A stretch of 64,000 bases of DNA from Chryseolinea lacunae (lineage in GTDB: Bacteria; Bacteroidota; Bacteroidia; Cytophagales; Cyclobacteriaceae): positions 694,996 to 758,995 of the forward strand of contig NZ_JAERRB010000002.1 of NCBI RefSeq assembly GCF_016735595.1, read 5' to 3'. Within the stretch, counting starts at the first letter, position 1, and each line of letters begins with the position of its first letter. Position numbers and translations under genes: made by a program. Positions 1-64,000 of the stretch are shown here, in pieces. Under the pieces are notes generated by a model. That model saw nothing but the letters and a program-made list of their open reading frames with translations. It was not told where the DNA came from and made no database searches.

Positions 1-2
1 TG

Positions 3-593
3 CGCGAAAAAAATGTGACGGCCGAACTGATGAAGTTCGACGTGTCTAACAAAACCGAAGTCGACAGCGTGTTGGGTGGCTGGATTGAAGCCAACAAAGA
101 GAAAGTGGTGGAAGTGCTGGTGAACAACGCCGGCGTCCGCGAAGACGCCCTCATGATCTGGATGACCGACGAGCAATGGAAAAATGTCCTGGGCTCAAGC
201 CTCGACGCGTTCTACTATGTGACGCGCCAGGTGGTGAGCGGCATGTTGGCCAACCGTTATGGCCGCATTGTGAGCGTGGTGTCGCTGTCGGGTCTGAAAG
301 GCATGCCCGGTCAAACAAACTACTCGGCCGCCAAAGCCGGGGTGATCGGCGCCACCAAAGCGCTGGCCCAGGAAGTGGCGCGTCGCGGGGTGACCGTGAA
401 TGCCGTGGCTCCCGGATTTATCAAAACCGACATGACACAGGATCTGAACGAGGCCGAGCTGAAAGCGCTGGTGCCCATGAAACGCTTTGGCGAACCCGAA
501 GAGGTGGCCGATGCCGTGGTGTTCCTGGCGTCCGCCCGGGCGTCCTACATCACGGGCAACGTGATCTCCATCAACGGAGGACTATATTCCTGA
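3..593 (+). CDS. 3-oxoacyl-ACP reductase, FabG-like SDR (5' truncated)
   Basis: Short-chain dehydrogenase/reductase that would reduce the 3-keto group of the growing polyene on its ACP. The frame is open to the left edge, so the N-terminal Rossmann glycine motif lies outside the window; the GTG at 15 is internal, not a start. Visible are the NNAG motif, a catalytic Ser region, Tyr and Lys of the Y-x3-K pair (codons at 321 and 333), and the VNAVAPGFIKTDM stretch typical of FabG, ending in a normal FabG C-terminus (SINGGLYS). It lies just upstream of ketosynthase and ACP genes and probably serves as the dedicated ketoreductase (ApeQ-like) of the pigment pathway. Reductase family is certain; pathway role is inferred from context. 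Confidence 0.93.
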   Translation, partial: REKNVTAELMKFDVSNKTEVDSVLGGWIEANKEKVVEVLVNNAGVREDALMIWMTDEQWKNVLGSSLDAFYYVTRQVVSGMLANRYGRIVSVVSLSGLKGMPGQTNYSAAKAGVIGATKALAQEVARRGVTVNAVAPGFIKTDMTQDLNEAELKALVPMKRFGEPEEVADAVVFLASARASYITGNVISINGGLYS

Positions 594-674
594 TCCGGAT
601 TTCCGAATTCCGGGGCCGAAAACGAAAGGTTTCACTTTGCGCGGGCCCGTTAGGATAATCACAAATTTAAACTA

Positions 675-682
675 TATTTTTG
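675..682 (+). promoter_or_regulatory. Bacteroidota -7 promoter element upstream of the pigment operon
   Basis: TATTTTTG fits the Bacteroidota -7 consensus TAnnTTTG and lies about 80 bases before the first ketosynthase start, in the only sizeable gap (594-760) among the first genes. No good -33 TTTG is seen at the usual distance, so this is a partial match. It could let 761-23599 be transcribed independently of fabG. Confidence 0.45.
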
Positions 683-760
683 CGGTTTAGTGAAAGGTAT
701 GCATGCCGATAAACAAGGCGGCGGCGTCACTGTTAACATTTACAAGCATTTGATTTCTGA

Positions 761-1984
761 ATGAACAGAGTTGTTATAACTGGTTTGGGGGTCTACTCGT
801 GCATCGGCAAAAACCGCGATGAGGTGCTAAAGTCGCTTCATGCGGGCAAATCCGGAATCATTGTCGACCCGAAGCGCACCGAGATGGGCTATCGCTCCAG
901 CCTCACGGGATTTGTGGAAAGACCCGTGCTGAAGGGCGTGTTGGATCGTCGTGCGCGCGTGATGCTGCCCGAACAGGGCGAGTATGCCTATATGGCCACC
1001 GTGGAAGCGATGCAACAGGCCGGTCTCGACCAGGACTATATCGACAAACACGAGCTGGGCATTATCTACGGCAACGACACTTCGGCCGCGCCGGTGATCG
1101 AAGCCATCGACATCATACGCGAAAAGAAAGACACCATGCTGGTGGGTTCGGGCAACGTGTTTCAGGTGCTCAACTCCACCGTGAACATGAACCTCGCCAC
1201 CATCTTCCGGCTGAAGGGCATAAACTTTACCGTGAGCGCGGCTTGTGCCAGCGGCTCACACGCCATCGGATTGGGCGCCATGTTTATCCGGAACGGCATG
1301 CAGGACTGCATTGTGTGTGGTGGCGCACAAGAAATGAACGTGTTCTCGATGGGCAACTTCGACGCCCTCGGTGCATTCTCTATCCGTCACGACAACCCCG
1401 CGGGAGCGTCGCGACCGTTCGACAAAAACCGCGATGGCCTGGTGCCCAGCGGGGGAGCGGCCACGGTGATTCTGGAGAGCCTGGAGTCGGCACAGCGCCG
1501 CGGTGCAAAAATATTGGGCGAGGTGATTGGCTACGGCTTCTCGTCGAACGGCGAACACATTTCGAACCCCACCGTGCAGGGCCCCGCGCGCTCGTTGCGC
1601 ATGGCCATGAAAAGCTCGGGGCTCAATTCGGCCGATATCGACTACGTGAACGCCCACGCCACTTCCACACCGGCCGGCGACGCCAGCGAAGCCCGCGCCA
1701 TATTCGATGTTTTTGGCGAAAATCATACACCGGTCAGCTCAACCAAATCGATGACCGGACACGAGTGCTGGATGGCTGGAGCCAGTGAAATCGTGTATTC
1801 CATGCTCATGATGGAGCATTCTTTCATTGCACCTAACATCAACTTTGAAACACCCGACGAGGATTCGGCCCGTTTGAATATCATCGCGAAGACAATGAAT
1901 AAAAATATTGATGTATTTTTGTCAAATTCCTTCGGATTTGGAGGAACAAACTCGAGTTTGATTGTTAAAAAGTGGAGCAACTAG
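761..1984 (+). CDS. Beta-ketoacyl-ACP synthase (KS1, FabF-type)
   Basis: Condensing enzyme that extends an ACP-bound aryl/polyene chain with malonyl-ACP. At 407 residues it has full FabF length and a complete catalytic set: Cys162 in a SAACASG context, His299 (NAHATST) and His334 (MTGHE) after a conserved Lys329. The ATG at 761 gives a normal KS N-terminus (VVITGLGVYSCIG). The stop is followed two bases later by an ACP gene, so the KS and ACP are probably translated together. One of three triad-bearing KS genes in the cluster; which corresponds to ApeO or ApeR of the E. coli aryl-polyene system cannot be settled by eye. Confidence 0.95.
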   Translation: MNRVVITGLGVYSCIGKNRDEVLKSLHAGKSGIIVDPKRTEMGYRSSLTGFVERPVLKGVLDRRARVMLPEQGEYAYMATVEAMQQAGLDQDYIDKHELGIIYGNDTSAAPVIEAIDIIREKKDTMLVGSGNVFQVLNSTVNMNLATIFRLKGINFTVSAACASGSHAIGLGAMFIRNGMQDCIVCGGAQEMNVFSMGNFDALGAFSIRHDNPAGASRPFDKNRDGLVPSGGAATVILESLESAQRRGAKILGEVIGYGFSSNGEHISNPTVQGPARSLRMAMKSSGLNSADIDYVNAHATSTPAGDASEARAIFDVFGENHTPVSSTKSMTGHECWMAGASEIVYSMLMMEHSFIAPNINFETPDEDSARLNIIAKTMNKNIDVFLSNSFGFGGTNSSLIVKKWSN

Positions 1985-1986
1985 TG

Positions 1987-2244
1987 ATGGAAACAAAAGT
2001 TATAGTTGAAAAGATCAACGGTTTTCTGGTAGACGAATTCGAAGTAGACCCCGGGAAGATCACGGCCGCCGCGAACCTCCGGGAAACGCTTGAACTCGAT
2101 AGCCTCGATTATATTGATCTTGTGGTGGTGATTGAAAGCAACTTTGGCTTCAAGGTGAAGCCCGAGGATTTCACAAACATCGACACCTTCCAAAGCTTCT
2201 ACGATTACGTGGAGCACCGCCTGTCTGAGAAAGTAGCGTCCTAA
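1987..2244 (+). CDS. Acyl carrier protein (ACP1)
   Basis: Small acidic carrier protein (85 residues) holding polyene intermediates on a phosphopantetheine arm. Ser39 in the LELDSLDYIDL motif is the expected attachment site. The frame is also open from a GTG at 1972 inside the KS gene, but the ATG at 1987 gives a typical ACP N-terminus and has a GGAG-like sequence about 10 bases upstream, so I prefer it. Two bases separate it from KS1 and four from the next acyltransferase gene. Modification is likely done by the AcpS encoded at 21933. Confidence 0.93.
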   Translation: METKVIVEKINGFLVDEFEVDPGKITAAANLRETLELDSLDYIDLVVVIESNFGFKVKPEDFTNIDTFQSFYDYVEHRLSEKVAS

Positions 2245-2248
2245 GCCT

Positions 2249-3133
2249 ATGCCGCGCTGGCAAGGCAGATCCAAGGGCAATCCGCTGGGGTACCGCATTT
2301 TTGTTTTTATCATCAAAACGCTTGGCGTGCTGCCGGCCTACTTTGTGCTGCGTTTTGTGGCCTTCTACTACTTCCTTTTTTCGTGGAGTTCGTCGCGTCA
2401 CATTCTCCACTACTTCCGTCGCCGTCATGGCTATAGCACCTTCAAATCGTGGGTGCACCTCTATCGAAACTATTATGTGTTCGGGCAGACCCTGCTCGAC
2501 AAAGTGGTGGTGATGGCCGGCATCGGCAATCGCTTTACCTACGACTTTGACGGCGAACAGAACCTGCGCGACATGGTGAAGGGCGGCAAGGGTGGCATTC
2601 TCATCAGCGCCCACGTGGGCAACTGGGAAGCCGCGGGCCATCTGTTGCGCCGCCTGGAAACACGCGTAAACGTGGTGATGTATGACGGCGAACACCAGCG
2701 CATCAAAGACTATCTGGAGAGTGTGACGGGTGGCCGCAACCTGCGCATCATCGTCATCAAAGAAGACATGTCGCACGTGTATGCCATGGGCGAGGCGCTG
2801 CAAAACAACGAGCTGATCTGCCTGCACGCCGACCGGTTTCTGGAGGGCAACAAAACCGCGCGCATGCCCTTGCTGGGAGAAGATGCGCCGTTTCCCGTGG
2901 GGCCGTTCCTGTTGTCGGCGAGTTTCCGCGTGCCGGTGTCGATCGTGTTTGCCTTCAAGGAAACGGCCACGCACTATCACTTCTACGGCAGCTCACCGTT
3001 CACCCGGGGCGACGACGAAACCAAGGCCGAATTCATGCAGCGACTGCTGTCGGCGTTCGTGGAACAGCTGGAACAAAAAGTGAAGGCCTACCCCGATCAG
3101 TGGTTTAATTATTTTAACTTTTGGGGAAAATAA
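2249..3133 (+). CDS. Lysophospholipid acyltransferase, HtrB/LpxL-like
   Basis: Membrane-associated acyltransferase of the lipid A biosynthesis (HtrB/LpxL) type, 294 residues. An N-terminal hydrophobic segment (about residues 10-45) precedes the catalytic motif HVGNWE (His122-Glu127), and the C-terminus YPDQWFNYFNFW is typical of the family. Inside a flexirubin/APE operon it probably moves an acyl or aryl-polyenoyl group from ACP to a lipid or alkyl-resorcinol acceptor rather than acylating lipid A. Aryl-polyene clusters regularly carry such an acyltransferase. Family assignment is firm; substrate is inferred. Confidence 0.87.
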   Translation: MPRWQGRSKGNPLGYRIFVFIIKTLGVLPAYFVLRFVAFYYFLFSWSSSRHILHYFRRRHGYSTFKSWVHLYRNYYVFGQTLLDKVVVMAGIGNRFTYDFDGEQNLRDMVKGGKGGILISAHVGNWEAAGHLLRRLETRVNVVMYDGEHQRIKDYLESVTGGRNLRIIVIKEDMSHVYAMGEALQNNELICLHADRFLEGNKTARMPLLGEDAPFPVGPFLLSASFRVPVSIVFAFKETATHYHFYGSSPFTRGDDETKAEFMQRLLSAFVEQLEQKVKAYPDQWFNYFNFWGK

Positions 3134-3151
3134 TCAATTTTTGCGCTGCCA

Positions 3152-3577
3152 ATGTTAGCAAACCAAGACGAAATCATTCAATACATCCCCCAGCGCACAC
3201 CCATCGTGATGGTGCACAACCTGGTGGAAGCAAGCGACGACCACGCCGTGACCCAACTGGCCATCGATCCCGCGAATATCTTTGTGAAAGACGGCCAGTT
3301 TATGGAACCCGGACTTGTTGAAAACATTGCCCAGACGGCCGCCGTGCACGTGGGCTATCAGTGCTCCAAGAAAAACATACCCATTCCCATCGGCTACATT
3401 GCCGCGGTGAAAAGTTTGAAGATCGATGTGCTGCCCAAACACAACACCACCATCACCACGTCGGTGGAAATTGTGAACAAGGTGCTCGACATCACGGTGG
3501 TGCAGGGCAAAGTGGAGCAGGAGGGGAAAGTGCTTGCCTCGTGCGAGATGCGCATCTTCGCTAAACTGCAATCCTGA
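3152..3577 (+). CDS. Hotdog-fold 3-hydroxyacyl-ACP dehydratase subunit (ApeP-like)
   Basis: 141-residue hotdog protein related to FabZ/ApeP dehydratases that form the trans double bonds of the polyene. The FabZ catalytic histidine (GHFPG motif) is replaced: the sequence reads DGQFMEPGLVENIAQ, with Gln49 at the His position and the catalytic-type Glu57 kept eight residues later. The same short spacing occurs, as far as I recall, in the E. coli ApeP family, which also lacks this His. The other dehydratase-like gene of the cluster (13329) shows the opposite pattern, so the two may build one active site together. Start ATG 3152 is 19 bases after the acyltransferase stop. Confidence 0.82.
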   Translation: MLANQDEIIQYIPQRTPIVMVHNLVEASDDHAVTQLAIDPANIFVKDGQFMEPGLVENIAQTAAVHVGYQCSKKNIPIPIGYIAAVKSLKIDVLPKHNTTITTSVEIVNKVLDITVVQGKVEQEGKVLASCEMRIFAKLQS

Positions 3578-3586
3578 TTTTTGAAT

Positions 3587-4231
3587 ATGAACCTGAAAAG
3601 AATATTTCTGCTCATCACACTGCTGGCCACGCTGCCGGCGCTGGCACAGACCAAAAGCGATGTGTTTCGTCCGGAAGTGACGGTGACCTGGCTGGGTCTG
3701 GATTTTTCGAATGCAAAATTTATTGGCGACCGCGAGAAATTCGGATCCGAATCGGACGTGCATCACCTGATGGATTCGTGGAACGATTTGATCCTGAAAG
3801 AATCCGACAAGTTCGACATCGCCAAAGTGATTGACCGCAAGAAAGTAGAGAACTCGATCGAAGCCGTGAAGGGACGCAACTCCGAACTGGAAGCGCTCAG
3901 TATGTTTTCGGACCAGGAGAAAGACTACCTGCGCCTGAAGGTGAGCGACATCGAAGAGATCATTGCCGGCTACGACTTTCACGGACTGACGGGCATCGGC
4001 CTCATGTTTAACGTGGAGAGCTTTAGCAAAACAAACTCCGAAGGTTCGATCTATGCCACCTTCATCAACCTTGATTCGAAAGAAGTGCTGTTCACCGAAC
4101 GGCTCACGGCCCCTCCGGGCGGCGCCGGTCTGCGCAACTATTGGGCAGGCTGTGTGCTGAAAGTGATCGAGAAGATCGGCAACAAAAAATATGGATTTGA
4201 AGCGTGGCGAAAGAAATACTATCGCCCTTAG
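3587..4231 (+). CDS. Secreted protein of unknown function in the pigment operon
   Basis: I do not recognise the family. The ATG at 3587 is preferred to an upstream TTG (3581) because it gives a clean signal peptide (MNLKRIFLLITLLATLPALAQ, cleavage after the AlaGln region near residue 20). The mature part (about 195 residues) is mixed alpha/beta with no obvious catalytic motif. Length and layout resemble the secreted protein encoded at 24654-25241, and the two may be distant relatives, but similarity is weak. It lies between the dehydratase and thioesterase genes, so a periplasmic role in pigment handling is possible. Confidence 0.75.
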   Translation: MNLKRIFLLITLLATLPALAQTKSDVFRPEVTVTWLGLDFSNAKFIGDREKFGSESDVHHLMDSWNDLILKESDKFDIAKVIDRKKVENSIEAVKGRNSELEALSMFSDQEKDYLRLKVSDIEEIIAGYDFHGLTGIGLMFNVESFSKTNSEGSIYATFINLDSKEVLFTERLTAPPGGAGLRNYWAGCVLKVIEKIGNKKYGFEAWRKKYYRP

Positions 4232-4309
4232 AGACACGGCCTGTGAGGAAGCGCGTGACACCGAACGTCGCCAACAAATCCGGAACAAACCAAACGATTT
4301 ACAGAATAC

Positions 4310-4723
4310 GTGCTGACACACCAAACCGAAATACTCGTACGCTTCAATGAAGCCGATCCCCTGGGCATAGTCTGGCATGGACACTACCTGCGCTACTTTG
4401 AAGACGGCCGCGAAGCCTTTGGCAAAGTGCACGGCATATCCTACCTCGACTTCTACAAACAAGGCCTGGCCGTTCCGGTGGTGTCTGTGAACTGCGACTA
4501 CAAAAAGCCGTTGCGCTATGGCGACTCGGTGATTGTGGAAACCATCTACATGCCCACACGCGCCGCCAAGCTGCACTTCGACTACCGCATCTACGACGCG
4601 GAAACCAGAAGCCTGGTGGCCACCGGCTCGTCAACACAAGTGTTTGTGGATGCCAAGAGCTTTGAACTACAATTTACCATACCGGCTTTCTTCGAAGCCT
4701 GGAAATCAAAACAGATCGGATGA
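4310..4723 (+). CDS. Acyl-ACP/CoA thioesterase, 4HBT hotdog family
   Basis: 137-residue YbgC/4-hydroxybenzoyl-CoA-thioesterase-type hotdog protein. The family motif is seen as EADPLGIVWHGHYLRYFED, with the catalytic-type Asp16 and the following Val-Trp-His. It probably releases or edits ACP-bound intermediates (ApeK-like). No ATG is available near the 5' end; GTG at 4310 gives the normal N-terminus, after a 78-base gap in which I see no signal. The stop overlaps the ATG of the next KS gene (ATGA), indicating translational coupling. Confidence 0.88.
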   Translation: MLTHQTEILVRFNEADPLGIVWHGHYLRYFEDGREAFGKVHGISYLDFYKQGLAVPVVSVNCDYKKPLRYGDSVIVETIYMPTRAAKLHFDYRIYDAETRSLVATGSSTQVFVDAKSFELQFTIPAFFEAWKSKQIG

Positions 4724-5835
4724 AGCGGGTGTGGATGGTTGCAGACTGCATCGTGTCGCCATTGGGCTGGACCACCGCGGAGAACTATAAAAACCTTCGC
4801 GCCGGTCGCACGGGCATCCGTCAGATCAACGACGCGTCGTTTAGCAAAGATCCTTTCTATGGTGCCCTGATCGAGGGCGTGTCGTCTACCGAGGAGGTGA
4901 GTCGCTTTGAATATTTATGTCAGCGTGCATTGCAATCGCTGATGCAGACGGTGGCCCTTCCCCCGACGCGCACGGTTTTTATTTTATCCACCACCAAAGG
5001 CAACATCTCTTTTCTGGAAGAAGGTCGCGCCGATCATCCACGCATACACCTGCACGCCGTAGCCAAAATGCTGGCTGCGCAAATTGGCCTCACCAACTAT
5101 CGCGTGGTGTCTAACGCCTGTATCTCGGGTGTGATGGCCGCCATTGTGGCGAAGCGGTTGTTGCTGGCGGGACAGTATGATCATGCCGTGGTGCTGGGTG
5201 CCGATGCCGTGAGCCGCTTTGTGGTGTCGGGCTTTCAAAGCCTGCAGGCCCTCACGCCCGAAGTATGTCGCCCGTTCGATGCGGCCCGCAAAGGCATCAA
5301 CCTCGGCGAAAGCGCCGCGGCCATGGTGCTGACGGTGAACCCCGATGCGTTGGGTGCGAAACCGGTCATCAGCATAGAAGGTGGAGGTTTGAGCAACGAT
5401 GCCAACCATATCTCCGGACCTTCGCGCACCGGCGAAGAACTGGGCTACGCCATTCGCCAGGCACTGGAAGAATCGAACCTTACCGAAAACGATATTGATT
5501 TTATTTCCGCCCACGGCACAGCCACACTCTACAACGACGAGATGGAAGCGAAGGCCTTTAACCGCACCGGGCTGGAGAACACACCGCTGAACAGTTTGAA
5601 AGGATATTTCGGACACACCCTTGGCGCCGCCGGCGTGGTGGAGATGATTATGAGCGCCGAAAGCCTGAAGCACGACGAACTGCTGCCCACCCGTGGATTT
5701 GAAACTCCGGGCACGTCGCAAGCTGTGAACGTGATTCAAACCCTGGAACAACGCCCGCTGAAGACCTGCCTCAAAACAGCGTCGGGTTTTGGCGGATGCA
5801 ATGCTGCGATTATTTTACAGGAACATAATTTTTGA
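4720..5835 (+). CDS. Beta-ketoacyl-ACP synthase (KS2)
   Basis: Second condensing enzyme with an intact triad: Cys134 (SNACISG), His265 (SAHGTAT) and His299 (GYFGHTLGAAG). It is shorter than FabF (371 residues), mainly in the N-terminal half, as is common for KS proteins of flexirubin/APE clusters. Start ATG overlaps the thioesterase stop. A distinct KS such as this may do the first condensation onto the aryl starter or a particular elongation step; that is inference. Confidence 0.93.
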   Translation: MKRVWMVADCIVSPLGWTTAENYKNLRAGRTGIRQINDASFSKDPFYGALIEGVSSTEEVSRFEYLCQRALQSLMQTVALPPTRTVFILSTTKGNISFLEEGRADHPRIHLHAVAKMLAAQIGLTNYRVVSNACISGVMAAIVAKRLLLAGQYDHAVVLGADAVSRFVVSGFQSLQALTPEVCRPFDAARKGINLGESAAAMVLTVNPDALGAKPVISIEGGGLSNDANHISGPSRTGEELGYAIRQALEESNLTENDIDFISAHGTATLYNDEMEAKAFNRTGLENTPLNSLKGYFGHTLGAAGVVEMIMSAESLKHDELLPTRGFETPGTSQAVNVIQTLEQRPLKTCLKTASGFGGCNAAIILQEHNF

Positions 5836-5838
5836 TAC

Positions 5839-6909
5839 ATGGATTTTTACGACAAAGAACGACTCACGGCACTACAGGCCAAGGAAGAAGCGCAATGGAT
5901 CACTTTCGCGCCGTTTGTGTTTCAGGCTACGCGCGTGCTTCGCAACAGCGGCATCCTCACCACGGTGGAAGCCCATCGCCAGGGCATCACGCTGCAGGAG
6001 CTTACTGAAAAAATAGACCTGCCGGCCTACGGTGTTCGCGTGTTGGTGGAAGCCGGTCTGGGCATTGGCTTGCTGGTGTTGTCGGAAGGAAAATACAAGA
6101 TCACCAAAACAACCTACTTCATTCTGCACGACGAGCTCACCAAGGTGAACATGGACTTCACCCACGACGTGTGCTACAACGGCATGTACTTCCTGGAAGA
6201 AAGCATCAAGAACCAAAAGCCCGAAGGCTTGAAAGTGTTTGGCCAATGGCCCACCATCTATGAAGCGTTGTCGACCAACCTTCCCGACAAGGCCAAGAAG
6301 AGCTGGTTCGCGTTCGACCATTTCTATTCCGACTATGCATACCCCGAAGTGTTGCCCCATGTGTATGCCTTCAAACCCAAGCGTATGCTGGAGATTGGTG
6401 GCAACACTGGCAAATGGTCTATGGCGAGCTTTGCCTTTGATCCGGATGTGAACATCACCATCATGGATTTGCCGGGCTATGTGGAAGGTGCCAAAGGCAA
6501 ACTGGAAGAGCTGGGCTATGGCCATCGCATTTCGTTTCACCCCGGCAACGTGCTGGACGAAACACAAAAGTTTCCCCAGGGCTTCGACGCCGTGTGGATG
6601 AGCCAGTTCCTCGACTGCTTCTCGGACGACGAAATTGTGTCGATCCTCACCCGTGCCAAACAAGCGCTGAACCCCGACGGACACATCTTCATTCTCGAAA
6701 CCTTCTGGGACCGTCAACGCTTCGAAGCGTCGGCATTTTCGTTGCAGCAAACCTCGCTCTACTTCACGGTGATGGCCAACGGCAACAGCCAGATGTATGA
6801 CTCGAAAGTGTTTCTCGAATGCGTGAAGCGCGCAGGCCTGGACGTGGTGGAAGACAAAGACTACATTGGCGTGAGCCACACCCTGCTGGTGTGCAAGCCG
6901 GTGAAATAA
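5839..6909 (+). CDS. SAM-dependent methyltransferase, O-methyltransferase family 2 type
   Basis: 356 residues: an N-terminal winged-helix dimerisation region (about 1-110) followed by a class I SAM fold, with motif I MLEIGGNTGKW (Gly187-Gly191), an acidic motif II (TIMDLPG) and a post-motif SQFLDCFSDDE. The architecture is that of plant/bacterial O-methyltransferases acting on aromatic substrates. In a pigment cluster it is the natural candidate for methylating the aryl head group; E. coli and Flavobacterium aryl polyenes carry ring methyl groups. Whether it acts on carbon or oxygen cannot be read from sequence. Starts three bases after KS2. Confidence 0.88.
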   Translation: MDFYDKERLTALQAKEEAQWITFAPFVFQATRVLRNSGILTTVEAHRQGITLQELTEKIDLPAYGVRVLVEAGLGIGLLVLSEGKYKITKTTYFILHDELTKVNMDFTHDVCYNGMYFLEESIKNQKPEGLKVFGQWPTIYEALSTNLPDKAKKSWFAFDHFYSDYAYPEVLPHVYAFKPKRMLEIGGNTGKWSMASFAFDPDVNITIMDLPGYVEGAKGKLEELGYGHRISFHPGNVLDETQKFPQGFDAVWMSQFLDCFSDDEIVSILTRAKQALNPDGHIFILETFWDRQRFEASAFSLQQTSLYFTVMANGNSQMYDSKVFLECVKRAGLDVVEDKDYIGVSHTLLVCKPVK

Positions 6910-6934
6910 CAAAACGCATATCCCGATCAAATAC

Positions 6935-8179
6935 ATGAGCAAACAAATAGATGTACTGGTAATCGGCGCGGGCCCCGCAGGGTCTGTGTCGGCCGCAATG
7001 GTTCACAAGGCAGGTTTGTCTGTGCGCGTGGTGGAACGCGAAAAGTTTCCGCGCTTCGTAATCGGCGAAAGCCTGTTGCCGCGCTGCATGGAAGTGCTGG
7101 AGGATGCCGAATTTCTGGACGCCGTGAAAGCAAAAAACTTTCAGCAAAAGTTCGGCGCCAAGTTCATGAAGGAAGACAAGGTGTCTGACTTTAATTTCTC
7201 CGACCAGTTTTCGAAAGGGTGGACGTGGACGTGGCAGGTGCAGCGCGCCGAGTTCGACCTCACGCTCATCACCGACGTGCAACGCCGCGGTGTGCCCGTA
7301 GATTTTGAAACCACCGTGACCGCCATCGCCTTCAACGAAGACGAAAGCTCGGTGACCACCGTGGAGCACAAAGACGGCACAACCGAAACGATAGAAGCCC
7401 GCTTCATCATCGACGCCAGCGGCTATGGCCGGGTGATCCCGCGCCTGTTCAACCTGGACAAACCATCCAACCTGGACCCGCGCAAAGCGGTGTTTGCCCA
7501 CGTGCAGGATGTGCACCGGAACAACCACGACGAACCCAATCGCATCATCGCCGTGATGTATGCACCCGGCGTGTGGTCGTGGATCATCCCGTTCTCTACC
7601 GGCGTCACCTCGCTGGGGTTTGTGGGAAGCTTCGACTACTTTAATGCCATGGGTGGCGATCAGGCCTCGCAGTTCAGAACATTCATCGACGGCAATGCCT
7701 ATCTGAAACAACGCTTCGGCGATGTGGAGTGGGTGTTTGAGCCGCGCAAGCTGGAAGCCTGGTCGGCGACCACCGACAAATTCTACGGCAAAGGTTTTGT
7801 GCTCACGGGCAACGTAACCGAATTTCTCGATCCCATCTTCTCGTCGGGTGTGATGTTTGCCACCGTGTCGAGCCACATCGCCAGCAAAATGGTGATCCGG
7901 AAACTGAAGGGCGAAAACGTGGACTGGGACAACGACTACACAAACTTCATCCGCCAGGGCGTAGACACGTTCCGCACCTATGTGATGGCGTGGTATGACG
8001 GCACCCTCGAAAAAATATTCTTCTCGAAAAATCCCGATCCCGAAATCAAACGTCAGATCTGCTCGGTGTTGGCCGGCTACGTATGGGATCAGGACAATGC
8101 CTATGTAAAAGATCACGCACAGTCGCTGAAACGATTGGTGAAACTCATCGACATCCAGGAACGCCTCGACGCGCTTTAA
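6935..8179 (+). CDS. Flavin-dependent halogenase-like oxidoreductase
   Basis: 414-residue FAD enzyme with the dinucleotide-binding motif GAGPAG (residues 11-16), followed by EREKFPRFVIGESLLP, which resembles the FAD region of phenol/pyrrole halogenases. The halogenase signature WxWxIP is present as WSWIIP (214-219), a motif that separates halogenases from monooxygenases. Flexirubins are known to carry ring chlorine in some species, so chlorination of the aryl head group is the likely role; NADH:flavin reductase would be supplied in trans. The stop overlaps the next start (TAATG). Confidence 0.85.
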   Translation: MSKQIDVLVIGAGPAGSVSAAMVHKAGLSVRVVEREKFPRFVIGESLLPRCMEVLEDAEFLDAVKAKNFQQKFGAKFMKEDKVSDFNFSDQFSKGWTWTWQVQRAEFDLTLITDVQRRGVPVDFETTVTAIAFNEDESSVTTVEHKDGTTETIEARFIIDASGYGRVIPRLFNLDKPSNLDPRKAVFAHVQDVHRNNHDEPNRIIAVMYAPGVWSWIIPFSTGVTSLGFVGSFDYFNAMGGDQASQFRTFIDGNAYLKQRFGDVEWVFEPRKLEAWSATTDKFYGKGFVLTGNVTEFLDPIFSSGVMFATVSSHIASKMVIRKLKGENVDWDNDYTNFIRQGVDTFRTYVMAWYDGTLEKIFFSKNPDPEIKRQICSVLAGYVWDQDNAYVKDHAQSLKRLVKLIDIQERLDAL

Positions 8180-8817
8180 TGGCACTGGGCATTACACGAT
8201 ATAGCCGCATCAAAGACCGCACCCTGGTGCGGCAGGGCGAGGTGGTGCACACCGGCGCCGACGGAAGCTTTGACGACTTTCTGGACAACGCCCTGAAAGC
8301 GCTGAACATTGCCTATCCGAAATTCTACAAGATGGACCGCGCTGCCAAGCTGGGCTTTCTGGGAACCGAAATGCTGGTGAACAACACGGCCGTGCTGTCG
8401 GGCTATGAACCGGCCCGGGTAGCCCTGGTGGTGGCCAATGCCCACGCCAGCCTCGACACCGACATCCGCTATTTTGAGACGACCAAAACAATGGCCAGTC
8501 CTGCCTTGTTTGTGTATACGCTACCCAACATCGTGATCGGTGAAATCTGCATCCGGCACGGCATCAAGGGCGAGAACGCATGTTTTGTGCTGCCCGCCTT
8601 CGACGCACAACAGTTGCACGACTACGTGACGATGGTGATGGCAACCGAAAAGACACAGGCTTGTGTGGCAGGATGGGTGGATGTGCTGGGCGACCAACAC
8701 GATGTTTTCTTATATTTGGTGGAAAAAAAACAACAGCACATAAACGCGCTGGAACATACCGCAGAACAACTTCAAAAACTTTACGAGCACTATGGAACAG
8801 TTGATGGCCGATCTTAA
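8179..8817 (+). CDS. Ketosynthase-like protein, half-length, no catalytic cysteine
   Basis: 212 residues resembling the N-terminal half of beta-ketoacyl synthases: a region SPALFVYTLPN followed by IGEICIRHGIKG matches the segment preceding the active site, but the cysteine nucleophile and both histidines of the second half are absent. The frame is open further upstream, but ATG 8179 overlaps the halogenase stop and gives a sensible N-terminus. Small KS-like partners are known in aryl-polyene clusters, so this may be a structural or chain-length-type partner of one of the true KS proteins. It overlaps the next ACP gene by 26 bases. Confidence 0.75.
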   Translation: MALGITRYSRIKDRTLVRQGEVVHTGADGSFDDFLDNALKALNIAYPKFYKMDRAAKLGFLGTEMLVNNTAVLSGYEPARVALVVANAHASLDTDIRYFETTKTMASPALFVYTLPNIVIGEICIRHGIKGENACFVLPAFDAQQLHDYVTMVMATEKTQACVAGWVDVLGDQHDVFLYLVEKKQQHINALEHTAEQLQKLYEHYGTVDGRS

Positions 8818-9049
8818 AAAACAGATCATTGAGGCGTTGAATTTGAAGCACCTGAAACCCGAAGACATCGGCGACGACCAGGCGCTTTTTGTGGAAGGTC
8901 TCGGCCTGGATTCCATCGACGCCCTGGAATTGATCGTGCTGCTGCAGCAACACTACAACATCAAGCTTGCCAACCCGCAAGACGGTCCGCAGATCTTCAA
9001 AAGTGTGAGGACCATCGCGGAGTATATTCAAGCCAACAAACCCTCCTGA
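8792..9049 (+). CDS. Acyl carrier protein (ACP2)
   Basis: 85-residue carrier protein with phosphopantetheine site Ser41 in GLGLDSIDALEL. A second in-frame ATG at 8804 is possible. The gene overlaps the preceding KS-like gene, so expression is coupled. Two different ACPs are a regular feature of aryl-polyene clusters, where one may carry the starter and the other the growing chain; the split of duties here is unknown. Confidence 0.93.
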   Translation: MEQLMADLKKQIIEALNLKHLKPEDIGDDQALFVEGLGLDSIDALELIVLLQQHYNIKLANPQDGPQIFKSVRTIAEYIQANKPS

Positions 9050-9051
9050 TC

Positions 9052-10248
9052 TTGAAAGGTTCCGTGCACGTAGCCGGCATCGGCGTCATATCAGCCATCG
9101 GAAGTTCGGCGTCGGCCACACTGGCGGCGTTTCGCGAACAGGAGTCGGGCATAGGCCACATCACGCATTTCGATTCGGTGCACAAAAACGTGTTGCCGGT
9201 AGGGGAGGTGAAACTCCCCAACGAAGCCCTGTGCGACATCCTGTGGCAAGGCGCCCACGTGACGCGCACCGCACTGCTCGGCATTCACGCCGCGCGCGAA
9301 GCGGTGAAGAGTTCCGGCGTGGATGTGAAGCGCTGGCGCACCGGCCTCATCTCGGCCACCACCGTGGGCGGCATGGACAAGACGGAACATTTTTTTATTG
9401 ACTATCTCAACAATCCCAACGCCGGAAAACTTCGGAACGTGGTGAACCACGAATGTGGCAAGTCAACCGAAATCATTGCCGACGATCTGGGGGTGAAAGG
9501 ATTTATATCCACCATCAACACGGCGTGTTCATCTTCTGTGAACGCCATCGCGCTGGGCTCGCGCCTCATCAAACACGGCCTGCTCGACGTGGTGATTGCT
9601 GGTGGCAGCGATGCCCTTTCAAAATTTACCCTGAACGGTTTCAACAGCCTCATGATATTGGATCAGCAACCGTGTCGTCCCTTCGATGCAAGCCGCAGCG
9701 GGTTGAACCTGGGCGAAGGCGCGGGCTTTGTGGTGCTGGTTTCGGATGAAGTGCGACAAGCCGAAGGTGTAGCTTCGCGTGTGCTGGTGAACGGCTATGC
9801 CAACACCAACGACGCCTATCACCAAACGGCATCGTCGCCCGAAGGCCGCGGTTCTTTTGGTGCCATGCAAAAAGCGCTGGCCATGAGTGGCCTCTTGCCG
9901 CAGGACATCGACTACATCAACCTGCACGGCACGGGCACCTTGAACAACGACCTGTCGGAAGGTACGGCCGTGGCGCGCTTGTATGGTGAGAAGTATCCGC
10001 GCATGAGTTCAACAAAAGCATTCACCGGTCACACGCTTGGCGCCAGTGGAGGAATTGAAGCGGTGTTTTCGGTGCTGGCCCTTCAGCACCAATGCGTGTT
10101 TCCCAACCTGCGCTTCGAAACGCCGATCCCCGAAGTGGGGCTTGTGCCACAGCGCACCTTCGAAGAAAACGTGAGCGTGAAACACGTCATGAGCAACTCG
10201 TTTGGTTTTGGCGGCAACTGCTCGTCCATCATATTTTCCCGGAACTAA
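9052..10248 (+). CDS. Beta-ketoacyl-ACP synthase (KS3, FabF-type)
   Basis: Third full condensing enzyme, 398 residues, triad Cys159 (NTACSSS), His292 (LHGTGT) and His327 (FTGHTLGASGG). It begins with TTG at 9052, two bases after the ACP2 stop; the alternative GTG at 9064 would trim the first beta strand. It sits directly before the cysteine-less KS-like gene at 10287. This KS/KS-like tandem recalls the KS-alpha/chain-length-factor pairs of type II PKS and the ApeO-ApeC pair of E. coli, so it is the best candidate for the main polyene-elongating KS. Confidence 0.93.
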   Translation: MKGSVHVAGIGVISAIGSSASATLAAFREQESGIGHITHFDSVHKNVLPVGEVKLPNEALCDILWQGAHVTRTALLGIHAAREAVKSSGVDVKRWRTGLISATTVGGMDKTEHFFIDYLNNPNAGKLRNVVNHECGKSTEIIADDLGVKGFISTINTACSSSVNAIALGSRLIKHGLLDVVIAGGSDALSKFTLNGFNSLMILDQQPCRPFDASRSGLNLGEGAGFVVLVSDEVRQAEGVASRVLVNGYANTNDAYHQTASSPEGRGSFGAMQKALAMSGLLPQDIDYINLHGTGTLNNDLSEGTAVARLYGEKYPRMSSTKAFTGHTLGASGGIEAVFSVLALQHQCVFPNLRFETPIPEVGLVPQRTFEENVSVKHVMSNSFGFGGNCSSIIFSRN

Positions 10249-10286
10249 CACACACCGGCAGTCCGGCATCGAATAAGCAAGAACGT

Positions 10287-11318
10287 ATGGCGATCTATCT
10301 GAAAGGCAAAGGCAACATCTCACCACAGCAAACCTGGGGCGACGCGTCCTTGCTTGACCAGCCCAAGCCTGCAGCGGGCAACCGCCTGGCGTGTGTGGAG
10401 CCTGACTACACGCAGTACATGGACGTTCGCCAGCTGCGCCGCATGAGCCGCATCCTCAAAATGGGCGTGGCTGCAGGAAGCATGGCCCTGAAGGAAGCCA
10501 ACATCACGGTGCCCGACGGCATCATTACCGGCACAAGCTATGGCTGCCTGGAAGACACGGGCATTTTTCTCGGCAAGATGATCGAGAACAAGGAGTATGC
10601 CCTCAACCCCACACCCTTCATTCAATCGACACACAACACCATTGGCTCGCAGATCGCGTTGCTGCTGCAGTGCCAGGGCTATAACCAAACCTACACACAA
10701 GGCGCATTCTCGTTTGAACACGCGCTGCTGGATGCGTTGACCCTGCTCGCCGACGAACCGAACCAGGCGTTGCTCGTGGGCGCTGCCGACGAAATCACCA
10801 ACACCAGCCACACCGTTCAGCAACGCTTCGGAATATTCAAGGACGAACACAACACACTCGAAACGGTGAACGGCGAGGGCGTGGCGTATTTTGTTTTGTC
10901 GGGCGAGAAAGGACCCAGCGACGTGGTGGCCATCACCGCCGTGACCACACTCTACAACGCCGACGAAGCCACGTTGTCAGCCGGCATCGTACGATTTTTG
11001 AAAGACGCCGGCATCAACGCAAGCGACATCGATCTGTTGTTGCTGGGCACTAGTGGTAATGCCGCGCACGACGCTTTCGCGGAAACCATAGCCACCACTC
11101 ATTTTGCAAACAGCACGCAGGCGCACTTTAAACATTTGTCGGGCGAATATCCCACCGCTTCGGCTTTTGCCGTGTGGCTGGCCGCGCGCATTCTCGAAAC
11201 CAAAGCCGTGCCCCAAAACATTGTGGTGAAAAATTCGGGAAGACCGGTGAAGCGCGTGCTGGTATACAATCCCTATTTCACCAAATACCATTCTTTGATT
11301 TTACTGGAGGCATGTTGA
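10287..11318 (+). CDS. Ketosynthase-like chain-length-factor protein (no catalytic Cys)
   Basis: 343-residue KS homologue in which the nucleophile position is occupied by Ala140 (YTQGAFSFEHA aligned with SAACASGSHA of KS1). The stretch NPTPFIQSTHNTIGSQIA matches the beta-ketoacyl-synthase-like N-terminal domain found in ApeC-type proteins. The frame is open back to 10092, but ATG 10287 lies after the KS3 stop with a purine-rich leader and gives the expected length. I read it as the chain-length-factor partner of KS3. The stop overlaps the next ATG. Confidence 0.82.
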   Translation: MAIYLKGKGNISPQQTWGDASLLDQPKPAAGNRLACVEPDYTQYMDVRQLRRMSRILKMGVAAGSMALKEANITVPDGIITGTSYGCLEDTGIFLGKMIENKEYALNPTPFIQSTHNTIGSQIALLLQCQGYNQTYTQGAFSFEHALLDALTLLADEPNQALLVGAADEITNTSHTVQQRFGIFKDEHNTLETVNGEGVAYFVLSGEKGPSDVVAITAVTTLYNADEATLSAGIVRFLKDAGINASDIDLLLLGTSGNAAHDAFAETIATTHFANSTQAHFKHLSGEYPTASAFAVWLAARILETKAVPQNIVVKNSGRPVKRVLVYNPYFTKYHSLILLEAC

Positions 11319-12085
11319 ACTACAGAACCATAACCCTGCTCTTTGTGGCCGGACTGGCGGCGATGCTGGTCTATGACGCGATGGAGACGTTGGCGTGGTG
11401 GTATTTTGTTTTGTGGGGCGTGCTCTACCTCTCTGCGCTGGCGTATGGTGCCACCGTGCTGTCGGCGGCCTTCTTCCTGCCGGTGAACTACAAAGGCCCC
11501 GAGGCCTCGCGCAGCATTGCCATCACGTTCGACGATGGCCCCATTCCCGGCAACACCGAACGGGCACTCGAGATCCTGAAAGCCCATCACGCGAAAGCGG
11601 CCTTCTTCTGCATCGGCCACCGCGTGAATGCCCATCCCGACCTGACCAAACGCATGCACGACGAAGGCCACCTGGTGGGCAACCACAGCTATTGGCACGC
11701 CGCCACGTTCGATTTGCAAACCGCTTCGAAGATTGAAAAAGAACTGGTGGACACCGACGCCGCCATCGAAAAAACCATTGGCGCAAAACCGAATTTTTTC
11801 CGCCCGCCCTATGGCGTAACCAACCCTATGCTGGCCACGGCCGTGAAGCGCGGCGGTTACAAAACCATTGGCTGGAGCGTGCGCTCGTTCGACACCGTGA
11901 GCAAAGACAAACAGACGTTGATGAACCGCGTGACCCGTTCGCTGAAAGGCGGCGACGTGGTGTTGTTTCACGACTATTGCGACATCACGCTGGAAATTCT
12001 GCCGGCGTTTCTCGACCACGTGGCGAAGGTTGGATTGAAAATTGTGAGGGTAGATGAACTATTGAATGAACGCGCGTATGGCTGA
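11312..12085 (+). CDS. Membrane-anchored polysaccharide deacetylase (NodB domain)
   Basis: 257 residues. Two hydrophobic segments (about 7-25 and 30-56) anchor a NodB-type carbohydrate esterase 4 domain with its canonical motifs: TFDDGP (72-77), metal-binding HSYWH (125-129) and RPPYG (164-168). CE4 enzymes remove N- or O-acyl groups from sugars, so it may deacetylate a sugar head group added by the GT2 enzyme of the same operon, or peptidoglycan. The ATG at 11312 overlaps the preceding stop; the frame continues upstream without a better start. Metal site looks intact; substrate is unknown. Confidence 0.87.
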   Translation: MLNYRTITLLFVAGLAAMLVYDAMETLAWWYFVLWGVLYLSALAYGATVLSAAFFLPVNYKGPEASRSIAITFDDGPIPGNTERALEILKAHHAKAAFFCIGHRVNAHPDLTKRMHDEGHLVGNHSYWHAATFDLQTASKIEKELVDTDAAIEKTIGAKPNFFRPPYGVTNPMLATAVKRGGYKTIGWSVRSFDTVSKDKQTLMNRVTRSLKGGDVVLFHDYCDITLEILPAFLDHVAKVGLKIVRVDELLNERAYG

Positions 12086-12728
12086 TAAACTGAAGTTGAT
12101 TTGTGGAGTGTTTTTCGTGTTGACAACGATGTTGTCTGTGACTGCGAAAGCGCAATATGCAGGCTATAAATCCGTGACGGATCTCGCGGCCTTCAAGAAA
12201 CAATTTGCCACCGAGTCGTCCAAGGTGTCGTCCATCACCAGCAACTTCACGCAGGAGAAAACATTGACGGCGCTCACGGAAACCATCACGTCAACCGGCA
12301 AGTTCTGGTTTCTGCGCAGCAACCGCGTGCGCATCGAATATGTGAAACCGTTCTCATACCTCATGGTGATGAACGGCGACAAGATGCTGGTGAAGAATGA
12401 TCAGAAAGAAAATCGCATCAACGTGAAGTCGAACAAGCTCTTTCAGCAAGTGAACCGCATCATGATCGACTGTGTGCAGGGAACCATTCTCGATAGCAAA
12501 GATTTCACGACAAAGGTTTTTGAGAACGACAAACTCTACCTGCTGGAGATGACACCCGTGTCGAAGTCGCTGAAAGAATTTTTTCAAACCATTGTGTTGC
12601 TGGTAGAGAAAAAAGACTATGCGGTGAAGTCGATCGAAATGAACGAACCCAGTGGCGACAAAACCACCATATCGTTCTCTGATAAAAAATTAAACGCACC
12701 CATTCCCGATGCGATGTTTGCTCTTTAG
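12066..12728 (+). CDS. LolA-like outer-membrane lipoprotein carrier
   Basis: 220-residue periplasmic protein with a signal peptide ending near AKAQ (about residue 29) and a LolA-type fold: SNFTQEKTLTALTETITSTGKFWF, then IEYVKPFSYLMVMNGDKMLV. Generic LolA moves lipoproteins across the periplasm; cluster-specific versions occur in aryl-polyene/flexirubin loci together with an MMPL exporter and probably carry the lipidic pigment to the outer membrane. The gene overlaps the deacetylase by 20 bases. A second start, ATG 12078, is possible. Confidence 0.87.
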   Translation: MNARMADKLKLICGVFFVLTTMLSVTAKAQYAGYKSVTDLAAFKKQFATESSKVSSITSNFTQEKTLTALTETITSTGKFWFLRSNRVRIEYVKPFSYLMVMNGDKMLVKNDQKENRINVKSNKLFQQVNRIMIDCVQGTILDSKDFTTKVFENDKLYLLEMTPVSKSLKEFFQTIVLLVEKKDYAVKSIEMNEPSGDKTTISFSDKKLNAPIPDAMFAL

Positions 12729-13332
12729 CGCCTGCTGCCTGTTGCTGATGCGCTGCGCGTCCGACTACAAGGGACTGCAGGCCACAACACCCGACGCGGC
12801 CTGCGCGGCGAAGATCGCTCCAACCCAATTCAACACCGGCTGGTACAACGCCAATGTGGATGTTTATGGCCGCCACATCAGCGGGCTGTTGCTCATCAAA
12901 AACATGCCCGACAGTTCGTTCCGCGTGGTGTTTACGAACGAGGCAGGCGTCACGTTTTTTGACTTTGGCTTTCTGGCCAACGGCGAGTTCAAGGTGCACA
13001 ATGCCATACACCAGCTGAACAAAAAAGCGGTGATCCAAACCCTGCGAAAAGATTTTGAATTGATCCTGGGATTGCCCTTCCGGAAGGGAACGGTGCAACG
13101 CTGGACGAAGGACGACGAGGTTTTCTATGGCGTGGTTCAAAAAAAGGAAACGGCCTATTTTATAACCAGTAAAGATTGTGCTTCTTTGCGCAGGCTGGAA
13201 TGGGGCGCCGCCCGCAAACGAAAGGTGACGGTGCTATTGCCGGGATCGCCTTATCCTTCGCCCGAGGTGCTGGAACTGAAACACCACACGTTCAACATGC
13301 AGATTAAACTGGCCCGATTCACAAAAGAATGA
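12709..13332 (+). CDS. Small putative lipoprotein of the pigment operon
   Basis: 207 residues, no family recognised. The N-terminus is a short hydrophobic stretch ending in LLMRCAS, suggesting lipidation at Cys16, although Arg at -1 is unusual for a lipobox. The rest is predicted beta-rich. It overlaps the LolA-like gene by 20 bases. Pairing of a LolA-like carrier with a cluster-specific lipoprotein is typical of aryl-polyene loci, so it may be the LolB-like acceptor at the outer membrane; this is inference from position. Confidence 0.75.
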   Translation: MRCLLFSACCLLLMRCASDYKGLQATTPDAACAAKIAPTQFNTGWYNANVDVYGRHISGLLLIKNMPDSSFRVVFTNEAGVTFFDFGFLANGEFKVHNAIHQLNKKAVIQTLRKDFELILGLPFRKGTVQRWTKDDEVFYGVVQKKETAYFITSKDCASLRRLEWGAARKRKVTVLLPGSPYPSPEVLELKHHTFNMQIKLARFTKE

Positions 13333-13697
13333 TGTTGCTCAACGACTTTTATACACTCGTGCACCACGAAGCCACACCCGGCGTCGTGAAAGCAAAAATT
13401 TCCATCCGCCGCGACCATCGCATTTTCGACGGTCACTTTCCCGGGCTGCCCATCGTGCCCGGCGTGTGCATGATGCAGATCATCCGCGAGCTTATGGAGA
13501 TCACCACCAAAAGAACACTGCGCATCGCAGAGGCCGACAACATGAAGTTTCTGTCGGTCATCAATCCCGACAATAACAAAGAAGTGGAGGCCGCTGTTAC
13601 CTACACCGAGGGCGCGGACCAATGGGTGGTGAATGCCACCTTGTTTGCCGACACCGTCACCTTCTTCAAAATTAAAGCTACGCTGAAAACCGCCTGA
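13329..13697 (+). CDS. Hotdog-fold dehydratase subunit with GHFPG motif (ApeI-like)
   Basis: 122-residue FabZ/ApeI-type hotdog protein. The FabZ histidine is present (His36 in DGHFPGLPIVPG), but the acid expected 14 residues later is Gln50 (PGVCMMQII; FabZ has Glu). This is the reverse of the dehydratase-like protein at 3152, which keeps the Glu and lacks the His. Overlaps the preceding stop by four bases and is overlapped by the next gene, so it is embedded in the operon. Likely forms the dehydratase with its counterpart. Confidence 0.83.
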   Translation: MMLLNDFYTLVHHEATPGVVKAKISIRRDHRIFDGHFPGLPIVPGVCMMQIIRELMEITTKRTLRIAEADNMKFLSVINPDNNKEVEAAVTYTEGADQWVVNATLFADTVTFFKIKATLKTA

Positions 13698-14527
13698 TGG
13701 AACCTGCAGAATTCCGTGCGTTATGTAAGCAAAAGAAAGTGTGCGTGCTGGTGCCCACCTACAACAATGAAAAAACGGTAGGGCAGGTAGTGCGCGATGT
13801 ACTTGACTATACCGACCAGGTGATTGTGGTGAACGACGGCGCCACAGACACGACCCCACAAATTCTACAACAGTTTCCGCAGATCGACCTCGTGAGCTAT
13901 CTGCCCAACCGTGGCAAAGGTTATGGCCTTCGTCAGGGATTTAAGCGCGCCGTGGAGGCGGGCTACGACTACGCCATCACCATCGACTCCGACGGTCAGC
14001 ATTTTGCCGCCGACTTGCCAAAGTTCATGCATGCTCTAGCAGAACATCCACACGCCGTCATCATTGGTGCGCGCAACATGGAGCAGGCCAGTGTGCCGGG
14101 CAAGAGCAGCTTTGGTAATAAATTTTCGAACTTCTGGTTTTGGGTGGAGACGGGCTTGAAGCGCAACGACACACAAAGCGGCTATCGCCTCTATCCGGTG
14201 AAAGCCCTTCAGGGAATCACGTTCATCACCCGCAAATTTGAATTTGAAATTGAAGTGCTGGTGCGGGCATCGTGGCGCGGCATAGACATGGCCGAAGTGC
14301 CGGTGAAAGTGTTTTATGCAACGCGCGAAGAACGCGTGTCGCACTTCAGACCGTTCAAAGATTTTACGCGCATCAGCATACTCAACACGGTGCTGGTCAC
14401 CATTGCCTTTCTCTACATCAAGCCCCGCGATTTCTTCCGGAGCTTTAAAAAAAAAATTTCGGTGAGTTCGTCCGCGAACAACTCTTCGGTGCACATGAAT
14501 CCGACCGGGTCAAAGCCTTCTCTGTAG
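13697..14527 (+). CDS. Glycosyltransferase family 2 (N-terminal part of a GT2-DUF2062 protein)
   Basis: GT-A fold glycosyltransferase of the dolichol-phosphate-mannose-synthase type: VLVPTYNNEKT (18-27), VVNDGATDTT, and the metal-binding Asp97-Ser-Asp99 (TIDSDGQH). The first 250 or so residues are normal up to YIKPRDFFRSFKKK; then the frame crosses ten adenines (14447-14456) and continues for about 24 residues of Ser/Asn-rich, non-conserved sequence to a stop at 14527. In the -1 frame the sequence continues at once into a DUF2062 domain, so the tail is probably an artefact of missing a frameshift. It would transfer a sugar from a nucleotide- or lipid-linked donor to the pigment or its carrier. 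Confidence 0.87.
   Translation: MEPAEFRALCKQKKVCVLVPTYNNEKTVGQVVRDVLDYTDQVIVVNDGATDTTPQILQQFPQIDLVSYLPNRGKGYGLRQGFKRAVEAGYDYAITIDSDGQHFAADLPKFMHALAEHPHAVIIGARNMEQASVPGKSSFGNKFSNFWFWVETGLKRNDTQSGYRLYPVKALQGITFITRKFEFEIEVLVRASWRGIDMAEVPVKVFYATREERVSHFRPFKDFTRISILNTVLVTIAFLYIKPRDFFRSFKKKISVSSSANNSSVHMNPTGSKPSL
14447..14456 (+). promoter_or_regulatory. A10 slippery run at the GT2/DUF2062 junction
   Basis: Ten consecutive A followed by TTT. A -1 ribosomal shift, or insertion of one extra A by RNA polymerase slippage, would join GT2 to DUF2062. The stop of the DUF2062 frame (TAA 14446-14448) sits exactly at the run, so the downstream frame only opens there. A sequencing or assembly error in the homopolymer would look the same. 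Confidence 0.55.
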
Positions 14528-14877
14528 CCTTTGGTATTTTTATGGGCATTGTGCCGTTGTGGGGGCTTCAGCTGGCGCTGGCCATCGCGTTGTCGTTTGT
14601 GTTCAAGCTCAACAAGGCGTTGGTCATCATCGCCGCCAACATCAGCATTCCGCCCATGATTCCGTTCATTCTATTCCTCAGCTACTACACCGGCAGGATC
14701 TGGATGGGCGCGCACGCGCAAACGCTGCGGTTCAGCACCGACATCAACCTGCAGGAAATGCAGCAGAACTTTTTGCAGTATGTGCTGGGTGCCACAACGC
14801 TGGCCGTCGTGGCCGGTGTTATCTTTGGGCTGGTGACGTATGCCGCCTTGAAATTGTTTAAGCGTTCCCGATCCTGA
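14449..14877 (+). CDS. DUF2062 membrane domain, readable only by frameshift from GT2
   Basis: In this frame conserved DUF2062-like sequence starts directly after the A10 run (FGEFVREQLFGAHESDRV, then KAFSVAFGIFMGIVPLWGLQ) and continues through two or three membrane segments to position 14877. There is no start codon before ATG 14542, and starting there would remove about 30 residues, including conserved ones. The domain is small, integral-membrane and often fused C-terminally to GT2 enzymes in Bacteroidota. I therefore read it as the C-terminal half of the glycosyltransferase. The MMPL gene starts three bases downstream. Confidence 0.75.
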   Translation, partial: KKNFGEFVREQLFGAHESDRVKAFSVAFGIFMGIVPLWGLQLALAIALSFVFKLNKALVIIAANISIPPMIPFILFLSYYTGRIWMGAHAQTLRFSTDINLQEMQQNFLQYVLGATTLAVVAGVIFGLVTYAALKLFKRSRS

Positions 14878-14880
14878 CCC

Positions 14881-17800
14881 ATGGCCCAGTTGTTTCTTTC
14901 CCTATACGATTTTTTTCAGCGACGCAAGCCGCTCTTCTGGACTGTGTTTGTCGGCACCGTGGCGTTGCTTGCCGTGGGTGCGTCGCGCATCACACTGGAG
15001 GAAGACATTACCAAATTTTTCCCCGACGATCCGCGTGTTGAAAAACTGAACTATGTGTTCCAGAACTCCAAGTTTGTGGAGCGCATGGTGGTGATGGTGT
15101 CTATGAAAGACAGCACCACGACACCCGATGCCGACAGCCTCATTGCCCGCGCCGAAACCATTGTGACCCGCATCCACAGCGAGCTGAAGCCCTATGTGAA
15201 ACAAATCACCACGCGTGTAGACGACGAGAAGATTATGGAGGTGTTCAAGTCGGTGCACGACTACCTTCCCATCTTTCTCACCGAAGACGACTACGCCCAA
15301 CTTGATTCGCTGAGCCGCCCCGAAAAAGTGCGCAGCGTGCTGGAACAAAACTACCAGCAACTGATTTCGCCGGCAGGCATGGCGTTGAAAAAAATCATTG
15401 TTCAGGACCCGCTGGGATTTTCATTTCTGGCGTTGAAGAAACTTCGTCAGCTTCAGTACGACGAAAACTTTGAATTATACGACAGCTACATCGTCACCAA
15501 AGATCACCGGCACTTGCTGTTTTTTCTGCAACCGGTTTATGGTCCCAGTGAAACGGGCAAGAACACCGACTTTGTGGCGGGCCTTGAAAAGATCATGCAG
15601 GAAACCACGCCACAAGGTTCGCCGGTGATGGCTTCCTATTTTGGTGCGTCGGCCGTGGCGGTGGGCAATGCCACACAACTGCGAAAGGACTCGATGCTAA
15701 CGGTGAGCATCATGGTGGTGTTGCTGGGGGTGTTGCTCATTGGCTATTTCCGCAAGAAGCGCGTTCCGTTTCTGATCTTCATACCCGTGGCGTTTGGCGG
15801 CGTGTTTTCGCTTTGCGGCATCTACCTGGTGCAGGGCACAGTGTCGATACTGGCGCTCGCCGCGGGCGCAGTAATCCTAGGCATTGCCGTGAACTATTCC
15901 CTGCATTTCCTCGCCCACCTGAAGCATACGCACGATGTGAAGACGGTGATCAAAGACCTCACGGCCCCCATGACGCTGGGCAGCACCACCACGGTGCTGG
16001 CCTTCTTCTGTCTGCAATTTGCCAACGCGGCCGTGTTGCGCGACGTGGGGTTGTTTGCCGGATTCAGCTTGATCGGTGCCGCCTTGTGTTCGCTTATTTT
16101 CCTGCCCCACTTTCTGTCAGCAACCATGTTTCCGGCGCACGATGAATCGGAGAGCCGGTTGGAACGCATGCTGATGTCGTTTGAATCGCCCCGTGTTTTG
16201 GTGCTGATTATTTTCCTGGCCACACCGGTGTTTCTGTATTTTGCGCAAGGCGTGTCGTTCAACAGCGACATGGGCAAGCTCAACTTCATGCACGACGACA
16301 CCCGGAACGCGCAGGTGCGGTTAGAGACCATCAACAACGCTTCGCTTGGCGCGGTGTATGTTGTGTCGACCGGCAACACATTGGAGGCAGCACTCCGCAA
16401 GAATGAACAGGCCACGCCGGTGTTGCAGACACTGAAAGACAATGGCACCATTCATAAATTTTCGTCGGTGTCGCTCTTCCTGCTGTCCGACTCGCTGCAA
16501 CGCCTGCGCATAGACCGGTGGAATGTTTTCTGGACACCACAGCGCAAAGCCTCCCTGCTCGCCGCCGTGAACACGGAAGCAACGGCGCTGAAGTTTTCGC
16601 AGCAGGTCATCGGAAATTTTGAACACCTGATCACCAAAGAATATCACCCCGCCACACGCGACGACATGTCCACCATCCGCGACGCCTTCTTCGACGACTA
16701 CATTATCGAAAAAGACGGACGCGCCACGGTGATCTCGCTGGCCAACGTAGACGCTGCACACAAAGCTATAGCTTATGCGGCGTTGAAACCTGCGCCCGTG
16801 CAAGCCTTCGACCGCCAGATGCTCACAAACCTGTTTGTGGAATATGTGCATGCCGATTTTAATTTCATTGTCACGTTCACGGCGTTGCTGGTCTTTAGTG
16901 CACTGTTTCTTTCCTATGGGCGCATCGAACTCACGTTCATCACGTTCGTGCCCATGTTCATCACGTGGATCTGGATTTTGGGGATTATGGCGTTGGTGGG
17001 CATCGAGTTTAATATCATCAACGTGATGGTGTCGACGTTCATCTTTGGGTTGGGCGATGACTACAGTATTTTTATCATGGATGGATTGCAACAGGACTAT
17101 GCCTACAATCGTAAAAATCTTCCGTCGATACGCGCATCCATTTTTCTTTCGGCCGTCACCACCATTGCCGGGTTGGGTGTTTTGATTTTTGCAAAGCATC
17201 CGGCGCTGCGTTCCATCGCGGCCATTTCCATCATCGGCATTGTGTGTGTGTTTGTGATGGCGCAGACGCTGGAGCCGTTCCTGTTCCGGTGGCTCATCAC
17301 CAACCGCACAAAGAAAGGTTTCACGCCCATGACGTGGGCGGGCATTTTCAGAACCACGTTCACCTATGGATTTTTTGTGACGGGTGCATTTGTGTTGACG
17401 CTGATCGGGTTTGTGCTGCGGCTGATTCCCGTTGGAAAAAAATCCATACGCATTTTCTTTCACACGCTCATCCGTTGGCTCACTTGGTCGGTCATCTACA
17501 TGGAGCCGAACGTGCGCAAGCGCATCATCGGAAAAGCGCCCGACACCTTTTTGCGTGCCCACGTGATCATCGCCAACCACGCGTCGTTCCTCGACATTCT
17601 GCTCACCACCATGCTCCATCCCAAACTGATTCTGCTCACGAACAAGTGGGTTTGGAACTCGCCCGTGTTTGGCGGCGTGGTGCGCTTGGCCGACTACTAT
17701 CCCGTGTCGGAAGGTGCCGAAGACAGCATTGACCGGTTGAAAGACCGGGTGGGAGAGGGCTATTCGGTGGTGGTGTTTCCCGAGGGCACCCGTTCGGAAG

Positions 17801-18714
17801 ACGGCAAGCTGAAACGTTTTCACAAGGGCGCTTTCTTTATGGCGCAGGAAATGAATGTGCCCATCCAACCCTTGCTCATTCACGGTGCCAGCGACGCCAT
17901 TCCGAAGGGGACATTTTACCTGAACCCCGGCCAGCTCACGCTGAAATTTCTTCCCCCCATTGAGCCCGACGATGCGCGGTTTGGCGCCACCTATTCGGAG
18001 CGGACCAAGGGCATCAGCCGCCATTTCAAGCAGGAGTATGCCGCACTCGCCCGCGAGATTGAAACCGCCGACTATTTTTCACATCGGCTCATCAGCAACT
18101 ACCTCTACAAGGGGCCTGTGCTGGAGTGGTATATGCGGGTGAAGCTTCGCCTGGAAAAGAACTACGCCCCCTTTCACAGGCTGATCCCCCTTCAAGCGAC
18201 CATCCTGGACCTGGGTTGCGGCTATGGGTTTCTCAGCTACATGCTGCAATTCCTGTCGGCCGATCGCGTCATCACGGGTGTTGACTATGACGAGGAAAAA
18301 ATTGAAACAGCACAAAATGGCTATCAGAAAACCGACCGTCTCAATTTCTTTTGTGCCGACGTCACGCAGTTTCCGCTGGCCACCTACGATGTCATCATCA
18401 TCAGCGATGTGTTGCACTATCTTCCGGCCGAGGCGCAGGAAGCATTGCTGGTACGCTGTTTCCATGCGTTACATGCCGGTGGCAAACTGATTGTGCGTGA
18501 TGGCAACGCCGATTTGAAGGAACGCCACAAGGGCACACAGCTCACGGAGTTTTTCTCGGTGAAAGTGCTGAAGTTCAACAAATCGACCAACGCGCTCAAT
18601 TTTGTGTCCGGTCAAAAGCTAACCGATCTCGCCCGGCGTCACGGGCTGAAAGTGGCCGAACAGGATGATGCAAAGTTTACCTCGAATGTTATTTTTGTGA
18701 TGGAAAAGCCATAG
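14881..18714 (+). CDS. MMPL exporter fused to PlsC acyltransferase and SAM methyltransferase
   Basis: 1277-residue three-part protein. Residues about 1-840 form an RND/MMPL exporter with two repeats of one TM plus a large periplasmic loop plus a five-TM block (for example VLLGVLLIGYFRKKRVPFLIF and the GLGDDYSIFIMDGL region). Residues about 880-1070 form a PlsC-type acyltransferase with NHASFLD near 897 and FPEGTRS near 966. Residues about 1085-1277 form a class I methyltransferase with DLGCGYG near 1111. The exporter would flip or extrude the lipidic pigment, while the two cytoplasmic domains could acylate and methylate it just before export. MMPL proteins are standard in APE clusters; the triple fusion is the notable part. 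Confidence 0.9.
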   Translation: MAQLFLSLYDFFQRRKPLFWTVFVGTVALLAVGASRITLEEDITKFFPDDPRVEKLNYVFQNSKFVERMVVMVSMKDSTTTPDADSLIARAETIVTRIHSELKPYVKQITTRVDDEKIMEVFKSVHDYLPIFLTEDDYAQLDSLSRPEKVRSVLEQNYQQLISPAGMALKKIIVQDPLGFSFLALKKLRQLQYDENFELYDSYIVTKDHRHLLFFLQPVYGPSETGKNTDFVAGLEKIMQETTPQGSPVMASYFGASAVAVGNATQLRKDSMLTVSIMVVLLGVLLIGYFRKKRVPFLIFIPVAFGGVFSLCGIYLVQGTVSILALAAGAVILGIAVNYSLHFLAHLKHTHDVKTVIKDLTAPMTLGSTTTVLAFFCLQFANAAVLRDVGLFAGFSLIGAALCSLIFLPHFLSATMFPAHDESESRLERMLMSFESPRVLVLIIFLATPVFLYFAQGVSFNSDMGKLNFMHDDTRNAQVRLETINNASLGAVYVVSTGNTLEAALRKNEQATPVLQTLKDNGTIHKFSSVSLFLLSDSLQRLRIDRWNVFWTPQRKASLLAAVNTEATALKFSQQVIGNFEHLITKEYHPATRDDMSTIRDAFFDDYIIEKDGRATVISLANVDAAHKAIAYAALKPAPVQAFDRQMLTNLFVEYVHADFNFIVTFTALLVFSALFLSYGRIELTFITFVPMFITWIWILGIMALVGIEFNIINVMVSTFIFGLGDDYSIFIMDGLQQDYAYNRKNLPSIRASIFLSAVTTIAGLGVLIFAKHPALRSIAAISIIGIVCVFVMAQTLEPFLFRWLITNRTKKGFTPMTWAGIFRTTFTYGFFVTGAFVLTLIGFVLRLIPVGKKSIRIFFHTLIRWLTWSVIYMEPNVRKRIIGKAPDTFLRAHVIIANHASFLDILLTTMLHPKLILLTNKWVWNSPVFGGVVRLADYYPVSEGAEDSIDRLKDRVGEGYSVVVFPEGTRSEDGKLKRFHKGAFFMAQEMNVPIQPLLIHGASDAIPKGTFYLNPGQLTLKFLPPIEPDDARFGATYSERTKGISRHFKQEYAALAREIETADYFSHRLISNYLYKGPVLEWYMRVKLRLEKNYAPFHRLIPLQATILDLGCGYGFLSYMLQFLSADRVITGVDYDEEKIETAQNGYQKTDRLNFFCADVTQFPLATYDVIIISDVLHYLPAEAQEALLVRCFHALHAGGKLIVRDGNADLKERHKGTQLTEFFSVKVLKFNKSTNALNFVSGQKLTDLARRHGLKVAEQDDAKFTSNVIFVMEKP

Positions 18715-18770
18715 GCAATAAACCACCCGGAAAGCCCGCGTTGGGCTCCGGAAAACCTTAAAAAGAATCA
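18715..18770 (+). other. Intercistronic hairpin between MMPL fusion and flavoenzyme genes
   Basis: CCGG(aa)AGCCC at 18727-18737 can pair with GGGCTCCGG at 18743-18751, a GC-rich stem with a two-base bulge. No U-run follows, so it is not a classic terminator; it may modulate mRNA stability inside the operon. Its core CGGAAAGCCCG is identical to 11 bases of the REP-like element near 63416. Confidence 0.35.
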
Positions 18771-20282
18771 ATGGACGAATACGATGTGGTGATTGTGGGA
18801 AGCGGCCTGGGAGGGTTGGCGTGTGCTACGATAATGGCGAAAGAAGGCCAGAAAGTTCTGGTGCTGGAAAAGAACAAACAGATTGGCGGCAACCTGCAAA
18901 CCTACGTGCGCGACCGGGTCATCTTCGATTCGGGTGTTCATTATGTGGGGGGATTGGAGAAGGGTCAGAACCTCTATCAACTTTTCCGCTACCTCGGCAT
19001 CATGGACAAGCTGAAGATCCGCAAGATGGACGAGGACGTTTTCGACGCCGTGATTTTTGAGGGCGACCCGGTGGTCTATAAGTTTGCCCAGGGCTACGAA
19101 AATTTCATCGCCACACTGGCAAAAGAATTTCCCGACGACGAAGCCGCCATCCGCAAATACTGCGAGGCCATAAAAGAAATGTGCGCCAAGTTTCCACTCT
19201 ACAACCTGCAAAGCGGCGGAAGCTTTCTCGAAAAAATGAGCGCACTTGAGCTCGATACAAAAACATTTGTAGACTCGCTCACCGAAAATAAAAAACTGCA
19301 GGACGTGCTGGTGGGCACCAACCTTTTGTATGCCGGCACGCCGAACAAAACACCGTTCTATGTGCATGCGCTCATCATGAACAGCTACATCGAAAGTTCG
19401 TGGCGGTTCATCGACGGCGGCTCGCAGATTGCACGTTTTCTACACCACGAAATAAACCTGCTGGGTGGAAAAGTGATCAAGCACATGAACGTGGTGAAGA
19501 TCAAGGAAGAAGACGGACTGGTGCGCTATGTGGAAACCGACACCGGTCGCCGTTTCTATGGCAAACAATTTATCTCCAACGTGCATCCATCCCAAACCAT
19601 GGACATGGTGGAAAGCTCGCTGATCAAAAAGGCCTATCGCAGCCGCATCAAGAGCCTGGAAAATTCGACGTCTACATTCTATGTGAATGCCGTGATGAAG
19701 AAAGACAGCTTCCCGCATTTTAATCACAACTACTACATTTTTCAGAACAGTGACCCGTGGCATGCGCAGGACTACACGCCCGACAACTGGCCGCTGGTGA
19801 TCGGTGTCTTCTTCACCACCTCGTCAGACAACGACGTCTATACCGACGGCGTCACCATCATGGCCTACATGCGCTTCGAAGACGTGGAGAAATGGAAAGA
19901 CACGTTCAACACGGTGTCGAGCGAAACGAGCCGGGGCGACGACTATGAAGCGTTTAAGAAAGAGAAATCGGAAATGCTGATCGACCTCATGGAACGGAGG
20001 TTTCCGGGCTTCCGGGCGGCCGTTCATTCCTACACGTCGGCCTCGCCGTTGTCGGCCCGCGACTACATCGGCACCGAAGACGGTTCGCTCTATGGTCTTA
20101 CCAAAGACTATCGCGACCCCATGAAGACCTTCATATCGCCACGCACCAAAATCCCCAACTTGTTGTTAACGGGACAGAACCTCAATCTGCACGGTGTGTT
20201 GGGCGTTACCGTGAGCGCGGTGCTCACGTGTTCGCAGCTTGTGGGAATGGACTATCTGGTGGAAAAAATCAAGAATGCTTAA
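18771..20282 (+). CDS. Phytoene desaturase / carotenoid isomerase-like FAD oxidoreductase
   Basis: 503 residues with an N-terminal FAD motif VVIVGSGLGGLACA, then VLEKNKQIGGNLQTY typical of the CrtI/CrtISO/retinol-saturase superfamily, and a C-terminal FAD-contact segment (LLLTGQNLNLHGVLGVTVSA). The family desaturates, saturates or isomerises conjugated chains. In a polyene-pigment operon it could isomerise or desaturate the aryl-polyene chain. No phytoene synthase or other carotenoid gene is nearby, which favours a pigment-specific role over carotenoid synthesis. Confidence 0.87.
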   Translation: MDEYDVVIVGSGLGGLACATIMAKEGQKVLVLEKNKQIGGNLQTYVRDRVIFDSGVHYVGGLEKGQNLYQLFRYLGIMDKLKIRKMDEDVFDAVIFEGDPVVYKFAQGYENFIATLAKEFPDDEAAIRKYCEAIKEMCAKFPLYNLQSGGSFLEKMSALELDTKTFVDSLTENKKLQDVLVGTNLLYAGTPNKTPFYVHALIMNSYIESSWRFIDGGSQIARFLHHEINLLGGKVIKHMNVVKIKEEDGLVRYVETDTGRRFYGKQFISNVHPSQTMDMVESSLIKKAYRSRIKSLENSTSTFYVNAVMKKDSFPHFNHNYYIFQNSDPWHAQDYTPDNWPLVIGVFFTTSSDNDVYTDGVTIMAYMRFEDVEKWKDTFNTVSSETSRGDDYEAFKKEKSEMLIDLMERRFPGFRAAVHSYTSASPLSARDYIGTEDGSLYGLTKDYRDPMKTFISPRTKIPNLLLTGQNLNLHGVLGVTVSAVLTCSQLVGMDYLVEKIKNA

Positions 20283-21936
20283 AAAGATCATAAAAATACT
20301 GGCCTGGTTCTTCGGGTTCCTCGTGCTGTTGCTGATTGTACTGGTCATTTATGTGCGCATCGTTTCCGTGACGACGCCTCCGGAAATCACCACTACAAAC
20401 ACCGACGTGGATGCGCTGGTTACGGAGCCGGATTCCGGTTTGTATAAAGTGAAAAACAACTGGTTTCGAAAAAGCGAAAGCGGCCTGTACGAACTTTATG
20501 TGGAAGGCGAACCGTATGAACGCGGCGTGGCCAACGGAAAGCTCACACGCGACCTGGTGCAATATCAGGAGCAGGTGTTCACCGATCAGATACACCGCCT
20601 TGTGCCTTCAAATTTCTACCTGGGCATGTTAAAGTATATGGTAGGCTGGTTTAACCGCGACCTGACCGACAATATTTCGGAAGAATACAAACAGGAAATC
20701 TACGGCGTGTCGCAAGTGGCTTCACACAACTTCGACGACATCGCGCAACCCTATCAACGCATCCTGAACTACCACGCTGCACACGACATCGGGCATGCGT
20801 TGCAAAACATGTCGCTGGTGGGCTGCACATCGTTTGCCACGTGGGGCGATCAGTCGGAAGACAGCACACTCATCGTGGGCCGGAACTTCGACTTCTATGT
20901 GGGCGATGAATTTGCCCGCGACAAAATTATTGCATTCTACAATCCCGCCAAGGGACGCAAGTTTATGATGGTGACGTTTGGTGGCATGACCGGTGTGTTG
21001 TCGGGCATGAACGACGCGGGCCTCACCGTAACCATCAACGCCGCCAAATCGGAAATCCCCACGGCGTCGGCCACACCGGTGTCGCTTGTGGCGCGCGAGA
21101 TATTGCAGTATGCTACGGACATTGAAGAAGCAAAAGCCATTGCATCAAAGCGGAAAATGTTTGTGGCCGAATCGTTCCTCATCGGTTCCGCCAAAGACGG
21201 CAAAGCCGTGTTGATCGAGAAGTCGCCGGAAGCGATGGACGTGTATGAGGCTACCGGAAATCGCATCGTCAGCACCAATCATTTTCAAGGCGAGACATTG
21301 GGCAACACACAGCTCAACCGCGATCATGTGAAAACCAGCGCGTCGCCTTATCGCTACAAGCGCGTGGAAGAATTATTGAACGCGCAAGGCCCAAACACAA
21401 TTGCCAAAACGGCAAAGATACTCCGGAACCAAAAAGGACTTTTGGGCGAAGACATCGGCCTTGGCAACGAGAAAGCCATCAACCAACTGGTGGCCCATCA
21501 CGGCATCATCTTCCAACCCGAAAAACGTCTGGTGTGGATATCGACGGCACCGTGGCAACTTGGGAAATTTGTTTGCTACGACCTCAACAAAGTGTTTGCC
21601 CGCAACATGACCGTGAACGAGGAAATTATAGAACAGGATCGCACCCTTCCTGCCGATTCATTTTTGTTGACATCTGCCTATACGCAATACCTCAAGTTTA
21701 GTCCTTACCGTTTTCCCTTCAACCCGCGTCACGACCTTGTGCCCGACAGCGTGGTGAAATGGAATCCACAATCGTATCATGCCTACATGCTGGCTGGCGA
21801 TTTTTGCTACGACCACCAGGCGTGGCAGCAGGCCATACCCTTCTATGAGGAAGGCCTGAAGAAAGAAGTGGCCACCGTGCAGGAGCGCGAGCACATGCAA
21901 CGGAATCTTGAACACGCAAAAGCCAGCCTCAAATGA
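20275..21936 (+). CDS. C45-family autoproteolytic acyltransferase/hydrolase
   Basis: 553 residues. One N-terminal membrane anchor (about residues 8-30) places the enzyme domain outside the cytoplasmic membrane. The core resembles acyl-CoA:6-aminopenicillanic-acid acyltransferase (Ntn-hydrolase) proteins: Cys184 in LVGCTSFATW is the expected new N-terminal nucleophile after self-cleavage, followed by VGRNFDFYVG. The C-terminal 60 residues look TPR-like. Such genes occur in flexirubin clusters, where the enzyme could esterify the polyene carboxylate with a resorcinol or another acceptor. The chosen ATG overlaps the preceding stop by eight bases; the frame is open upstream. Confidence 0.82.
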   Translation: MLKKIIKILAWFFGFLVLLLIVLVIYVRIVSVTTPPEITTTNTDVDALVTEPDSGLYKVKNNWFRKSESGLYELYVEGEPYERGVANGKLTRDLVQYQEQVFTDQIHRLVPSNFYLGMLKYMVGWFNRDLTDNISEEYKQEIYGVSQVASHNFDDIAQPYQRILNYHAAHDIGHALQNMSLVGCTSFATWGDQSEDSTLIVGRNFDFYVGDEFARDKIIAFYNPAKGRKFMMVTFGGMTGVLSGMNDAGLTVTINAAKSEIPTASATPVSLVAREILQYATDIEEAKAIASKRKMFVAESFLIGSAKDGKAVLIEKSPEAMDVYEATGNRIVSTNHFQGETLGNTQLNRDHVKTSASPYRYKRVEELLNAQGPNTIAKTAKILRNQKGLLGEDIGLGNEKAINQLVAHHGIIFQPEKRLVWISTAPWQLGKFVCYDLNKVFARNMTVNEEIIEQDRTLPADSFLLTSAYTQYLKFSPYRFPFNPRHDLVPDSVVKWNPQSYHAYMLAGDFCYDHQAWQQAIPFYEEGLKKEVATVQEREHMQRNLEHAKASLK

Positions 21937-22307
21937 TTGTGGGCGTGGGCATGGATATGATTGAAGTGGAGCGCGTGCTGGAAAAAGTGCGCAAGCCCAA
22001 CGGCTTTCGCGAGAAGATTTTTTCGCCCGTAGAGATCGCCTACTGCGAAGCCCAACCCAAACCCGCCGAAAGTTATGCCGCGCGCTTTGCCGCCAAGGAA
22101 GCCTTTCTGAAAGCCACGGGCCAGGGGTTGCTGCTGGGCTACGAACTGGCCGAAATCGAAGTAGTGACCGATGAGAATGGGCGGCCGTCGCTCAATTTGC
22201 TGGGAAATTTTAAAGCCATCGCGCGTCAAAACAACTGGAATAAAATACATTTGTCCCTTTCGCACCTCCAGCATGTGGCGTGTGCGGTAGTTATTCTTGA
22301 GCAATGA
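21933..22307 (+). CDS. acpS: Holo-ACP synthase (4'-phosphopantetheinyl transferase)
   Basis: 124-residue AcpS: start VGVGMDMIEVERV contains the metal-binding Asp8, and RFAAKEAFLKATG holds the second conserved Glu/Lys motif. It transfers 4'-phosphopantetheine from CoA to the serine of ACPs. Its place in the operon, overlapping both neighbours by four bases (ATGA), suggests it modifies ACP1 and ACP2, although it may also be the cell's only AcpS. Confidence 0.92.
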   Translation: MIVGVGMDMIEVERVLEKVRKPNGFREKIFSPVEIAYCEAQPKPAESYAARFAAKEAFLKATGQGLLLGYELAEIEVVTDENGRPSLNLLGNFKAIARQNNWNKIHLSLSHLQHVACAVVILEQ

Positions 22308-23599
22308 ACCACCTCCCCGAAATAGAAGTACAATCACCCGACGCTGTAAAGCGTTTTCAGGAAGAAAAATTAACCGCCACGGTGCGCTACCTCGCGCAAT
22401 ACTCGCCGTTCTATCAGCGACTGTTTTCAGAACACGGCGTGGTGGCCGAAAATATTACGTCGCTGGATGATTTGGCAACACTGCCCGTCACCACCAAAGA
22501 CGACTTTCAAAATCACAACTGGGATTTTCTGTGTGTTGCCCGCGAGCGCATCGCCGAATACACCAGCACCTCCGGCACCTTGGGCAGCCCCGTGATTGTG
22601 GCGCTCACAGAAAACGATCTGCAACGCCTGGCCTACAACGAGAGCATATCGTTTGCCTGTGCCGACGGTTCATCGGCCGACCTCTATCAATTGATGTTGA
22701 CGCTGGACCGGCAGTTCATGGCGGGCATCGCCTACTATCAGGGCATTCACAAACTTGGCGCGGGCCTCATCCGTGTAGGACCCGGGTTGCCGGCTATGCA
22801 GTGGGAAACGATTCAAAGGCTGAAGCCCACAGTGCTGGTGGGCGTGCCGTCGTTTTTGGTGAAGCTCATTGAGTATGCTGAACAAAACGGCATCGACCTG
22901 AACCAATGCTCGGTGAAGAAAGCCGTGTGTATTGGCGAAAGCCTACGCACAGCCGACCTCTCGCTGAATGCGCTCAGCCAAAAAATTGCCGATGCCTGGA
23001 ACATCAAACTCTATGGCACCTATGCGTCAACCGAAATGCAAACCGCATTCACGGAATGCGGCGAAGGCAAGGGTGGCCATCATCACCCCGAGCTCATCAT
23101 TGTGGAAGTGCTCAACGACAACAATCAACCCGTGAAGCCCGGCGAAGTGGGAGAGGTCACCATCACCACGCTGGGTGTGGAAGCGATGCCCCTGCTGCGC
23201 TACAAAACCGGCGACATGGCCACGGCCCACACCGAAGCCTGCGCCTGCGGACGCACCACGCTGCGTCTCGGCCCCATTGTGGGTCGCAAACAACAAATGA
23301 TAAAACTGAAGGGCACCACACTATATCCCCCCGGAATTTTCGAAATATTAAACCAGGTGCCGGGTGTTGACGACTATGCCGTGGAGGTGGTGACGGGAGA
23401 ATTGGGAACGGACGAACTGAACCTGCACATATTGACCAAGCCAGAACAGCAACCCAAGACGCAGGAACACCTGCGTGCAGCGTTTCAATCGCGACTGCGG
23501 GTGGTGCCGTCTATCGTGTTCACCACGCAGCCGGTGTTGGAGAAATTGCAGCATGCCGGCAGGAAGATTAAAAAATTTATCGACAGCCGTAAAAAATAA
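22304..23599 (+). CDS. Phenylacetate-CoA ligase-like adenylating enzyme
   Basis: 431-residue PaaK-type member of the ANL superfamily. Visible motifs are the phosphate-binding loop YTSTSGTLGSP, the adenine-pocket stretch LYGTYASTEM and the hinge LLRYKTGDM, with a GRKQQMIKLKG region near the C-terminus. PaaK-like enzymes activate aryl acids as AMP esters. Here it would activate 4-coumarate (or a methylated/chlorinated derivative) and load it on CoA or an ACP as starter for polyene extension. Last gene of the operon. Confidence 0.88.
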   Translation: MNHLPEIEVQSPDAVKRFQEEKLTATVRYLAQYSPFYQRLFSEHGVVAENITSLDDLATLPVTTKDDFQNHNWDFLCVARERIAEYTSTSGTLGSPVIVALTENDLQRLAYNESISFACADGSSADLYQLMLTLDRQFMAGIAYYQGIHKLGAGLIRVGPGLPAMQWETIQRLKPTVLVGVPSFLVKLIEYAEQNGIDLNQCSVKKAVCIGESLRTADLSLNALSQKIADAWNIKLYGTYASTEMQTAFTECGEGKGGHHHPELIIVEVLNDNNQPVKPGEVGEVTITTLGVEAMPLLRYKTGDMATAHTEACACGRTTLRLGPIVGRKQQMIKLKGTTLYPPGIFEILNQVPGVDDYAVEVVTGELGTDELNLHILTKPEQQPKTQEHLRAAFQSRLRVVPSIVFTTQPVLEKLQHAGRKIKKFIDSRKK

Positions 23600-23634
23600 G
23601 AAAAGGCTGATGTTTTGCAACATCAGCCTCCTCA
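23600..23634 (-). terminator. Rho-independent terminator for the minus-strand lipoprotein gene
   Basis: A perfect 11-bp stem AGGCTGATGTT / AACATCAGCCT (23604-23614 and 23619-23629) with loop TTGC. Read on the minus strand it is followed by a T-rich run (complement of AAAAATAAGAAA). On the plus strand the downstream bases are not T-rich, so termination of the pigment operon here is possible but weaker. Confidence 0.75.
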
Positions 23635-23661
23635 AACCTACTACCAAGAATCGTTAAGCGA

Positions 23662-24408
23662 TTAGCTCAATCTTTTTTCAAGTTCGTCGATCTTTGCTTG
23701 TGCTTCGGCTTTGCCTAAAGAAAGCGACAGTTTGTAGAGCTCAAGGGCTTCACGTTGTGTTTCTTTCTTTTTCTTAGGGGCAAACTTGGTGCGTGATGCA
23801 GCCGTTTCCAAAGCTTGAGCTTGTGCGAAATACAGGTCGGCCTGGCTGGCTTTCGATTGTGCGTTCACTTCGTCAACGCGGGCTTCGAGGTTGGCCACAT
23901 CTTGTTCCTTCATCTTGATGGTTTCAAGCTTGGTGGTCAGGATCGAATCCTTTTCGGTAACCGTTCTTGCCAGGGCGGTGTTCTCGCCTCTCATGCGCTC
24001 TACTTCAGTTTGCAGAGCAGCGATTTGTTGTGTGCTCAGTTCAAGATCTGATTTCAGTTTCTTGATGGTTGCGCCGAAGCTACCTTTCGCAGACTTCACG
24101 GATTTCTCAAGTTGAGCAATCTTGTCTTGTGTGTCTTTGATGTGATTGTTGATGCTTTGCAGACGGCTCTTGTAGTCTGTGTACGAAGTGCCTTCCACAA
24201 CATCGGTGCGGAGCAACTGGCGGCTCGCGTCGATTGAATCGATGAGCACACCGATTTCATTCAGTTGCGCTGCCGTTTGCTGGCTGGTCTGAAGTTCAGT
24301 CTTCAGCGAGTCAACTTGTGCTTTAAGCTGTTCTTTTTCTTTCTTGTCACAGCTTCCCAATAATATCATACCTGCTACAGGTAATGCTAATGCGAATTTT
24401 CTGATCAT
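23662..24408 (-). CDS. Coiled-coil lipoprotein of unknown function
   Basis: 248 residues. The signal peptide ends in the lipobox LLGSC (Cys20), so the protein is probably lipid-anchored. Residues about 22-200 show long heptad-like repeats rich in Leu, Gln, Lys and Glu (coiled coil), followed by a Lys-rich turn and a helical C-terminal region (ALELYKLSLSLGKAEAQAKIDELEKRL) that resembles a single Sel1/TPR-like helix pair. Monocistronic with its own terminator. Probably structural at the cell envelope; no enzyme motif. Confidence 0.85.
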   Translation of the reverse strand: MIRKFALALPVAGMILLGSCDKKEKEQLKAQVDSLKTELQTSQQTAAQLNEIGVLIDSIDASRQLLRTDVVEGTSYTDYKSRLQSINNHIKDTQDKIAQLEKSVKSAKGSFGATIKKLKSDLELSTQQIAALQTEVERMRGENTALARTVTEKDSILTTKLETIKMKEQDVANLEARVDEVNAQSKASQADLYFAQAQALETAASRTKFAPKKKKETQREALELYKLSLSLGKAEAQAKIDELEKRLS

Positions 24409-24601
24409 AACCTTATTAGTTTAAGTTTCCTGATCAGTGAATTACAAACGGAGCGACAGAAAACGGCCAGCTCAAATTATGGCGACGAATGGATGATATC
24501 GGGGGTTGAACGACAAAAAGCAGGTCAGGGAGGGACATTTGGCCTTGGTGAGGTCCGGTTTTGTGGGGACTATTTCCACAACCTGGGTACCACAAACATG
24601 C

Positions 24602-24630
24602 AAAAAGCCGGACGTTTCCGCCCGGCTTTA
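24602..24630 (-). terminator. Rho-independent terminator after the gene at 24654
   Basis: AAAGCCGG (24604-24611) pairs with CCGGCTTT (24622-24629); on the minus strand the stem is followed by TTTTTG. It lies 25 bases past the stop of the minus-strand gene. Confidence 0.7.
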
Positions 24631-24653
24631 TCAATACGTATTGAAAAACAAAA

Positions 24654-25241
24654 TTATTTCAGCGCCTTCTTAATGAACGCGCCCAGTTCTTTACCGGCCT
24701 TGGCATAGGCTTCCTGGATGCGTGTGCCGGTTTCGAAGTCATAGCCCATGGCCGTGCGGCCGGGCGACTTGGTGATGCTGATGCGGGCAATCACTTTCGA
24801 ATGATCTTTCGCGTCTACAATCCACGCTTCGGCGTCGATGTAGGCGTTGGCGCGGGAGATGCCGATGTTGTAGCCCGGTTCGGTCTTCGTGGTTTTGAAG
24901 ATAAGCGTGTAAGGTGATTTTTCATCCACTGTGGAAATGCCTGAAGTTTCTGAAAACAATTCACGGAACTGAGGCTCGAAGCGGTCTTTGCGATCTTCTT
25001 TCCACTTCACCGCCCACTTGTCGCCCTGGCCTGGTTCTTTGGCATTGTAGTCTTTAATCTTTTGCGCCACATACTCAGGCTCTGTGTCAAATTTTCCAAC
25101 CGACATTTTATCGTACTCAAATTCAGTGCTGACGCCTTTCACACCTTTCAGCGGAGAGAGGTCGCCATCGATCAGCTTAATCTTTTGAGAATAGCCTGTC
25201 AGCGACAAGGCAAGGCATGCGATAAGAAAGATTTTTTTCAT
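24654..25241 (-). CDS. Secreted protein of unknown function
   Basis: 195 residues from ATG 25241, which gives a clear signal peptide (MKKIFLIACLALSLTGYSQ); the frame extends upstream but without a signal-like start. The mature domain has alternating beta strands and helices and no known catalytic motif (IFKTTKTEPGYNIGISRAN, then SITKSPGRTAMGYDFETG). Length and overall layout recall the secreted protein at 3587 in the pigment operon. Monocistronic, with a terminator directly downstream. Confidence 0.82.
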   Translation of the reverse strand: MKKIFLIACLALSLTGYSQKIKLIDGDLSPLKGVKGVSTEFEYDKMSVGKFDTEPEYVAQKIKDYNAKEPGQGDKWAVKWKEDRKDRFEPQFRELFSETSGISTVDEKSPYTLIFKTTKTEPGYNIGISRANAYIDAEAWIVDAKDHSKVIARISITKSPGRTAMGYDFETGTRIQEAYAKAGKELGAFIKKALK

Positions 25242-25531
25242 GAATGTGTTTTTTAATGTAAAAATGATCTTTGAACGACCGGGCAAGCGTCATCGTTGCC
25301 GCATCGAAGAAATAAAAAAAATCCCATTCCATAAACAGGTGCTCTATTAATATTCTATGAAGACGCCTTTCACGGTATAGGGCTTCGGGTTATGCCGTTG
25401 AATATGCAGCAAATCCAGAGGGAGCATGCTGAGTGCGTTGCCGTTTGTTGAAGGCCGGATGAAAATGAAAGCAAAAATGTAGATACGAAGAACGAACGTT
25501 GCGTATATTCAGGGCGAATAATGAAGAACGT

Positions 25532-26827
25532 ATGAGAAAAATGCCGTGGCTTGCTGCCCTCTGCTGTGTGAGCATGGGTGCTACCGCACAAATCAAGAAC
25601 ATAAAGGTCGAAGATGCTCCTGCCGGCGCCACGGCCTTCGACGCCACCATCGCCATCACGGCCGATAAAATACCAAGCATCGTGGTGGCTATCCCACCCG
25701 ATCGCGTCCTCTCTTCGCAGGATGCGCAAACGTGGACACCTGCAAAATTCACATCAACATCGGTCGTTGCCGGAAGCCCGCGTTTGCTGGCCGACAGCGA
25801 TGGCGGACTCTATGCCTTTCACACGGCGAAGAATGAAAACAACTTCAGCCACATCTTGTGTCACATTTCGAAAGACGGTGGCAAAACCTGGGAAGAGGGC
25901 GCCAGCGCAGGCGGCAATCCTCCGAAAGATCAGCTCAACCCCGGCGTGTCGCTCGACAGCAAGAACAACCTGATGCTGACGTGGACCGAGTTCGATAAAT
26001 TTAAAAGCGACGATGCCGCGTGCCAGTCGCGCATCATGATAAGCACATCGTCGAATGGAAAGAAATGGGCAAAACCCGTAGCCCTCTCGCAAACACCGGG
26101 CGACTGCAAAGACGATAGCGGCAGCGCCGAAGGATCGATGCCCGGCATGACGGCCGATGGAAAAGCATTTGTGGCATGGGCCAATCAGAATAAGATATTT
26201 ATGGACCGCTCCTTTAACGGCGGCGACATGTGGCTGACTAACGACATCGGTGTGACCGAACAACGCGGGGGCTGGAACATTAAAGTGCCGGGCTATGCCC
26301 AGGTGAGAAGTCTCCCTACATTTATGGTCGACAAAAGCAAAGGCAAGCTGCGCGGCAGTCTCTATGTGGTGTGGGCCGATCAACGCAGCGGCACAGACGA
26401 CACCGACGTGTGGTTTATGCGCTCACTGAATTATGGCGACAACTGGACTTCGCCCATCCGCATCGGCCAGGAAAGCAAAGGCCATCAATTCATGCCGGCC
26501 TTCACCATCGATCCGGAAAACGGCAACCTCTACATCCTGTACTTTGATCGTCATGCCACCACCGACACACAGACCGATGTGTATCTGGCGTATTCATCGA
26601 ACGGCGGACAGGATTTTCAAAATGTGAAAGTGAGCGAGACTTCCTTTGTGCCCACCGAAATGCCCGGCGTTGAGATGCGCAACAGCATCGCCGCAGGCAA
26701 AGGCATCATCACTCCGTTGTGGACCCGCATCGACGACGGCAAGGCCAGCGTGTGGACCGCGGTGATAAAAGAAACCGACATCATTGCCCCGCCTGTGGCA
26801 GCGGGTAAAACAAAAAAGAAGAAGTAG
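25532..26827 (+). CDS. Secreted BNR/Asp-box repeat protein (sialidase-like propeller)
   Basis: 431 residues from ATG 25532, preferred because it starts a signal peptide (MRKMPWLAALCCVSMGATAQ). Several Asp-box (S-x-D/N-x-G-x-x-W) repeats are seen: SKDGGKTWE, SSNGKKWA, SFNGGDMWL, SLNYGDNWT and SSNGGQDFQ, as in six-bladed beta-propellers of the sialidase fold. The sialidase Arg triad and the FRIP motif are not evident, so it may bind or cleave another glycan. The C-terminus is a Lys-rich tail. Downstream is a convergent DsbA-like gene and a shared hairpin. Confidence 0.83.
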   Translation: MRKMPWLAALCCVSMGATAQIKNIKVEDAPAGATAFDATIAITADKIPSIVVAIPPDRVLSSQDAQTWTPAKFTSTSVVAGSPRLLADSDGGLYAFHTAKNENNFSHILCHISKDGGKTWEEGASAGGNPPKDQLNPGVSLDSKNNLMLTWTEFDKFKSDDAACQSRIMISTSSNGKKWAKPVALSQTPGDCKDDSGSAEGSMPGMTADGKAFVAWANQNKIFMDRSFNGGDMWLTNDIGVTEQRGGWNIKVPGYAQVRSLPTFMVDKSKGKLRGSLYVVWADQRSGTDDTDVWFMRSLNYGDNWTSPIRIGQESKGHQFMPAFTIDPENGNLYILYFDRHATTDTQTDVYLAYSSNGGQDFQNVKVSETSFVPTEMPGVEMRNSIAAGKGIITPLWTRIDDGKASVWTAVIKETDIIAPPVAAGKTKKKK

Positions 26828-26850
26828 CTCAAGGCTGCTTCTTCTTTATA
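26815..26850. terminator. Bidirectional terminator between convergent genes
   Basis: AAGAAGAAGTAGC (26816-26828) pairs with GCTGCTTCTTCTT (26834-26846) with one G-T pair and a five-base loop. It overlaps the stop codon of the plus-strand gene and lies between two convergent genes, so it can end both transcripts. Confidence 0.65.
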
Positions 26851-26880
26851 AGACAAAGGTTACTCTGTGAATGCGGGCTG

Positions 26881-27576
26881 CTAGCAGTTGGTGCCGTCCA
26901 CATCGCATGCGGCGCCTTTGGCCATCTCGGTGCCAATTTCTGCGAACGCCTGCACAAAGGCATCGGAAGGCTGCGCACCAGACACACCGTATCGGTTATT
27001 GATAATATAGAAGGGCACACCACTGATGCCCAGCTTCGACATTTCTTTTTCGGTGACTTCAATTTTTTCAAGCGCCGTGGTGTCGGCCAGCACGGCTTCG
27101 GCCGTCTCTTTAGACATGCCTGCGCCAACCGCTACGGCTACCAGGTTTTCGGATTTCGAAAGGTCTACGCCTTCGGTGAAATAGGCTTTGAAGAAAGCTT
27201 CGGTCATGGCCAGCTGCTTGCCTTCGTTTGCTGCGGCCTGGATGAGGCTGTGGGCTTTCCGCGTATTGGGCGACACGGTCTGGCGGCTGAAGTCGAACGC
27301 AAGCCCGTCTTCTTTGGCAACGCCCGTGACGTGTTGCGTGATCTGGTGATATTTTGATTCGCTTCCGAACTTGTTGGCCAAATATTCTTTTTGATTGGCA
27401 CCTTCCGCGGGCATGCCGGGGTTGAGCTCGAAGGGCAAATAATGCACATCGAAATCGTATTCGGAGGCAACTTCGGCCATGGCTTTTTCAATTCTGCGTT
27501 TGCCGATATAGCACCAGGGGCACACCACATCGGAGACAATGTCTACTCTGATAACAGGTTTTATGATCGTTTTCAT
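26881..27576 (-). CDS. DsbA-family oxidoreductase, FrnE type
   Basis: 231-residue thioredoxin-fold protein of the DsbA/FrnE (2-hydroxychromene-2-carboxylate isomerase-like) group. The redox motif is CPWC in DIVSDVVCPWCYIGKRRIE, followed by a helical insertion and the cis-Pro segment ISGVPFYIINNRYGVSGAQ. No signal peptide, so it acts in the cytoplasm, probably as a disulfide isomerase/reductase under oxidative stress. Monocistronic. Confidence 0.9.
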   Translation of the reverse strand: MKTIIKPVIRVDIVSDVVCPWCYIGKRRIEKAMAEVASEYDFDVHYLPFELNPGMPAEGANQKEYLANKFGSESKYHQITQHVTGVAKEDGLAFDFSRQTVSPNTRKAHSLIQAAANEGKQLAMTEAFFKAYFTEGVDLSKSENLVAVAVGAGMSKETAEAVLADTTALEKIEVTEKEMSKLGISGVPFYIINNRYGVSGAQPSDAFVQAFAEIGTEMAKGAACDVDGTNC

Positions 27577-27830
27577 TACTTGGTTTTAACAACTTGGACC
27601 ATAACAGCAGCCTTTTGTTTATGGTTCGGCAAGGCTGCAGCGTTTGATAACGGTCGCGTGAGCCATGACTCCCTGAAAAAAAATCGGCTTAGGATGGGCA
27701 TTAAAAGTGGCCTAATTTAAGAATAGCGCAAGATGGGCCAACCCGACCACGGGCTTTGCCGTTCTGCATCTAGTTAATTAAAAACCTTTATCGTACTTTT
27801 GAAGGTCTATTAAAGCAAAAAATCAAAAAA
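27577..27830. promoter_or_regulatory. Divergent intergenic region with the ahcY promoter
   Basis: Separates the DsbA-like gene from ahcY. TACTTTTG at 27794-27801 matches the Bacteroidota -7 consensus TAnnTTTG and would place transcription start about 20 bases before the ahcY ATG. I looked for a SAH/SAM riboswitch because of ahcY but see no convincing pseudoknot; the implied leader is too short. Confidence 0.55.
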
Positions 27831-29141
27831 ATGACTGTTGACGAGAAAAAACTCCCTTACAAAGTGAAGGACCTGGCACTGGCTGCCTGGGGACGCAAAG
27901 AGATCAAACTGGCGGAAGCCGAAATGCCCGGTTTGATGGCACTCCGTGACGAATTTGGCAAGCAAAAGCCATTGAAAGACGCCCGCATTGCCGGCTGTCT
28001 CCACATGACCATTCAAACCGCCGTGCTCATCGAAACCCTGGTTGAGCTTGGTGCCGAAGTGACCTGGTCGTCTTGTAACATCTTCTCTACGCAAGACCAT
28101 GCTGCTGCCGCGATCGCCGCTGCCGGCATACCTGTCTATGCCTGGAAAGGAATGAACGAACAAGAATTTGACTGGTGCATCGAGCAAACCCTCTACGCCT
28201 TCAAAGGCGGCAAGGCGTTGAACATGATCCTTGACGACGGTGGTGACCTTACCAACATGGTGTTGGATCGTTTCCCCGAACTCGTAGCAGGCATCCGTGG
28301 CATCTCTGAAGAAACTACCACAGGCGTTCACCGTCTGATCGAGCGTATGCACAATGGCAAACTTCCCCTTCCTGCCATCAACATCAACGACTCTGTAACC
28401 AAATCAAAATTCGACAACAAATACGGCTGTAAAGAATCATTGGTAGATGCGATCCGTCGCGCTACGGATGTGATGATGGCCGGTAAGGTAGCGGTTGTTG
28501 CCGGCTACGGCGACGTGGGCAAAGGCTCTGCAGCTTCGCTGCGCGGTGCCGGTGCACGTGTGATCGTGACCGAGATCGACCCGATCTGCGCACTGCAAGC
28601 CGCTATGGATGGCTTCGCCGTGAAGAAAATGGATGACGCTGTGAAAGATGCAGATATCGTGGTGACTGCCACCGGTAACTTCGGCATCGTGCTGGGCCAC
28701 CATTTCGAATCGATGAAAGACAAAACCATCGTGTGTAACATCGGTCACTTCGACAACGAAATCGATGTTGCCTGGCTGAACAAAAATGCATCGAAAGATG
28801 AAGTGAAGCCCCAAGTGGATCTGTATACACTGAAGAACGGCCGTCAGGTGATTCTGTTGGCTGAAGGACGTCTGGTGAACTTAGGTTGCGCTACGGGCCA
28901 CCCTTCGTTCGTGATGTCGAACTCGTTCACCAACCAAACCCTTGCACAGCTTGAACTTTGGACCAATACGAAGTCGTATGAAAACAAAGTATACATGCTG
29001 CCCAAGCACCTCGACGAAAAAGTAGCACGTTTGCACCTCAAGAAAATCGGTGTGGAACTGGAAGAACTTTCGGGCGAACAAGCCAAATACATTGGCGTGG
29101 ACGTGAAAGGTCCTTTCAAACCGGACTACTACAGATATTAA
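27831..29141 (+). CDS. ahcY: Adenosylhomocysteinase
   Basis: NAD-dependent hydrolysis of S-adenosylhomocysteine to adenosine and homocysteine, keeping SAM-dependent methylation (including the pigment methyltransferases) running. 436 residues, full length; the NAD motif [15 protein letters not shown], the substrate-binding stretches [19 protein letters not shown]-like and [17 protein letters not shown], and the C-terminal KPDYYRY are all canonical. It is followed by a strong terminator, so it is a single-gene unit with promoter at 27794. Codon use looks more optimised than in the pigment genes, as expected for a highly expressed gene. Confidence 0.97.
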
Positions 29142-29166
29142 TCTGTATCCAAAATTGCATTCACAA

Positions 29167-29199
29167 AAAACCTGGGCCATCCCGGGTTTTTTTTGTTTT
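29167..29199 (+). terminator. Rho-independent terminator of ahcY
   Basis: AAAACCTGGG (29167-29176) pairs with CCCGGGTTTT (29181-29190), loop CCAT, one T-G pair, followed by a T-rich run to 29199. Confidence 0.88.
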
Positions 29200-29200
29200 G

Positions 29201-29216
29201 TGGCACGTTGGTTGTT
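29201..29216 (+). promoter_or_regulatory. Candidate sigma-54 (-24/-12) promoter
   Basis: TGGCACG (29201-29207), four bases, then TTGTT: the -24 element is perfect and the GG-to-G(C/T) spacing is correct, but the -12 GC is GT. It lies about 47 bases before the small secreted protein gene at 29263. A degenerate -7 box (TACCTTCG near 29219) is an alternative. Confidence 0.35.
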
Positions 29217-29262
29217 TTTACCTTCGCATTCTAATCAGGAACATTATCCCCAAGCCCAGTCT

Positions 29263-29565
29263 ATGAGATCCATCGTCGTTCGCATCCTTCCCCTGGTGTT
29301 ATGCATCGTTTGCTTCTCCTTCCGTCCGAAGCAGGGCGAGAACGTTGAGTTTGTTTGCATGAAGACCCACAAGGCCAGCAACACCTGTCACTTCAATTTC
29401 AAAGTTGACGGCGCCAAGTACCGTTTCGTAGACATCGGCTGCAAATACAGCAAGAAGGTGAGCGAGGTGGTCGAAAAAGCCAAGGAAGGTACGCTGGCCC
29501 TGGCCCTCGACTGGAAAATAGAATGTCCTGAGCCAAAGGAAAAAAAGGACGGAAAGGATTTTTAA
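29263..29565 (+). CDS. Small secreted protein, unknown function
   Basis: 100 residues from ATG 29263, chosen because it begins a signal peptide (MRSIVVRILPLVLCIVCFSF). The frame is open upstream through the ahcY terminator, which argues against an earlier start. Mature part about 80 residues with three Cys and a Lys/Glu-rich C-terminus. No family recognised. Possible sigma-54 promoter upstream. Confidence 0.7.
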   Translation: MRSIVVRILPLVLCIVCFSFRPKQGENVEFVCMKTHKASNTCHFNFKVDGAKYRFVDIGCKYSKKVSEVVEKAKEGTLALALDWKIECPEPKEKKDGKDF

Positions 29566-29595
29566 ATAAGTGCGGGCGACTGACACACGTAGTCG

Positions 29596-29928
29596 CTATG
29601 TCCACGAGAAGCTCTCATACGCCACAGCGTTTTCATCAAGCCAGTTTCGGATATCGCTGTAGCAGCTGTTGGTGTTAAAGCGCGATTGGAGATAGGAGAG
29701 GAGGGCTTCTTTAGATCCGGCGGGCAAGTGAACTAGTGCATAGAGTTTGTTCACCGCATCAGCCTTAATTGTGGTGATGTATTCATAGTCACTATCGCCC
29801 CACATTTCTTCCACGCTTTTGCCGATGTCGTAGCCTTCAACGATCAAGCTGTCTTCTTCATTAAAGTAAGCTTCAATGGAGACCTTAACCGAATCGGATT
29901 TAAAAGAGAACAGAAGTACGTTGTTCAT
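29596..29928 (-). CDS. Hypothetical protein, 110 residues
   Basis: Small acidic cytoplasmic protein without signal or membrane segment. The sequence (start MNNVLLFSFKSDSVKVSIEAYF) resembles Bacteroidota hypothetical proteins, but I cannot name a domain. Lies between a plus-strand secreted gene and the minus-strand MFS transporter, whose stop is about 35 bases upstream of this start, so it may be co-transcribed with the transporter. Confidence 0.65.
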   Translation of the reverse strand: MNNVLLFSFKSDSVKVSIEAYFNEEDSLIVEGYDIGKSVEEMWGDSDYEYITTIKADAVNKLYALVHLPAGSKEALLSYLQSRFNTNSCYSDIRNWLDENAVAYESFSWT

Positions 29929-29962
29929 GAAAGAAACAGATTAGTTCTTTTGAATTAGACGG

Positions 29963-31297
29963 TTAGTGAATTCCCAACGACTCCTGAATTCCCTCCAGCG
30001 ATTTTCCTTTTGTCTCCGGTAAAATTTTCCACGCAAAGATGCCGTGCAGAATCATCATGACGGTGAACAACAGGAACGCATAGAATCCACCCATCTCCGA
30101 CTTTTCGGCGAGCACAGGAAAATACCACGAGATGGCCGCGGCCATCACCCAGTGCGTTGTGCTTCCCAGGGTTTGTCCTTGTGAGCGGACTTTGTTGGGA
30201 AAAATTTCGGATATAAAAACCCAGATCACGGCGCCTTGCGAAAAGGCAAAGAAGGCGATGAAGCCCACGAGGTAGAGCATCACAGCATAGCCGCCAAACT
30301 GTTGTGTGTAGAACGCGTGCGTGACCAGCCCCAGCGACACCACCATGCCCACCGAGCCCACAATGAGTAATGTTTTTCGGCCGAACTTGTCGATGACGGA
30401 AATGGCGAGCAGTGTGAATATCATGTTGGTGACACCAATGGAAACGGCCTGCAACAATGCCGTGTCTTTGGCGAGCCCCGTCATTTCGAAAATGCGCGGC
30501 GCGTAATACATAATGGCATTGATGCCCGACAGTTGGTTGAACATGGCCAGCGCCACGGCATAGAACACGGGTTTGTTATACTGCCCGTTGAATACATTCT
30601 CCTTCACAGCGCCCACATCGTAGTGAAGCGACGCCTTGATTTTTTGAATGGCCTCCGCCGGTTTGGGCTCGCCGATTTCGGCAAACACTTTCGCGGCATC
30701 GTCCGCCAGTCCCTGCTTCACCAGCCACCGTGGACTTTCGGGCACGAAGAACACCATCACAAAATAGAGCAATGCCGGCGCGGCCTGCACACCAAGCATC
30801 CACCGCCAAGAATCTTCGCCCACACCGTAGAGCACATAGTTCGACACAAACGCGATGAGAATGCCACTCACCACCATAAACTGAAACAGCGCCACCAAAC
30901 GACCACGCGAATGGGCCGGCGATATTTCTGAAATATACATCGGTCCCACCACCGAAGAAGCACCAACCCCCACACCACCGAGAAAACGGAACAAAACAAA
31001 GATGGACCATGTGGACGTGAGCGCGGTGACCAGCGATGTGACCAGGTACAAAAGACCAATGGCTTGCAATACCCTGCGGCGTCCATATTTTTCGGCGGGT
31101 CTTCCGGCCACCAATGCACCAATCACGGTGCCCATCAGCGCGGTGGCTACCGTGAAGCCATGGGACACTTCGTCGAGCATCCAGAGTTGTTGAATTGATT
31201 TTTCTACACCGGAAATAACCGCGGTGTCAAATCCAAAAAGAAAGCCGCCCAGAGCAGCGACCAGTGCATTGCGAAATGCGGATAGGGGTGTCTTCAT
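29963..31297 (-). CDS. Sugar-porter family MFS transporter
   Basis: 444 residues, 12 predicted TM segments. Sugar-porter signatures are clear: GGFLFGFDTAVISG in TM1, the GRRR loop between TM2 and TM3 (EKYGRRRVLQAIG), VPESPRWLV before the central loop, and PETKGKSLEGIQ at the C-terminus. It imports a hexose or pentose, probably by proton symport (XylE/GLUT-like). Substrate not deducible. No sugar-metabolism gene adjoins it. Confidence 0.93.
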   Translation of the reverse strand: MKTPLSAFRNALVAALGGFLFGFDTAVISGVEKSIQQLWMLDEVSHGFTVATALMGTVIGALVAGRPAEKYGRRRVLQAIGLLYLVTSLVTALTSTWSIFVLFRFLGGVGVGASSVVGPMYISEISPAHSRGRLVALFQFMVVSGILIAFVSNYVLYGVGEDSWRWMLGVQAAPALLYFVMVFFVPESPRWLVKQGLADDAAKVFAEIGEPKPAEAIQKIKASLHYDVGAVKENVFNGQYNKPVFYAVALAMFNQLSGINAIMYYAPRIFEMTGLAKDTALLQAVSIGVTNMIFTLLAISVIDKFGRKTLLIVGSVGMVVSLGLVTHAFYTQQFGGYAVMLYLVGFIAFFAFSQGAVIWVFISEIFPNKVRSQGQTLGSTTHWVMAAAISWYFPVLAEKSEMGGFYAFLLFTVMMILHGIFAWKILPETKGKSLEGIQESLGIH

Positions 31298-31403
31298 GGT
31301 TCATGAATTGTTACGATTAAGGTAACGATCCACCGTCAAACGAACAATGAAGGAATTGCCAATGATTTTGATTATATACTGTGCGTGCTACGTTCGATCC
31401 CGG

Positions 31404-31934
31404 CTAGTGCAGGTTGGCCATTCGCCGTTGAAAGAGTGGTTTCAGCACTGCTTTGTCGAGCACCAGCCAGGCGAGCACGAGGTTGAGCGCGATGATGACG
31501 TTGATCATGGTCTTGCCGCTGAAGTCGACTGTGGGCAGGCTTCGCTGCACAAACTTCTCGGGCAGTTCCTGATTGAGGTTGATGGAGGTGTGCACCCCAT
31601 CGAACACTCCCGCCGACACCAGCACCGAAGTTATGCCGATCGCCACCAGCATGCCGGCCAGTAAAAATATCCCTTTCCACGATGTGAACGACGTCTGACG
31701 ACTGGCGGGATATTGATCGAGTTTGGAGAGCACTTGTTGAGTGAAGTTGCGCGAAGGGTTTTCAAGCGGAATGTTGTGCAGCCACGCGTCGGCCGCCTGC
31801 AATTCTTCCAGGCGTGCTTTCAGGGCAGCATCGTGGGTCAGCAAGATTTCCAGCGCTTGCCGTTCGGGAGCACTCAGCGTTCCGTCTATGTAGTGCAGCA
31901 GTTGTTCTTCGTCGGCTGGTGAATTCTTTTTCAT
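31404..31934 (-). CDS. Anti-sigma factor-like membrane protein
   Basis: 176 residues, starting four bases after the ECF sigma gene stop on the same strand. The cytoplasmic N-terminal 80 residues (EEQLLHYIDGTLSAPERQALE...) resemble anti-sigma domains without the zinc HxxxCxxC motif; two TM segments follow (about 85-105 and 145-160). Typical sigma/anti-sigma pair, so it probably holds the ECF factor at the membrane until an envelope signal releases it. Confidence 0.82.
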   Translation of the reverse strand: MKKNSPADEEQLLHYIDGTLSAPERQALEILLTHDAALKARLEELQAADAWLHNIPLENPSRNFTQQVLSKLDQYPASRQTSFTSWKGIFLLAGMLVAIGITSVLVSAGVFDGVHTSINLNQELPEKFVQRSLPTVDFSGKTMINVIIALNLVLAWLVLDKAVLKPLFQRRMANLH

Positions 31935-31937
31935 ACG

Positions 31938-32498
31938 TTATAAAGTTAACGCTTCCTGGTTTAATATCAGTTTCAGTTCGTCGGCAAGCCGCAGTCGGGC
32001 GCGGTGAATGCGCACTTTCGCGGTGTTTGCCTCAAGGCCCGTGATGTCGGCGATTTCCTCCAGCGAAAATTCGTTGAGGTAAAACAACGTCAACGCGGTG
32101 CGGTCGGCTTCGTTGAGCTTGGCCATGGCCAGTGCCAGATACTTGCGTTTGTCCATGCGCTCCAGCGAGCCTTCGGCGTCGGGCGAATATTCCAGCACGG
32201 TGTGTTCGATAGACTGAAATGTTTGCCGGTGTTTGCGCTTATAGCTGATGGCCGTGTTGAACACGATGCGATAGAGCCACGTTGAAAATTTTGCGTCGCG
32301 GTTGAAGGTGTTCAGGTGATGATAGGCTTTGATGAACGCATCCTGCGCGGCTTCTTCGGCTTCGCCACGGTTTTGCAGTATCTTCATGGCCAGCGTGAAC
32401 GCATAGCTTTTGTGCTTGTTCACAAGCTCCGCATAGGCTCCGGCCTCACCGGCCAGAATCCTGTCGATTATCAAATGCTCCGGGTTACTACTTGCCAT
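31938..32498 (-). CDS. ECF-type RNA polymerase sigma factor
   Basis: 186 residues from ATG 32498 (AAAAGG leader); an in-frame ATG at 32516 would add six. Sigma-70 region 2 is seen as NRGEAEEAAQDAFIKAYHHLNTF followed by FSTWLYRIVFN, and region 4 as SLEEIADITGLEANTAKVRIHRARLRL. First gene of a two-gene unit with its anti-sigma factor. It lies divergent from the DUF6249 gene, a likely target. Confidence 0.93.
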   Translation of the reverse strand: MASSNPEHLIIDRILAGEAGAYAELVNKHKSYAFTLAMKILQNRGEAEEAAQDAFIKAYHHLNTFNRDAKFSTWLYRIVFNTAISYKRKHRQTFQSIEHTVLEYSPDAEGSLERMDKRKYLALAMAKLNEADRTALTLFYLNEFSLEEIADITGLEANTAKVRIHRARLRLADELKLILNQEALTL

Positions 32499-32713
32499 GA
32501 CAACCTTTTGACGCAAACGCCTATGGCCAAGTTACAGCGAATCATCGGGAATTCAACGACCCCGGAAAGCGCCCTTATTAAGGACGTTTGAATGGACGCT
32601 ATACGATCCGACGACGGCCGCTTAAAACCAGATCATATATTTTTTTGAAGGGCCGGTAACCTCGCGAAAAAACCCGGCGTCATAGAGGCAGATTCAACAA
32701 AAAACAAACTACT

Positions 32714-33055
32714 ATGGAAGTCGAGATAATCGGGGTGTTTATCCCCATCGTGGCCACAATAGGCACATTCATCATGGTGATCTATCTGCGCAAATATGCC
32801 AACGAAGAACGGCTGGCCATGATCGAGAAAGGCATGGACCCGCATGTTCACACCCCCAAAAGCAATACGTCCATCCCGCTCCGGGCGTCGCTGTTGTTGA
32901 TCGGCGCTGGGCTTGGCATTTTGATGGGTTATGTGCTCGACAGTTCGTTTAACATGGAAGAAGCCGGCTATTTCTCCATGCTGTTCATCTTCGGCGGTCT
33001 GGGCCTGGGCGGTTCCTACATCATCGAAGAAAACAAGCTCAAAGCCGGCAAATAG
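32714..33055 (+). CDS. DUF6249-type small membrane protein
   Basis: 113 residues with three predicted TM segments: N-terminal (IIGVFIPIVATIGTFIMVIYL), then a charged loop with KYANEERLAMIEKGMDP, and two C-terminal segments. The EERLAMIEKGMDP loop is typical of DUF6249 proteins that commonly neighbour ECF sigma genes in Bacteroidota. Function unknown; probably part of the ECF regulon. Divergent from the sigma gene across a 215-base gap. Confidence 0.78.
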   Translation: MEVEIIGVFIPIVATIGTFIMVIYLRKYANEERLAMIEKGMDPHVHTPKSNTSIPLRASLLLIGAGLGILMGYVLDSSFNMEEAGYFSMLFIFGGLGLGGSYIIEENKLKAGK

Positions 33056-33469
33056 CAAGCACCCTGGTGTAACATAATATTCCGCAAGCAGGGCATCCCC
33101 CTGACACGTTACAGCATCGGATCCGCTCCGTGCTGTAACCGTCGTTTAGTCCCCTTCGTTTACAGTCAGTAGCAGCGCGGTGGAATCCTTTCACTTCGCG
33201 CATCCCTGCATTCAGGCATCGGCCTACATCTGCAGTTCAGTTTCTTCCGTTGGCGAGCCATGTTAGTTGCTATCGCTGCACGCGTCGGGTGTGGAATGTA
33301 GAACTATAATCTCACCCTGTAGAATCATCCTACAACTTTCAGTCAACACATTAGGATTATCAATTTTTTAAAGCGCTGATAAACAGTTGCTTATTTTCTG
33401 CGCTTTCGTTGGCACCGTCTTTCGTAATAGACTAATCAAATTAAATGTTCAACTAAACTTATAAAAGTC
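33056..33469. other. Structured intergenic leader region (414 bases, no gene)
   Basis: No coding frame. It holds two strong inverted repeats: GTTACAGCA / TGCTGTAAC (33108-33116 and 33131-33139, with an inner CGGA/TCCG pairing) and AAAGCGC / GCGCTTT (33370-33376 and 33400-33406). Near the gene start, TTGGCACCGTCTTTCG (33409-33424) resembles a sigma-54 promoter but with CG instead of GC at -12. A long untranslated leader or a small RNA is possible. Confidence 0.4.
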
Positions 33470-33772
33470 ATGAAAAAAGTAATGTTCGCATTTGCAGCCA
33501 TGGTAGGAAGTGTAGCGTTTGTTAATGCTCAAACAGCTACTGAAAGCAATAATGCCGTAGCCGCACCTACCGAAGTTCAGCAAACTGAAAAAACAAAAAT
33601 CAAATCTGAAGAACTTCCTGAAGCTGTTAAGAAGTCTCTCGAAGCTCAAGAATACCGCGGATGGATGATCAGCACCGCATACAAAGCTGGCGATGTGTAT
33701 GAAATCGAATTGAAAAACGGCGCTGAAACCAAAACCGTTAAGTTCAACAAAGACGGCAAGAAAGTTGAGTAA
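33470..33772 (+). CDS. Small secreted PepSY-like protein
   Basis: 100 residues: signal peptide (MKKVMFAFAAMVGSVAFVNAQ), a low-complexity spacer, then a compact domain LPEAVKKSLEAQEYRGWMISTAYKAGDVYEIELKNG and KTVKFNKDGKKVE. The motif (helix, then strands with YEIELKNG) is like PepSY/BLIP-like periplasmic domains common in Bacteroidota. Codon use is A-rich compared with neighbours, which suggests high expression. A strong terminator follows. Confidence 0.82.
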   Translation: MKKVMFAFAAMVGSVAFVNAQTATESNNAVAAPTEVQQTEKTKIKSEELPEAVKKSLEAQEYRGWMISTAYKAGDVYEIELKNGAETKTVKFNKDGKKVE

Positions 33773-33818
33773 TCGTTTAGCTCAGAAACGATCCTCACAA
33801 CCTGTAAACACCGATTGG

Positions 33819-33852
33819 AAGAAAGCTGGAAAATATTCCAGCTTTCTTTTTT
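33819..33852 (+). terminator. Rho-independent terminator after the small secreted protein
   Basis: GAAAGCTGGAA (33821-33831) pairs perfectly with TTCCAGCTTTC (33836-33846), loop AATA, followed by a T-rich run. Ends 16 bases before the response-regulator ATG. Confidence 0.87.
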
Positions 33853-33867
33853 ATTTTGGCCCTGAAT

Positions 33868-35226
33868 ATGGCCTCCATTCTAGTAATTGAAGACGATCTG
33901 ACCTTTTCCAGGATACTGGAGGGCTTTCTCACTAAACAAGGATTCGCAGTCACGGTTCGCCACAAGGGCAACGAAGGACTTCAAGCCCTCAGAGACAACG
34001 CCGTTGACCTGGTGTTGCTGGACTATCGCCTGCCCGACATGACGGGCATGGACGTGCTGAACGAGATAAAAAAAACTACCGCCACCACCCAGGTCATCAT
34101 CATGACCAGCTTCTCCGACATTCGCACGGCCGTAAAGGCCATGAAGATGGGGGCATACGAATACATCACCAAGCCGGTCAATCCCGACGAGTTGCTCATG
34201 CTGGTGCAACAGGCGCTGAAGCGCGACAACAACACGGGCACACCGGTGTCGGTGGCTCCCAAGATAGAGGCACCCAAGCAGTTTGTGCAGGGCACCAGTG
34301 CTTCGGCCAAACAACTTCACGAATACATCCGCCTGGTGGCGCCCACCGACATGTCGGTGATTATAGAAGGCGAAAGCGGCACGGGGAAAGAAAACGTGGC
34401 CCAAACCATTCACCGCCTCAGCGCCCGCGCGAAAGCCCCGTTTGTGGCGGTTGACTGTGGCGCGCTGTCGAAAGAACTTGCGGCCAGCGAGCTGTTCGGA
34501 CATGTGAAGGGCGCGTTCACCGGTGCCGTGCAGGATAAGGTTGGTCAATTTGTGGAAGCGCACAAAGGCACCCTGTTTCTCGACGAGGTGGGCAACCTCT
34601 CTTACGAGGTGCAGGTGAAATTGCTGCGGGCCATCCAGGAACGCATCATTCAACCCATTGGCAGCAACAAGGAAACAAAGGTGGATGTGCGCATCATCAC
34701 CGCCACCAACGACGACCTCGCCGAAAGCGTGAAGAAGGGAACGTTCCGCGAAGACCTCTATCACCGCATCAACGAGTTCAAACTAAAGGTGCCCGCCTTG
34801 CGCGACCGCCACGATGACCTTGATGAGTTTCTTAACTTCTTCCGGCTGTCGGCCAACGCCGAGCTGGAACGCAACGTGACGGGCTTCAGCAAAGAGGTGA
34901 TGGACATCTTCCGCGCCTATGAGTGGCCTGGCAATTTGCGCGAGATGAAAAATGTGGTGAAGCGTGCCGTGCTGCTCACCAACGAAGGCCTCATTGCAAC
35001 GGAGGCCCTGCCCGTTGAAATGCTCGACACCGTGCGCAATCCCCAACCCAAGCCAAACAACGAGCCACCGGTCTATGACCTCAAGGCCCTGCAAGAGTCG
35101 CAGGAAAAGGAAATGATCATCAAGACCCTGAAAGAAGTTCGGTATAACAAATCGAAAGCCGCCCGCATCCTCAACATCGATAGGAAGACGCTTTACCTGA
35201 AAATCGAAAAATACGGTATCGAATAG
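33868..35226 (+). CDS. Sigma-54-dependent response regulator (NtrC family)
   Basis: 452 residues from ATG 33868 (a TTG at 33856 is in frame but gives a non-standard N-terminus). Receiver domain with phospho-acceptor Asp52 (LLDYRLPDM), AAA+ domain with Walker A GESGTGKE and the sigma-54 contact loop GAFTGA (215-220), Walker B LFLDEVGNL, and a C-terminal Fis-type helix-turn-helix (NKSKAARILNIDRKTLYLKIEKYGIE). It activates sigma-54 promoters by ATP hydrolysis. Converges with a hybrid kinase gene whose stop is six bases away, a likely partner. Confidence 0.95.
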   Translation: MASILVIEDDLTFSRILEGFLTKQGFAVTVRHKGNEGLQALRDNAVDLVLLDYRLPDMTGMDVLNEIKKTTATTQVIIMTSFSDIRTAVKAMKMGAYEYITKPVNPDELLMLVQQALKRDNNTGTPVSVAPKIEAPKQFVQGTSASAKQLHEYIRLVAPTDMSVIIEGESGTGKENVAQTIHRLSARAKAPFVAVDCGALSKELAASELFGHVKGAFTGAVQDKVGQFVEAHKGTLFLDEVGNLSYEVQVKLLRAIQERIIQPIGSNKETKVDVRIITATNDDLAESVKKGTFREDLYHRINEFKLKVPALRDRHDDLDEFLNFFRLSANAELERNVTGFSKEVMDIFRAYEWPGNLREMKNVVKRAVLLTNEGLIATEALPVEMLDTVRNPQPKPNNEPPVYDLKALQESQEKEMIIKTLKEVRYNKSKAARILNIDRKTLYLKIEKYGIE

Positions 35227-35232
35227 AATCGT

Positions 35233-37740
35233 TTACGACGACAGGGTGTTTACCTGGATGTTCATCAGCAACGCTTCCACATCGTCTTTGGCTTGCGTGA
35301 GCGCCGGCAACAGATCGGAAAGGGGCACCTCGTCCTGAAGTTTAACTTCAATGTCGCGCAATGTGGTGGAGAGATCAGACGATCCCATCTGCCCGATGCG
35401 ACCCGCCAGTTTGTGAACGATCTCGCGCACAGGACCTGCCTGCATATGCTTCAGGTGTTTTTCGAGGTTCACCACATCAGTCTTTGTTTCGTCCATAAAC
35501 TGTTGCAGCACCGATTGAAACAGGGCTTCGTCGCCCATGGTCATCAGGCGCAGCGTGGAGAGATCTGTTTCGATGGTATCGGCCATGTCGGTAGCAATGC
35601 CCAACACATCCATTAATTCATGTTCGCGAAAGGGCTTCGACAACACCACATCAAATCCTTCGTCCAGCAGTTGCTGGCGCTCTTGTGGGAACACATGTGC
35701 CGTGAGCGCCACAAAGCGTGTCGCTGGCGGATAGGTCTTCTTCAACGCACGACACAACTCCACGCCATTGATGTGCGGCATACGAATGTCCATAAGAATA
35801 TGGGAGACGCCTGCCTGCGGTTTTTCATGGATAAGTTTTTCGGCCTCGCTGTAGGTGGTGAAATCCACTTCATGCTTTTGAAGGATGAGGCTGCACAGCC
35901 GCAGAATCATGAGGTCGTCGTCGACCACAATCACTTTTCCGGTGAAGGATTGTTTTGTTGCTTTCTCTTTCAGCGGTTGGCGCACGGCTTCGCCATCGGC
36001 CCGGTCGAACGGCAACGTGACGGTGAAGGTTGAACCCATGCCCGACTCGCTGTGAACGTCAAGCGTGCCACCCTGCGCCTCCACCAGCGACTTCACAATG
36101 GTAAGCCCCAGCCCCGTGCCGCCATAGTGACGGGCGATGAGCGCATTGGCTTGCTCGAATTGGTTAAAGATTTTTTCAAGATCCTCGCGCTGAATGCCGA
36201 TGCCCGTGTCGCTGATCTCGAACACACAGCGGATGTCGCCATCGTTTTCGATTGTTTTCACGGCGAGCTTCACATAGCCTTTGGTGGTGAACTTGATGGC
36301 GTTGCCCACCAGGTTGTATAAAATCTGGCGCAGCCTGAAGGCGTCGCCATGTAGCAGATAGCCGTTGGGCTGTTCAACTTCCAGCAACAGGGTGAGGTGT
36401 TTGCGATGGGCCTGCACGCGCAACGCTGCCTCTACTTCGGAGAGGAGGGAGCGCAAGCTGAAATTTTCTTTTTGCAGCGTGAAGCTGCCGCTCGAAATGC
36501 GACTGTAGTCAAGCACCTCGTCCACAATGTGCAGCAGGTGTTCTGACGAGCTGTGTATGGCGTCGATGGCTTCGGGCAAGGTGCCCTGCCGTTGTTTCAA
36601 TTGTTCGGCAAAGCCGATGATGGATTGCAGCGGCGTTCTGATTTCGTGGCTCATGTTGGCCAGGAAGCGTTGTTTGATCTGGCTCAGCTCTTCGGCTTCG
36701 TCTTTCGCTTTTTCCAGTTGCTCTTTGTAGTAGTTGCTTCGGCCGATGTCTACCCAGATAAGATAAACCAGCAAGGCGGCACCGAGGAAGAACGCCACCA
36801 GCAGGAAGCCGATGTTCGAAATGCTTTTGGTGACCAGTGCCACGGCACGGTCGTTTTTGTCGCGCATGTGGGCAAGCTCTTCTTTCTCTACTTCGTGCAG
36901 GATGCTGAGCAGTTTGTTGATGAGCAAACTATTGGCATGAATCAACTCCAGTTCCTGTTGCAGCAGTTTTTTGTTTTCGGCGCGCTGGTCGTTTTCCAGG
37001 TCGGTCATGATTTTTTCCACCTCGTCGATCGCCTTGTTCTGGCGTGCCACGGCAAGCGTGTCGACGGTCACGCTCAATTCTTCCTGCACCTTGATGTGAG
37101 TGGTGGGTGCGGTGTTGTTTTTCTTTTTGCCAAAGAGTTTGCCAAGACCCGAGCGTTCTTTTTGGGCGGGCACCGAGTCGCGGGTGTAGGTGGTGATGGT
37201 TTTCTTTTCGGTGGTGACCACGCTGGTGTCGACCAATATTTTTTCGTGTTGCAGAATGGTCGACAACGTGTCGAGCCGCACAGACAGACGACGGTTGTCG
37301 GTGAGGGTCGATTTCAGTTTGAGGTAGGCAAAGAAAAGACTGTTGCGTTTTTGCAGCACTTGTTTGATGTTGAGCAGCCGGCTTTGCTGGGCCGAGTCCC
37401 ACTTCAGCAACCGCAGCGAGTCTATTTTGTCGCTCAGCGAGGTGGTTTGTTTGAGGAAGGCTTTATAGGGCTTTTTCGGGTTTCGGATGGCCTCTGCGCG
37501 CTGGGTTTGGTCGAGTGCCGTGATTTCCTGGAAAATGTCGTTCAGGGTGTTGAGCTTGGGGTTGGGCGCCGACAGTTCGTTCACGGTGTCCATCATTTCG
37601 CGAAAACCAAAGTGCGTGATGCCCAGGGCCAACAGAATGGCCACAAACGCCAGCAGGAACCCCGCCAGAATCTTTCCCTTTACCGATGTTGGATAGAATT
37701 TGTCTCTGAAATACTGCATAGGCTTTTGCGGTTCGCGCAT
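35233..37740 (-). CDS. Hybrid sensor histidine kinase with receiver and HPt domains
   Basis: About 835 residues from ATG 37740 (ATG 37719 and an upstream open frame are alternatives). Order: TM (about 20-40), a long extracytoplasmic helical sensor with a Lys/Thr-rich middle, TM near 315-335, HisKA with His365 (NMSHEIRTPLQ), HATPase (NAIKFTTKG, DTGIGI, GTGLGLTIVKSL), receiver with Asp651 (ILMDIRMPHING) and C-terminal HPt with His776 (VHKLAGRIGQMG). A complete phosphorelay in one protein. The HPt could pass phosphate to the convergent sigma-54 regulator; this pairing is inferred from position. Confidence 0.92.
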   Translation of the reverse strand: MREPQKPMQYFRDKFYPTSVKGKILAGFLLAFVAILLALGITHFGFREMMDTVNELSAPNPKLNTLNDIFQEITALDQTQRAEAIRNPKKPYKAFLKQTTSLSDKIDSLRLLKWDSAQQSRLLNIKQVLQKRNSLFFAYLKLKSTLTDNRRLSVRLDTLSTILQHEKILVDTSVVTTEKKTITTYTRDSVPAQKERSGLGKLFGKKKNNTAPTTHIKVQEELSVTVDTLAVARQNKAIDEVEKIMTDLENDQRAENKKLLQQELELIHANSLLINKLLSILHEVEKEELAHMRDKNDRAVALVTKSISNIGFLLVAFFLGAALLVYLIWVDIGRSNYYKEQLEKAKDEAEELSQIKQRFLANMSHEIRTPLQSIIGFAEQLKQRQGTLPEAIDAIHSSSEHLLHIVDEVLDYSRISSGSFTLQKENFSLRSLLSEVEAALRVQAHRKHLTLLLEVEQPNGYLLHGDAFRLRQILYNLVGNAIKFTTKGYVKLAVKTIENDGDIRCVFEISDTGIGIQREDLEKIFNQFEQANALIARHYGGTGLGLTIVKSLVEAQGGTLDVHSESGMGSTFTVTLPFDRADGEAVRQPLKEKATKQSFTGKVIVVDDDLMILRLCSLILQKHEVDFTTYSEAEKLIHEKPQAGVSHILMDIRMPHINGVELCRALKKTYPPATRFVALTAHVFPQERQQLLDEGFDVVLSKPFREHELMDVLGIATDMADTIETDLSTLRLMTMGDEALFQSVLQQFMDETKTDVVNLEKHLKHMQAGPVREIVHKLAGRIGQMGSSDLSTTLRDIEVKLQDEVPLSDLLPALTQAKDDVEALLMNIQVNTLSS

Positions 37741-37980
37741 CCTGTCATCCTTAACAAAAATCCGACCCGACAAGTTAACGACAGATTGTGTTTCGTGCGT
37801 GTTTTTAAGCGGTTTAAAACACAAAATTCAGCACGGTCCGATATGCGGGTGCGATCGCCGTTGGCTTTGTGTAGTGGAGGATGAACCATTACGGCGGTGC
37901 TGCGGGACGTTCCGCTAACATTAAACCGCTAGGAAATTTTGAAGGCTATCCTTTACTTTCAAACCTGTTAACCCTCGCGC

Positions 37981-38667
37981 ATGAAAATACTAGTCATAGA
38001 AGATGAGCCTGCCGTGGTGTCGTTTATCCGTCGTGGCATGATGGAAGCTGGACACGATGTGCTGGTGGCCATGGATGGCGACACCGGGTTTCAGATGGCG
38101 CAGGCCGAAGCCATCGACGTGATTGTGCTCGATGTGATGCTGCCCGCCATGAACGGCGTGGACCTGTGCCGAAAGCTTCGTGAGAAAAAAGTAGACACAC
38201 CCGTGATCATGCTCACGGCGCTGGGCATGACCGAAAACATTGTGGCCGGCCTGAACAACGGCGCCGACGACTACCTGGTGAAGCCCTTCAAGTTTGCCGA
38301 ACTGCTGGCGCGCATCGCCGCCGTGTCGCGACGCAACAAAGCCGTTCCCGTCGCGAACCATGTGCTGAAAATTGCCGACATCGCGCTGGACACACGCAGC
38401 AAAACCGTGAGCCGGCAAGATATAAAGATCGACCTCACCGCCACCGAATATAAATTGTTGGAGTTTCTCATGCAGCAAGAAGGCCGGGTGCTTTCACGCG
38501 CCGAACTCCTGGAACACGTGTGGGGCGTGAACTTCGACATGAACACCAACGTGGTGGACGTATACATCAACTACCTGCGCAAGAAAATTGACAAGAACTA
38601 TCCCGACAAACTCATCCACACCGTGGTGGGCATGGGCTATGTTTTGCGCGATGACAAAAACGCATGA
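37981..38667 (+). CDS. OmpR/PhoB-family response regulator
   Basis: 228 residues: receiver domain with acidic pocket EDE (7-9), phospho-acceptor Asp51 (VLDVMLPAMNG) and Lys at MLTALG...VKPF, then a winged-helix DNA-binding domain (LTATEYKLLEFLMQQEGRVLSRAELLEHVWG). Overlaps the kinase gene by four bases (ATGA). Four direct repeats with 11-bp spacing directly after the kinase gene are a fitting OmpR-type binding site, so this regulator may control the USP-like and bestrophin genes. Confidence 0.95.
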   Translation: MKILVIEDEPAVVSFIRRGMMEAGHDVLVAMDGDTGFQMAQAEAIDVIVLDVMLPAMNGVDLCRKLREKKVDTPVIMLTALGMTENIVAGLNNGADDYLVKPFKFAELLARIAAVSRRNKAVPVANHVLKIADIALDTRSKTVSRQDIKIDLTATEYKLLEFLMQQEGRVLSRAELLEHVWGVNFDMNTNVVDVYINYLRKKIDKNYPDKLIHTVVGMGYVLRDDKNA

Positions 38668-40034
38668 GGATCAGAAATAAAATAGTGCTCATCTTCGTGG
38701 TGGTGACGGCTGTCACCCTGGTGATGCTAAGCGTGTTCATCTATCTGTTTTCCATCCGCCACGCGCATCGCTATTTCTATACACGCCTCAAAGTGCGCGC
38801 GTCCATTGCGTTGCACGGCTATTTGGAAGAAGGCCAGTCGGAAGGCGTGCTGGAGCTGCGCGAACGCCACTTGCAGATGCTGCCCGACGAACGCGAATAC
38901 ATTGTGCGCTACGACTCCACAACCCGGCAATGGAAGGGAAATGCACTGCCGATGCTTTCTCAAACCTTTTATGCAGGCGTGCAGGAGAGTGGTTATGCCG
39001 AGTGGGATAACGACTTTGTGCACTACGTGGGCGTGAACGACGCCACGGCGCCGGGCGTCATCAGCGTGGCCACGGCTCGCGACGATGAAGGGGCGGTGCA
39101 AATGCAATCGCTGCTCAACCTGCTGATGCTGGCCGTGGTGTTTGGAAGTGTTTTTGTCTTTGGCTTAGGTCGGTTGTTGGCGGCGCAGATCATCAAGCCG
39201 GTGTCCGACATCATCGAAGAAGTGAACCGCATCAGCGCATCCAGTCTCGACAAGCGGCTCTCTACCGCAAAGGGTGAAGACGAGATCGCCGCCCTCGCAC
39301 AAACCTTCAACAGCATGCTCGACCGCCTGCACGTGGCGTTTCAGTTGCAGAGCAATTTCATCAGCAATGCCTCGCACGAACTGCGCACACCGCTTACCGC
39401 CATACTCGGGGAGTCGGACGTGACGCTGTCGGGAGAGCGGAGCTGCGATGAGTATAAAAAATCCATACAGGCCATTCGCACCGAGGCCGAAAAGCTGAAC
39501 GATCTTGTTACCAGCCTGCTGCAACTTTCACAAGTGGGCTTCGACGGCAAGCGGCAGATGCTGGAGCCGGTGAGCGTGGATCTGTTGCTGATGAAAATCA
39601 AAAACGAGATCAACAAACGTTTCCCCAACAACCACCTGCACATCGAGTTGAAGGACGTGCCCGAAAATCCGGATGCGCTCGTGCTCATGTGTATCCCCAC
39701 GTGGATGGAACTGGCGTTGCTGAACATCGTGAACAACGCCATCAAATATTCCGACAACAAAGATGTGCTGGTCACACTGTCGGCCACCGAACATGAACTC
39801 AGCATCCGCATCAGCGACCTGGGCATCGGCATTTCGGAAACCGACATGAAGCATGTTTTTGAATTGTTCTTCCGCGGCAGCAACAGCCAGGCATATGTGG
39901 GCCACGGCATCGGCCTTCCGCTGGCCGACAAGATTATCCGCCTCCACGGGGGCAGAATCGACATTTTGTCGCGGCCCAATCAGGGCACGACGGTGGTGGT
40001 GAACTTCAACCGCAACCAGATTAGAAAACGATAA
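38664..40034 (+). CDS. Sensor histidine kinase of the OmpR-type system
   Basis: 456 residues: TM1 (about 8-30), a periplasmic sensor of roughly 120 residues, TM2 (about 153-172), HAMP (AAQIIKPVSDIIEEVNRISASSLDKRL), HisKA with His238 (NASHELRTPLTA) and HATPase (NIVNNAIKYSDNK, DLGIGI, GHGIGLPLADKI). Canonical membrane kinase for the overlapping response-regulator gene. Signal unknown. Confidence 0.95.
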   Translation: MRIRNKIVLIFVVVTAVTLVMLSVFIYLFSIRHAHRYFYTRLKVRASIALHGYLEEGQSEGVLELRERHLQMLPDEREYIVRYDSTTRQWKGNALPMLSQTFYAGVQESGYAEWDNDFVHYVGVNDATAPGVISVATARDDEGAVQMQSLLNLLMLAVVFGSVFVFGLGRLLAAQIIKPVSDIIEEVNRISASSLDKRLSTAKGEDEIAALAQTFNSMLDRLHVAFQLQSNFISNASHELRTPLTAILGESDVTLSGERSCDEYKKSIQAIRTEAEKLNDLVTSLLQLSQVGFDGKRQMLEPVSVDLLLMKIKNEINKRFPNNHLHIELKDVPENPDALVLMCIPTWMELALLNIVNNAIKYSDNKDVLVTLSATEHELSIRISDLGIGISETDMKHVFELFFRGSNSQAYVGHGIGLPLADKIIRLHGGRIDILSRPNQGTTVVVNFNRNQIRKR

Positions 40035-40042
40035 GAGAAAAA

Positions 40043-40086
40043 TTAACCACATTCTAATGTCGGCCTAACGCCCCTCTAATAGCGAT
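40043..40086 (+). promoter_or_regulatory. Four tandem 11-bp-spaced repeats, probable OmpR-type operator
   Basis: TTAAC (40043), CTAAT (40054), CTAAC (40065) and CTAAT (40076) start exactly 11 bases apart, the helical-turn spacing used by OmpR/PhoB dimers. The array lies between the kinase gene and the USP-like gene, 35-80 bases before its ATG, on the correct side for an activator site. Confidence 0.6.
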
Positions 40087-40120
40087 TCTGCTTCTTTCTG
40101 AAAATTAAAACAGGAAGACT

Positions 40121-40588
40121 ATGAAAAGCATATTGATCCCGACCGATTATTCTGAAGACACGCTCCAGGCATTGGAACTGACCTTGCGCAACGTTGGCGA
40201 CACACCGGTTCAGGTGGTGCTGCTAAGTTTTTCGCCCCTTCCCGACGTGCTCGCCGAAAATTTGTTTCTGCCTCCCAACGAGGGACTAACCAGCGAACGG
40301 CGCAAATTTATTGTGGATGAATGGAACATGCGACAATCGTTGCTCGACACGAATATTCAACTCATCGAGTATCACGTCTACGGAGGAACACCCGCCATCC
40401 TTCAACAAATCATGGAGCTCTTCCATATCAACGACACCATTGTGCCGCACTCGTTTCAGAAAAGCGAACGCCTTGTTCACCAACAAGCCATGCGGTCGCT
40501 CAACCGGGCCAAAGCAAAAGTGACGTGGATGCCCGAACGCGAAATCGCCGTGCCGTTCCGTTTAACGGAAACCCATTTGTCGGTGTAG
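40121..40588 (+). CDS. Universal-stress-protein-like, degenerate C-terminus
   Basis: 155 residues. The N-terminal strand ILIPTDYSEDTLQALELTL is typical of UspA-fold proteins, but the ATP-binding Gx2Gx9G(S/T) motif is absent; the C-terminal third (SFQKSERLVHQQAMRSLNRAKAKVTWMPEREI) differs from the family. It is therefore probably a non-ATP-binding USP relative. Immediately downstream of the four-repeat operator and followed by the bestrophin gene, likely in one transcript. Confidence 0.7.
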   Translation: MKSILIPTDYSEDTLQALELTLRNVGDTPVQVVLLSFSPLPDVLAENLFLPPNEGLTSERRKFIVDEWNMRQSLLDTNIQLIEYHVYGGTPAILQQIMELFHINDTIVPHSFQKSERLVHQQAMRSLNRAKAKVTWMPEREIAVPFRLTETHLSV

Positions 40589-40647
40589 TGATACAACCAG
40601 GCAAAACAAAATTCAGAAGTTTTAAACACCGCTAAAGAAGAGACGAT

Positions 40648-41583
40648 ATGTTGCTGAGAAAGAGAATACCGTGGGTGTACTTGATGGCGAAAATAAAAGT
40701 GGAGACCAGCCTCGTGTTGATCTACTCCACGCTCATGGCTGTGTGGCATCGTGAGTTGGATATCAATCACATTTCCATTCCATTGGCCGTGCCCACTATA
40801 TTGGGCACGATCATTTCGTTGCTGCTGGCGTTTCGTTCCAACCAGGCCTACGACCGCTGGTGGGAAGCGCGCATCATCTGGGGCTCTATTGTGAACGACT
40901 CGCGGTCGCTGATGCGCCAGATGCAAAGTTTCATAAGCGACCCCGACTATTCCGTGAACGTGAACCGTTTCATCGAACGTTTTGGCAACCGCCAGATCGC
41001 ATGGGCCTATTCGCTTGGCCGCACACTGCGCGGGCAGCAAGCGTTCGAAGAAAAAGAACTCTGGCTCACCGCCGAGGAACGGATCTGGGCCGGCAAACAC
41101 TCCAACGTGCCTAACGCGTTGTTGTCTCTCCACGCGCGCGACATCCGCACCGCCTTTCAATCGGAATGGATCAACCCTTATCAACAGGTGGAGTTGGACA
41201 GAACCGTCACGCGCTTGTGCGACTCCATGGGAAAATGCGAGCGTATCAAAAACACCGTGTTTCCCACGACGTATAGTTTATACATTCACTTCGCATTGTA
41301 CCTTTTCATCGTGTTGCTGCCCTTCGGCCTCACCGCGTCCATGGGTTTTGTTCAGGTTCCCCTGATGGTCGCCATCTCGTCGGCATTTTTGCTGATCGAA
41401 AAAATGGCCATCTATTTGCAGGACCCTTTCGAAAACAAACCCACCGACACCCCGGTCACCGCCATCGCCCAAACCATCGAACGCGACCTTCGCCAGATGA
41501 TGAACGACGACACACGCACCCCCCAAGCCGAAAAGCAAAGAAGCAGCGAACGCGAGATGGAGCAGGTGTATTATGTGCTGTAG
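40648..41583 (+). CDS. Bestrophin-family (UPF0187) membrane channel
   Basis: 311 residues with about four TM segments. Family hallmarks: VLIYSTLMAVWH, then LLLAFRSNQAYDRWWEARIIWGSIVNDSR, and the C-terminal DPFENKPTDTPVTAIAQTIERDLRQM. Bacterial bestrophins are pentameric ion channels. Follows the USP-like gene by 60 bases and lies downstream of the OmpR-type system, so ion flux may be controlled by it. Confidence 0.92.
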   Translation: MLLRKRIPWVYLMAKIKVETSLVLIYSTLMAVWHRELDINHISIPLAVPTILGTIISLLLAFRSNQAYDRWWEARIIWGSIVNDSRSLMRQMQSFISDPDYSVNVNRFIERFGNRQIAWAYSLGRTLRGQQAFEEKELWLTAEERIWAGKHSNVPNALLSLHARDIRTAFQSEWINPYQQVELDRTVTRLCDSMGKCERIKNTVFPTTYSLYIHFALYLFIVLLPFGLTASMGFVQVPLMVAISSAFLLIEKMAIYLQDPFENKPTDTPVTAIAQTIERDLRQMMNDDTRTPQAEKQRSSEREMEQVYYVL

Positions 41584-42151
41584 AAATGAAGAATGAATAG
41601 TTGAAATAGGATAGTGTGAATAGTGAAGAGAGGATCGTGAATAGTGGGATAGAGGGATAGTTAATAGTGACTATTGGATAGTGAATAGTAGGATGACGAA
41701 GAATGGACGTGCAGCTAAATGAAAGAGAGCAGTGTGTTGTCCAATGCGGAGTCCTGCGCAAATGGATCAAACTGAAGGTCCAATTCAACGCTTAAAACAC
41801 GGCGTGTTTTAAGCCCTTTCAAAACAAAGCCGGGGTGCTGATTTTGGCGAACCAAAATCAGCACCTCGCTTTGTTTCCCCCAAACGCTCACCTTGATAAG
41901 CTTTCCATAAAATACTCACGCTCGTGAGCGGAACACGCCACACCGAACTCGACGCACACCCTCCCTCGGTCAACCGAACCCCTTTCATCGCGAACAAAAC
42001 CTCCAAACCCCAGTGCATTTGCTCCGGAATGGGTATTTTGCACATCCAAATGCTTTCCGCTACCTGAAAAAATACCCAACAACAGGGCTTTTTTTAGAAA
42101 ATGGCACAATAATCCACCGCCACCATGCGACTCATGGAGTAACTAAGCGTG
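41584..42151. repeat. Repeat-rich non-coding stretch (568 bases)
   Basis: Three blocks. (1) 41590-41695: about ten loosely spaced GATAGT/GAATAGT units, a degenerate AT-rich minisatellite. (2) 41791-41813: CTTAAAACAC-GGC-GTGTTTTAAG, and 41822-41876: a long hairpin, AAACAAAGC and GGTGCTGATTTTGG pairing with CCAAAATCAGCACC and GCTTTGTTT, loop CGAA. (3) 42031-42077: GGGTATTTT / AAAATACCC around a 29-base loop, ahead of the ECF sigma gene. Open minus-strand frames cross it (e.g. 41809-42045), but I see no convincing gene. Confidence 0.5.
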
Positions 42152-42715
42152 ATGAAAGCAATGGACGTGGCCATGCAGATGAAGGAAGAGACATTTCTCC
42201 GGGAGAAAGACAAGTTGCTGGGGTTTATCCGCAACCGCGTCAACTCCGTGGAGGAAGCCGAAGACATTATGCAGGATGTATTCTATCAGTTCGTAGCCGG
42301 CTACGACACCATAGAATCCCTCGACAGGGTAACCTCGTGGCTGTTTTCGGTAGCCCGCAACAAGATCATAGACCGCTATCGTCGTGACGCAGCCCGTCCG
42401 AAACGGGCCGACCTTGAAATGCTGGCCGGCTCCGACGACGACGCGCCCCTGACGTTGCAAGACATTTTGCCCGACCTGGGCAATACTCCCGAAGATGCCT
42501 ACTTACGCGACGTGATCTGGGATGCCATTATGGACGCCCTCGACGACCTGCCCGCCGAACAGCGGCAGATCTTTATCCTGAACGAAATTGAAGAACGCGG
42601 CTTCCGCGAAATTTCCGAAGAAACCGGCGTGTCCATCAACACCCTGCTGTCGAGGAAGCGTTATGCCATCCTCGCTTTACGTAAAAAACTACAACGACTG
42701 TATAAAGACATTTAA
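42152..42715 (+). CDS. ECF-type RNA polymerase sigma factor
   Basis: 187 residues from ATG 42152 (GTG 42149 also in frame). Region 2 VEEAEDIMQDVFYQFVAGYDTIES and SWLFSVARNKIIDRYRR; region 4 ERGFREISEETGVSINTLLSRKRYAILAL. The acidic linker between them is long. No anti-sigma gene follows; instead a two-TM protein, which could regulate it. Distinct from the ECF factor at 31938. Confidence 0.92.
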   Translation: MKAMDVAMQMKEETFLREKDKLLGFIRNRVNSVEEAEDIMQDVFYQFVAGYDTIESLDRVTSWLFSVARNKIIDRYRRDAARPKRADLEMLAGSDDDAPLTLQDILPDLGNTPEDAYLRDVIWDAIMDALDDLPAEQRQIFILNEIEERGFREISEETGVSINTLLSRKRYAILALRKKLQRLYKDI

Positions 42716-42727
42716 AGAATTTGAATT

Positions 42728-43099
42728 ATGAACCGAGTATTGAAATTTGTGGCCTGTGTGGCGTTGGGCGTGTTGGCGGTTTTCCTGTTTGGATGGGTCA
42801 CAATGTCGCTGTGGAACTGGCTCATACCCGTGTTGTTTGCCGGTCCGGTCATCACATTCTGGCAGGCCATGGGGCTGCTGCTGTTATCTAAGATTCTGTT
42901 TTCAGGCCTGGGTGGTGGTGGAAAACGGGGATGTCACCGACATTCCGCAGAGACCTATGCCTGGAAAGAAAAATTCTATAACAAGTTCTCGTCTATGAGC
43001 CCCGAAGAGCGGGCTGCCCTCAAGCAAAAAATGAAGGATAAGTGGTGTCGTTGGGAAGAGGGCGCTTCGGCCAAAGATTCGACCGGTTCAAACGGTTGA
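42728..43099 (+). CDS. Small two-TM protein next to the ECF sigma gene
   Basis: 123 residues: two hydrophobic segments (about 5-28 and 33-60), a glycine-rich turn (GLGGGGKRGCHRH) and a charged, Trp-containing cytoplasmic C-terminus (SMSPEERAALKQKMKDKW). Starts 13 bases after the sigma factor stop, so both share a transcript. The cytoplasmic tail could bind the sigma factor; that is speculation. No domain recognised. Confidence 0.75.
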   Translation: MNRVLKFVACVALGVLAVFLFGWVTMSLWNWLIPVLFAGPVITFWQAMGLLLLSKILFSGLGGGGKRGCHRHSAETYAWKEKFYNKFSSMSPEERAALKQKMKDKWCRWEEGASAKDSTGSNG

Positions 43100-43173
43100 G
43101 GAGACATTTCGGTAAAAATCCACCAAAAAAATCTGAAAAAAGCTGAACCATAGGGCAAACTGAGCGTTCAAGG

Positions 43174-43217
43174 AAACTATGGAAACTTTTAAAATGTAAA
43201 TAGTTTCCATAGTTTTG
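43174..43217 (+). promoter_or_regulatory. TetR operator palindrome overlapping the -7 promoter box
   Basis: A perfect 13-bp inverted repeat AAACTATGGAAAC (43174-43186) and GTTTCCATAGTTT (43203-43215) with a 16-base spacer. TAGTTTTG (43210-43217), a TAnnTTTG -7 element, lies within the right half-site, so a bound repressor would block polymerase. The ATG at 43226 is only eight bases past the box, so the message would be nearly leaderless. Confidence 0.7.
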
Positions 43218-43225
43218 CAGCCCTT

Positions 43226-43867
43226 ATGGAAGAACAAGACGTCAAATGGAAGATTTTAAAAGGAGCAGAAGGCCTCTTTATGCGCTACGGCGTGCGCAGC
43301 ATCTCGATGGACGACATCGCCCGCCACCTCACCGTCTCCAAGAAAACCCTCTATCAGCATTTTGCTGATAAGGAAGACATGGTGACCATGGTGTGCCAGG
43401 TGCATTTGCAGGAAGGCCAAAAGGAATTTGACGCCATCCGGGCAAACGCCGAAAACGCCATCGACGAACTGGCCGGACTGTCGGTGTGCCTGAAGCGCAA
43501 CATGGAAGAGATCAACCCTTCTCTGTTGTTCGACTTGCAGAAATACCATCCCAAAGCGTGGGCCCTTTGGCAGGAGTTCAAGCGCACGTGCATCTATGAT
43601 TCCGTGAAGGCCAACCTTGACCAGGGCATAGAAGAAGGTTTTTACAGACCGGAGCTCAACAGCAAAATTCTCAGCCTCGTGAGAATGGCCACGGTAGAAA
43701 TTGCCTTCGACGACCACACGTTTCCGCAAAAGGAGTTCAACCTCACCGACGTGCAGATGCAACTTTTCGACCACTTCGTGCACGGCATCGTGACCGAAAA
43801 AGGAAAGAAGCTCTACGAAAAATATAAAACCAAGAAAGCAGTAGAAACCCCGATCAACCAACGATAA
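43226..43867 (+). CDS. TetR-family transcriptional repressor of the efflux operon
   Basis: 213 residues. N-terminal TetR helix-turn-helix (GAEGLFMRYGVRSISMDDIARHLTVSKKTLYQHFADKEDMV) and an all-helical C-terminal ligand domain. First gene ahead of tolC-, adaptor- and RND-like genes; eleven bases separate it from the TolC gene, so it is likely autoregulated through the palindrome upstream. Later starts would cut into the DNA-binding domain. Confidence 0.92.
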   Translation: MEEQDVKWKILKGAEGLFMRYGVRSISMDDIARHLTVSKKTLYQHFADKEDMVTMVCQVHLQEGQKEFDAIRANAENAIDELAGLSVCLKRNMEEINPSLLFDLQKYHPKAWALWQEFKRTCIYDSVKANLDQGIEEGFYRPELNSKILSLVRMATVEIAFDDHTFPQKEFNLTDVQMQLFDHFVHGIVTEKGKKLYEKYKTKKAVETPINQR

Positions 43868-43878
43868 ACCTCGACAAC

Positions 43879-45339
43879 ATGAAACCCTTTTATCGAATTT
43901 TAGTACTAAGTCTAGTTGTGCCTTTGTGGGTCAACGCCCAGACCCAGCCCGACGAGAAGAGTTCGTTCACCCTGGACGAAAGCATTTCGTATGCCCTAGC
44001 AAATACCGTGAGCGTGAAGAATGCGCGTATTGATGCGCAGATGTCTGAAGCCAAAGTAAAAGAAACATTTGGCATCGGTCTACCACAGGTTAGCGGCAGC
44101 GTGGCCTTGCAGCACAACCCGAAACTGCCCCGGTTCTATTCCAAGTATACCGAAGGTCAACCGAGCATCATTGACCTGAGCACGATCCCCGGCATTTCCA
44201 ACGGCGATGTTGTGGCGTTTCAAAACGTTTTTCAATTGCCCAGCAACGGCACGGCAGGCCTCACAATCAATCAACTGTTGTTCAGCAGCACCTACCTCGT
44301 GGGATTGAAAGCTGCAGGAACCTATAAGGATCTCGCCTACAAAACCGAAGAGCAAACACAAATCCAGGTGTTGGAGAATGTGACAAAAGCCTACTACGCT
44401 GTGCTGATCAACAACGAACGCATCTCCCTTTTTGATAATAACATTGCGCGCGTAGACACGCTGTTGAGAAACACGACGGCCCTCAATCAAAATGGTTTTG
44501 CTGAGGCTATCGACGTGGATCGCATCCAGGTGACGCTGAACAATCTCAAGACCGAACGTTTGAAATTTCTGAATTCTCAAAACCTCAGTTTAGGATTGTT
44601 GAAATTCCAGATGAACTATCCGATGGAAAAAGATCTGACGGTTGTGGGAAACTTGACAGACCTCACGGTGAACGAAAATTTGTTTAATGAGTACGAAGAA
44701 GGCTGGGACTATAAAAACAGGATTGAATACAAATTGCTGGATACACAACGCAAGTTGCAGGAGTTGGACATTAAGAATAAATACTCCAACTCCATGCCAA
44801 GCCTTTCCGGATATTTGAACCTTGGCTATGGCACACAATCGCCCACCATCGGTGGTCTCTTCAAAACTGAAAGCAACATCCCCAGCACAAGCGAGTTCGG
44901 TCCCGACAAATGGTATCCCTATACGGCCTTTGGCATAACGTTGAATGTTCCGCTGTTCACAGGCTTGCAGCATACTTATCAGATTCAGCAATCCAAGCTG
45001 TCGTTGTTGAAGATTCAGAACAACTACAACTCGCTGAAGCAAACGATCGACCTCAGCATTGAGCAGAACACAACCGTATACAAGAACTCACTGGAGACAT
45101 TAAAGTCGCAACGTGAAAACATGGCGCTGGCCGATAAAGTAGCACGCGTCACAAAGATCAAGTACGAACAGGGCGTTGGCTCAAACATCGAAGTGACAGA
45201 CGCCGAGAACAGCCTCAAAGAAGCGCAGATCAATTATTACAACGCGCTCTATGATGCCATCGTCGCCAAAGTAGACCTCGACAAAGCGTATGCAAAACTT
45301 GACCCTACAAAATATGCCGCTCAGCAACCGGCTAAATAA
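43879..45339 (+). CDS. TolC-family outer-membrane efflux protein
   Basis: 486 residues: signal peptide (ending near VNAQ, about residue 21) and two repeats of the outer-membrane-efflux domain with long coiled-coil helices (SFTLDESISYALANTVSVKNARID at the start, IKYEQGVGSNIEVTDAENSLKEAQINYYNALYDAIVAKVDLDKA at the end, given here in outline). Forms the outer-membrane tunnel of a tripartite RND pump. Middle gene of the TetR-controlled operon. Confidence 0.95.
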   Translation: MKPFYRILVLSLVVPLWVNAQTQPDEKSSFTLDESISYALANTVSVKNARIDAQMSEAKVKETFGIGLPQVSGSVALQHNPKLPRFYSKYTEGQPSIIDLSTIPGISNGDVVAFQNVFQLPSNGTAGLTINQLLFSSTYLVGLKAAGTYKDLAYKTEEQTQIQVLENVTKAYYAVLINNERISLFDNNIARVDTLLRNTTALNQNGFAEAIDVDRIQVTLNNLKTERLKFLNSQNLSLGLLKFQMNYPMEKDLTVVGNLTDLTVNENLFNEYEEGWDYKNRIEYKLLDTQRKLQELDIKNKYSNSMPSLSGYLNLGYGTQSPTIGGLFKTESNIPSTSEFGPDKWYPYTAFGITLNVPLFTGLQHTYQIQQSKLSLLKIQNNYNSLKQTIDLSIEQNTTVYKNSLETLKSQRENMALADKVARVTKIKYEQGVGSNIEVTDAENSLKEAQINYYNALYDAIVAKVDLDKAYAKLDPTKYAAQQPAK

Positions 45340-45352
45340 AGAACCAAACCCA

Positions 45353-46501
45353 ATGAAAAATAACCATTCTATGAAATCCACGATATACACTCGATTCGTT
45401 GTCATTGTCGCTGCCGGCATTTTGGTTGCTTGCAGTGCCGCCTCCCCGGATGACAAAAAAGCCGAACTCACCAAGTTGAAGCAACAACAGGCAGACATCG
45501 GCAAACAGATTTTGAAACTGGAAACTGAAATTGCCAAAGCCAATCCGGATTCCGTGACCGTGAGAGCCAAAGAAGTGAACGTTACCGAACTCGCCGCGCG
45601 TAAGTTCGACTACTTTGTGCAAACACAAGGCAGCGTTGATGCCGAAGACAACATCCAGGTAAGCTCAAAAGCCATGGGCGTGATCACGGCCGTGTTTGTG
45701 AAAGAAGGCGATGCCGTGTCGAAAGGCCAGACGCTCGCGCAAATCGACAACTCGGTTATCCAACGCAACATCGAAGGCATGCGGTCACAACTCGATCTGG
45801 CCAACACCGTATTCGAACGTCAGAAAAATCTGTGGGCACAAAAGATCGGCACCGAAGTGCAATACCTGCAAGCCAAGACCAACAAGGAAAGCCTGGAAAA
45901 ACAACTGGAGTCTATTCAGGAACAAAACAGCCAGACGCGCATCACGGCACCGTTCAGCGGAACCGTTGATGAAGTGACTGCCAAAATAGGCCAGAACATC
46001 GCACCCGGCATGCCCGCTGTGCGCATCGTGAACACCTCGAACCTGAAGTTGAAAGCCAAAGTGTCGGAAGCTTATGTGACCGAAATCAAAAAAGGAAACA
46101 AGGTGGTGGTGAGCATCCCCGAGTTGAAGAAAGAAATTTCGGCGACCGTAACCTTTGTTGGAAAAAGCATCGACCCGCTGTCGCGCACATTCCCCGTGGA
46201 AGTGAAACTGCCTTCGGAAGCCAACCTGCGCCCCAACATGACCGGTGTCATCAAAGTGATTTTCCACACCGAGCCCAACGCCATCACGGTGCCGGTGAAC
46301 GTGGTGCAAAACATCAACAACGAAAAAGTGGTGTTTGTCTATGAGAACGACGGCAAGAACGCCGTAGCCCGTAAAAAAGTGGTGACGGTAGACGGTGTTT
46401 ACGACAACCTTGCACAAGTGCAGGGCTTGAAGGCCGGCGACAAAATTATCTCGTTTGGCTACCAGGGCCTGAACGATGGCCAGGTGATCAAAACAAACTA
46501 A
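45353..46501 (+). CDS. RND periplasmic adaptor (membrane fusion protein)
   Basis: 382 residues from ATG 45353 (a second ATG at 45371 is possible; the frame reaches back into the tolC gene). Lipobox ILVACS marks a lipid-anchored adaptor. Order: coiled coil (about 35-60), barrel-sandwich/biotinyl-lipoyl half with VSSKAMGVITAVFVKEGDAVSKGQ, helical hairpin, second lipoyl half, beta-barrel and membrane-proximal domain. Bridges the RND pump and TolC protein. Confidence 0.94.
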   Translation: MKNNHSMKSTIYTRFVVIVAAGILVACSAASPDDKKAELTKLKQQQADIGKQILKLETEIAKANPDSVTVRAKEVNVTELAARKFDYFVQTQGSVDAEDNIQVSSKAMGVITAVFVKEGDAVSKGQTLAQIDNSVIQRNIEGMRSQLDLANTVFERQKNLWAQKIGTEVQYLQAKTNKESLEKQLESIQEQNSQTRITAPFSGTVDEVTAKIGQNIAPGMPAVRIVNTSNLKLKAKVSEAYVTEIKKGNKVVVSIPELKKEISATVTFVGKSIDPLSRTFPVEVKLPSEANLRPNMTGVIKVIFHTEPNAITVPVNVVQNINNEKVVFVYENDGKNAVARKKVVTVDGVYDNLAQVQGLKAGDKIISFGYQGLNDGQVIKTN

Positions 46502-46546
46502 GAGGAGGTCGTGACCTCCCATGAAATGCTATAACCCAATACCCTT

Positions 46547-49500
46547 ATGCATGACGTAGAAAAAGAATTTAAACCCACCAGCTGGTCCATTGATAACAAG
46601 GTTGCCATTTATGTGGCCACCGTTATCATCTGCTTGGCGGGTATCATGACCTATAACACCCTGCCGAAGGAGAACTTTCCCGAAGTAGTGTTCCCGCAAA
46701 TTTATGTGGCTACCATTTATCCCGGTGCTCCCGAAGACATCGAAAACCTGATCTCCAAACAAATCGAAAAACAGGTGAAGTCGATTGCCGGTGTGAAAAA
46801 AGTGACCAGCAACTCGCTGCAGAACTTCTCGAACGTGATCATCGAATTTCAAACCGATGTGCAGGTGAAAGAAGCCAAACGCGAAGTGCAGGAAGCGGTA
46901 GACAAAGCAAAGAACGACCTGCCCACCGATTTGCAGGACGACCCCATCGTGCAGGATGTAGACATTTCAGAGGTTCCCATTTTGTTCCTGAACCTTTCGG
47001 GCGACTATGACCTGGCAACTCTGAAAGAATATGCCGAGCAAATGCAAGACCGCATCGAATCGCTGAAAGAGATTCGTCGCGTCGACATTGTGGGTGCCCT
47101 TGACCGCGAAATTCAAGTGAATGCCGACCTGTTCAAAATGGCGCAAGCCGGTGTGGACCTGGACGACATTTCCGGCGCATTGCGCAGTGAAAACATTCTG
47201 ATTGCCGGCGGCCAACTCTCCGTCGATGGTATGAAACGCTCCATGAGTGTGAACGGCGAATTCACGTCGGCCGAACAAATGGGCAATATCGTGGTGGGTT
47301 CTACCAAAGGTGGCAAAGTATATTTGAAAGACATTGCCGAAGTGGCCGACACACACCACGAACAGGAAAGCTTTGCGCGCCTCGACGAAAAGAATGTAGT
47401 GACCTTGAACGTGGTGAAACGCGGTGGTGAAAACCTCATCGATGCGTCCGACCAAATCCTGGAAATCAAAAAAGATTTCGAAGAAAACATTCTTCCCAAA
47501 GGGTTGAAGATCACCATCACGGGCGATCAGTCTGAAAACACGCGCACCACACTGCACGATCTGATCAACACCATCATCATCGGCTTTGTGCTGGTAACCA
47601 TCATCCTCATGTTCTTCATGGGGGCAACCAATGCCATCTTTGTAGGGTTGTCGGTTCCCATCTCAAGCTTTATCGCCTTCCTTACCTTCCCCACGCTCGG
47701 GTTCACACTGAACCTGATGACGCTGTTCTCGTTCCTCCTCGCCTTGGGTATTGTGGTGGACGACGCGATTGTGGTAATTGAAAATACACACCGTGTGTTC
47801 GACAACGGCAAAGTGCCTATTCGCAAAGCCGCCAAGATTGCTGCAGGCGAAGTGTTCATGCCCGTGTTGTCGGGTACGTTGGTGGTGCTTGCACCGTTTG
47901 TGCCGCTGGCCTTCTGGCCTGGTGTTATTGGTAAGTTCATGATGTATTTGCCCATCACACTCATTGTAGCCCTGTTGGCATCGCTGGTGGTGGCCTATAT
48001 TATGAATCCCGTGTTCGCGGCCGACTTCATGAAGCCACACGATCACGATCATGAGAATCAGAAAAAATTCACAAAAGGATTTCGCATATCGCTGGTGGTG
48101 TTTGCCGCCGTGGCATTCCTGTTCTATATGACCGGATCGATCGGGTTGGGCAACTTCACCGTCTTCATGTTCGGAATCTACTCGCTGCATCGCTTTGTGC
48201 TGGAGCGTGTCATTTCGAACTTCCAGACCAAAGCATGGCCTGCCGTGCAGCATGGCTATTCCAACATGATCACTTGGTGCCTCGAAAGCTGGAAACCGTA
48301 TCTGGTCATTGTTGGTGTGGTGGCGCTTTTCATCTTCTCGATCATCTTCACCGCCATTCGCAAACCCCCCGTGGTGTTCTTCCCGAAAGGCGATCCTAAC
48401 TTTATCTATGCCTATGTGCGCATGCCCATTGGCACACACCAGGATGTGACGGACTCCATCACCAACATGGTTGAAGACAAAGTGATCAAGACCATTGGTC
48501 AGGACACCGCCATTGTAGAATCGGTTATCTCCAACGTGTCGATCGGTGCATCCGAAGATCAGTTTGCCGGAAGCCAGGTGCAGCCGCACCTAGGAAAGGT
48601 GACGGTGGCCTTCGTGAGCTTTGCAAAACGCAATGGCCGTTCGTCGCGACCTTACCTCGACAAAATTCGCGATGCTGTGAAAGGCATTAGTGGTGCAGAA
48701 ATTTCGGTTGACCAGGAACAAGGCGGACCTCCCGCCGGCAAAGCCATCAACATTGAAATTGCCGCCGAAGATTTTGATTTGCTCGTGGTCACGGCCGATC
48801 GTGCAAAACGTTATCTCGACTCGCTGCAGATACCCGGTGTGGAAGAATTGAAATCCGATTTCCAAAGCGACAAGCCGGAGATTGTGATCAAGATCGATCG
48901 CGAAAAAGCAAACCGCGAAGGCATCTCCACCATGAAAATCGGAAGCATACTCAACACCGCCATCTATGGCTTGGAAGTGTCGCGCTTCCGCGATGTGAAC
49001 GACGATTATCCGATCGAACTCCGCATCAAGGAAAGCCAACGCAACGACATCAATACACTCATGAACCTTCCCATCACCTACCGCGACATGAGTCAGGGGG
49101 GTGTGGTAAGACAAGTGCCGCTGTCGGCTTTTGCTACGATTGAATATTCAAACAGCTTTGCCGGCATCAAGCGTATCGATCAGAAACGCGTGATCACACT
49201 GTCGTCAAACGTGTTGTCGGACTTTAACCCGAACGAAACGGTGGCCGCGATTCAGGAAAGCCTGAAGTCGCTCTCGAAACCCGACGGCATCTCTATCAAG
49301 ATGACGGGCGAACAGGAGAACCAGAAAGAAACTTCCGACTTCCTCGGCGTGGCCGGTATGGTGGCGTTGGGATTGATCTTCATGATCCTGGTAATCCAGT
49401 TCAACTCCACCAGCAAGCCCCTCATCATCCTGTTGGAAATTGTGTTCAGCGTGATCGGGGTGCTGATCGGCTTCTCGCTCTTCAAAATGGAAATCTCCAT

Positions 49501-49963
49501 CGTTATGTCGGGCGTGGGTGTTATGGCGCTGGCCGGCATCGTGGTGCGGAATGGTATCTTGTTGGTGGAGTTCACCGACCTGCTCATCTCGCAAGGCATT
49601 GAACTGAAAGCCGCCATCATTGAAGCCGCGAAGACGCGTATGACACCGGTGTTGCTGACGGCAATGGCGGCCACACTGGGTCTTATTCCGCTGGCCGTAG
49701 GCTTCAACATCGACTTCGTGACCTTGTTCACGGAATTGAATCCGCACATCTTCTTCGGCGGCGACAACGTAGCCTTCTGGGGACCTTTGTCGTGGACGAT
49801 GATCTTCGGATTGATCTTCGGAACATTCCTCACCCTGTTTATGGTGCCGGTAATGTATCTGTTGGTGGCCCGCCTGAAAGCCCGCGTTTTCAAAGCGAAA
49901 CCCGCCGACGAGCATCATGTAGCAGAAGGTACTGTTTCAGAAGGTGACGTGGCGTTGAACTAA
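46547..49963 (+). CDS. RND (AcrB-type) efflux transporter, HAE/CusA-like
   Basis: 1138 residues with 12 TM segments in two repeats and two large periplasmic loops. The proton-relay aspartates of TM4 are present (LGIVVDDAIVVIENTHR), as is the conserved GVGVMALAGIVVRNGILLVEF region of the second half. Longer than the usual 1040 residues, mainly through an extra charged insertion around PHDHDHENQKK and extra hydrophobic segments near residues 515-560. Exports drugs, bile-salt-like compounds or fatty acids, energised by proton flow. Last gene of the operon, with a terminator downstream. Confidence 0.95.
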   Translation: MHDVEKEFKPTSWSIDNKVAIYVATVIICLAGIMTYNTLPKENFPEVVFPQIYVATIYPGAPEDIENLISKQIEKQVKSIAGVKKVTSNSLQNFSNVIIEFQTDVQVKEAKREVQEAVDKAKNDLPTDLQDDPIVQDVDISEVPILFLNLSGDYDLATLKEYAEQMQDRIESLKEIRRVDIVGALDREIQVNADLFKMAQAGVDLDDISGALRSENILIAGGQLSVDGMKRSMSVNGEFTSAEQMGNIVVGSTKGGKVYLKDIAEVADTHHEQESFARLDEKNVVTLNVVKRGGENLIDASDQILEIKKDFEENILPKGLKITITGDQSENTRTTLHDLINTIIIGFVLVTIILMFFMGATNAIFVGLSVPISSFIAFLTFPTLGFTLNLMTLFSFLLALGIVVDDAIVVIENTHRVFDNGKVPIRKAAKIAAGEVFMPVLSGTLVVLAPFVPLAFWPGVIGKFMMYLPITLIVALLASLVVAYIMNPVFAADFMKPHDHDHENQKKFTKGFRISLVVFAAVAFLFYMTGSIGLGNFTVFMFGIYSLHRFVLERVISNFQTKAWPAVQHGYSNMITWCLESWKPYLVIVGVVALFIFSIIFTAIRKPPVVFFPKGDPNFIYAYVRMPIGTHQDVTDSITNMVEDKVIKTIGQDTAIVESVISNVSIGASEDQFAGSQVQPHLGKVTVAFVSFAKRNGRSSRPYLDKIRDAVKGISGAEISVDQEQGGPPAGKAINIEIAAEDFDLLVVTADRAKRYLDSLQIPGVEELKSDFQSDKPEIVIKIDREKANREGISTMKIGSILNTAIYGLEVSRFRDVNDDYPIELRIKESQRNDINTLMNLPITYRDMSQGGVVRQVPLSAFATIEYSNSFAGIKRIDQKRVITLSSNVLSDFNPNETVAAIQESLKSLSKPDGISIKMTGEQENQKETSDFLGVAGMVALGLIFMILVIQFNSTSKPLIILLEIVFSVIGVLIGFSLFKMEISIVMSGVGVMALAGIVVRNGILLVEFTDLLISQGIELKAAIIEAAKTRMTPVLLTAMAATLGLIPLAVGFNIDFVTLFTELNPHIFFGGDNVAFWGPLSWTMIFGLIFGTFLTLFMVPVMYLLVARLKARVFKAKPADEHHVAEGTVSEGDVALN

Positions 49964-50006
49964 ACGCAATGCATAAAAAGTAAAATACAGTAGACTAAAA
50001 TTCAGC

Positions 50007-50046
50007 AAGAGTCGTCTTATAAAAGTAAGACGACTTTTGTTTTTTA
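50007..50046 (+). terminator. Rho-independent terminator of the efflux operon
   Basis: AGTCGTCTTA (50010-50019) pairs with TAAGACGACT (50026-50035), followed by TTTGTTTTTT. Confidence 0.88.
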
Positions 50047-50137
50047 CTGGGTTTTCCGAATGCGCTGAAGTGTGAAGGATGTAGGGACAGCGCACCGGAA
50101 CGTTGAAGAGTATGTGTTGATGTAAAAACAAGAGACG

Positions 50138-50181
50138 CGTTATCCTGGATTCACTTCGGTGAATCCAGGATTTAACGTTTT
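50138..50181 (+). other. Perfect hairpin with UUCG loop
   Basis: ATCCTGGATTCAC (50142-50154) and GTGAATCCAGGAT (50159-50171), closed by a TTCG tetraloop, extended by CGTTA/TAACG and followed by TTTTTG. A second terminator or the end of a small RNA; it is 100 bases past the operon terminator. The rest of the 385-base gap (49964-50348) shows no gene. Confidence 0.55.
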
Positions 50182-50348
50182 TGAAAAGCCGTTCATCAAA
50201 ATGTGTTGGATGAAGGGCAACTCGGTTTGACAAGGCTCCGTTAGTGAGGAAAAATTCCCGCACACAATCCAGTTTTTCCAGTGAGCCATTTGTCGCACGC
50301 GAAACGTCCCGTGAGAAACAACACGCCCACTGCGAAATCAATGCAACG

Positions 50349-51599
50349 ATGAAACCCCGTATTATGACAATGTTTTTTGTCTTCCTTATTTTTTTGTTGA
50401 TCGATTATTATGTCTTTCAAGCCATCGTGGTGGTGTCGAAAAACTGGACACCGGGTTGGCGAGATGGCCTGCGCTACGGCTTCTGGATTCCCACTGTGCT
50501 AAGCGTCTTCGCGTTGCTGTGGTTGACGTTTGCCGATCCCTACAACTATCCACCCCAGATGCGCACGTTTGTGCTGACGGGCCTTGTGGCAACCTACTTC
50601 TCAAAGATTTTTGCCGTCGTCATTTTATTCATCGACGACATTCAGCGCGGTGTGCGCTGGGTTGTGGAGTTCTTCAACAAAGGTGCAAGCGGCGACACAT
50701 CGGGCCCGGCCATTCCGCGTTCGGAGTTTCTGGCGAAGACGGCCATGGTGGCGGCGTCCATTCCGCTGGGAGCTATGGCCTACGGTGTCATCTCGGGTGC
50801 ACACGATTATCGCGTGCGTCGTCAGGTGGTGAAGCTGCCCAACCTGCCCAAAGCTTTTGATGGTTTAACCATCGGTCAGCTATCCGACATTCACTCCGGA
50901 AGTTTCTTCAACAAAGTGGCTGTGAAAGGCGGTGTTGAAATGATGCTGAACGAAAAACCCGACGTGATCTTTTTCACCGGCGACCTCGTGAACAATGAAG
51001 CGGCCGAAGTGAAAGACTACATCGACATCTTTAATAAACTGAAAGCACCGCTGGGCGTATTCTCCATCACGGGCAACCATGACTATGGCGATTATCAAGC
51101 ATGGGCCAGTCAGCAAGCCAAACAAAAAAACTTCAAAGACCTGATGGAAGCACACCGTGTGCTGGGCTTCGACCTGCTGATGAACGAGCATCGTTTCCTG
51201 GAACAGAACGGCGAGAAAATTGCCATCCTCGGAAACGAAAACTGGGGCGAGAAACGCTTTGCCAAATACGGCCGCCTCGACAAAGCTTATGCAGGCACAG
51301 ACGAAGCCGCTGTGAAGCTCCTGCTGTCGCACGACCCCAGCCATTGGGATGGACAAGTGCGCCCCCAATATTCCGACATCGACATCATGTTTGCCGGCCA
51401 CACCCACGGCTTTCAGTTTGGCGTGGAGATCGGTGGCTTCAAGTGGAGCCCGTCGCAGTATGCCTACAAGCAATGGGCAGGACTGTATCAGGAAGGTTCA
51501 CAATACCTGTATGTGAACCGTGGTTTTGGCTACCTGGGCTATCCCGGCAGGATTGGGATGCCCCCTGAATTAACCATCCTTGAGCTGAAGCGCGTGTAG
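50349..51599 (+). CDS. Membrane metallophosphoesterase (copy 1)
   Basis: 416 residues from ATG 50349 (upstream frame is open but has no membrane start). Three or four N-terminal TM segments are followed by a calcineurin-like phosphoesterase with all five motifs: GQLSDIHSGS, FFTGDLVN, GNHDYG, LLSHDP and GHTHGF. YkuE/YaeI-like enzymes of this type act on phospholipid- or UDP-linked substrates at the membrane. A paralogue follows in the same direction; the pair arose by tandem duplication. Confidence 0.92.
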   Translation: MKPRIMTMFFVFLIFLLIDYYVFQAIVVVSKNWTPGWRDGLRYGFWIPTVLSVFALLWLTFADPYNYPPQMRTFVLTGLVATYFSKIFAVVILFIDDIQRGVRWVVEFFNKGASGDTSGPAIPRSEFLAKTAMVAASIPLGAMAYGVISGAHDYRVRRQVVKLPNLPKAFDGLTIGQLSDIHSGSFFNKVAVKGGVEMMLNEKPDVIFFTGDLVNNEAAEVKDYIDIFNKLKAPLGVFSITGNHDYGDYQAWASQQAKQKNFKDLMEAHRVLGFDLLMNEHRFLEQNGEKIAILGNENWGEKRFAKYGRLDKAYAGTDEAAVKLLLSHDPSHWDGQVRPQYSDIDIMFAGHTHGFQFGVEIGGFKWSPSQYAYKQWAGLYQEGSQYLYVNRGFGYLGYPGRIGMPPELTILELKRV

Positions 51600-51705
51600 G
51601 TCATTCACATCGCCTATTCCCCGCTCAAAGGGTCCTCCCGGAGCCGACAGGTTTTGAAGGAAAAGTTTTCGATTTCTCGTTACTTTTACCATCAAACACC
51701 ACAGC

Positions 51706-52980
51706 ATGGGCGATGGACTCTGGTATCGGATCGGAATGGCAGCGGGCGGCATCCTGCTGATGGTGCTGGTTGACCTCTATACCTATCAGGCTATACGCAC
51801 CCTGAGCCATGCCTATCACCGCCTCGTGAAAAACACTACGCGGGGATTGTTCTGGTTATTCACCCTGCTGGCCGTGGTGGCTGTGGCCTGGGTTGTCATC
51901 ATCGACATCTCGAACGAAAAGCTGCGGCAGTGGGTCGTCATCGTGCTGGCCATTTTCTACTTCTCCAAGATCCTGCTCATTGTGTTTATTCTGGCCGACG
52001 ATGTTCGCCGGGCCATCCGCATGGCACAACGCTATTTCAAGCGACGAAAACTGAAGCCCGGCGAAACGCTGGACGAAGGCCACATCACACGCTCGGAGTT
52101 TCTGACGCGCACCGCCCTGGTGGCCGGTGGCATTCCGTTGGCAGGCCTTTCGTTTGGCATTCTTTCGGGGGCTCACGACTTCCGTTTGCGCAAACAGACC
52201 ATTTACCTGCCCAATCTTCCCAAAGCGTTTGACGGCCTCCGTATGGGTCAAATTTCGGATATCCACACAGGCTCGCTCTTCAACAAGACCGCCATCCAGG
52301 GTGGGGTTGAGCTATTGATGCGGGAAAAACCCGACGTGATCTTTTTCACCGGCGACCTGGTGAACATCGAAACCAAAGAAGTGAACGACTACATCGGCGT
52401 GTTCGACAAGCTGAAGGCCGACCTGGGCGTGATATCGGTGACCGGCAACCACGACTATGGCAACTATCGCACCTGGCCCACACCAGAAGCCAAGCGCAAA
52501 AATCAGCAAGACATGATTGCGGCCCACAAACAAATGGGCTACGACCTGCTGATCAACGAACATCGTTTCCTGGAAATGGGTGGCGACAAAATTGCAATCC
52601 TGGGCGTAGAGAACTGGGGTGTTGGCCCGCCGCTCCGGTTTCCAAAATACGGCAAGCTCGATCTTGCCCATGCGGGCACCGAAGAAGCTCCGTTGAAAAT
52701 ACTGCTATCGCACGACCCCACACACTGGGACGCGCAGATCAGACCCGACTATGGCGACATAGACCTCACCCTCTCAGGCCACACCCATGGCTATCAATTG
52801 GGTGTGAGCGTGGGCAGCTTCACGTGGAGTCCTGCACAATATCGCTTCAAGCAATGGGCTGGCTTGTATCAGGAAGGCAAGCAATATCTCTACGTGAACC
52901 GTGGCTTCGGCTGTGTGGGTTATCCGGGCCGCATCGGCATGCCCCCCGAACTGACCTTGATCGAATTGAAGCGCGGCTAG
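51706..52980 (+). CDS. Membrane metallophosphoesterase (copy 2)
   Basis: 424 residues, same plan as copy 1: N-terminal membrane part, a linker RSEFLTRTALVAGGIPLAG, then the phosphoesterase with GQISDIHTGS, FFTGDLVN, GNHDYG, LLSHDP and GHTHGY. The catalytic half is very close to copy 1 (for example QWAGLYQEG near both C-termini) while the membrane half is more diverged. Starts 106 bases after copy 1. Convergent with the kinase gene, one base apart. Confidence 0.92.
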   Translation: MGDGLWYRIGMAAGGILLMVLVDLYTYQAIRTLSHAYHRLVKNTTRGLFWLFTLLAVVAVAWVVIIDISNEKLRQWVVIVLAIFYFSKILLIVFILADDVRRAIRMAQRYFKRRKLKPGETLDEGHITRSEFLTRTALVAGGIPLAGLSFGILSGAHDFRLRKQTIYLPNLPKAFDGLRMGQISDIHTGSLFNKTAIQGGVELLMREKPDVIFFTGDLVNIETKEVNDYIGVFDKLKADLGVISVTGNHDYGNYRTWPTPEAKRKNQQDMIAAHKQMGYDLLINEHRFLEMGGDKIAILGVENWGVGPPLRFPKYGKLDLAHAGTEEAPLKILLSHDPTHWDAQIRPDYGDIDLTLSGHTHGYQLGVSVGSFTWSPAQYRFKQWAGLYQEGKQYLYVNRGFGCVGYPGRIGMPPELTLIELKRG

Positions 52981-52981
52981 A

Positions 52982-54478
52982 TCACAAATGCCGCAGCGCC
53001 TGAATGTCCGTCATCTCATCCTTCAGATTTTCATAAAGCCGTTCATACATCGCGAAGGTCTTGGTGTAGCGCTCATGATTTTCGGCTACTGGAAAATATG
53101 ACACACGTTCTGCGGGACGCAAGGCTTCATAGTCCGGAACAAGCCCCAGCGATTTTAATCCCAGATAAGCTGCACCCAGGGCCGAAGCATCTTCGGGGTT
53201 GATGAGACAGATCTCTTTGCCAAACACGTCAGCCAAAATTTGTAGCCAGGCTTTGGAATGCACAAAGCCGCCGCTCACATGCACGCGCTGAATAACCAGG
53301 CCGGCCTGTTCCATGGCGCGCGCAATGCTGTAGAGCGCCAGCGAAATGCCTTCCACAACGGCGCGCGTGAAATGTGCCTGGGTGTGGAAATTACGGATCC
53401 CGAAAAATGCGCCGCTGGCGTCGCTGTCCCAGATGGGTGCGCGCTCGCCCAGCAGATAGGGGAGGAAGATGAGCCCGTTGGCTCCGGCCTCAACCTGATC
53501 TAGCCCGTCAAGCAACGCGGCATAGTCGTTTGAGGAATTGAGCTTTCGCTGGAGGAACACTTCGGCATACCACTTCAAAACATAACCGCCATTGTTGATG
53601 GGGCCGCCCGAGATGAACGTGTTCTCGTTGAGGCGATAGTTGAACGTCATGGCCTTGAAGTTGAACGTGGGCGTGACGTTGGCCACACGAATGGCGCCGC
53701 TGGTGCCGATGGTGAGCGCGGCAATGCCCGGCGACACGGCAAAGCTGCCCAGGTTGGCCATGCAGCCATCGCTCGAACCAATGAAGAAGGGAACGTCCTT
53801 CACCCCGGCAAGTTCGCTGGCCAGCACCGACGAGAGGCCCGTGCGCGAATGATGCGTGGGAACGGGCGTGCCCAAACGCTCTGGCGTGAGGCCGCACACC
53901 GTCAGGGCCGTGCTGTTCCAGGTCAACGCCGCGATGTCGAACAACCCCGTGGCCGACGCAATGGAGTAGTCCACTTCGAAAACACCGAAGAGGTTGAACC
54001 AAATGTATTCTTTGATGGAGATGAATTTGGCCACGCGTTGAAAAAGGGCGGGATCATTTTCTTTAAGCCACACCACCTTGCTGAGCGGGGCCATGGCATG
54101 CACGGGTGTTCCGGTTTGGCGATAGATGGTTTCGCCTTCGGCCGAGTCTTTGATGCGCCGCGCGATGGCCGCGCCGCGGTTGTCGGCCCACGTGATCATG
54201 TTGTGCAAAGGCTTTGCGTGTGCGTCCACAAACAGCAGGCTGTGCATTGCGCTGCTGATCACGATGCCCGCGGGCGTGTGTCCAACCTCGGCCACAAGGG
54301 TGTTGATACACGAAACAAATGCGGCCCGGATCTTCTCCGGATCTTGTTCGCTATAGATCGGTTCCGGGTTTAGGGTGGGGTAGGCGGCTTGCGCCGTGCC
54401 CAGCACATGGCCGGTGGTGTCTACAGCTACCGCCTTGGTGCTGCCTGTGCCGATGTCGATGCCGATGGTATACTTCAT
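52982..54478 (-). CDS. FGGY-family carbohydrate kinase, probably gluconokinase
   Basis: 498 residues from ATG 54478, which gives the standard FGGY start YTIGIDIGTGSTKAVAVD; longer frames add non-conserved sequence. Other family features are MITWADNRGA, GSSDGCMANLG and the C-terminal signature VHVSGGFVHSKAWLQILADVFG. Phosphorylates a sugar or sugar acid at the expense of ATP; the sequence is closest in my reading to gluconate/xylulose kinases. No transporter adjoins it. Confidence 0.88.
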   Translation of the reverse strand: MKYTIGIDIGTGSTKAVAVDTTGHVLGTAQAAYPTLNPEPIYSEQDPEKIRAAFVSCINTLVAEVGHTPAGIVISSAMHSLLFVDAHAKPLHNMITWADNRGAAIARRIKDSAEGETIYRQTGTPVHAMAPLSKVVWLKENDPALFQRVAKFISIKEYIWFNLFGVFEVDYSIASATGLFDIAALTWNSTALTVCGLTPERLGTPVPTHHSRTGLSSVLASELAGVKDVPFFIGSSDGCMANLGSFAVSPGIAALTIGTSGAIRVANVTPTFNFKAMTFNYRLNENTFISGGPINNGGYVLKWYAEVFLQRKLNSSNDYAALLDGLDQVEAGANGLIFLPYLLGERAPIWDSDASGAFFGIRNFHTQAHFTRAVVEGISLALYSIARAMEQAGLVIQRVHVSGGFVHSKAWLQILADVFGKEICLINPEDASALGAAYLGLKSLGLVPDYEALRPAERVSYFPVAENHERYTKTFAMYERLYENLKDEMTDIQALRHL

Positions 54479-54518
54479 GCGCGAAAACTTAAGGGGCATG
54501 AAGATAGAGAATAAAAGC

Positions 54519-54549
54519 AAAAAGGGCACCTGTCGTACAGATGCCCTTC
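54519..54549 (-). terminator. Rho-independent terminator of the DoxX gene
   Basis: AAGGGCA (54522-54528) pairs with TGCCCTT (54542-54548), with an inner CTGT/ACAG pairing; read on the minus strand it is followed by a T-rich run. Confidence 0.78.
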
Positions 54550-54574
54550 GGTTTAGGTTAGATAGAGGTATTTT

Positions 54575-55027
54575 TTACATAGAAGCTGCCTCCATCTCTC
54601 TTCTGCGTTTCGCGTCGATGGAGTATTTCCCGGCACCAAACACCATGAAGACAATCAAACCAACCAAGACAACAAGAGAAGCCCAGAGTTCCATATGATG
54701 CCCGATGGAGAGAAACCCTTTCGGATAATTCACCATGAACACAGCGCCGATAAGAATGGGCAACTGGATGAGACACACAATCCGCGTGAACAGCCCCACC
54801 ATGATGAGTGGACCGCCGAGGATGTGTGCAAACACGACATAATGCGCCAGCGTGAGACCAGCAAAATACACGTTGATACCCGACGTGGTCATTTCCAGAT
54901 CTTGCATATGGGTTATAAAGTACAATCCCTTGTAGGTAATGAACACGCCCAACAGCACACGAAAGGCATCGAGAAATCCAGGGCGATGACTATTGCCCCA
55001 CCGCTCCACATTGGTGATCATATTCAT
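54575..55027 (-). CDS. DoxX-family membrane protein
   Basis: 150 residues, four predicted TM segments: AFRVLLGVFITYKGLYFI, LAHYVVFAHILGGPLIMVGLFTRI, IQLPILIGAVFMVN and ELWASLVVLVGLIVFMVFG. The arrangement fits DoxX/DoxD-like proteins of unclear function, possibly linked to respiratory or redox processes. Monocistronic with its own terminator. Confidence 0.85.
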   Translation of the reverse strand: MNMITNVERWGNSHRPGFLDAFRVLLGVFITYKGLYFITHMQDLEMTTSGINVYFAGLTLAHYVVFAHILGGPLIMVGLFTRIVCLIQLPILIGAVFMVNYPKGFLSIGHHMELWASLVVLVGLIVFMVFGAGKYSIDAKRRREMEAASM

Positions 55028-55204
55028 AGCATTTCCGATTTGGTGAGATACAAAGTTTACAAAACTGCCCAGCCAAAATCAAGGCTTATCGCAAGATTAA
55101 AATTTGAAACAAGAGGACGGACGGGCAAGATTGTGTAGAGAAAGATACACACCGGGAAGATAGTTTTCTGATAGACTAAGTATAGTTCACAACGGTAGGG
55201 GTAG

Positions 55205-55240
55205 ACAACAAAAAAGCCCCGGTTGTCCGGGGCTTTTTCT
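55205..55240. terminator. Bidirectional terminator after the RNA-binding protein gene
   Basis: AAAAAGCCCCGG (55211-55222) pairs with CCGGGGCTTTTT (55227-55238), loop TTGT: a perfect 12-bp stem with U-runs on both strands. Serves the minus-strand RRM gene. Confidence 0.9.
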
Positions 55241-55259
55241 GATACAATATCGATGAATA

Positions 55260-55586
55260 TTAATACTCGTTATTGCTTCTGCGGTTAAAACCACCGCCAC
55301 CGCCACTTCTGTAGCCACCACCGCCACCACTGCGGGGTGCATCAGTTCTCGGTCTTGCTTCGTTCACTACCAAGGTTTTCCCCAGGAAGTTGAAACCGTT
55401 TAGGCTAGTGATAGCCTGACGGGCAGCAGCATCATCCGACATTTCGATAAAACCGAAACCGCGGCTACGCTGAGTTACTTTGTCCATGACAATCTTGGCA
55501 GAAGAAACTTCGCCATACTCTTCGAATAATCCCTTCAATTCCTGTTCGGATGCCTTAAAAGGGATGTTGGCAACGTAAATGTTCAT
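55260..55586 (-). CDS. RRM-domain RNA-binding protein
   Basis: 108 residues: one RRM with RNP2 (IYVANI, residues 3-8) and RNP1 (RGFGFIEM), followed by a Gly/Arg-rich tail (PRSGGGGGYRSGGGGGFNRRSNNEY). The small glycine-rich RRM proteins of Bacteroidota and cyanobacteria act in RNA chaperoning and cold response, and in Bacteroides modulate transcript levels. Single gene with a strong terminator and a 180-base upstream leader in which I see no defined site. Confidence 0.94.
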   Translation of the reverse strand: MNIYVANIPFKASEQELKGLFEEYGEVSSAKIVMDKVTQRSRGFGFIEMSDDAAARQAITSLNGFNFLGKTLVVNEARPRTDAPRSGGGGGYRSGGGGGFNRRSNNEY

Positions 55587-55770
55587 TGTTAAAAAGAATA
55601 AATGAGAAATTAGTTAATGTAAACTGGCAGACTTGTGCTGGAACTACTGCTCGAAGGGGAGAGGGCCTCAGTAAAGCGTGACAATAAACATTTAAATGTA
55701 ATAAGAATTTTAATGAAATGGAAAAAGATATGACCTCCATTCACCTTCTTTTACACCCATTAAACCCTGA

Positions 55771-56901
55771 TTACTTCAGTTCCTGGCTGATGGTGGTCAA
55801 AAGATAGCCTTTGGGGTCTTCCGTATATTCCCAAAACATTATGCCCCCAAGATTGTTGTTCGTGGCATAATGGCACTTTTCAGTGATAGACATCTCATCG
55901 TCATACGAGATGAAGATCTTCTTTTCTGCATTGAATAGATAGGGAGCCTTGGCCTTGTCGTCCCAATAGCGTGTGAATCCTTTCTTGTTCACCGTGCTGT
56001 CTTTCAACACCGAATAGCCGCCGCCCCACCGCGCTTGCACGGCCTTTTGCGTCATACCCCTGTTTGTGGGGGTGGTGGTTGTCCATGATCTTGCATAGAA
56101 CGCTACACCCATCACGATCTTTGAAGACGGCACACCGGCCGCGATAAATTCTTTCACCGTGCGATCGGTCGACAACTCTGCCGCATGTCCAACAGAAGGA
56201 TAGAGGTTGGTGTGATGGCCCGTGATGGTATCGACACCTGTTTTGAAATCATAGCTCATGATGTTCACATAGTTCAGATACGCTTGTGCTTTGTCCATCT
56301 CGGTGTGTGCAATGAAATCGTAGAAGCCACCCACTGCGGTGGTGAGCAAATATTTTTTCTTTGTTTGTTTTTCCAGCACGTTCAGTTCTTCGCGAATGGC
56401 TTTGAACATGAGCGTGTAGTTTTGTTTGTCTTCCGGACGATACACGTTGTCTTCGCCGGGCAAGCCGGGATATTCCCAGTCTATGTCAACACCATCGAGC
56501 TTATACTGCCGCACGATGTCGACCGATGTCTTGGCAAAAAGTTTTCGCGTGGCGTCCGTCAGCACGGCGTCCGAAAATTTGTCGCTCCAGGCCCAGCCTC
56601 CGATAGAGATAAGAATCTTCAGATCGGGATTGATGCGCTTCAGCAAATTGAGCTTGCGAAAATTGGTGGAGTCGGTCGCTTCATTTTCGAGCCAGGCCTT
56701 GTTGTCTTTGATGTTGACAAAGGCATAGTTGATGTGTGTGATCTTCTTCGCGTCGATGACACTGGCATCGACAAGCCCGTGAAAGCCGCCCACGTAGGCG
56801 ATCACCACCTTCTTGGTTTTGGGTGGAACAACGGCGTGTGCGGGATGTATGCTGCAAAGAAAAAGTAGCAACAGGATGCTGCCGGAGATGTTGTGTTTCA
56901 T
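55771..56901 (-). CDS. Secreted glycoside hydrolase family 18 (chitinase-like)
   Basis: 376 residues: signal peptide (MKHNISGSILLLLFLCSIHPAHA) and a GH18 TIM barrel. The catalytic signature is intact, DGVDIDWEY (136-144) with acid/base Glu143; SxGG is seen as LISIGGWAW, and the substrate-site Trp MFWEYTEDP sits near the C-terminus. Hydrolyses beta-1,4-linked GlcNAc polymers. No carbohydrate-binding module or T9SS sorting domain is present. Confidence 0.92.
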   Translation of the reverse strand: MKHNISGSILLLLFLCSIHPAHAVVPPKTKKVVIAYVGGFHGLVDASVIDAKKITHINYAFVNIKDNKAWLENEATDSTNFRKLNLLKRINPDLKILISIGGWAWSDKFSDAVLTDATRKLFAKTSVDIVRQYKLDGVDIDWEYPGLPGEDNVYRPEDKQNYTLMFKAIREELNVLEKQTKKKYLLTTAVGGFYDFIAHTEMDKAQAYLNYVNIMSYDFKTGVDTITGHHTNLYPSVGHAAELSTDRTVKEFIAAGVPSSKIVMGVAFYARSWTTTTPTNRGMTQKAVQARWGGGYSVLKDSTVNKKGFTRYWDDKAKAPYLFNAEKKIFISYDDEMSITEKCHYATNNNLGGIMFWEYTEDPKGYLLTTISQELK

Positions 56902-57246
56902 AATGTGTTCAGTGGATGATGGATTTTATAAATGGTAAATGTGCGCGTGTGTTACGTGTGTGTGATGTGCATGATGAACAATTGTTGTGGTGTGTGCTGT
57001 GTGTTGCAAAATAATTTACAGTGAGGTCTCGCTTAGATTTCAATTTAATTTAATTTGGCCTTTCGTAAAATGGAACGGCAATGATGCGCATTTATTTTTT
57101 GTTTCTCTTCTTCTCACGCACGGTTATTCATCTTTTAACACAAACACCTTCTGATGCGCAGGCACACGCTAACGTGCTGAGGATGCAGTTTGCCGGAAGT
57201 TCAACACGATCACGTCAATCGAAAACAACGTAATACACACCACCCT
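56902..57246. other. Divergent intergenic region, 345 bases, no gene seen
   Basis: Between the minus-strand chitinase and plus-strand acyltransferase genes. It begins with a GT-rich stretch (56940-57005, many TGTG steps) and continues into AT-rich sequence (57015-57110). Presumably holds two promoters, but I find no clear -7 box or operator. Confidence 0.4.
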
Positions 57247-58431
57247 ATGAACCACGGGCTCACCACACAACGCATTCTCTCCATCGACGCCTTGCGCGGC
57301 ATCACCATTCTCACCATGATCTTTGTGAACGAGCTGGCCGGCGTGCAGGGTATTTCCGCATGGATGAAACACATGCCTGCCGATGCCGATGCCATGACCT
57401 TTGTGGATGCGGTGTTCCCCGCCTTCCTGTTCATTGTGGGCATGTCCATTCCCTTCGCCATTGCCAACCGCAAAGCCAAAGGCGACAGCACCGCGCAGTT
57501 GCAGGGACACATCCTGTTTCGCACACTTGGGCTGGTGGTGTTGGGTGTGTTCATGGTGAACGCTGAAGGAGGATATAACGAAGCCGCGATGAGTATGCCC
57601 ATCGCGTTGTGGTCGCTGTTGTTCTATGCGGGTGTGATCCTTATCTGGAATGTCTACACAACTCCCAACGCAACGCTGAAGTATGTGCTACGTGGCGCCG
57701 GCATTGTGCTGCTCATTGCGCTGGCATTCCTCTATCGTGGCGGCGACGATGGAGCGGGACACATGACGCCGCAGTGGTGGGGCATATTGGGACTCATAGG
57801 CTGGGCCTATCTTATCGCCTGCATTATCTATCAGGTGTCGAAAGGAAATCTGGCAGCGTTGTTTGGCGCCGTGGTTTTTTGTTTGGGATATTATGCCATC
57901 GGGCGCACGCTCAATGAGGACTCCGGTCTGCAGGTGTTGTTTAGCCAGGGAGGTCATGCCTCGCACACGTCCATTGTGTTGATGGGAATAATCCTATCGA
58001 TCATCTTCTTTCATGGAAAAGGAAAAAAGGACAACCGACGCTTTGCAGAGGCGGCTGTGTATACCGTGATTTTGCTGGTGGCCGGCTTTCTGTTGCGACC
58101 TTACTTTCACATTTCAAAAATCTACGCCACACCCACGTGGTGTTTGTATAGCGCAGCCGCGTGCACCATCATCTTCTCGTTTTTGTATTGGCTTATCGAT
58201 TTGAAAAAACAGAGCGCGTGGACAACGTTCTTCAAACCGGCTGCGTCCAATCCATTGCTTACCTACATCATTCCGTTTGTGATCGCCGCGCTCATGCACC
58301 TGCTGCACGTGTCGTGGCCTGATGTTTTTTATCAAGGTGTTGCGGGCATTGTCTGGGCGCTGGTGTTTGCCGTGGCCGTGATGTCGTTGGTGACGGTGCT
58401 CAACAAACTGAAGATCAAATTGCAGCTTTAG
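57247..58431 (+). CDS. NagX/DUF5009-type multi-TM acyltransferase
   Basis: 394 residues from ATG 57247 (upstream frame adds a hydrophilic, non-conserved stretch). About ten TM segments. The N-terminus RILSIDALRGITILTMIFVNELAG matches the heparan-alpha-glucosaminide N-acetyltransferase-like (HGSNAT/NagX) family, which transfers acetyl groups to amino sugars across the membrane. Located next to a chitinase gene in divergent orientation, so a link to GlcNAc/glucosamine use is plausible. Confidence 0.87.
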   Translation: MNHGLTTQRILSIDALRGITILTMIFVNELAGVQGISAWMKHMPADADAMTFVDAVFPAFLFIVGMSIPFAIANRKAKGDSTAQLQGHILFRTLGLVVLGVFMVNAEGGYNEAAMSMPIALWSLLFYAGVILIWNVYTTPNATLKYVLRGAGIVLLIALAFLYRGGDDGAGHMTPQWWGILGLIGWAYLIACIIYQVSKGNLAALFGAVVFCLGYYAIGRTLNEDSGLQVLFSQGGHASHTSIVLMGIILSIIFFHGKGKKDNRRFAEAAVYTVILLVAGFLLRPYFHISKIYATPTWCLYSAAACTIIFSFLYWLIDLKKQSAWTTFFKPAASNPLLTYIIPFVIAALMHLLHVSWPDVFYQGVAGIVWALVFAVAVMSLVTVLNKLKIKLQL

Positions 58432-58436
58432 GTTGC

Positions 58437-59264
58437 TCAGGCCATAACGGCCACCAGTGAAAGGAAAGGATTAACCAACGCTGCATCGCCTTTGAGCACC
58501 ACATGGTGGTGGGCTTCGGCAGACGATAGTCCTTTGGTGAAAAGCTTCCAGGCGGTGTCGTCGTCCAGGATAACTTCGGCGTGATGTGGCACGCTTTCTT
58601 TCGTGATGCGCCAGTGTTGATTTTCGCGCAGCAAAAACCACGATCCCCCGGCTTCTCCCGTGATGTTTACTTTGAGCCCAGCCCCCAGCGGCGCAATCAC
58701 ATCGCGATAGTGATGGGGCAACGCCTGCACAAACGTGTCGAGCACGGGATAGTATAACTCCTTCGAGGCAATGCCGGGTTTGTTTACGGCCTCACGAATC
58801 TGTTGCTGGTGATGCCACTTCTCGGTGTATTCGCGCGCAATGTGAAACCAGTTGAACGAACGTTCTTCGCCCGCCCAGCCCACAGAAAAAATGGCTTCGC
58901 CAAAAGGATCCAGGGTTTGAAGATGTTCGGCATAGGCCTTGCCGGTGCTCTCCAGCAACTCGATGAGCACAATGGGACTGACGCGTTTGGCGGCGCGCAC
59001 CCAATCGGCATTGAGTTGATTGAGATACTTGACAAGAACCGGATAGGTATTTTGTTCGGGAGGCGCCTCACCAAAGTAGCGGTCGCGCGACATGGCGAGG
59101 GTGCGCAGGTTGCCGTCGAGCAGGTGTGCGGCAATGTCTTTTACCGTCCAGAGTTTGGCGCGGGTATGTTGCTGCCATTCGGTGGGCGAAAGGGAACGCA
59201 GCAGTTCGATCAGCTTCTGATCGAGGAGGGGAAAAAGGTGCAGGGTTGGGATGGGAACTTTCAT
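58437..59264 (-). CDS. DinB/maleylpyruvate-isomerase N-terminal domain protein
   Basis: 275 residues from ATG 59264 (ATG 59276 also in frame). The N-terminal four-helix bundle carries the likely metal ligands His in DIAAHLLDGNL and HxxxxxxH in EYTEKWHHQQQ, as in mycothiol- or bacillithiol-dependent DinB-type enzymes. The C-terminal part (TGEAGGSWFLLRENQHWRI...VLKGDAALVNPFLS) resembles an SCP2-like lipid-binding fold. Thiol-dependent S-transferase or isomerase, substrate unknown. Convergent with the acyltransferase gene, five bases apart. Confidence 0.82.
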   Translation of the reverse strand: MKVPIPTLHLFPLLDQKLIELLRSLSPTEWQQHTRAKLWTVKDIAAHLLDGNLRTLAMSRDRYFGEAPPEQNTYPVLVKYLNQLNADWVRAAKRVSPIVLIELLESTGKAYAEHLQTLDPFGEAIFSVGWAGEERSFNWFHIAREYTEKWHHQQQIREAVNKPGIASKELYYPVLDTFVQALPHHYRDVIAPLGAGLKVNITGEAGGSWFLLRENQHWRITKESVPHHAEVILDDDTAWKLFTKGLSSAEAHHHVVLKGDAALVNPFLSLVAVMA

Positions 59265-59327
59265 GGACCGGTGCATCAGCCTGTAAATATAGCAGGCGAT
59301 GCATCAGTCCCTAGAAAGTGTGTTGAT

Positions 59328-60056
59328 TTAATACGCGCGATCCACGATGCCGGAGCCGTAGATTTTCTTTTGTGCAGTTTTGGTGTTGCCCTTGTGCTTC
59401 ACGGTGCCGCTGCCCAACACGGTGGCGTCGATGTTGCTCGACACGTTCAGGTTGGCGAAGCCGGTGCCGCTCACTTTCACTTTGGCAGTTTCTACGGGGC
59501 AGTTAAAACCGTTGATGCCACCGGTGCCGCTCACGGTAGCGTCTACCGATGTGGCATAGCCGCGGAGGGTGAGCAAACCGCTGCCGCTCACTTCGGCTTT
59601 CACGGTGTTGCCTTTGATGTCGACGTCAAGCGAGCCGGAGCCCGAAACGCCCACGGTCACATAGTCGGTGGCGATGGAGTTTTCGGAAATGATCTTGCCG
59701 CCGCCGTTCACTTGCAGGTCGTTCACGTTCTTCACGCTCACATAAAGCTTCATGGTGGGGTTCAGCTTGATGTCGTCTATTTTGGCCCAGAGGCTTTTGT
59801 TGGAGGTGTCGGGCTTGCGGTCCACGTTGATCATGAGGATACCGTTTTCCACTTTGATGTCGCTGACGGAGAATATTTCCGTGAGGGCTTCTACGGTCAC
59901 TTCCTGTTTGTTGGTCTGCTTCAGGTAGACCGTGTAGTTGGAGTTTACATAGATGCCTTTGAATTCGGGGAGTTCAAGAACTTTCTTGGTGGTTTGCGCC
60001 AGCGATAACTGAGCAGCAAGAACCAGGGCAAGGGCGATAATGGGCCTGATTTTCAT
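59328..60056 (-). CDS. Secreted head-GIN domain (DUF2807) protein
   Basis: 242 residues with a signal peptide (ending near LSLAQ). The mature protein is a parallel beta-helix with repeated S-G-(S/T)-G motifs: SGSGSLDVDI, SGSGLLTL, SGTGGINGF, SGTGFANLNV, GSGTVKHKG and GSGIVDRAY, the hallmark of putative auto-transporter adhesin head-GIN domains. Probably an adhesive surface or periplasmic protein; closely related proteins are abundant in Bacteroidota. ATG 60062 is an alternative start. Confidence 0.92.
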   Translation of the reverse strand: MKIRPIIALALVLAAQLSLAQTTKKVLELPEFKGIYVNSNYTVYLKQTNKQEVTVEALTEIFSVSDIKVENGILMINVDRKPDTSNKSLWAKIDDIKLNPTMKLYVSVKNVNDLQVNGGGKIISENSIATDYVTVGVSGSGSLDVDIKGNTVKAEVSGSGLLTLRGYATSVDATVSGTGGINGFNCPVETAKVKVSGTGFANLNVSSNIDATVLGSGTVKHKGNTKTAQKKIYGSGIVDRAY

Positions 60057-60181
60057 ATCCATGGATTAAAATTAGAGTTTCAAATAACAGCAGGAGGGCG
60101 GGATAAGAAAAGCAGCCCGACGACTCAAAATGAAGTTTGTCGGCCACCTACCTCAAATCCCCGCACAATTGTCCGGAAATC

Positions 60182-60271
60182 TTACTTCGGTTTACGAAAG
60201 ATGGCTTTCATGATCAGAATAAAGGCAATGCCGCCGATGCACATTACCAACAGGACGTCCGGCGTTATCAT
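60182..60271 (-). CDS. Possible 29-residue membrane peptide
   Basis: An ATG-to-TAA frame of 29 residues, MITPDVLLVMCIGGIAFILI followed by MKAIFRKPK: a single hydrophobic segment with a basic C-terminus. It starts 46 bases past the stop of the helix-hairpin-helix gene on the same strand. Composition is that of a real one-TM microprotein rather than a random frame, but the ribosome site is weak. Confidence 0.4.
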   Translation of the reverse strand: MITPDVLLVMCIGGIAFILIMKAIFRKPK

Positions 60272-60317
60272 TTTCGTTGCGTGCATGCCTTTCGGGGATA
60301 AACTCAGATCACGGTTT

Positions 60318-62366
60318 TCAAAAGGTGATCCGCAGCTGAAATTTAATATCGTTTTGCACATTTCCCGCTATGGTGCCCGCAGAAGATTCAATTTCCTGCC
60401 GGTCGGCATAGCGGGTGTAGCCATAACGCAACCACAGGGTGAGGGCACGGCTCACTTTGCATTGCATCATCAGCACCTTGCGCACGCCGCGGCCATAGTA
60501 GGCGGGCATGGAGTAGGCCAGCCACACATCATTCTCATACACATACTGCCGGTTGTCGTAGTCGTCGGTGTCGAACAGCGCATAGCGGGCGGTCACTTCC
60601 AGGCTGCCGAGGTTTGCGCCCAGGTCTTGCATCAACACAAAGCCCTGCGTTTGTTTGCCCTGGAAGGTGAAGGTGCTCAGCTGTCCGCGTGTTTTCAGGT
60701 GAAGCGACTGCGCCACACCATATTCGATGTTGAACCGGAAGAGTCGCTTTGTGCCGTCGGCGGTGGCATAGAGGGGCGAGGTGTTTGATGCATTGCGGGC
60801 CTTCACTTCTTCGCGCGCTTCCACAAACAACACCACCGTGCGCGACGGCTGGTAGGCCACGCGCAACAATCCTTCGTGTCCTGCGGAGGGCGCATAGCTA
60901 CGGAAGCGCAACCACGGAAACCGGAACAGGTCGATGTAGCCGGCCATAGTCCAGCGGCGGCTTGGTTTATATTTCCATCCGCCGTAAAACCCTTCTTCGT
61001 TTTGGGTGGTGCTGCCTTCGGCAAAGGCGTTTGAATAGAAGGCGTAGAAGTTGGCTGCAAACTTCCGGAAGAGCATAGACACATCGAGTTGTTGCGAAAG
61101 ACTCCACAGCAATCCCGCTGTGCCTGCAGCCCCACCGTTGAGCGAGCGGGCATATTCGCTAAAGAACGTCAGGTTTTGAAACGTGTAGTTGAGAAAGCCA
61201 CCCGCGTTCTGGTTTTGTGTTCCGGAAAAGGCAAACTGGTTGTAGGGTGCAGGGTTGGGTTGGACGGCCACGCCAAAGTCGACGCGATTGTACATGAGGC
61301 CGGCATCGAGCATGCCGGTTTTGAATTGCACCACACCGCCCCAGCTTTGGTCGGCGATCTGGTGCCGGGCTGCCAGTTCTTTTTCGGTGCGGTGCAGCCC
61401 TGTGTTTTGAAACGACGATATGAACGCGTCGTCTGCATCGGCCGACGCCGCGGCGTCGCGACGTTTGTGCGAATAGAAGCCGGTGATGTGCACATGCTTG
61501 TTCACCTCCACGGTGGCCGCGGCACCGCGCAGGTACCCGGCTTCGTAGACCGAGGTGTAGGGCAGCACGCCGATGTTTGTGCGGCGCACGGTGGTAATGG
61601 TTTCGCCACCTTTGCCAATGCCAAAGATGCCGCCCAACATGAGGCCTTGCCCAAACTGACTCTGATAGTCGCCGAGCACGAGATTTTTGAGACGGCCTTT
61701 GTTCTGAATCTGTGCATGAAACGAAAAATAGTCTGCGCCATAATATTGTTGTGACGGATTCCATCGCCACGGCTCGCCGGCGTCTTTCTCGGCTGTGAAA
61801 CCAAAACTGAAATCACTAGGTCGACTGCTGCGAAAGCGAAGGTAGAGGTTGCCGGGCGATCCGGTGAAGCGCGAAGCAGAGTCGGCCTGCGCGGAATATT
61901 GCTGTGCATGTTGCAGACTTTGTCCGTAGCGCACGAGCATGTAGTTGTTGCTTTGTGTGCGGATGCGTTCGAGAAAAGATTTGTCGAGCGCAATGGTGGG
62001 GTCGGTCACGAACACGAAGGGTGCCACCTTGTGCAATGTTTCCACGTCGAAGCCGGGCACGGCCTGAAGTTCGTAGACCGAAATGAAGTTGCTCTGGTTG
62101 CTGCGATAGGCGATCAGGTTTTTGATCTGCTGCTCCGACAACATTTTGATGAACCGAAAATCTTCTTCGGATGCCGTGTTGAGGTTGAGCGGATGGGCCA
62201 GCAGTTGTGCCAGGTTTTCGTAGAGGTCGCTGTAGTCGAGGTCTTGATCGGGCACACCATACCATTCGTCGGCAAGCTGGTTCAGGTTCACATCCTGGCG
62301 CGGATATTCCTGCGCCGAAACCCACGGGCTCCAGCAAAGAACAACGATGACAAACCACGGCTTCAT
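60318..62366 (-). CDS. Exported helix-hairpin-helix protein with outer-membrane barrel
   Basis: 682 residues from ATG 62366, which starts a signal peptide (MKPWFVIVVLCWSPWVSAQ). Residues about 45-140 contain ComEA-like helix-hairpin-helix repeats (HPLNLNTASEEDFRFIKMLSEQQIKNLIAYR, cited in part; then ISVYELQAVPGFDVETLHKVAPFVFV). The rest is a beta-strand-rich region ending in RITF, like an outer-membrane barrel. The frame extends to 63056 over the neighbouring gene, but that is a shadow. Overlaps the PorV/PorQ-like gene by four bases. Function unknown; may couple a DNA/protein-binding motif to the cell surface. Confidence 0.85.
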   Translation of the reverse strand: MKPWFVIVVLCWSPWVSAQEYPRQDVNLNQLADEWYGVPDQDLDYSDLYENLAQLLAHPLNLNTASEEDFRFIKMLSEQQIKNLIAYRSNQSNFISVYELQAVPGFDVETLHKVAPFVFVTDPTIALDKSFLERIRTQSNNYMLVRYGQSLQHAQQYSAQADSASRFTGSPGNLYLRFRSSRPSDFSFGFTAEKDAGEPWRWNPSQQYYGADYFSFHAQIQNKGRLKNLVLGDYQSQFGQGLMLGGIFGIGKGGETITTVRRTNIGVLPYTSVYEAGYLRGAAATVEVNKHVHITGFYSHKRRDAAASADADDAFISSFQNTGLHRTEKELAARHQIADQSWGGVVQFKTGMLDAGLMYNRVDFGVAVQPNPAPYNQFAFSGTQNQNAGGFLNYTFQNLTFFSEYARSLNGGAAGTAGLLWSLSQQLDVSMLFRKFAANFYAFYSNAFAEGSTTQNEEGFYGGWKYKPSRRWTMAGYIDLFRFPWLRFRSYAPSAGHEGLLRVAYQPSRTVVLFVEAREEVKARNASNTSPLYATADGTKRLFRFNIEYGVAQSLHLKTRGQLSTFTFQGKQTQGFVLMQDLGANLGSLEVTARYALFDTDDYDNRQYVYENDVWLAYSMPAYYGRGVRKVLMMQCKVSRALTLWLRYGYTRYADRQEIESSAGTIAGNVQNDIKFQLRITF

Positions 62367-63184
62367 GGTTGCTTGCTGTTTACGCGATAGGCAACGGTGG
62401 CTTCGTGGTGTGCGCCAAACGTGCCGGTGTATTGAAAGGCATAGTCGAGCGCGAATCGTTTTGGCCGGAAGCCCAGGCCTGCAAAGGCGGCGTTGGGGTG
62501 GAGGTTGAAGCCGGTGCGCGCAAAAACTTTTTTGTGTACGCGACACTCCAACCCGGTTTTCCACAGCAGCGCATAGTCTAGATCTTTTTGCAACTCGGTG
62601 GTGACGCTGGTGTTGTCTGACGCTTTGAACGCGACGCCAGCCGTGATGACAGTAGGCAATCGCTCGTTGTCTGTGGTGGAGAGTAGGGGTTGTGTGAGGT
62701 TGGTGATGTAGGCACCCACCGATAGCCTGGACGTGAGCGTGGCAATGCCACCGAAGCTGACACTCACGACACCCTTTGTGCCAAACCCGGTGATGTTGTA
62801 TTGCACATAGGTGGCCTTTGCCCCGAGCGACGCCAACCCAAACGCATTGCTGAACCCGACACTGAGCATGTGTTCGTTGTAGACATCGTCGCCAAAACGA
62901 TAGACGCCCGCACCCACCACACCAAATGAAAGCGGTGTGGCCACAAGCGCCGCCGTGCGATTGAAAGGTTTGAACGACGGCACGGCATTGTAGGTGAAGG
63001 CGGCGGTAGTTTGTGTCACTCCCGAAAGGCCACCGATGTTGTTGAAGAGCGACCACTCATCGGCCGAGCAACCGGAAGCGTAGCCCATGCCCAGGGCGCG
63101 GGCACTCATTTGTGTGGAGGAACTTTGCGCGATGCAGAGCGGAGAAACAATCAGCATGGCGAAGGCTATCGGTGTGGCTTTCAT
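62363..63184 (-). CDS. PorV/PorQ-like outer-membrane protein
   Basis: 273 residues: signal peptide (MKATPIAFAMLIVSPLCIAQ) and a beta-barrel of the PorV/PorQ (FadL-like) family, opening with ARALGMGYASGCSADEWSLFNNIGGLSG, a characteristic N-terminal plug/strand pattern. Relatives include type IX secretion partners PorV and PorQ; the essential T9SS genes are not in this window. Translated just ahead of the helix-hairpin-helix barrel protein, with which it probably works. Confidence 0.83.
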   Translation of the reverse strand: MKATPIAFAMLIVSPLCIAQSSSTQMSARALGMGYASGCSADEWSLFNNIGGLSGVTQTTAAFTYNAVPSFKPFNRTAALVATPLSFGVVGAGVYRFGDDVYNEHMLSVGFSNAFGLASLGAKATYVQYNITGFGTKGVVSVSFGGIATLTSRLSVGAYITNLTQPLLSTTDNERLPTVITAGVAFKASDNTSVTTELQKDLDYALLWKTGLECRVHKKVFARTGFNLHPNAAFAGLGFRPKRFALDYAFQYTGTFGAHHEATVAYRVNSKQP

Positions 63185-63547
63185 GACAACGGTGATTTGT
63201 TATTCTGAAGTAACGGAATAGCTACTGGAAAATCAACAAAGATTTATGAAATCGTTGAGCGCGTGTTTGAACGTTGATGATGTGTGATGAAAAGAAAATT
63301 GATGAAGGAACACGTGTGAAAGAAACGCTGATGCGAATAACGGTGAATGACTAACGAATTGTGAGCTGTTGCTTTCGAATGCAGGTGTTTGATGTTGCCC
63401 GGCCAGGGATAGCAACGGAAAGCCCGGAGCTGCGTGGGCGTGTGCGGTAGGGCGAGGACTTGGAGTGGATAGCCCGTCCGGCCGCCTGATATGCTTTGTA
63501 AATCCTGGACGAGGAACTTCTGAGAATGGTGGAGTGGTGTTGAGTTT
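63185..63547. repeat. Intergenic region with REP-like element
   Basis: 363 bases without a gene. At 63396-63490 lie two related half-units: GGGATAGCAACGGAAAGCCCG (63406-63426; quoted as two parts GGGATA + GCAACGGAAAGCCCG) and GGAGTGGATAGCCCG (63462-63476), 11 of 15 bases alike, in a GC-rich stretch bounded by GCCCGGCC and CCGGCCGC. Similar GGAAAGCCCG elements recur in intergenic DNA of Bacteroidota, to my memory. The remainder (63185-63390) is AT-rich with no recognised site. Confidence 0.5.
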
Positions 63548-64000
63548 TTAAAATTCGCGGCGGAAGTTGAAGAAGAAGCCGTGGTCGCCTTCGCCGTTGA
63601 AGGTGTATTCGAGGCGGAAAACGGAATCGTAGGAGGCCACGATGTCGAGGCCGGCACCGGCACCGGAGATCACTTTGTCGGTGAGGCGCATGCTGTTGGT
63701 GTAGTTGGGATAGTTTTTAACGTAGCCCAGGTCGGCGTAGGTTTTTATGTAGATAGACAACGGCAGGTAGCGGAACTGGCGTATGGGCATGGCGTTGAGG
63801 TTGTAGACCTTTGAGAAGATGCGCTTCTTGAACGTGGTTTTGTTCACCAGGTGCCACGGACCTTCGATGATGTAGAGCTCATAGCCGCGCACGTATTGGC
63901 GGCCATAGCCCAGCGCGCTGTAGTTGGCGTAGGCCAGGTTTTGTGGTGTGCTCCAAAACACGAGGCTGTTGTTGGAGAGAAAGTAGTTTCGTTTGAATTC
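63548..64000 (-). CDS. Omp85-family outer-membrane barrel, C-terminal part (truncated by window)
   Basis: Frame is open to the right edge, so the N-terminal part of the protein lies beyond 64000; the GTG at 63961 is internal. The visible 150 residues end in a barrel with the signature GAGAGLDIVASYDSVFRLEYTFNGEGDHGFFFNFRREF (quoted in outline), typical of BamA/TamA/surface-antigen D15 barrels with a terminal aromatic. Could be BamA, a TamA-like protein or an Omp85-type phosphoesterase fusion; undecidable here. Confidence 0.8.
   Translation of the reverse strand, partial: EFKRNYFLSNNSLVFWSTPQNLAYANYSALGYGRQYVRGYELYIIEGPWHLVNKTTFKKRIFSKVYNLNAMPIRQFRYLPLSIYIKTYADLGYVKNYPNYTNSMRLTDKVISGAGAGLDIVASYDSVFRLEYTFNGEGDHGFFFNFRREF

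What the first reader, a model, noticed from the sequence alone, without database searches (positions are those of the whole stretch)
14441..14600. A10 run joins a glycosyltransferase to a DUF2062 domain by -1 frameshift
The GT2 frame loses conserved sequence exactly at ten adenines (14447-14456) and ends 70 bases later; the -1 frame has a stop right at the run and, from there, encodes conserved-looking DUF2062 sequence with no usable start for 30 codons. Either the cell makes two products (a soluble short GT and a membrane-tethered GT-DUF2062) by slippage, or the assembly has a homopolymer error. The first option would set the ratio of free and membrane-bound pigment glycosyltransferase.
Basis: partly seen in the sequence, partly recalled or inferred. 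Interest (0 to 1): 0.75.

Follow-up and report, generated by a model that had tools for sequence, protein, structure and literature searches.

The report
Conserved slippery A-run makes two glycosyltransferases
A run of ten A's in a bacterial pigment gene keeps a sugar-transferring enzyme and a membrane domain in different reading frames in every run-bearing genome of its close-relative group, so the cell very probably makes a short and a long enzyme from one gene by slipping on the run, rather than the run being a sequencing mistake.

Summary
In detail: A10 at 14447-14456 separates a GT2 frame from a DUF2062 domain in the -1 frame. It is not an assembly error. In the Chryseolinea/Ohtaekwangia clade 19 of 21 sampled genomes have A10 or A11 with DUF2062 in -1; the other two lost the run and are fused in frame. 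The 28-31 codons between the run and the conserved ATG are under purifying selection in -1, not in the zero frame; 11 of 19 genomes have no start codon there. Outside the clade nearly all relatives are in-frame fusions, yet 42 of 104 in-frame loci carry A9-A11 at this junction, more than synonymous codon choice predicts. dnaX of the same genome has the same A10/-1 layout, as in 18 of 28 Cytophagales genomes. Best reading: programmed slippage, most likely by RNA polymerase, yields a short GT and a GT-DUF2062 fusion in a flexirubin-type pigment operon. No conserved downstream RNA structure was found, which speaks against a stimulated ribosomal shift. 'Soluble' is doubtful: the short form keeps a long hydrophobic helix. 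No transcript or protein data were available, so mechanism and ratio are inferred. A new member of a known kind.

The parts
13697..14527 (+). GT2 glycosyltransferase frame (zero frame), 276 aa; the short product
14447..14456 (+). A10 slippage run
   Evidence: A10/A11 in 19 of 21 clade genomes
14446..14448 (+). TAA in the -1 frame that overlaps the start of the run
14457..14527 (+). zero-frame tail after the run, not conserved between genomes
   Evidence: pN/pS 1.02 in the zero frame
14449..14877 (+). DUF2062 membrane domain in the -1 frame; C-terminal part of the long product
14458..14541 (+). 28 codons conserved in the -1 frame ahead of the conserved ATG
   Evidence: pN/pS 0.365 in -1
14881..18714 (+). 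downstream MMPL / acyltransferase / methyltransferase protein, starting 3 bases after the DUF2062 stop
12066..12728 (+). LolA2-type flexirubin transport protein, marks the operon type
   Evidence: NF053544, 209.9 bits, cut-off 125
13329..13697 (+). FabA-like dehydratase directly upstream

Best explanation
The gene encodes two proteins. Copying the A10 run, RNA polymerase slips on a fraction of transcripts and adds (or loses) A's. Faithful mRNA gives the short GT2 enzyme, ending some codons after the run; mRNA with a net shift into -1 gives a GT2-DUF2062 fusion held in the membrane. The run and its register are kept by selection. Shown here: run, register, conservation and coding constraint. 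Inferred: that the slip occurs at transcription and not on the ribosome, that both proteins accumulate, and that their ratio matters.
For: (1) 19 of 19 run-bearing clade genomes have DUF2062 in -1, A10 in 15 and A11 in 4; the two in-frame clade members (L047, L051) have no run. (2) Codons between run and conserved ATG: pN/pS 0.365 in -1, 1.02 in the zero frame, 1.75 in +1, summed over 137 of 171 pairs. (3) In-frame loci: A>=9 at the junction in 41 of 104, expected 14.9 (sd 2.95) from synonymous resampling; 42 such runs in 8,736 bases at the junction against 1 in 112,794 bases of the rest of the genes, and that one is the A11 of L154, which the window missed. Lys-Lys-Lys is nine A's in 31 of 40 at the junction and 3 of 50 in other ORFs of the same loci. 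Second set of 95 in-frame genes: 12, expected 5.6 (sd 1.6); 12 runs in 11,970 junction bases, 2 in 98,085 elsewhere. (4) Longest run at the junction of in-frame loci: A7-A8 in 7, A9-A11 in 42 of 104; nine is the length at which avoidance of A/T runs in coding regions shows in many bacteria (PMC1088944, abstract and passages). (5) dnaX in the same genome has A10 with tau in -1; so have 18 of 28 genomes, all 18 with exactly A10. (6) RNAalifold finds no structure after the run (energy 0.0 on 16 of the 19). (7) Published cassettes of another gene with 11, 9 and 7 A's shifted 63, 40 and 10% (PMC3711429, passages).
Against: No RNA or protein data. The slippery heptamer A_AAA_AAA lies in any run this long, so a ribosomal shift without strong stimulators is not excluded; 15 of 19 clade sequences have GGAG or GAAG within 12 bases upstream of the run, and by the GeneTack rule a single direction in a cluster points to ribosomal shifting (PMC3711429 section 10). 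62 of 104 in-frame loci, the two in-frame clade members among them, have no run of nine or more, so the short product is not universally needed. Outside the clade L157 is +1 and L153 -1 beside in-frame sisters. The resampling and Fisher tests do not correct for relatedness, and the second set shows a weaker excess.
Confidence: 0.75

Rival explanations
1. -1 programmed ribosomal frameshifting on the Lys codons (A_AAA_AAA), giving the same two proteins from unaltered mRNA.
For: Heptamer present in the run; direction -1 in 19 of 19 clade genomes; GGAG or GAAG within 12 bases upstream of the run in 15 of 19.
Against: No consensus stem-loop downstream (alifold 0.0 on 16 sequences; single-sequence z from -1.5 to 1.5 in the 8 tested). 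Third positions in the first 30 codons after the run are about as variable as elsewhere (0.57-0.61; lowest bins 0.47 at codons 31-40 after and 0.48 in the 10 codons before the run). A7-A8, enough for the heptamer, is far rarer at in-frame junctions than A9-A11 (7 against 42 of 104). dnaX comparison favours slippage at A10 (PMC3711429 section 23).
Confidence: 0.18
2. Assembly or sequencing error in the homopolymer; the gene is an ordinary in-frame fusion.
For: In-frame fusions are the rule outside the clade. Single-genome out-of-frame cases such as L147, L153, L157 next to in-frame sisters look like this.
Against: 19 of 19 run-bearing clade genomes, different assemblies including a single-contig genome (G001) and a type strain (L066), have the same register; A10 and A11 differ by a substitution beside the run (L031 against L032), not by an indel.
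Confidence: 0.02
3. Phase-variable locus switched by DNA slippage in the run.
For: Homopolymer in a cell-envelope gene; outside the clade close relatives can differ in register (L145/L153, L157/L160).
Against: In the clade no sampled genome is in frame with a run or in +1: 19 of 19 are -1.
Confidence: 0.03
4. Two separate genes: DUF2062 starts by itself or by re-initiation at the ATG near 14542.
For: An ATG is conserved 28 (31 in L046, L049) codons after the run in 19 of 19.
Against: The same Met is the consensus residue of the in-frame fusions (GVFMGI) and lies in a predicted helix. The codons ahead of it are under selection in -1. Distance from the zero-frame stop to that ATG ranges from -37 to +80 bases. 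11 of 19 have no ATG/GTG/TTG between run and that ATG.
Confidence: 0.04
5. The run serves translation speed (poly-Lys pausing before a membrane domain), and the shift is a tolerated side effect. This can hold alongside the other readings.
For: Run enriched also in in-frame genes.
Against: Does not explain a -1 register kept in 19 genomes.
Confidence: 0.1

Closest known systems
dnaX (gamma/tau) slippage: Thermus thermophilus type and the two-ORF -1 type of Antonov et al. 2013 (PMC3711429, section 23 read)
   Same: A9-A10 run, long product in the zero frame or in -1 depending on species, short and long product share the N-terminus; present in the window's own genome with A10/-1
   Different: Replication factor; two subunits of one clamp loader. 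Here a membrane glycosyltransferase of a pigment operon
tssM of Citrobacter rodentium (A11) and Yersinia tssM3 (PMC4256274, passages)
   Same: A-run makes two length variants by transcriptional slippage; the extra part is a C-terminal domain; one homologue encodes the short form by default, the other the long one
   Different: Demonstrated there with RNA and protein, and the ratio was shown to matter; type VI secretion
Polyprenyl-phosphate glycosyltransferases ArnC, DPMS (5mlz), GtrB
   Same: GT-A domain followed by membrane helices; top fold matches of the in-frame fusion model
   Different: Their membrane part is, to my recollection, not DUF2062 and not made by slippage; TM-scores are only 0.43-0.57

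Membership tests
Programmed transcriptional realignment (slippage) genes | Run of about nine or more A or T at the frame transition | tested here: met
   A10/A11 in 19 of 19 out-of-frame clade genomes
Programmed transcriptional realignment (slippage) genes | Run conserved across homologues beyond what the amino acids demand | tested here: met
   (not corrected for relatedness)
Programmed transcriptional realignment (slippage) genes | mRNA population with several run lengths | not testable with these tools
   no RNA reads
Programmed transcriptional realignment (slippage) genes | Both proteins made | not testable with these tools
   no proteome; coding constraint in -1 is indirect
-1 programmed ribosomal frameshifting | Slippery heptamer in phase | tested here: met
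   contained in the A10 run
-1 programmed ribosomal frameshifting | Downstream stem-loop or pseudoknot | tested here: not met
   16 of 19 clade sequences; pseudoknots not modelled
-1 programmed ribosomal frameshifting | Upstream Shine-Dalgarno-like stimulator | tested here: inconclusive
   GGAG or GAAG within 12 bases in 15 of 19, but these codons encode conserved Arg-Ser/Gly
Phase-variable contingency locus | Close relatives in different registers | tested here: not met
   19 of 19 run-bearing clade genomes in -1; single exceptions outside the clade
Flexirubin/aryl-polyene type operon | LolA, dehydratase, RND/MMPL exporter and acyltransferase genes together (functions as in the table of PMC8253772, passages) | tested here: met
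   in the 80 named loci MMPL lies downstream in 57 and LolA2 or FabA upstream in 32 (loci reach at most 4 kb each way)

The most novel reading that the evidence does not exclude
Slippage on A9-A11 is a general, repeatedly evolved expression device in Bacteroidota: the GT2-DUF2062 gene carries the run in either register in many lineages, so the default is mostly-long in some and mostly-short in others, and the same organisms use A10 in dnaX and possibly to choose between overlapping C-terminal tails of a topoisomerase IV subunit A-like protein.
Probability: 0.35. Interest if true: 0.82.

Novelty: new member of a known kind. Interest (0 to 1): 0.66.

Why it matters
Genes like this are easily annotated as two genes or as a broken gene. 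If the two products are real, one nucleotide run sets how much of an envelope glycosyltransferase carries its DUF2062 membrane domain, and it offers a handle on DUF2062, a domain named in only four papers of the held open-licence library (listing seen; none of the four titles concerns this use). The run, conserved in either register, gives a natural experiment on why cells want both forms. It also warns that out-of-frame homopolymers in this group should not be 'corrected'.

Tried and rejected
Homopolymer error, phase variation and independent initiation were each tested and rejected for the clade. A downstream stimulator was sought and not found.

Outliers that do not fit the clade's rule: L153 and L159 (-1, A10) and L157 (+1, A11) are single genomes, L153 and L157 with in-frame sisters; L147 (+1) has no A-run at the break (T7 there); L166 (+1) keeps the zero frame through the run and breaks about 60 codons later; L156 and L263 have no DUF2062 found; L216 and L238 run off their contigs. 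L204, L226 and L227 add three further -1/A10 cases in other families, L226 with an N near the junction.

Sampling. The first set is 139 loci, 129 distinct after removing 10 exact duplicates; L043 and L044 are nearly identical and both counted. The second set is 101 further loci. The structure test used 16 of 19 clade sequences, leaving out L046 and L049 (three-codon insertion) and L044. The pN/pS sums used 137 of 171 pairs, those of equal length. The AlphaFold model is of L047, an in-frame clade member, not of the window's own protein.

The NCBIfam hit of the DUF2062 part to a Brucella effector model is far below its cut-off (33.9 of 300 bits) and is taken as the shared domain only; not followed. 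Literature: no paper in the held library holds DUF2062 + glycosyltransferase + frameshift or flexirubin + frameshift + glycosyltransferase; it covers open-licence PMC papers only. Papers seen: PMC3711429 passages and sections 10 and 23; PMC1088944, PMC4256274, PMC8253772 and PMC5009743 passages; others in listings only.

Full report
What is there. The window holds a flexirubin/aryl-polyene type operon: a LolA2-type flexirubin transport protein (12066-12728; NCBIfam NF053544, 209.9 bits against a cut-off of 125), a FabA-like dehydratase (13329-13697), the GT2 gene (13697-14527) and an MMPL/acyltransferase/methyltransferase protein (14881-18714). The GT2 reading frame crosses ten A's at 14447-14456 and stops at 14527. 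The -1 frame has TAA at 14446-14448 and from 14449 runs open to 14877; it is a DUF2062 domain (71.4 bits) and the only one found in the genome.

Is it an error? No. Five other genomes of the genus are held, and the DUF2062 that follows this GT2 gene is in -1 in all six. A wider look gave 129 distinct loci of the gene: 104 in-frame fusions, 21 with DUF2062 in -1, 3 in +1, 1 without DUF2062. Of the 21 in -1, 19 form one clade with two in-frame members (21 rows, SH-aLRT 99, quick tree). By record title it includes a Chryseolinea MAG, Ohtaekwangia koreensis and Pseudochryseolinea flava (duplicates matched by sequence); Chryseolinea is in the order Cytophagales. The 19 have A10 (15) or A11 (4); the two in-frame members, L047 and L051, have no run. 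A11 differs from A10 by a substitution beside the run, not an indel, in L032 against L031, so the register is kept. Outside the clade the 108 other loci are 102 in frame, 2 in -1, 3 in +1, 1 without DUF2062.

Is the -1 frame translated as a fusion? Between the run and the conserved ATG lie 28 codons (31 in L046 and L049). Summed over 137 pairs, pN/pS is 0.365 in -1, 1.02 in the zero frame and 1.75 in +1 (pairs are not independent). 11 of 19 genomes have no ATG, GTG or TTG in this stretch. The zero-frame stop lies from 80 bases before to 37 bases after that ATG, which does not suit coupled re-initiation. The ATG's Met is also the consensus residue in the in-frame fusions.

The run is favoured in in-frame relatives too. 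At the junction 41 of 104 in-frame loci have A>=9, while synonymous resampling with each gene's and its neighbours' codon use gives 14.9 (sd 2.95); the rest of the same genes has 1 such run in 112,794 bases, which is the A11 of L154, whose junction the window missed. Lys-Lys-Lys is nine A's in 31 of 40 cases at the junction and in 3 of 50 in other ORFs of the same loci (Fisher p 1.5e-12). Some runs arise with other residues (Thr-Lys-Lys-Asn in L083, Leu-Lys-Lys-Asn in L086, Gln-Lys-Lys-Asn in L141). With a wider window the count is 42 of 104, and lengths jump between A8 (2) and A9 (18), A10 (20), A11 (4). A second set of 95 in-frame genes, analysed after the idea was formed, gives 12 against 5.6 (sd 1.6) expected, 8 of 12 Lys triplets as nine A's, and 2 runs in 98,085 bases elsewhere: the same direction, weaker. 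None of these tests corrects for relatedness; on the first tree the run state of the in-frame rows changes at least 17 times. The second set (101 loci) adds three more -1/A10 cases in other families (L204, L226, L227) and 3 loci without a DUF2062 hit; L204's nearest relatives are in frame without a run.

An internal control. Of 17 runs of A10 or more in the genome, one lies in dnaX: the gamma frame ends just after it and the tau part goes on in -1 (named by NCBIfam). dnaX was found in 28 of 29 genomes searched, the window's own included; the tau part is in -1 in 18, all with exactly A10, in frame in 8, and not detected in 2; 25 of 28 have A10 or A11 at the gamma/tau boundary (counted). The two-ORF dnaX type with A10 was described in PMC3711429 (section 23 read). 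So the organism very likely does slip at A10.

Polymerase or ribosome? A consensus RNA structure after the run is absent (RNAalifold 0.0 on 16 sequences; codon-shuffled alignments give a mean of -0.06). Third positions right after the run are not notably constrained; the lowest bins are 0.47 (codons 31-40 after) and 0.48 (10 codons before) against 0.52-0.66 elsewhere. Lengths of nine and more, rather than seven or eight, are favoured. In reporter cassettes of another gene, 11, 9 and 7 A's gave 63, 40 and 10% shift (PMC3711429, passages). I put slippage at transcription at 0.75 and a ribosomal shift at 0.18. With one direction in the clade the GeneTack rule would say ribosome (section 10), and a GGAG or GAAG stands within 12 bases upstream of the run in 15 of 19; but the 19 genomes share one origin, the bases upstream code for conserved residues, and dnaX shows both registers with the same run.

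What the two forms are. A model of the in-frame clade member L047 (30-row alignment, mean pLDDT 88.8) has a GT-A domain, a 32-residue helix (216-247), then DUF2062 helices; the junction falls after that helix. Top solved folds are ArnC, dolichyl-phosphate mannose synthase and GtrB (TM-scores 0.43-0.57); by sequence the best match is chondroitin synthase, with DPMS and GtrB next among 29. The zero-frame product therefore has the whole GT domain and a hydrophobic helix but no DUF2062. It may bind the membrane weakly; 'soluble' is not shown. That both forms could sit in one oligomer is a guess.

Compared with what is known. C. rodentium tssM1 and Yersinia tssM3 (PMC4256274, passages) are the nearest demonstrated parallel: slippage on an A-run, two length variants, and default short in one homologue, default long in the other. 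The finding is a new gene family for a known device. What is unusual is how widely the run recurs in either register.

Noticed in passing
L329-L334 (own genome G000:C2:19933-19942, also L175): Topoisomerase IV subunit A-like gene (Pfam DNA_topoisoIV 20.9 bits on a C-terminal fragment, below the cut-off of 31): in all six genus genomes an A10 run stands before the C-terminal tail and at least two frames stay open: a neutral-to-acidic tail (net charge 0 to -14) ending GVG[ES]TI, and a Lys-rich, histone H1-like tail (net charge +23 to +38). The zero frame is the basic one in L329-L331 and the other one in L332-L334; L333 and L334 have basic tails in both other frames. Possible alternative tails chosen by slippage; a Glu-rich frame read out of phase also tends to give Lys, so selection on both is not shown.
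   Followed up: partly
L191 / L301 (G000:C12:222390-222399, minus strand) and L302-L328: dnaX with A10 and the tau part in the -1 frame in 18 of 28 genomes of the order; in frame in 8, of which 6 have A10/A11 at the boundary.
   Followed up: partly
L197 (G000:C23:638344-638353): In-frame A10 inside a DsbD-like gene, between the N-terminal domain and the membrane domain.
   Followed up: no
L204 against L206-L208 and L210: One genome has A10/-1 and its nearest relatives, of the same genus code, are in frame without a run: a recent change of state or an assembly error.
   Followed up: no
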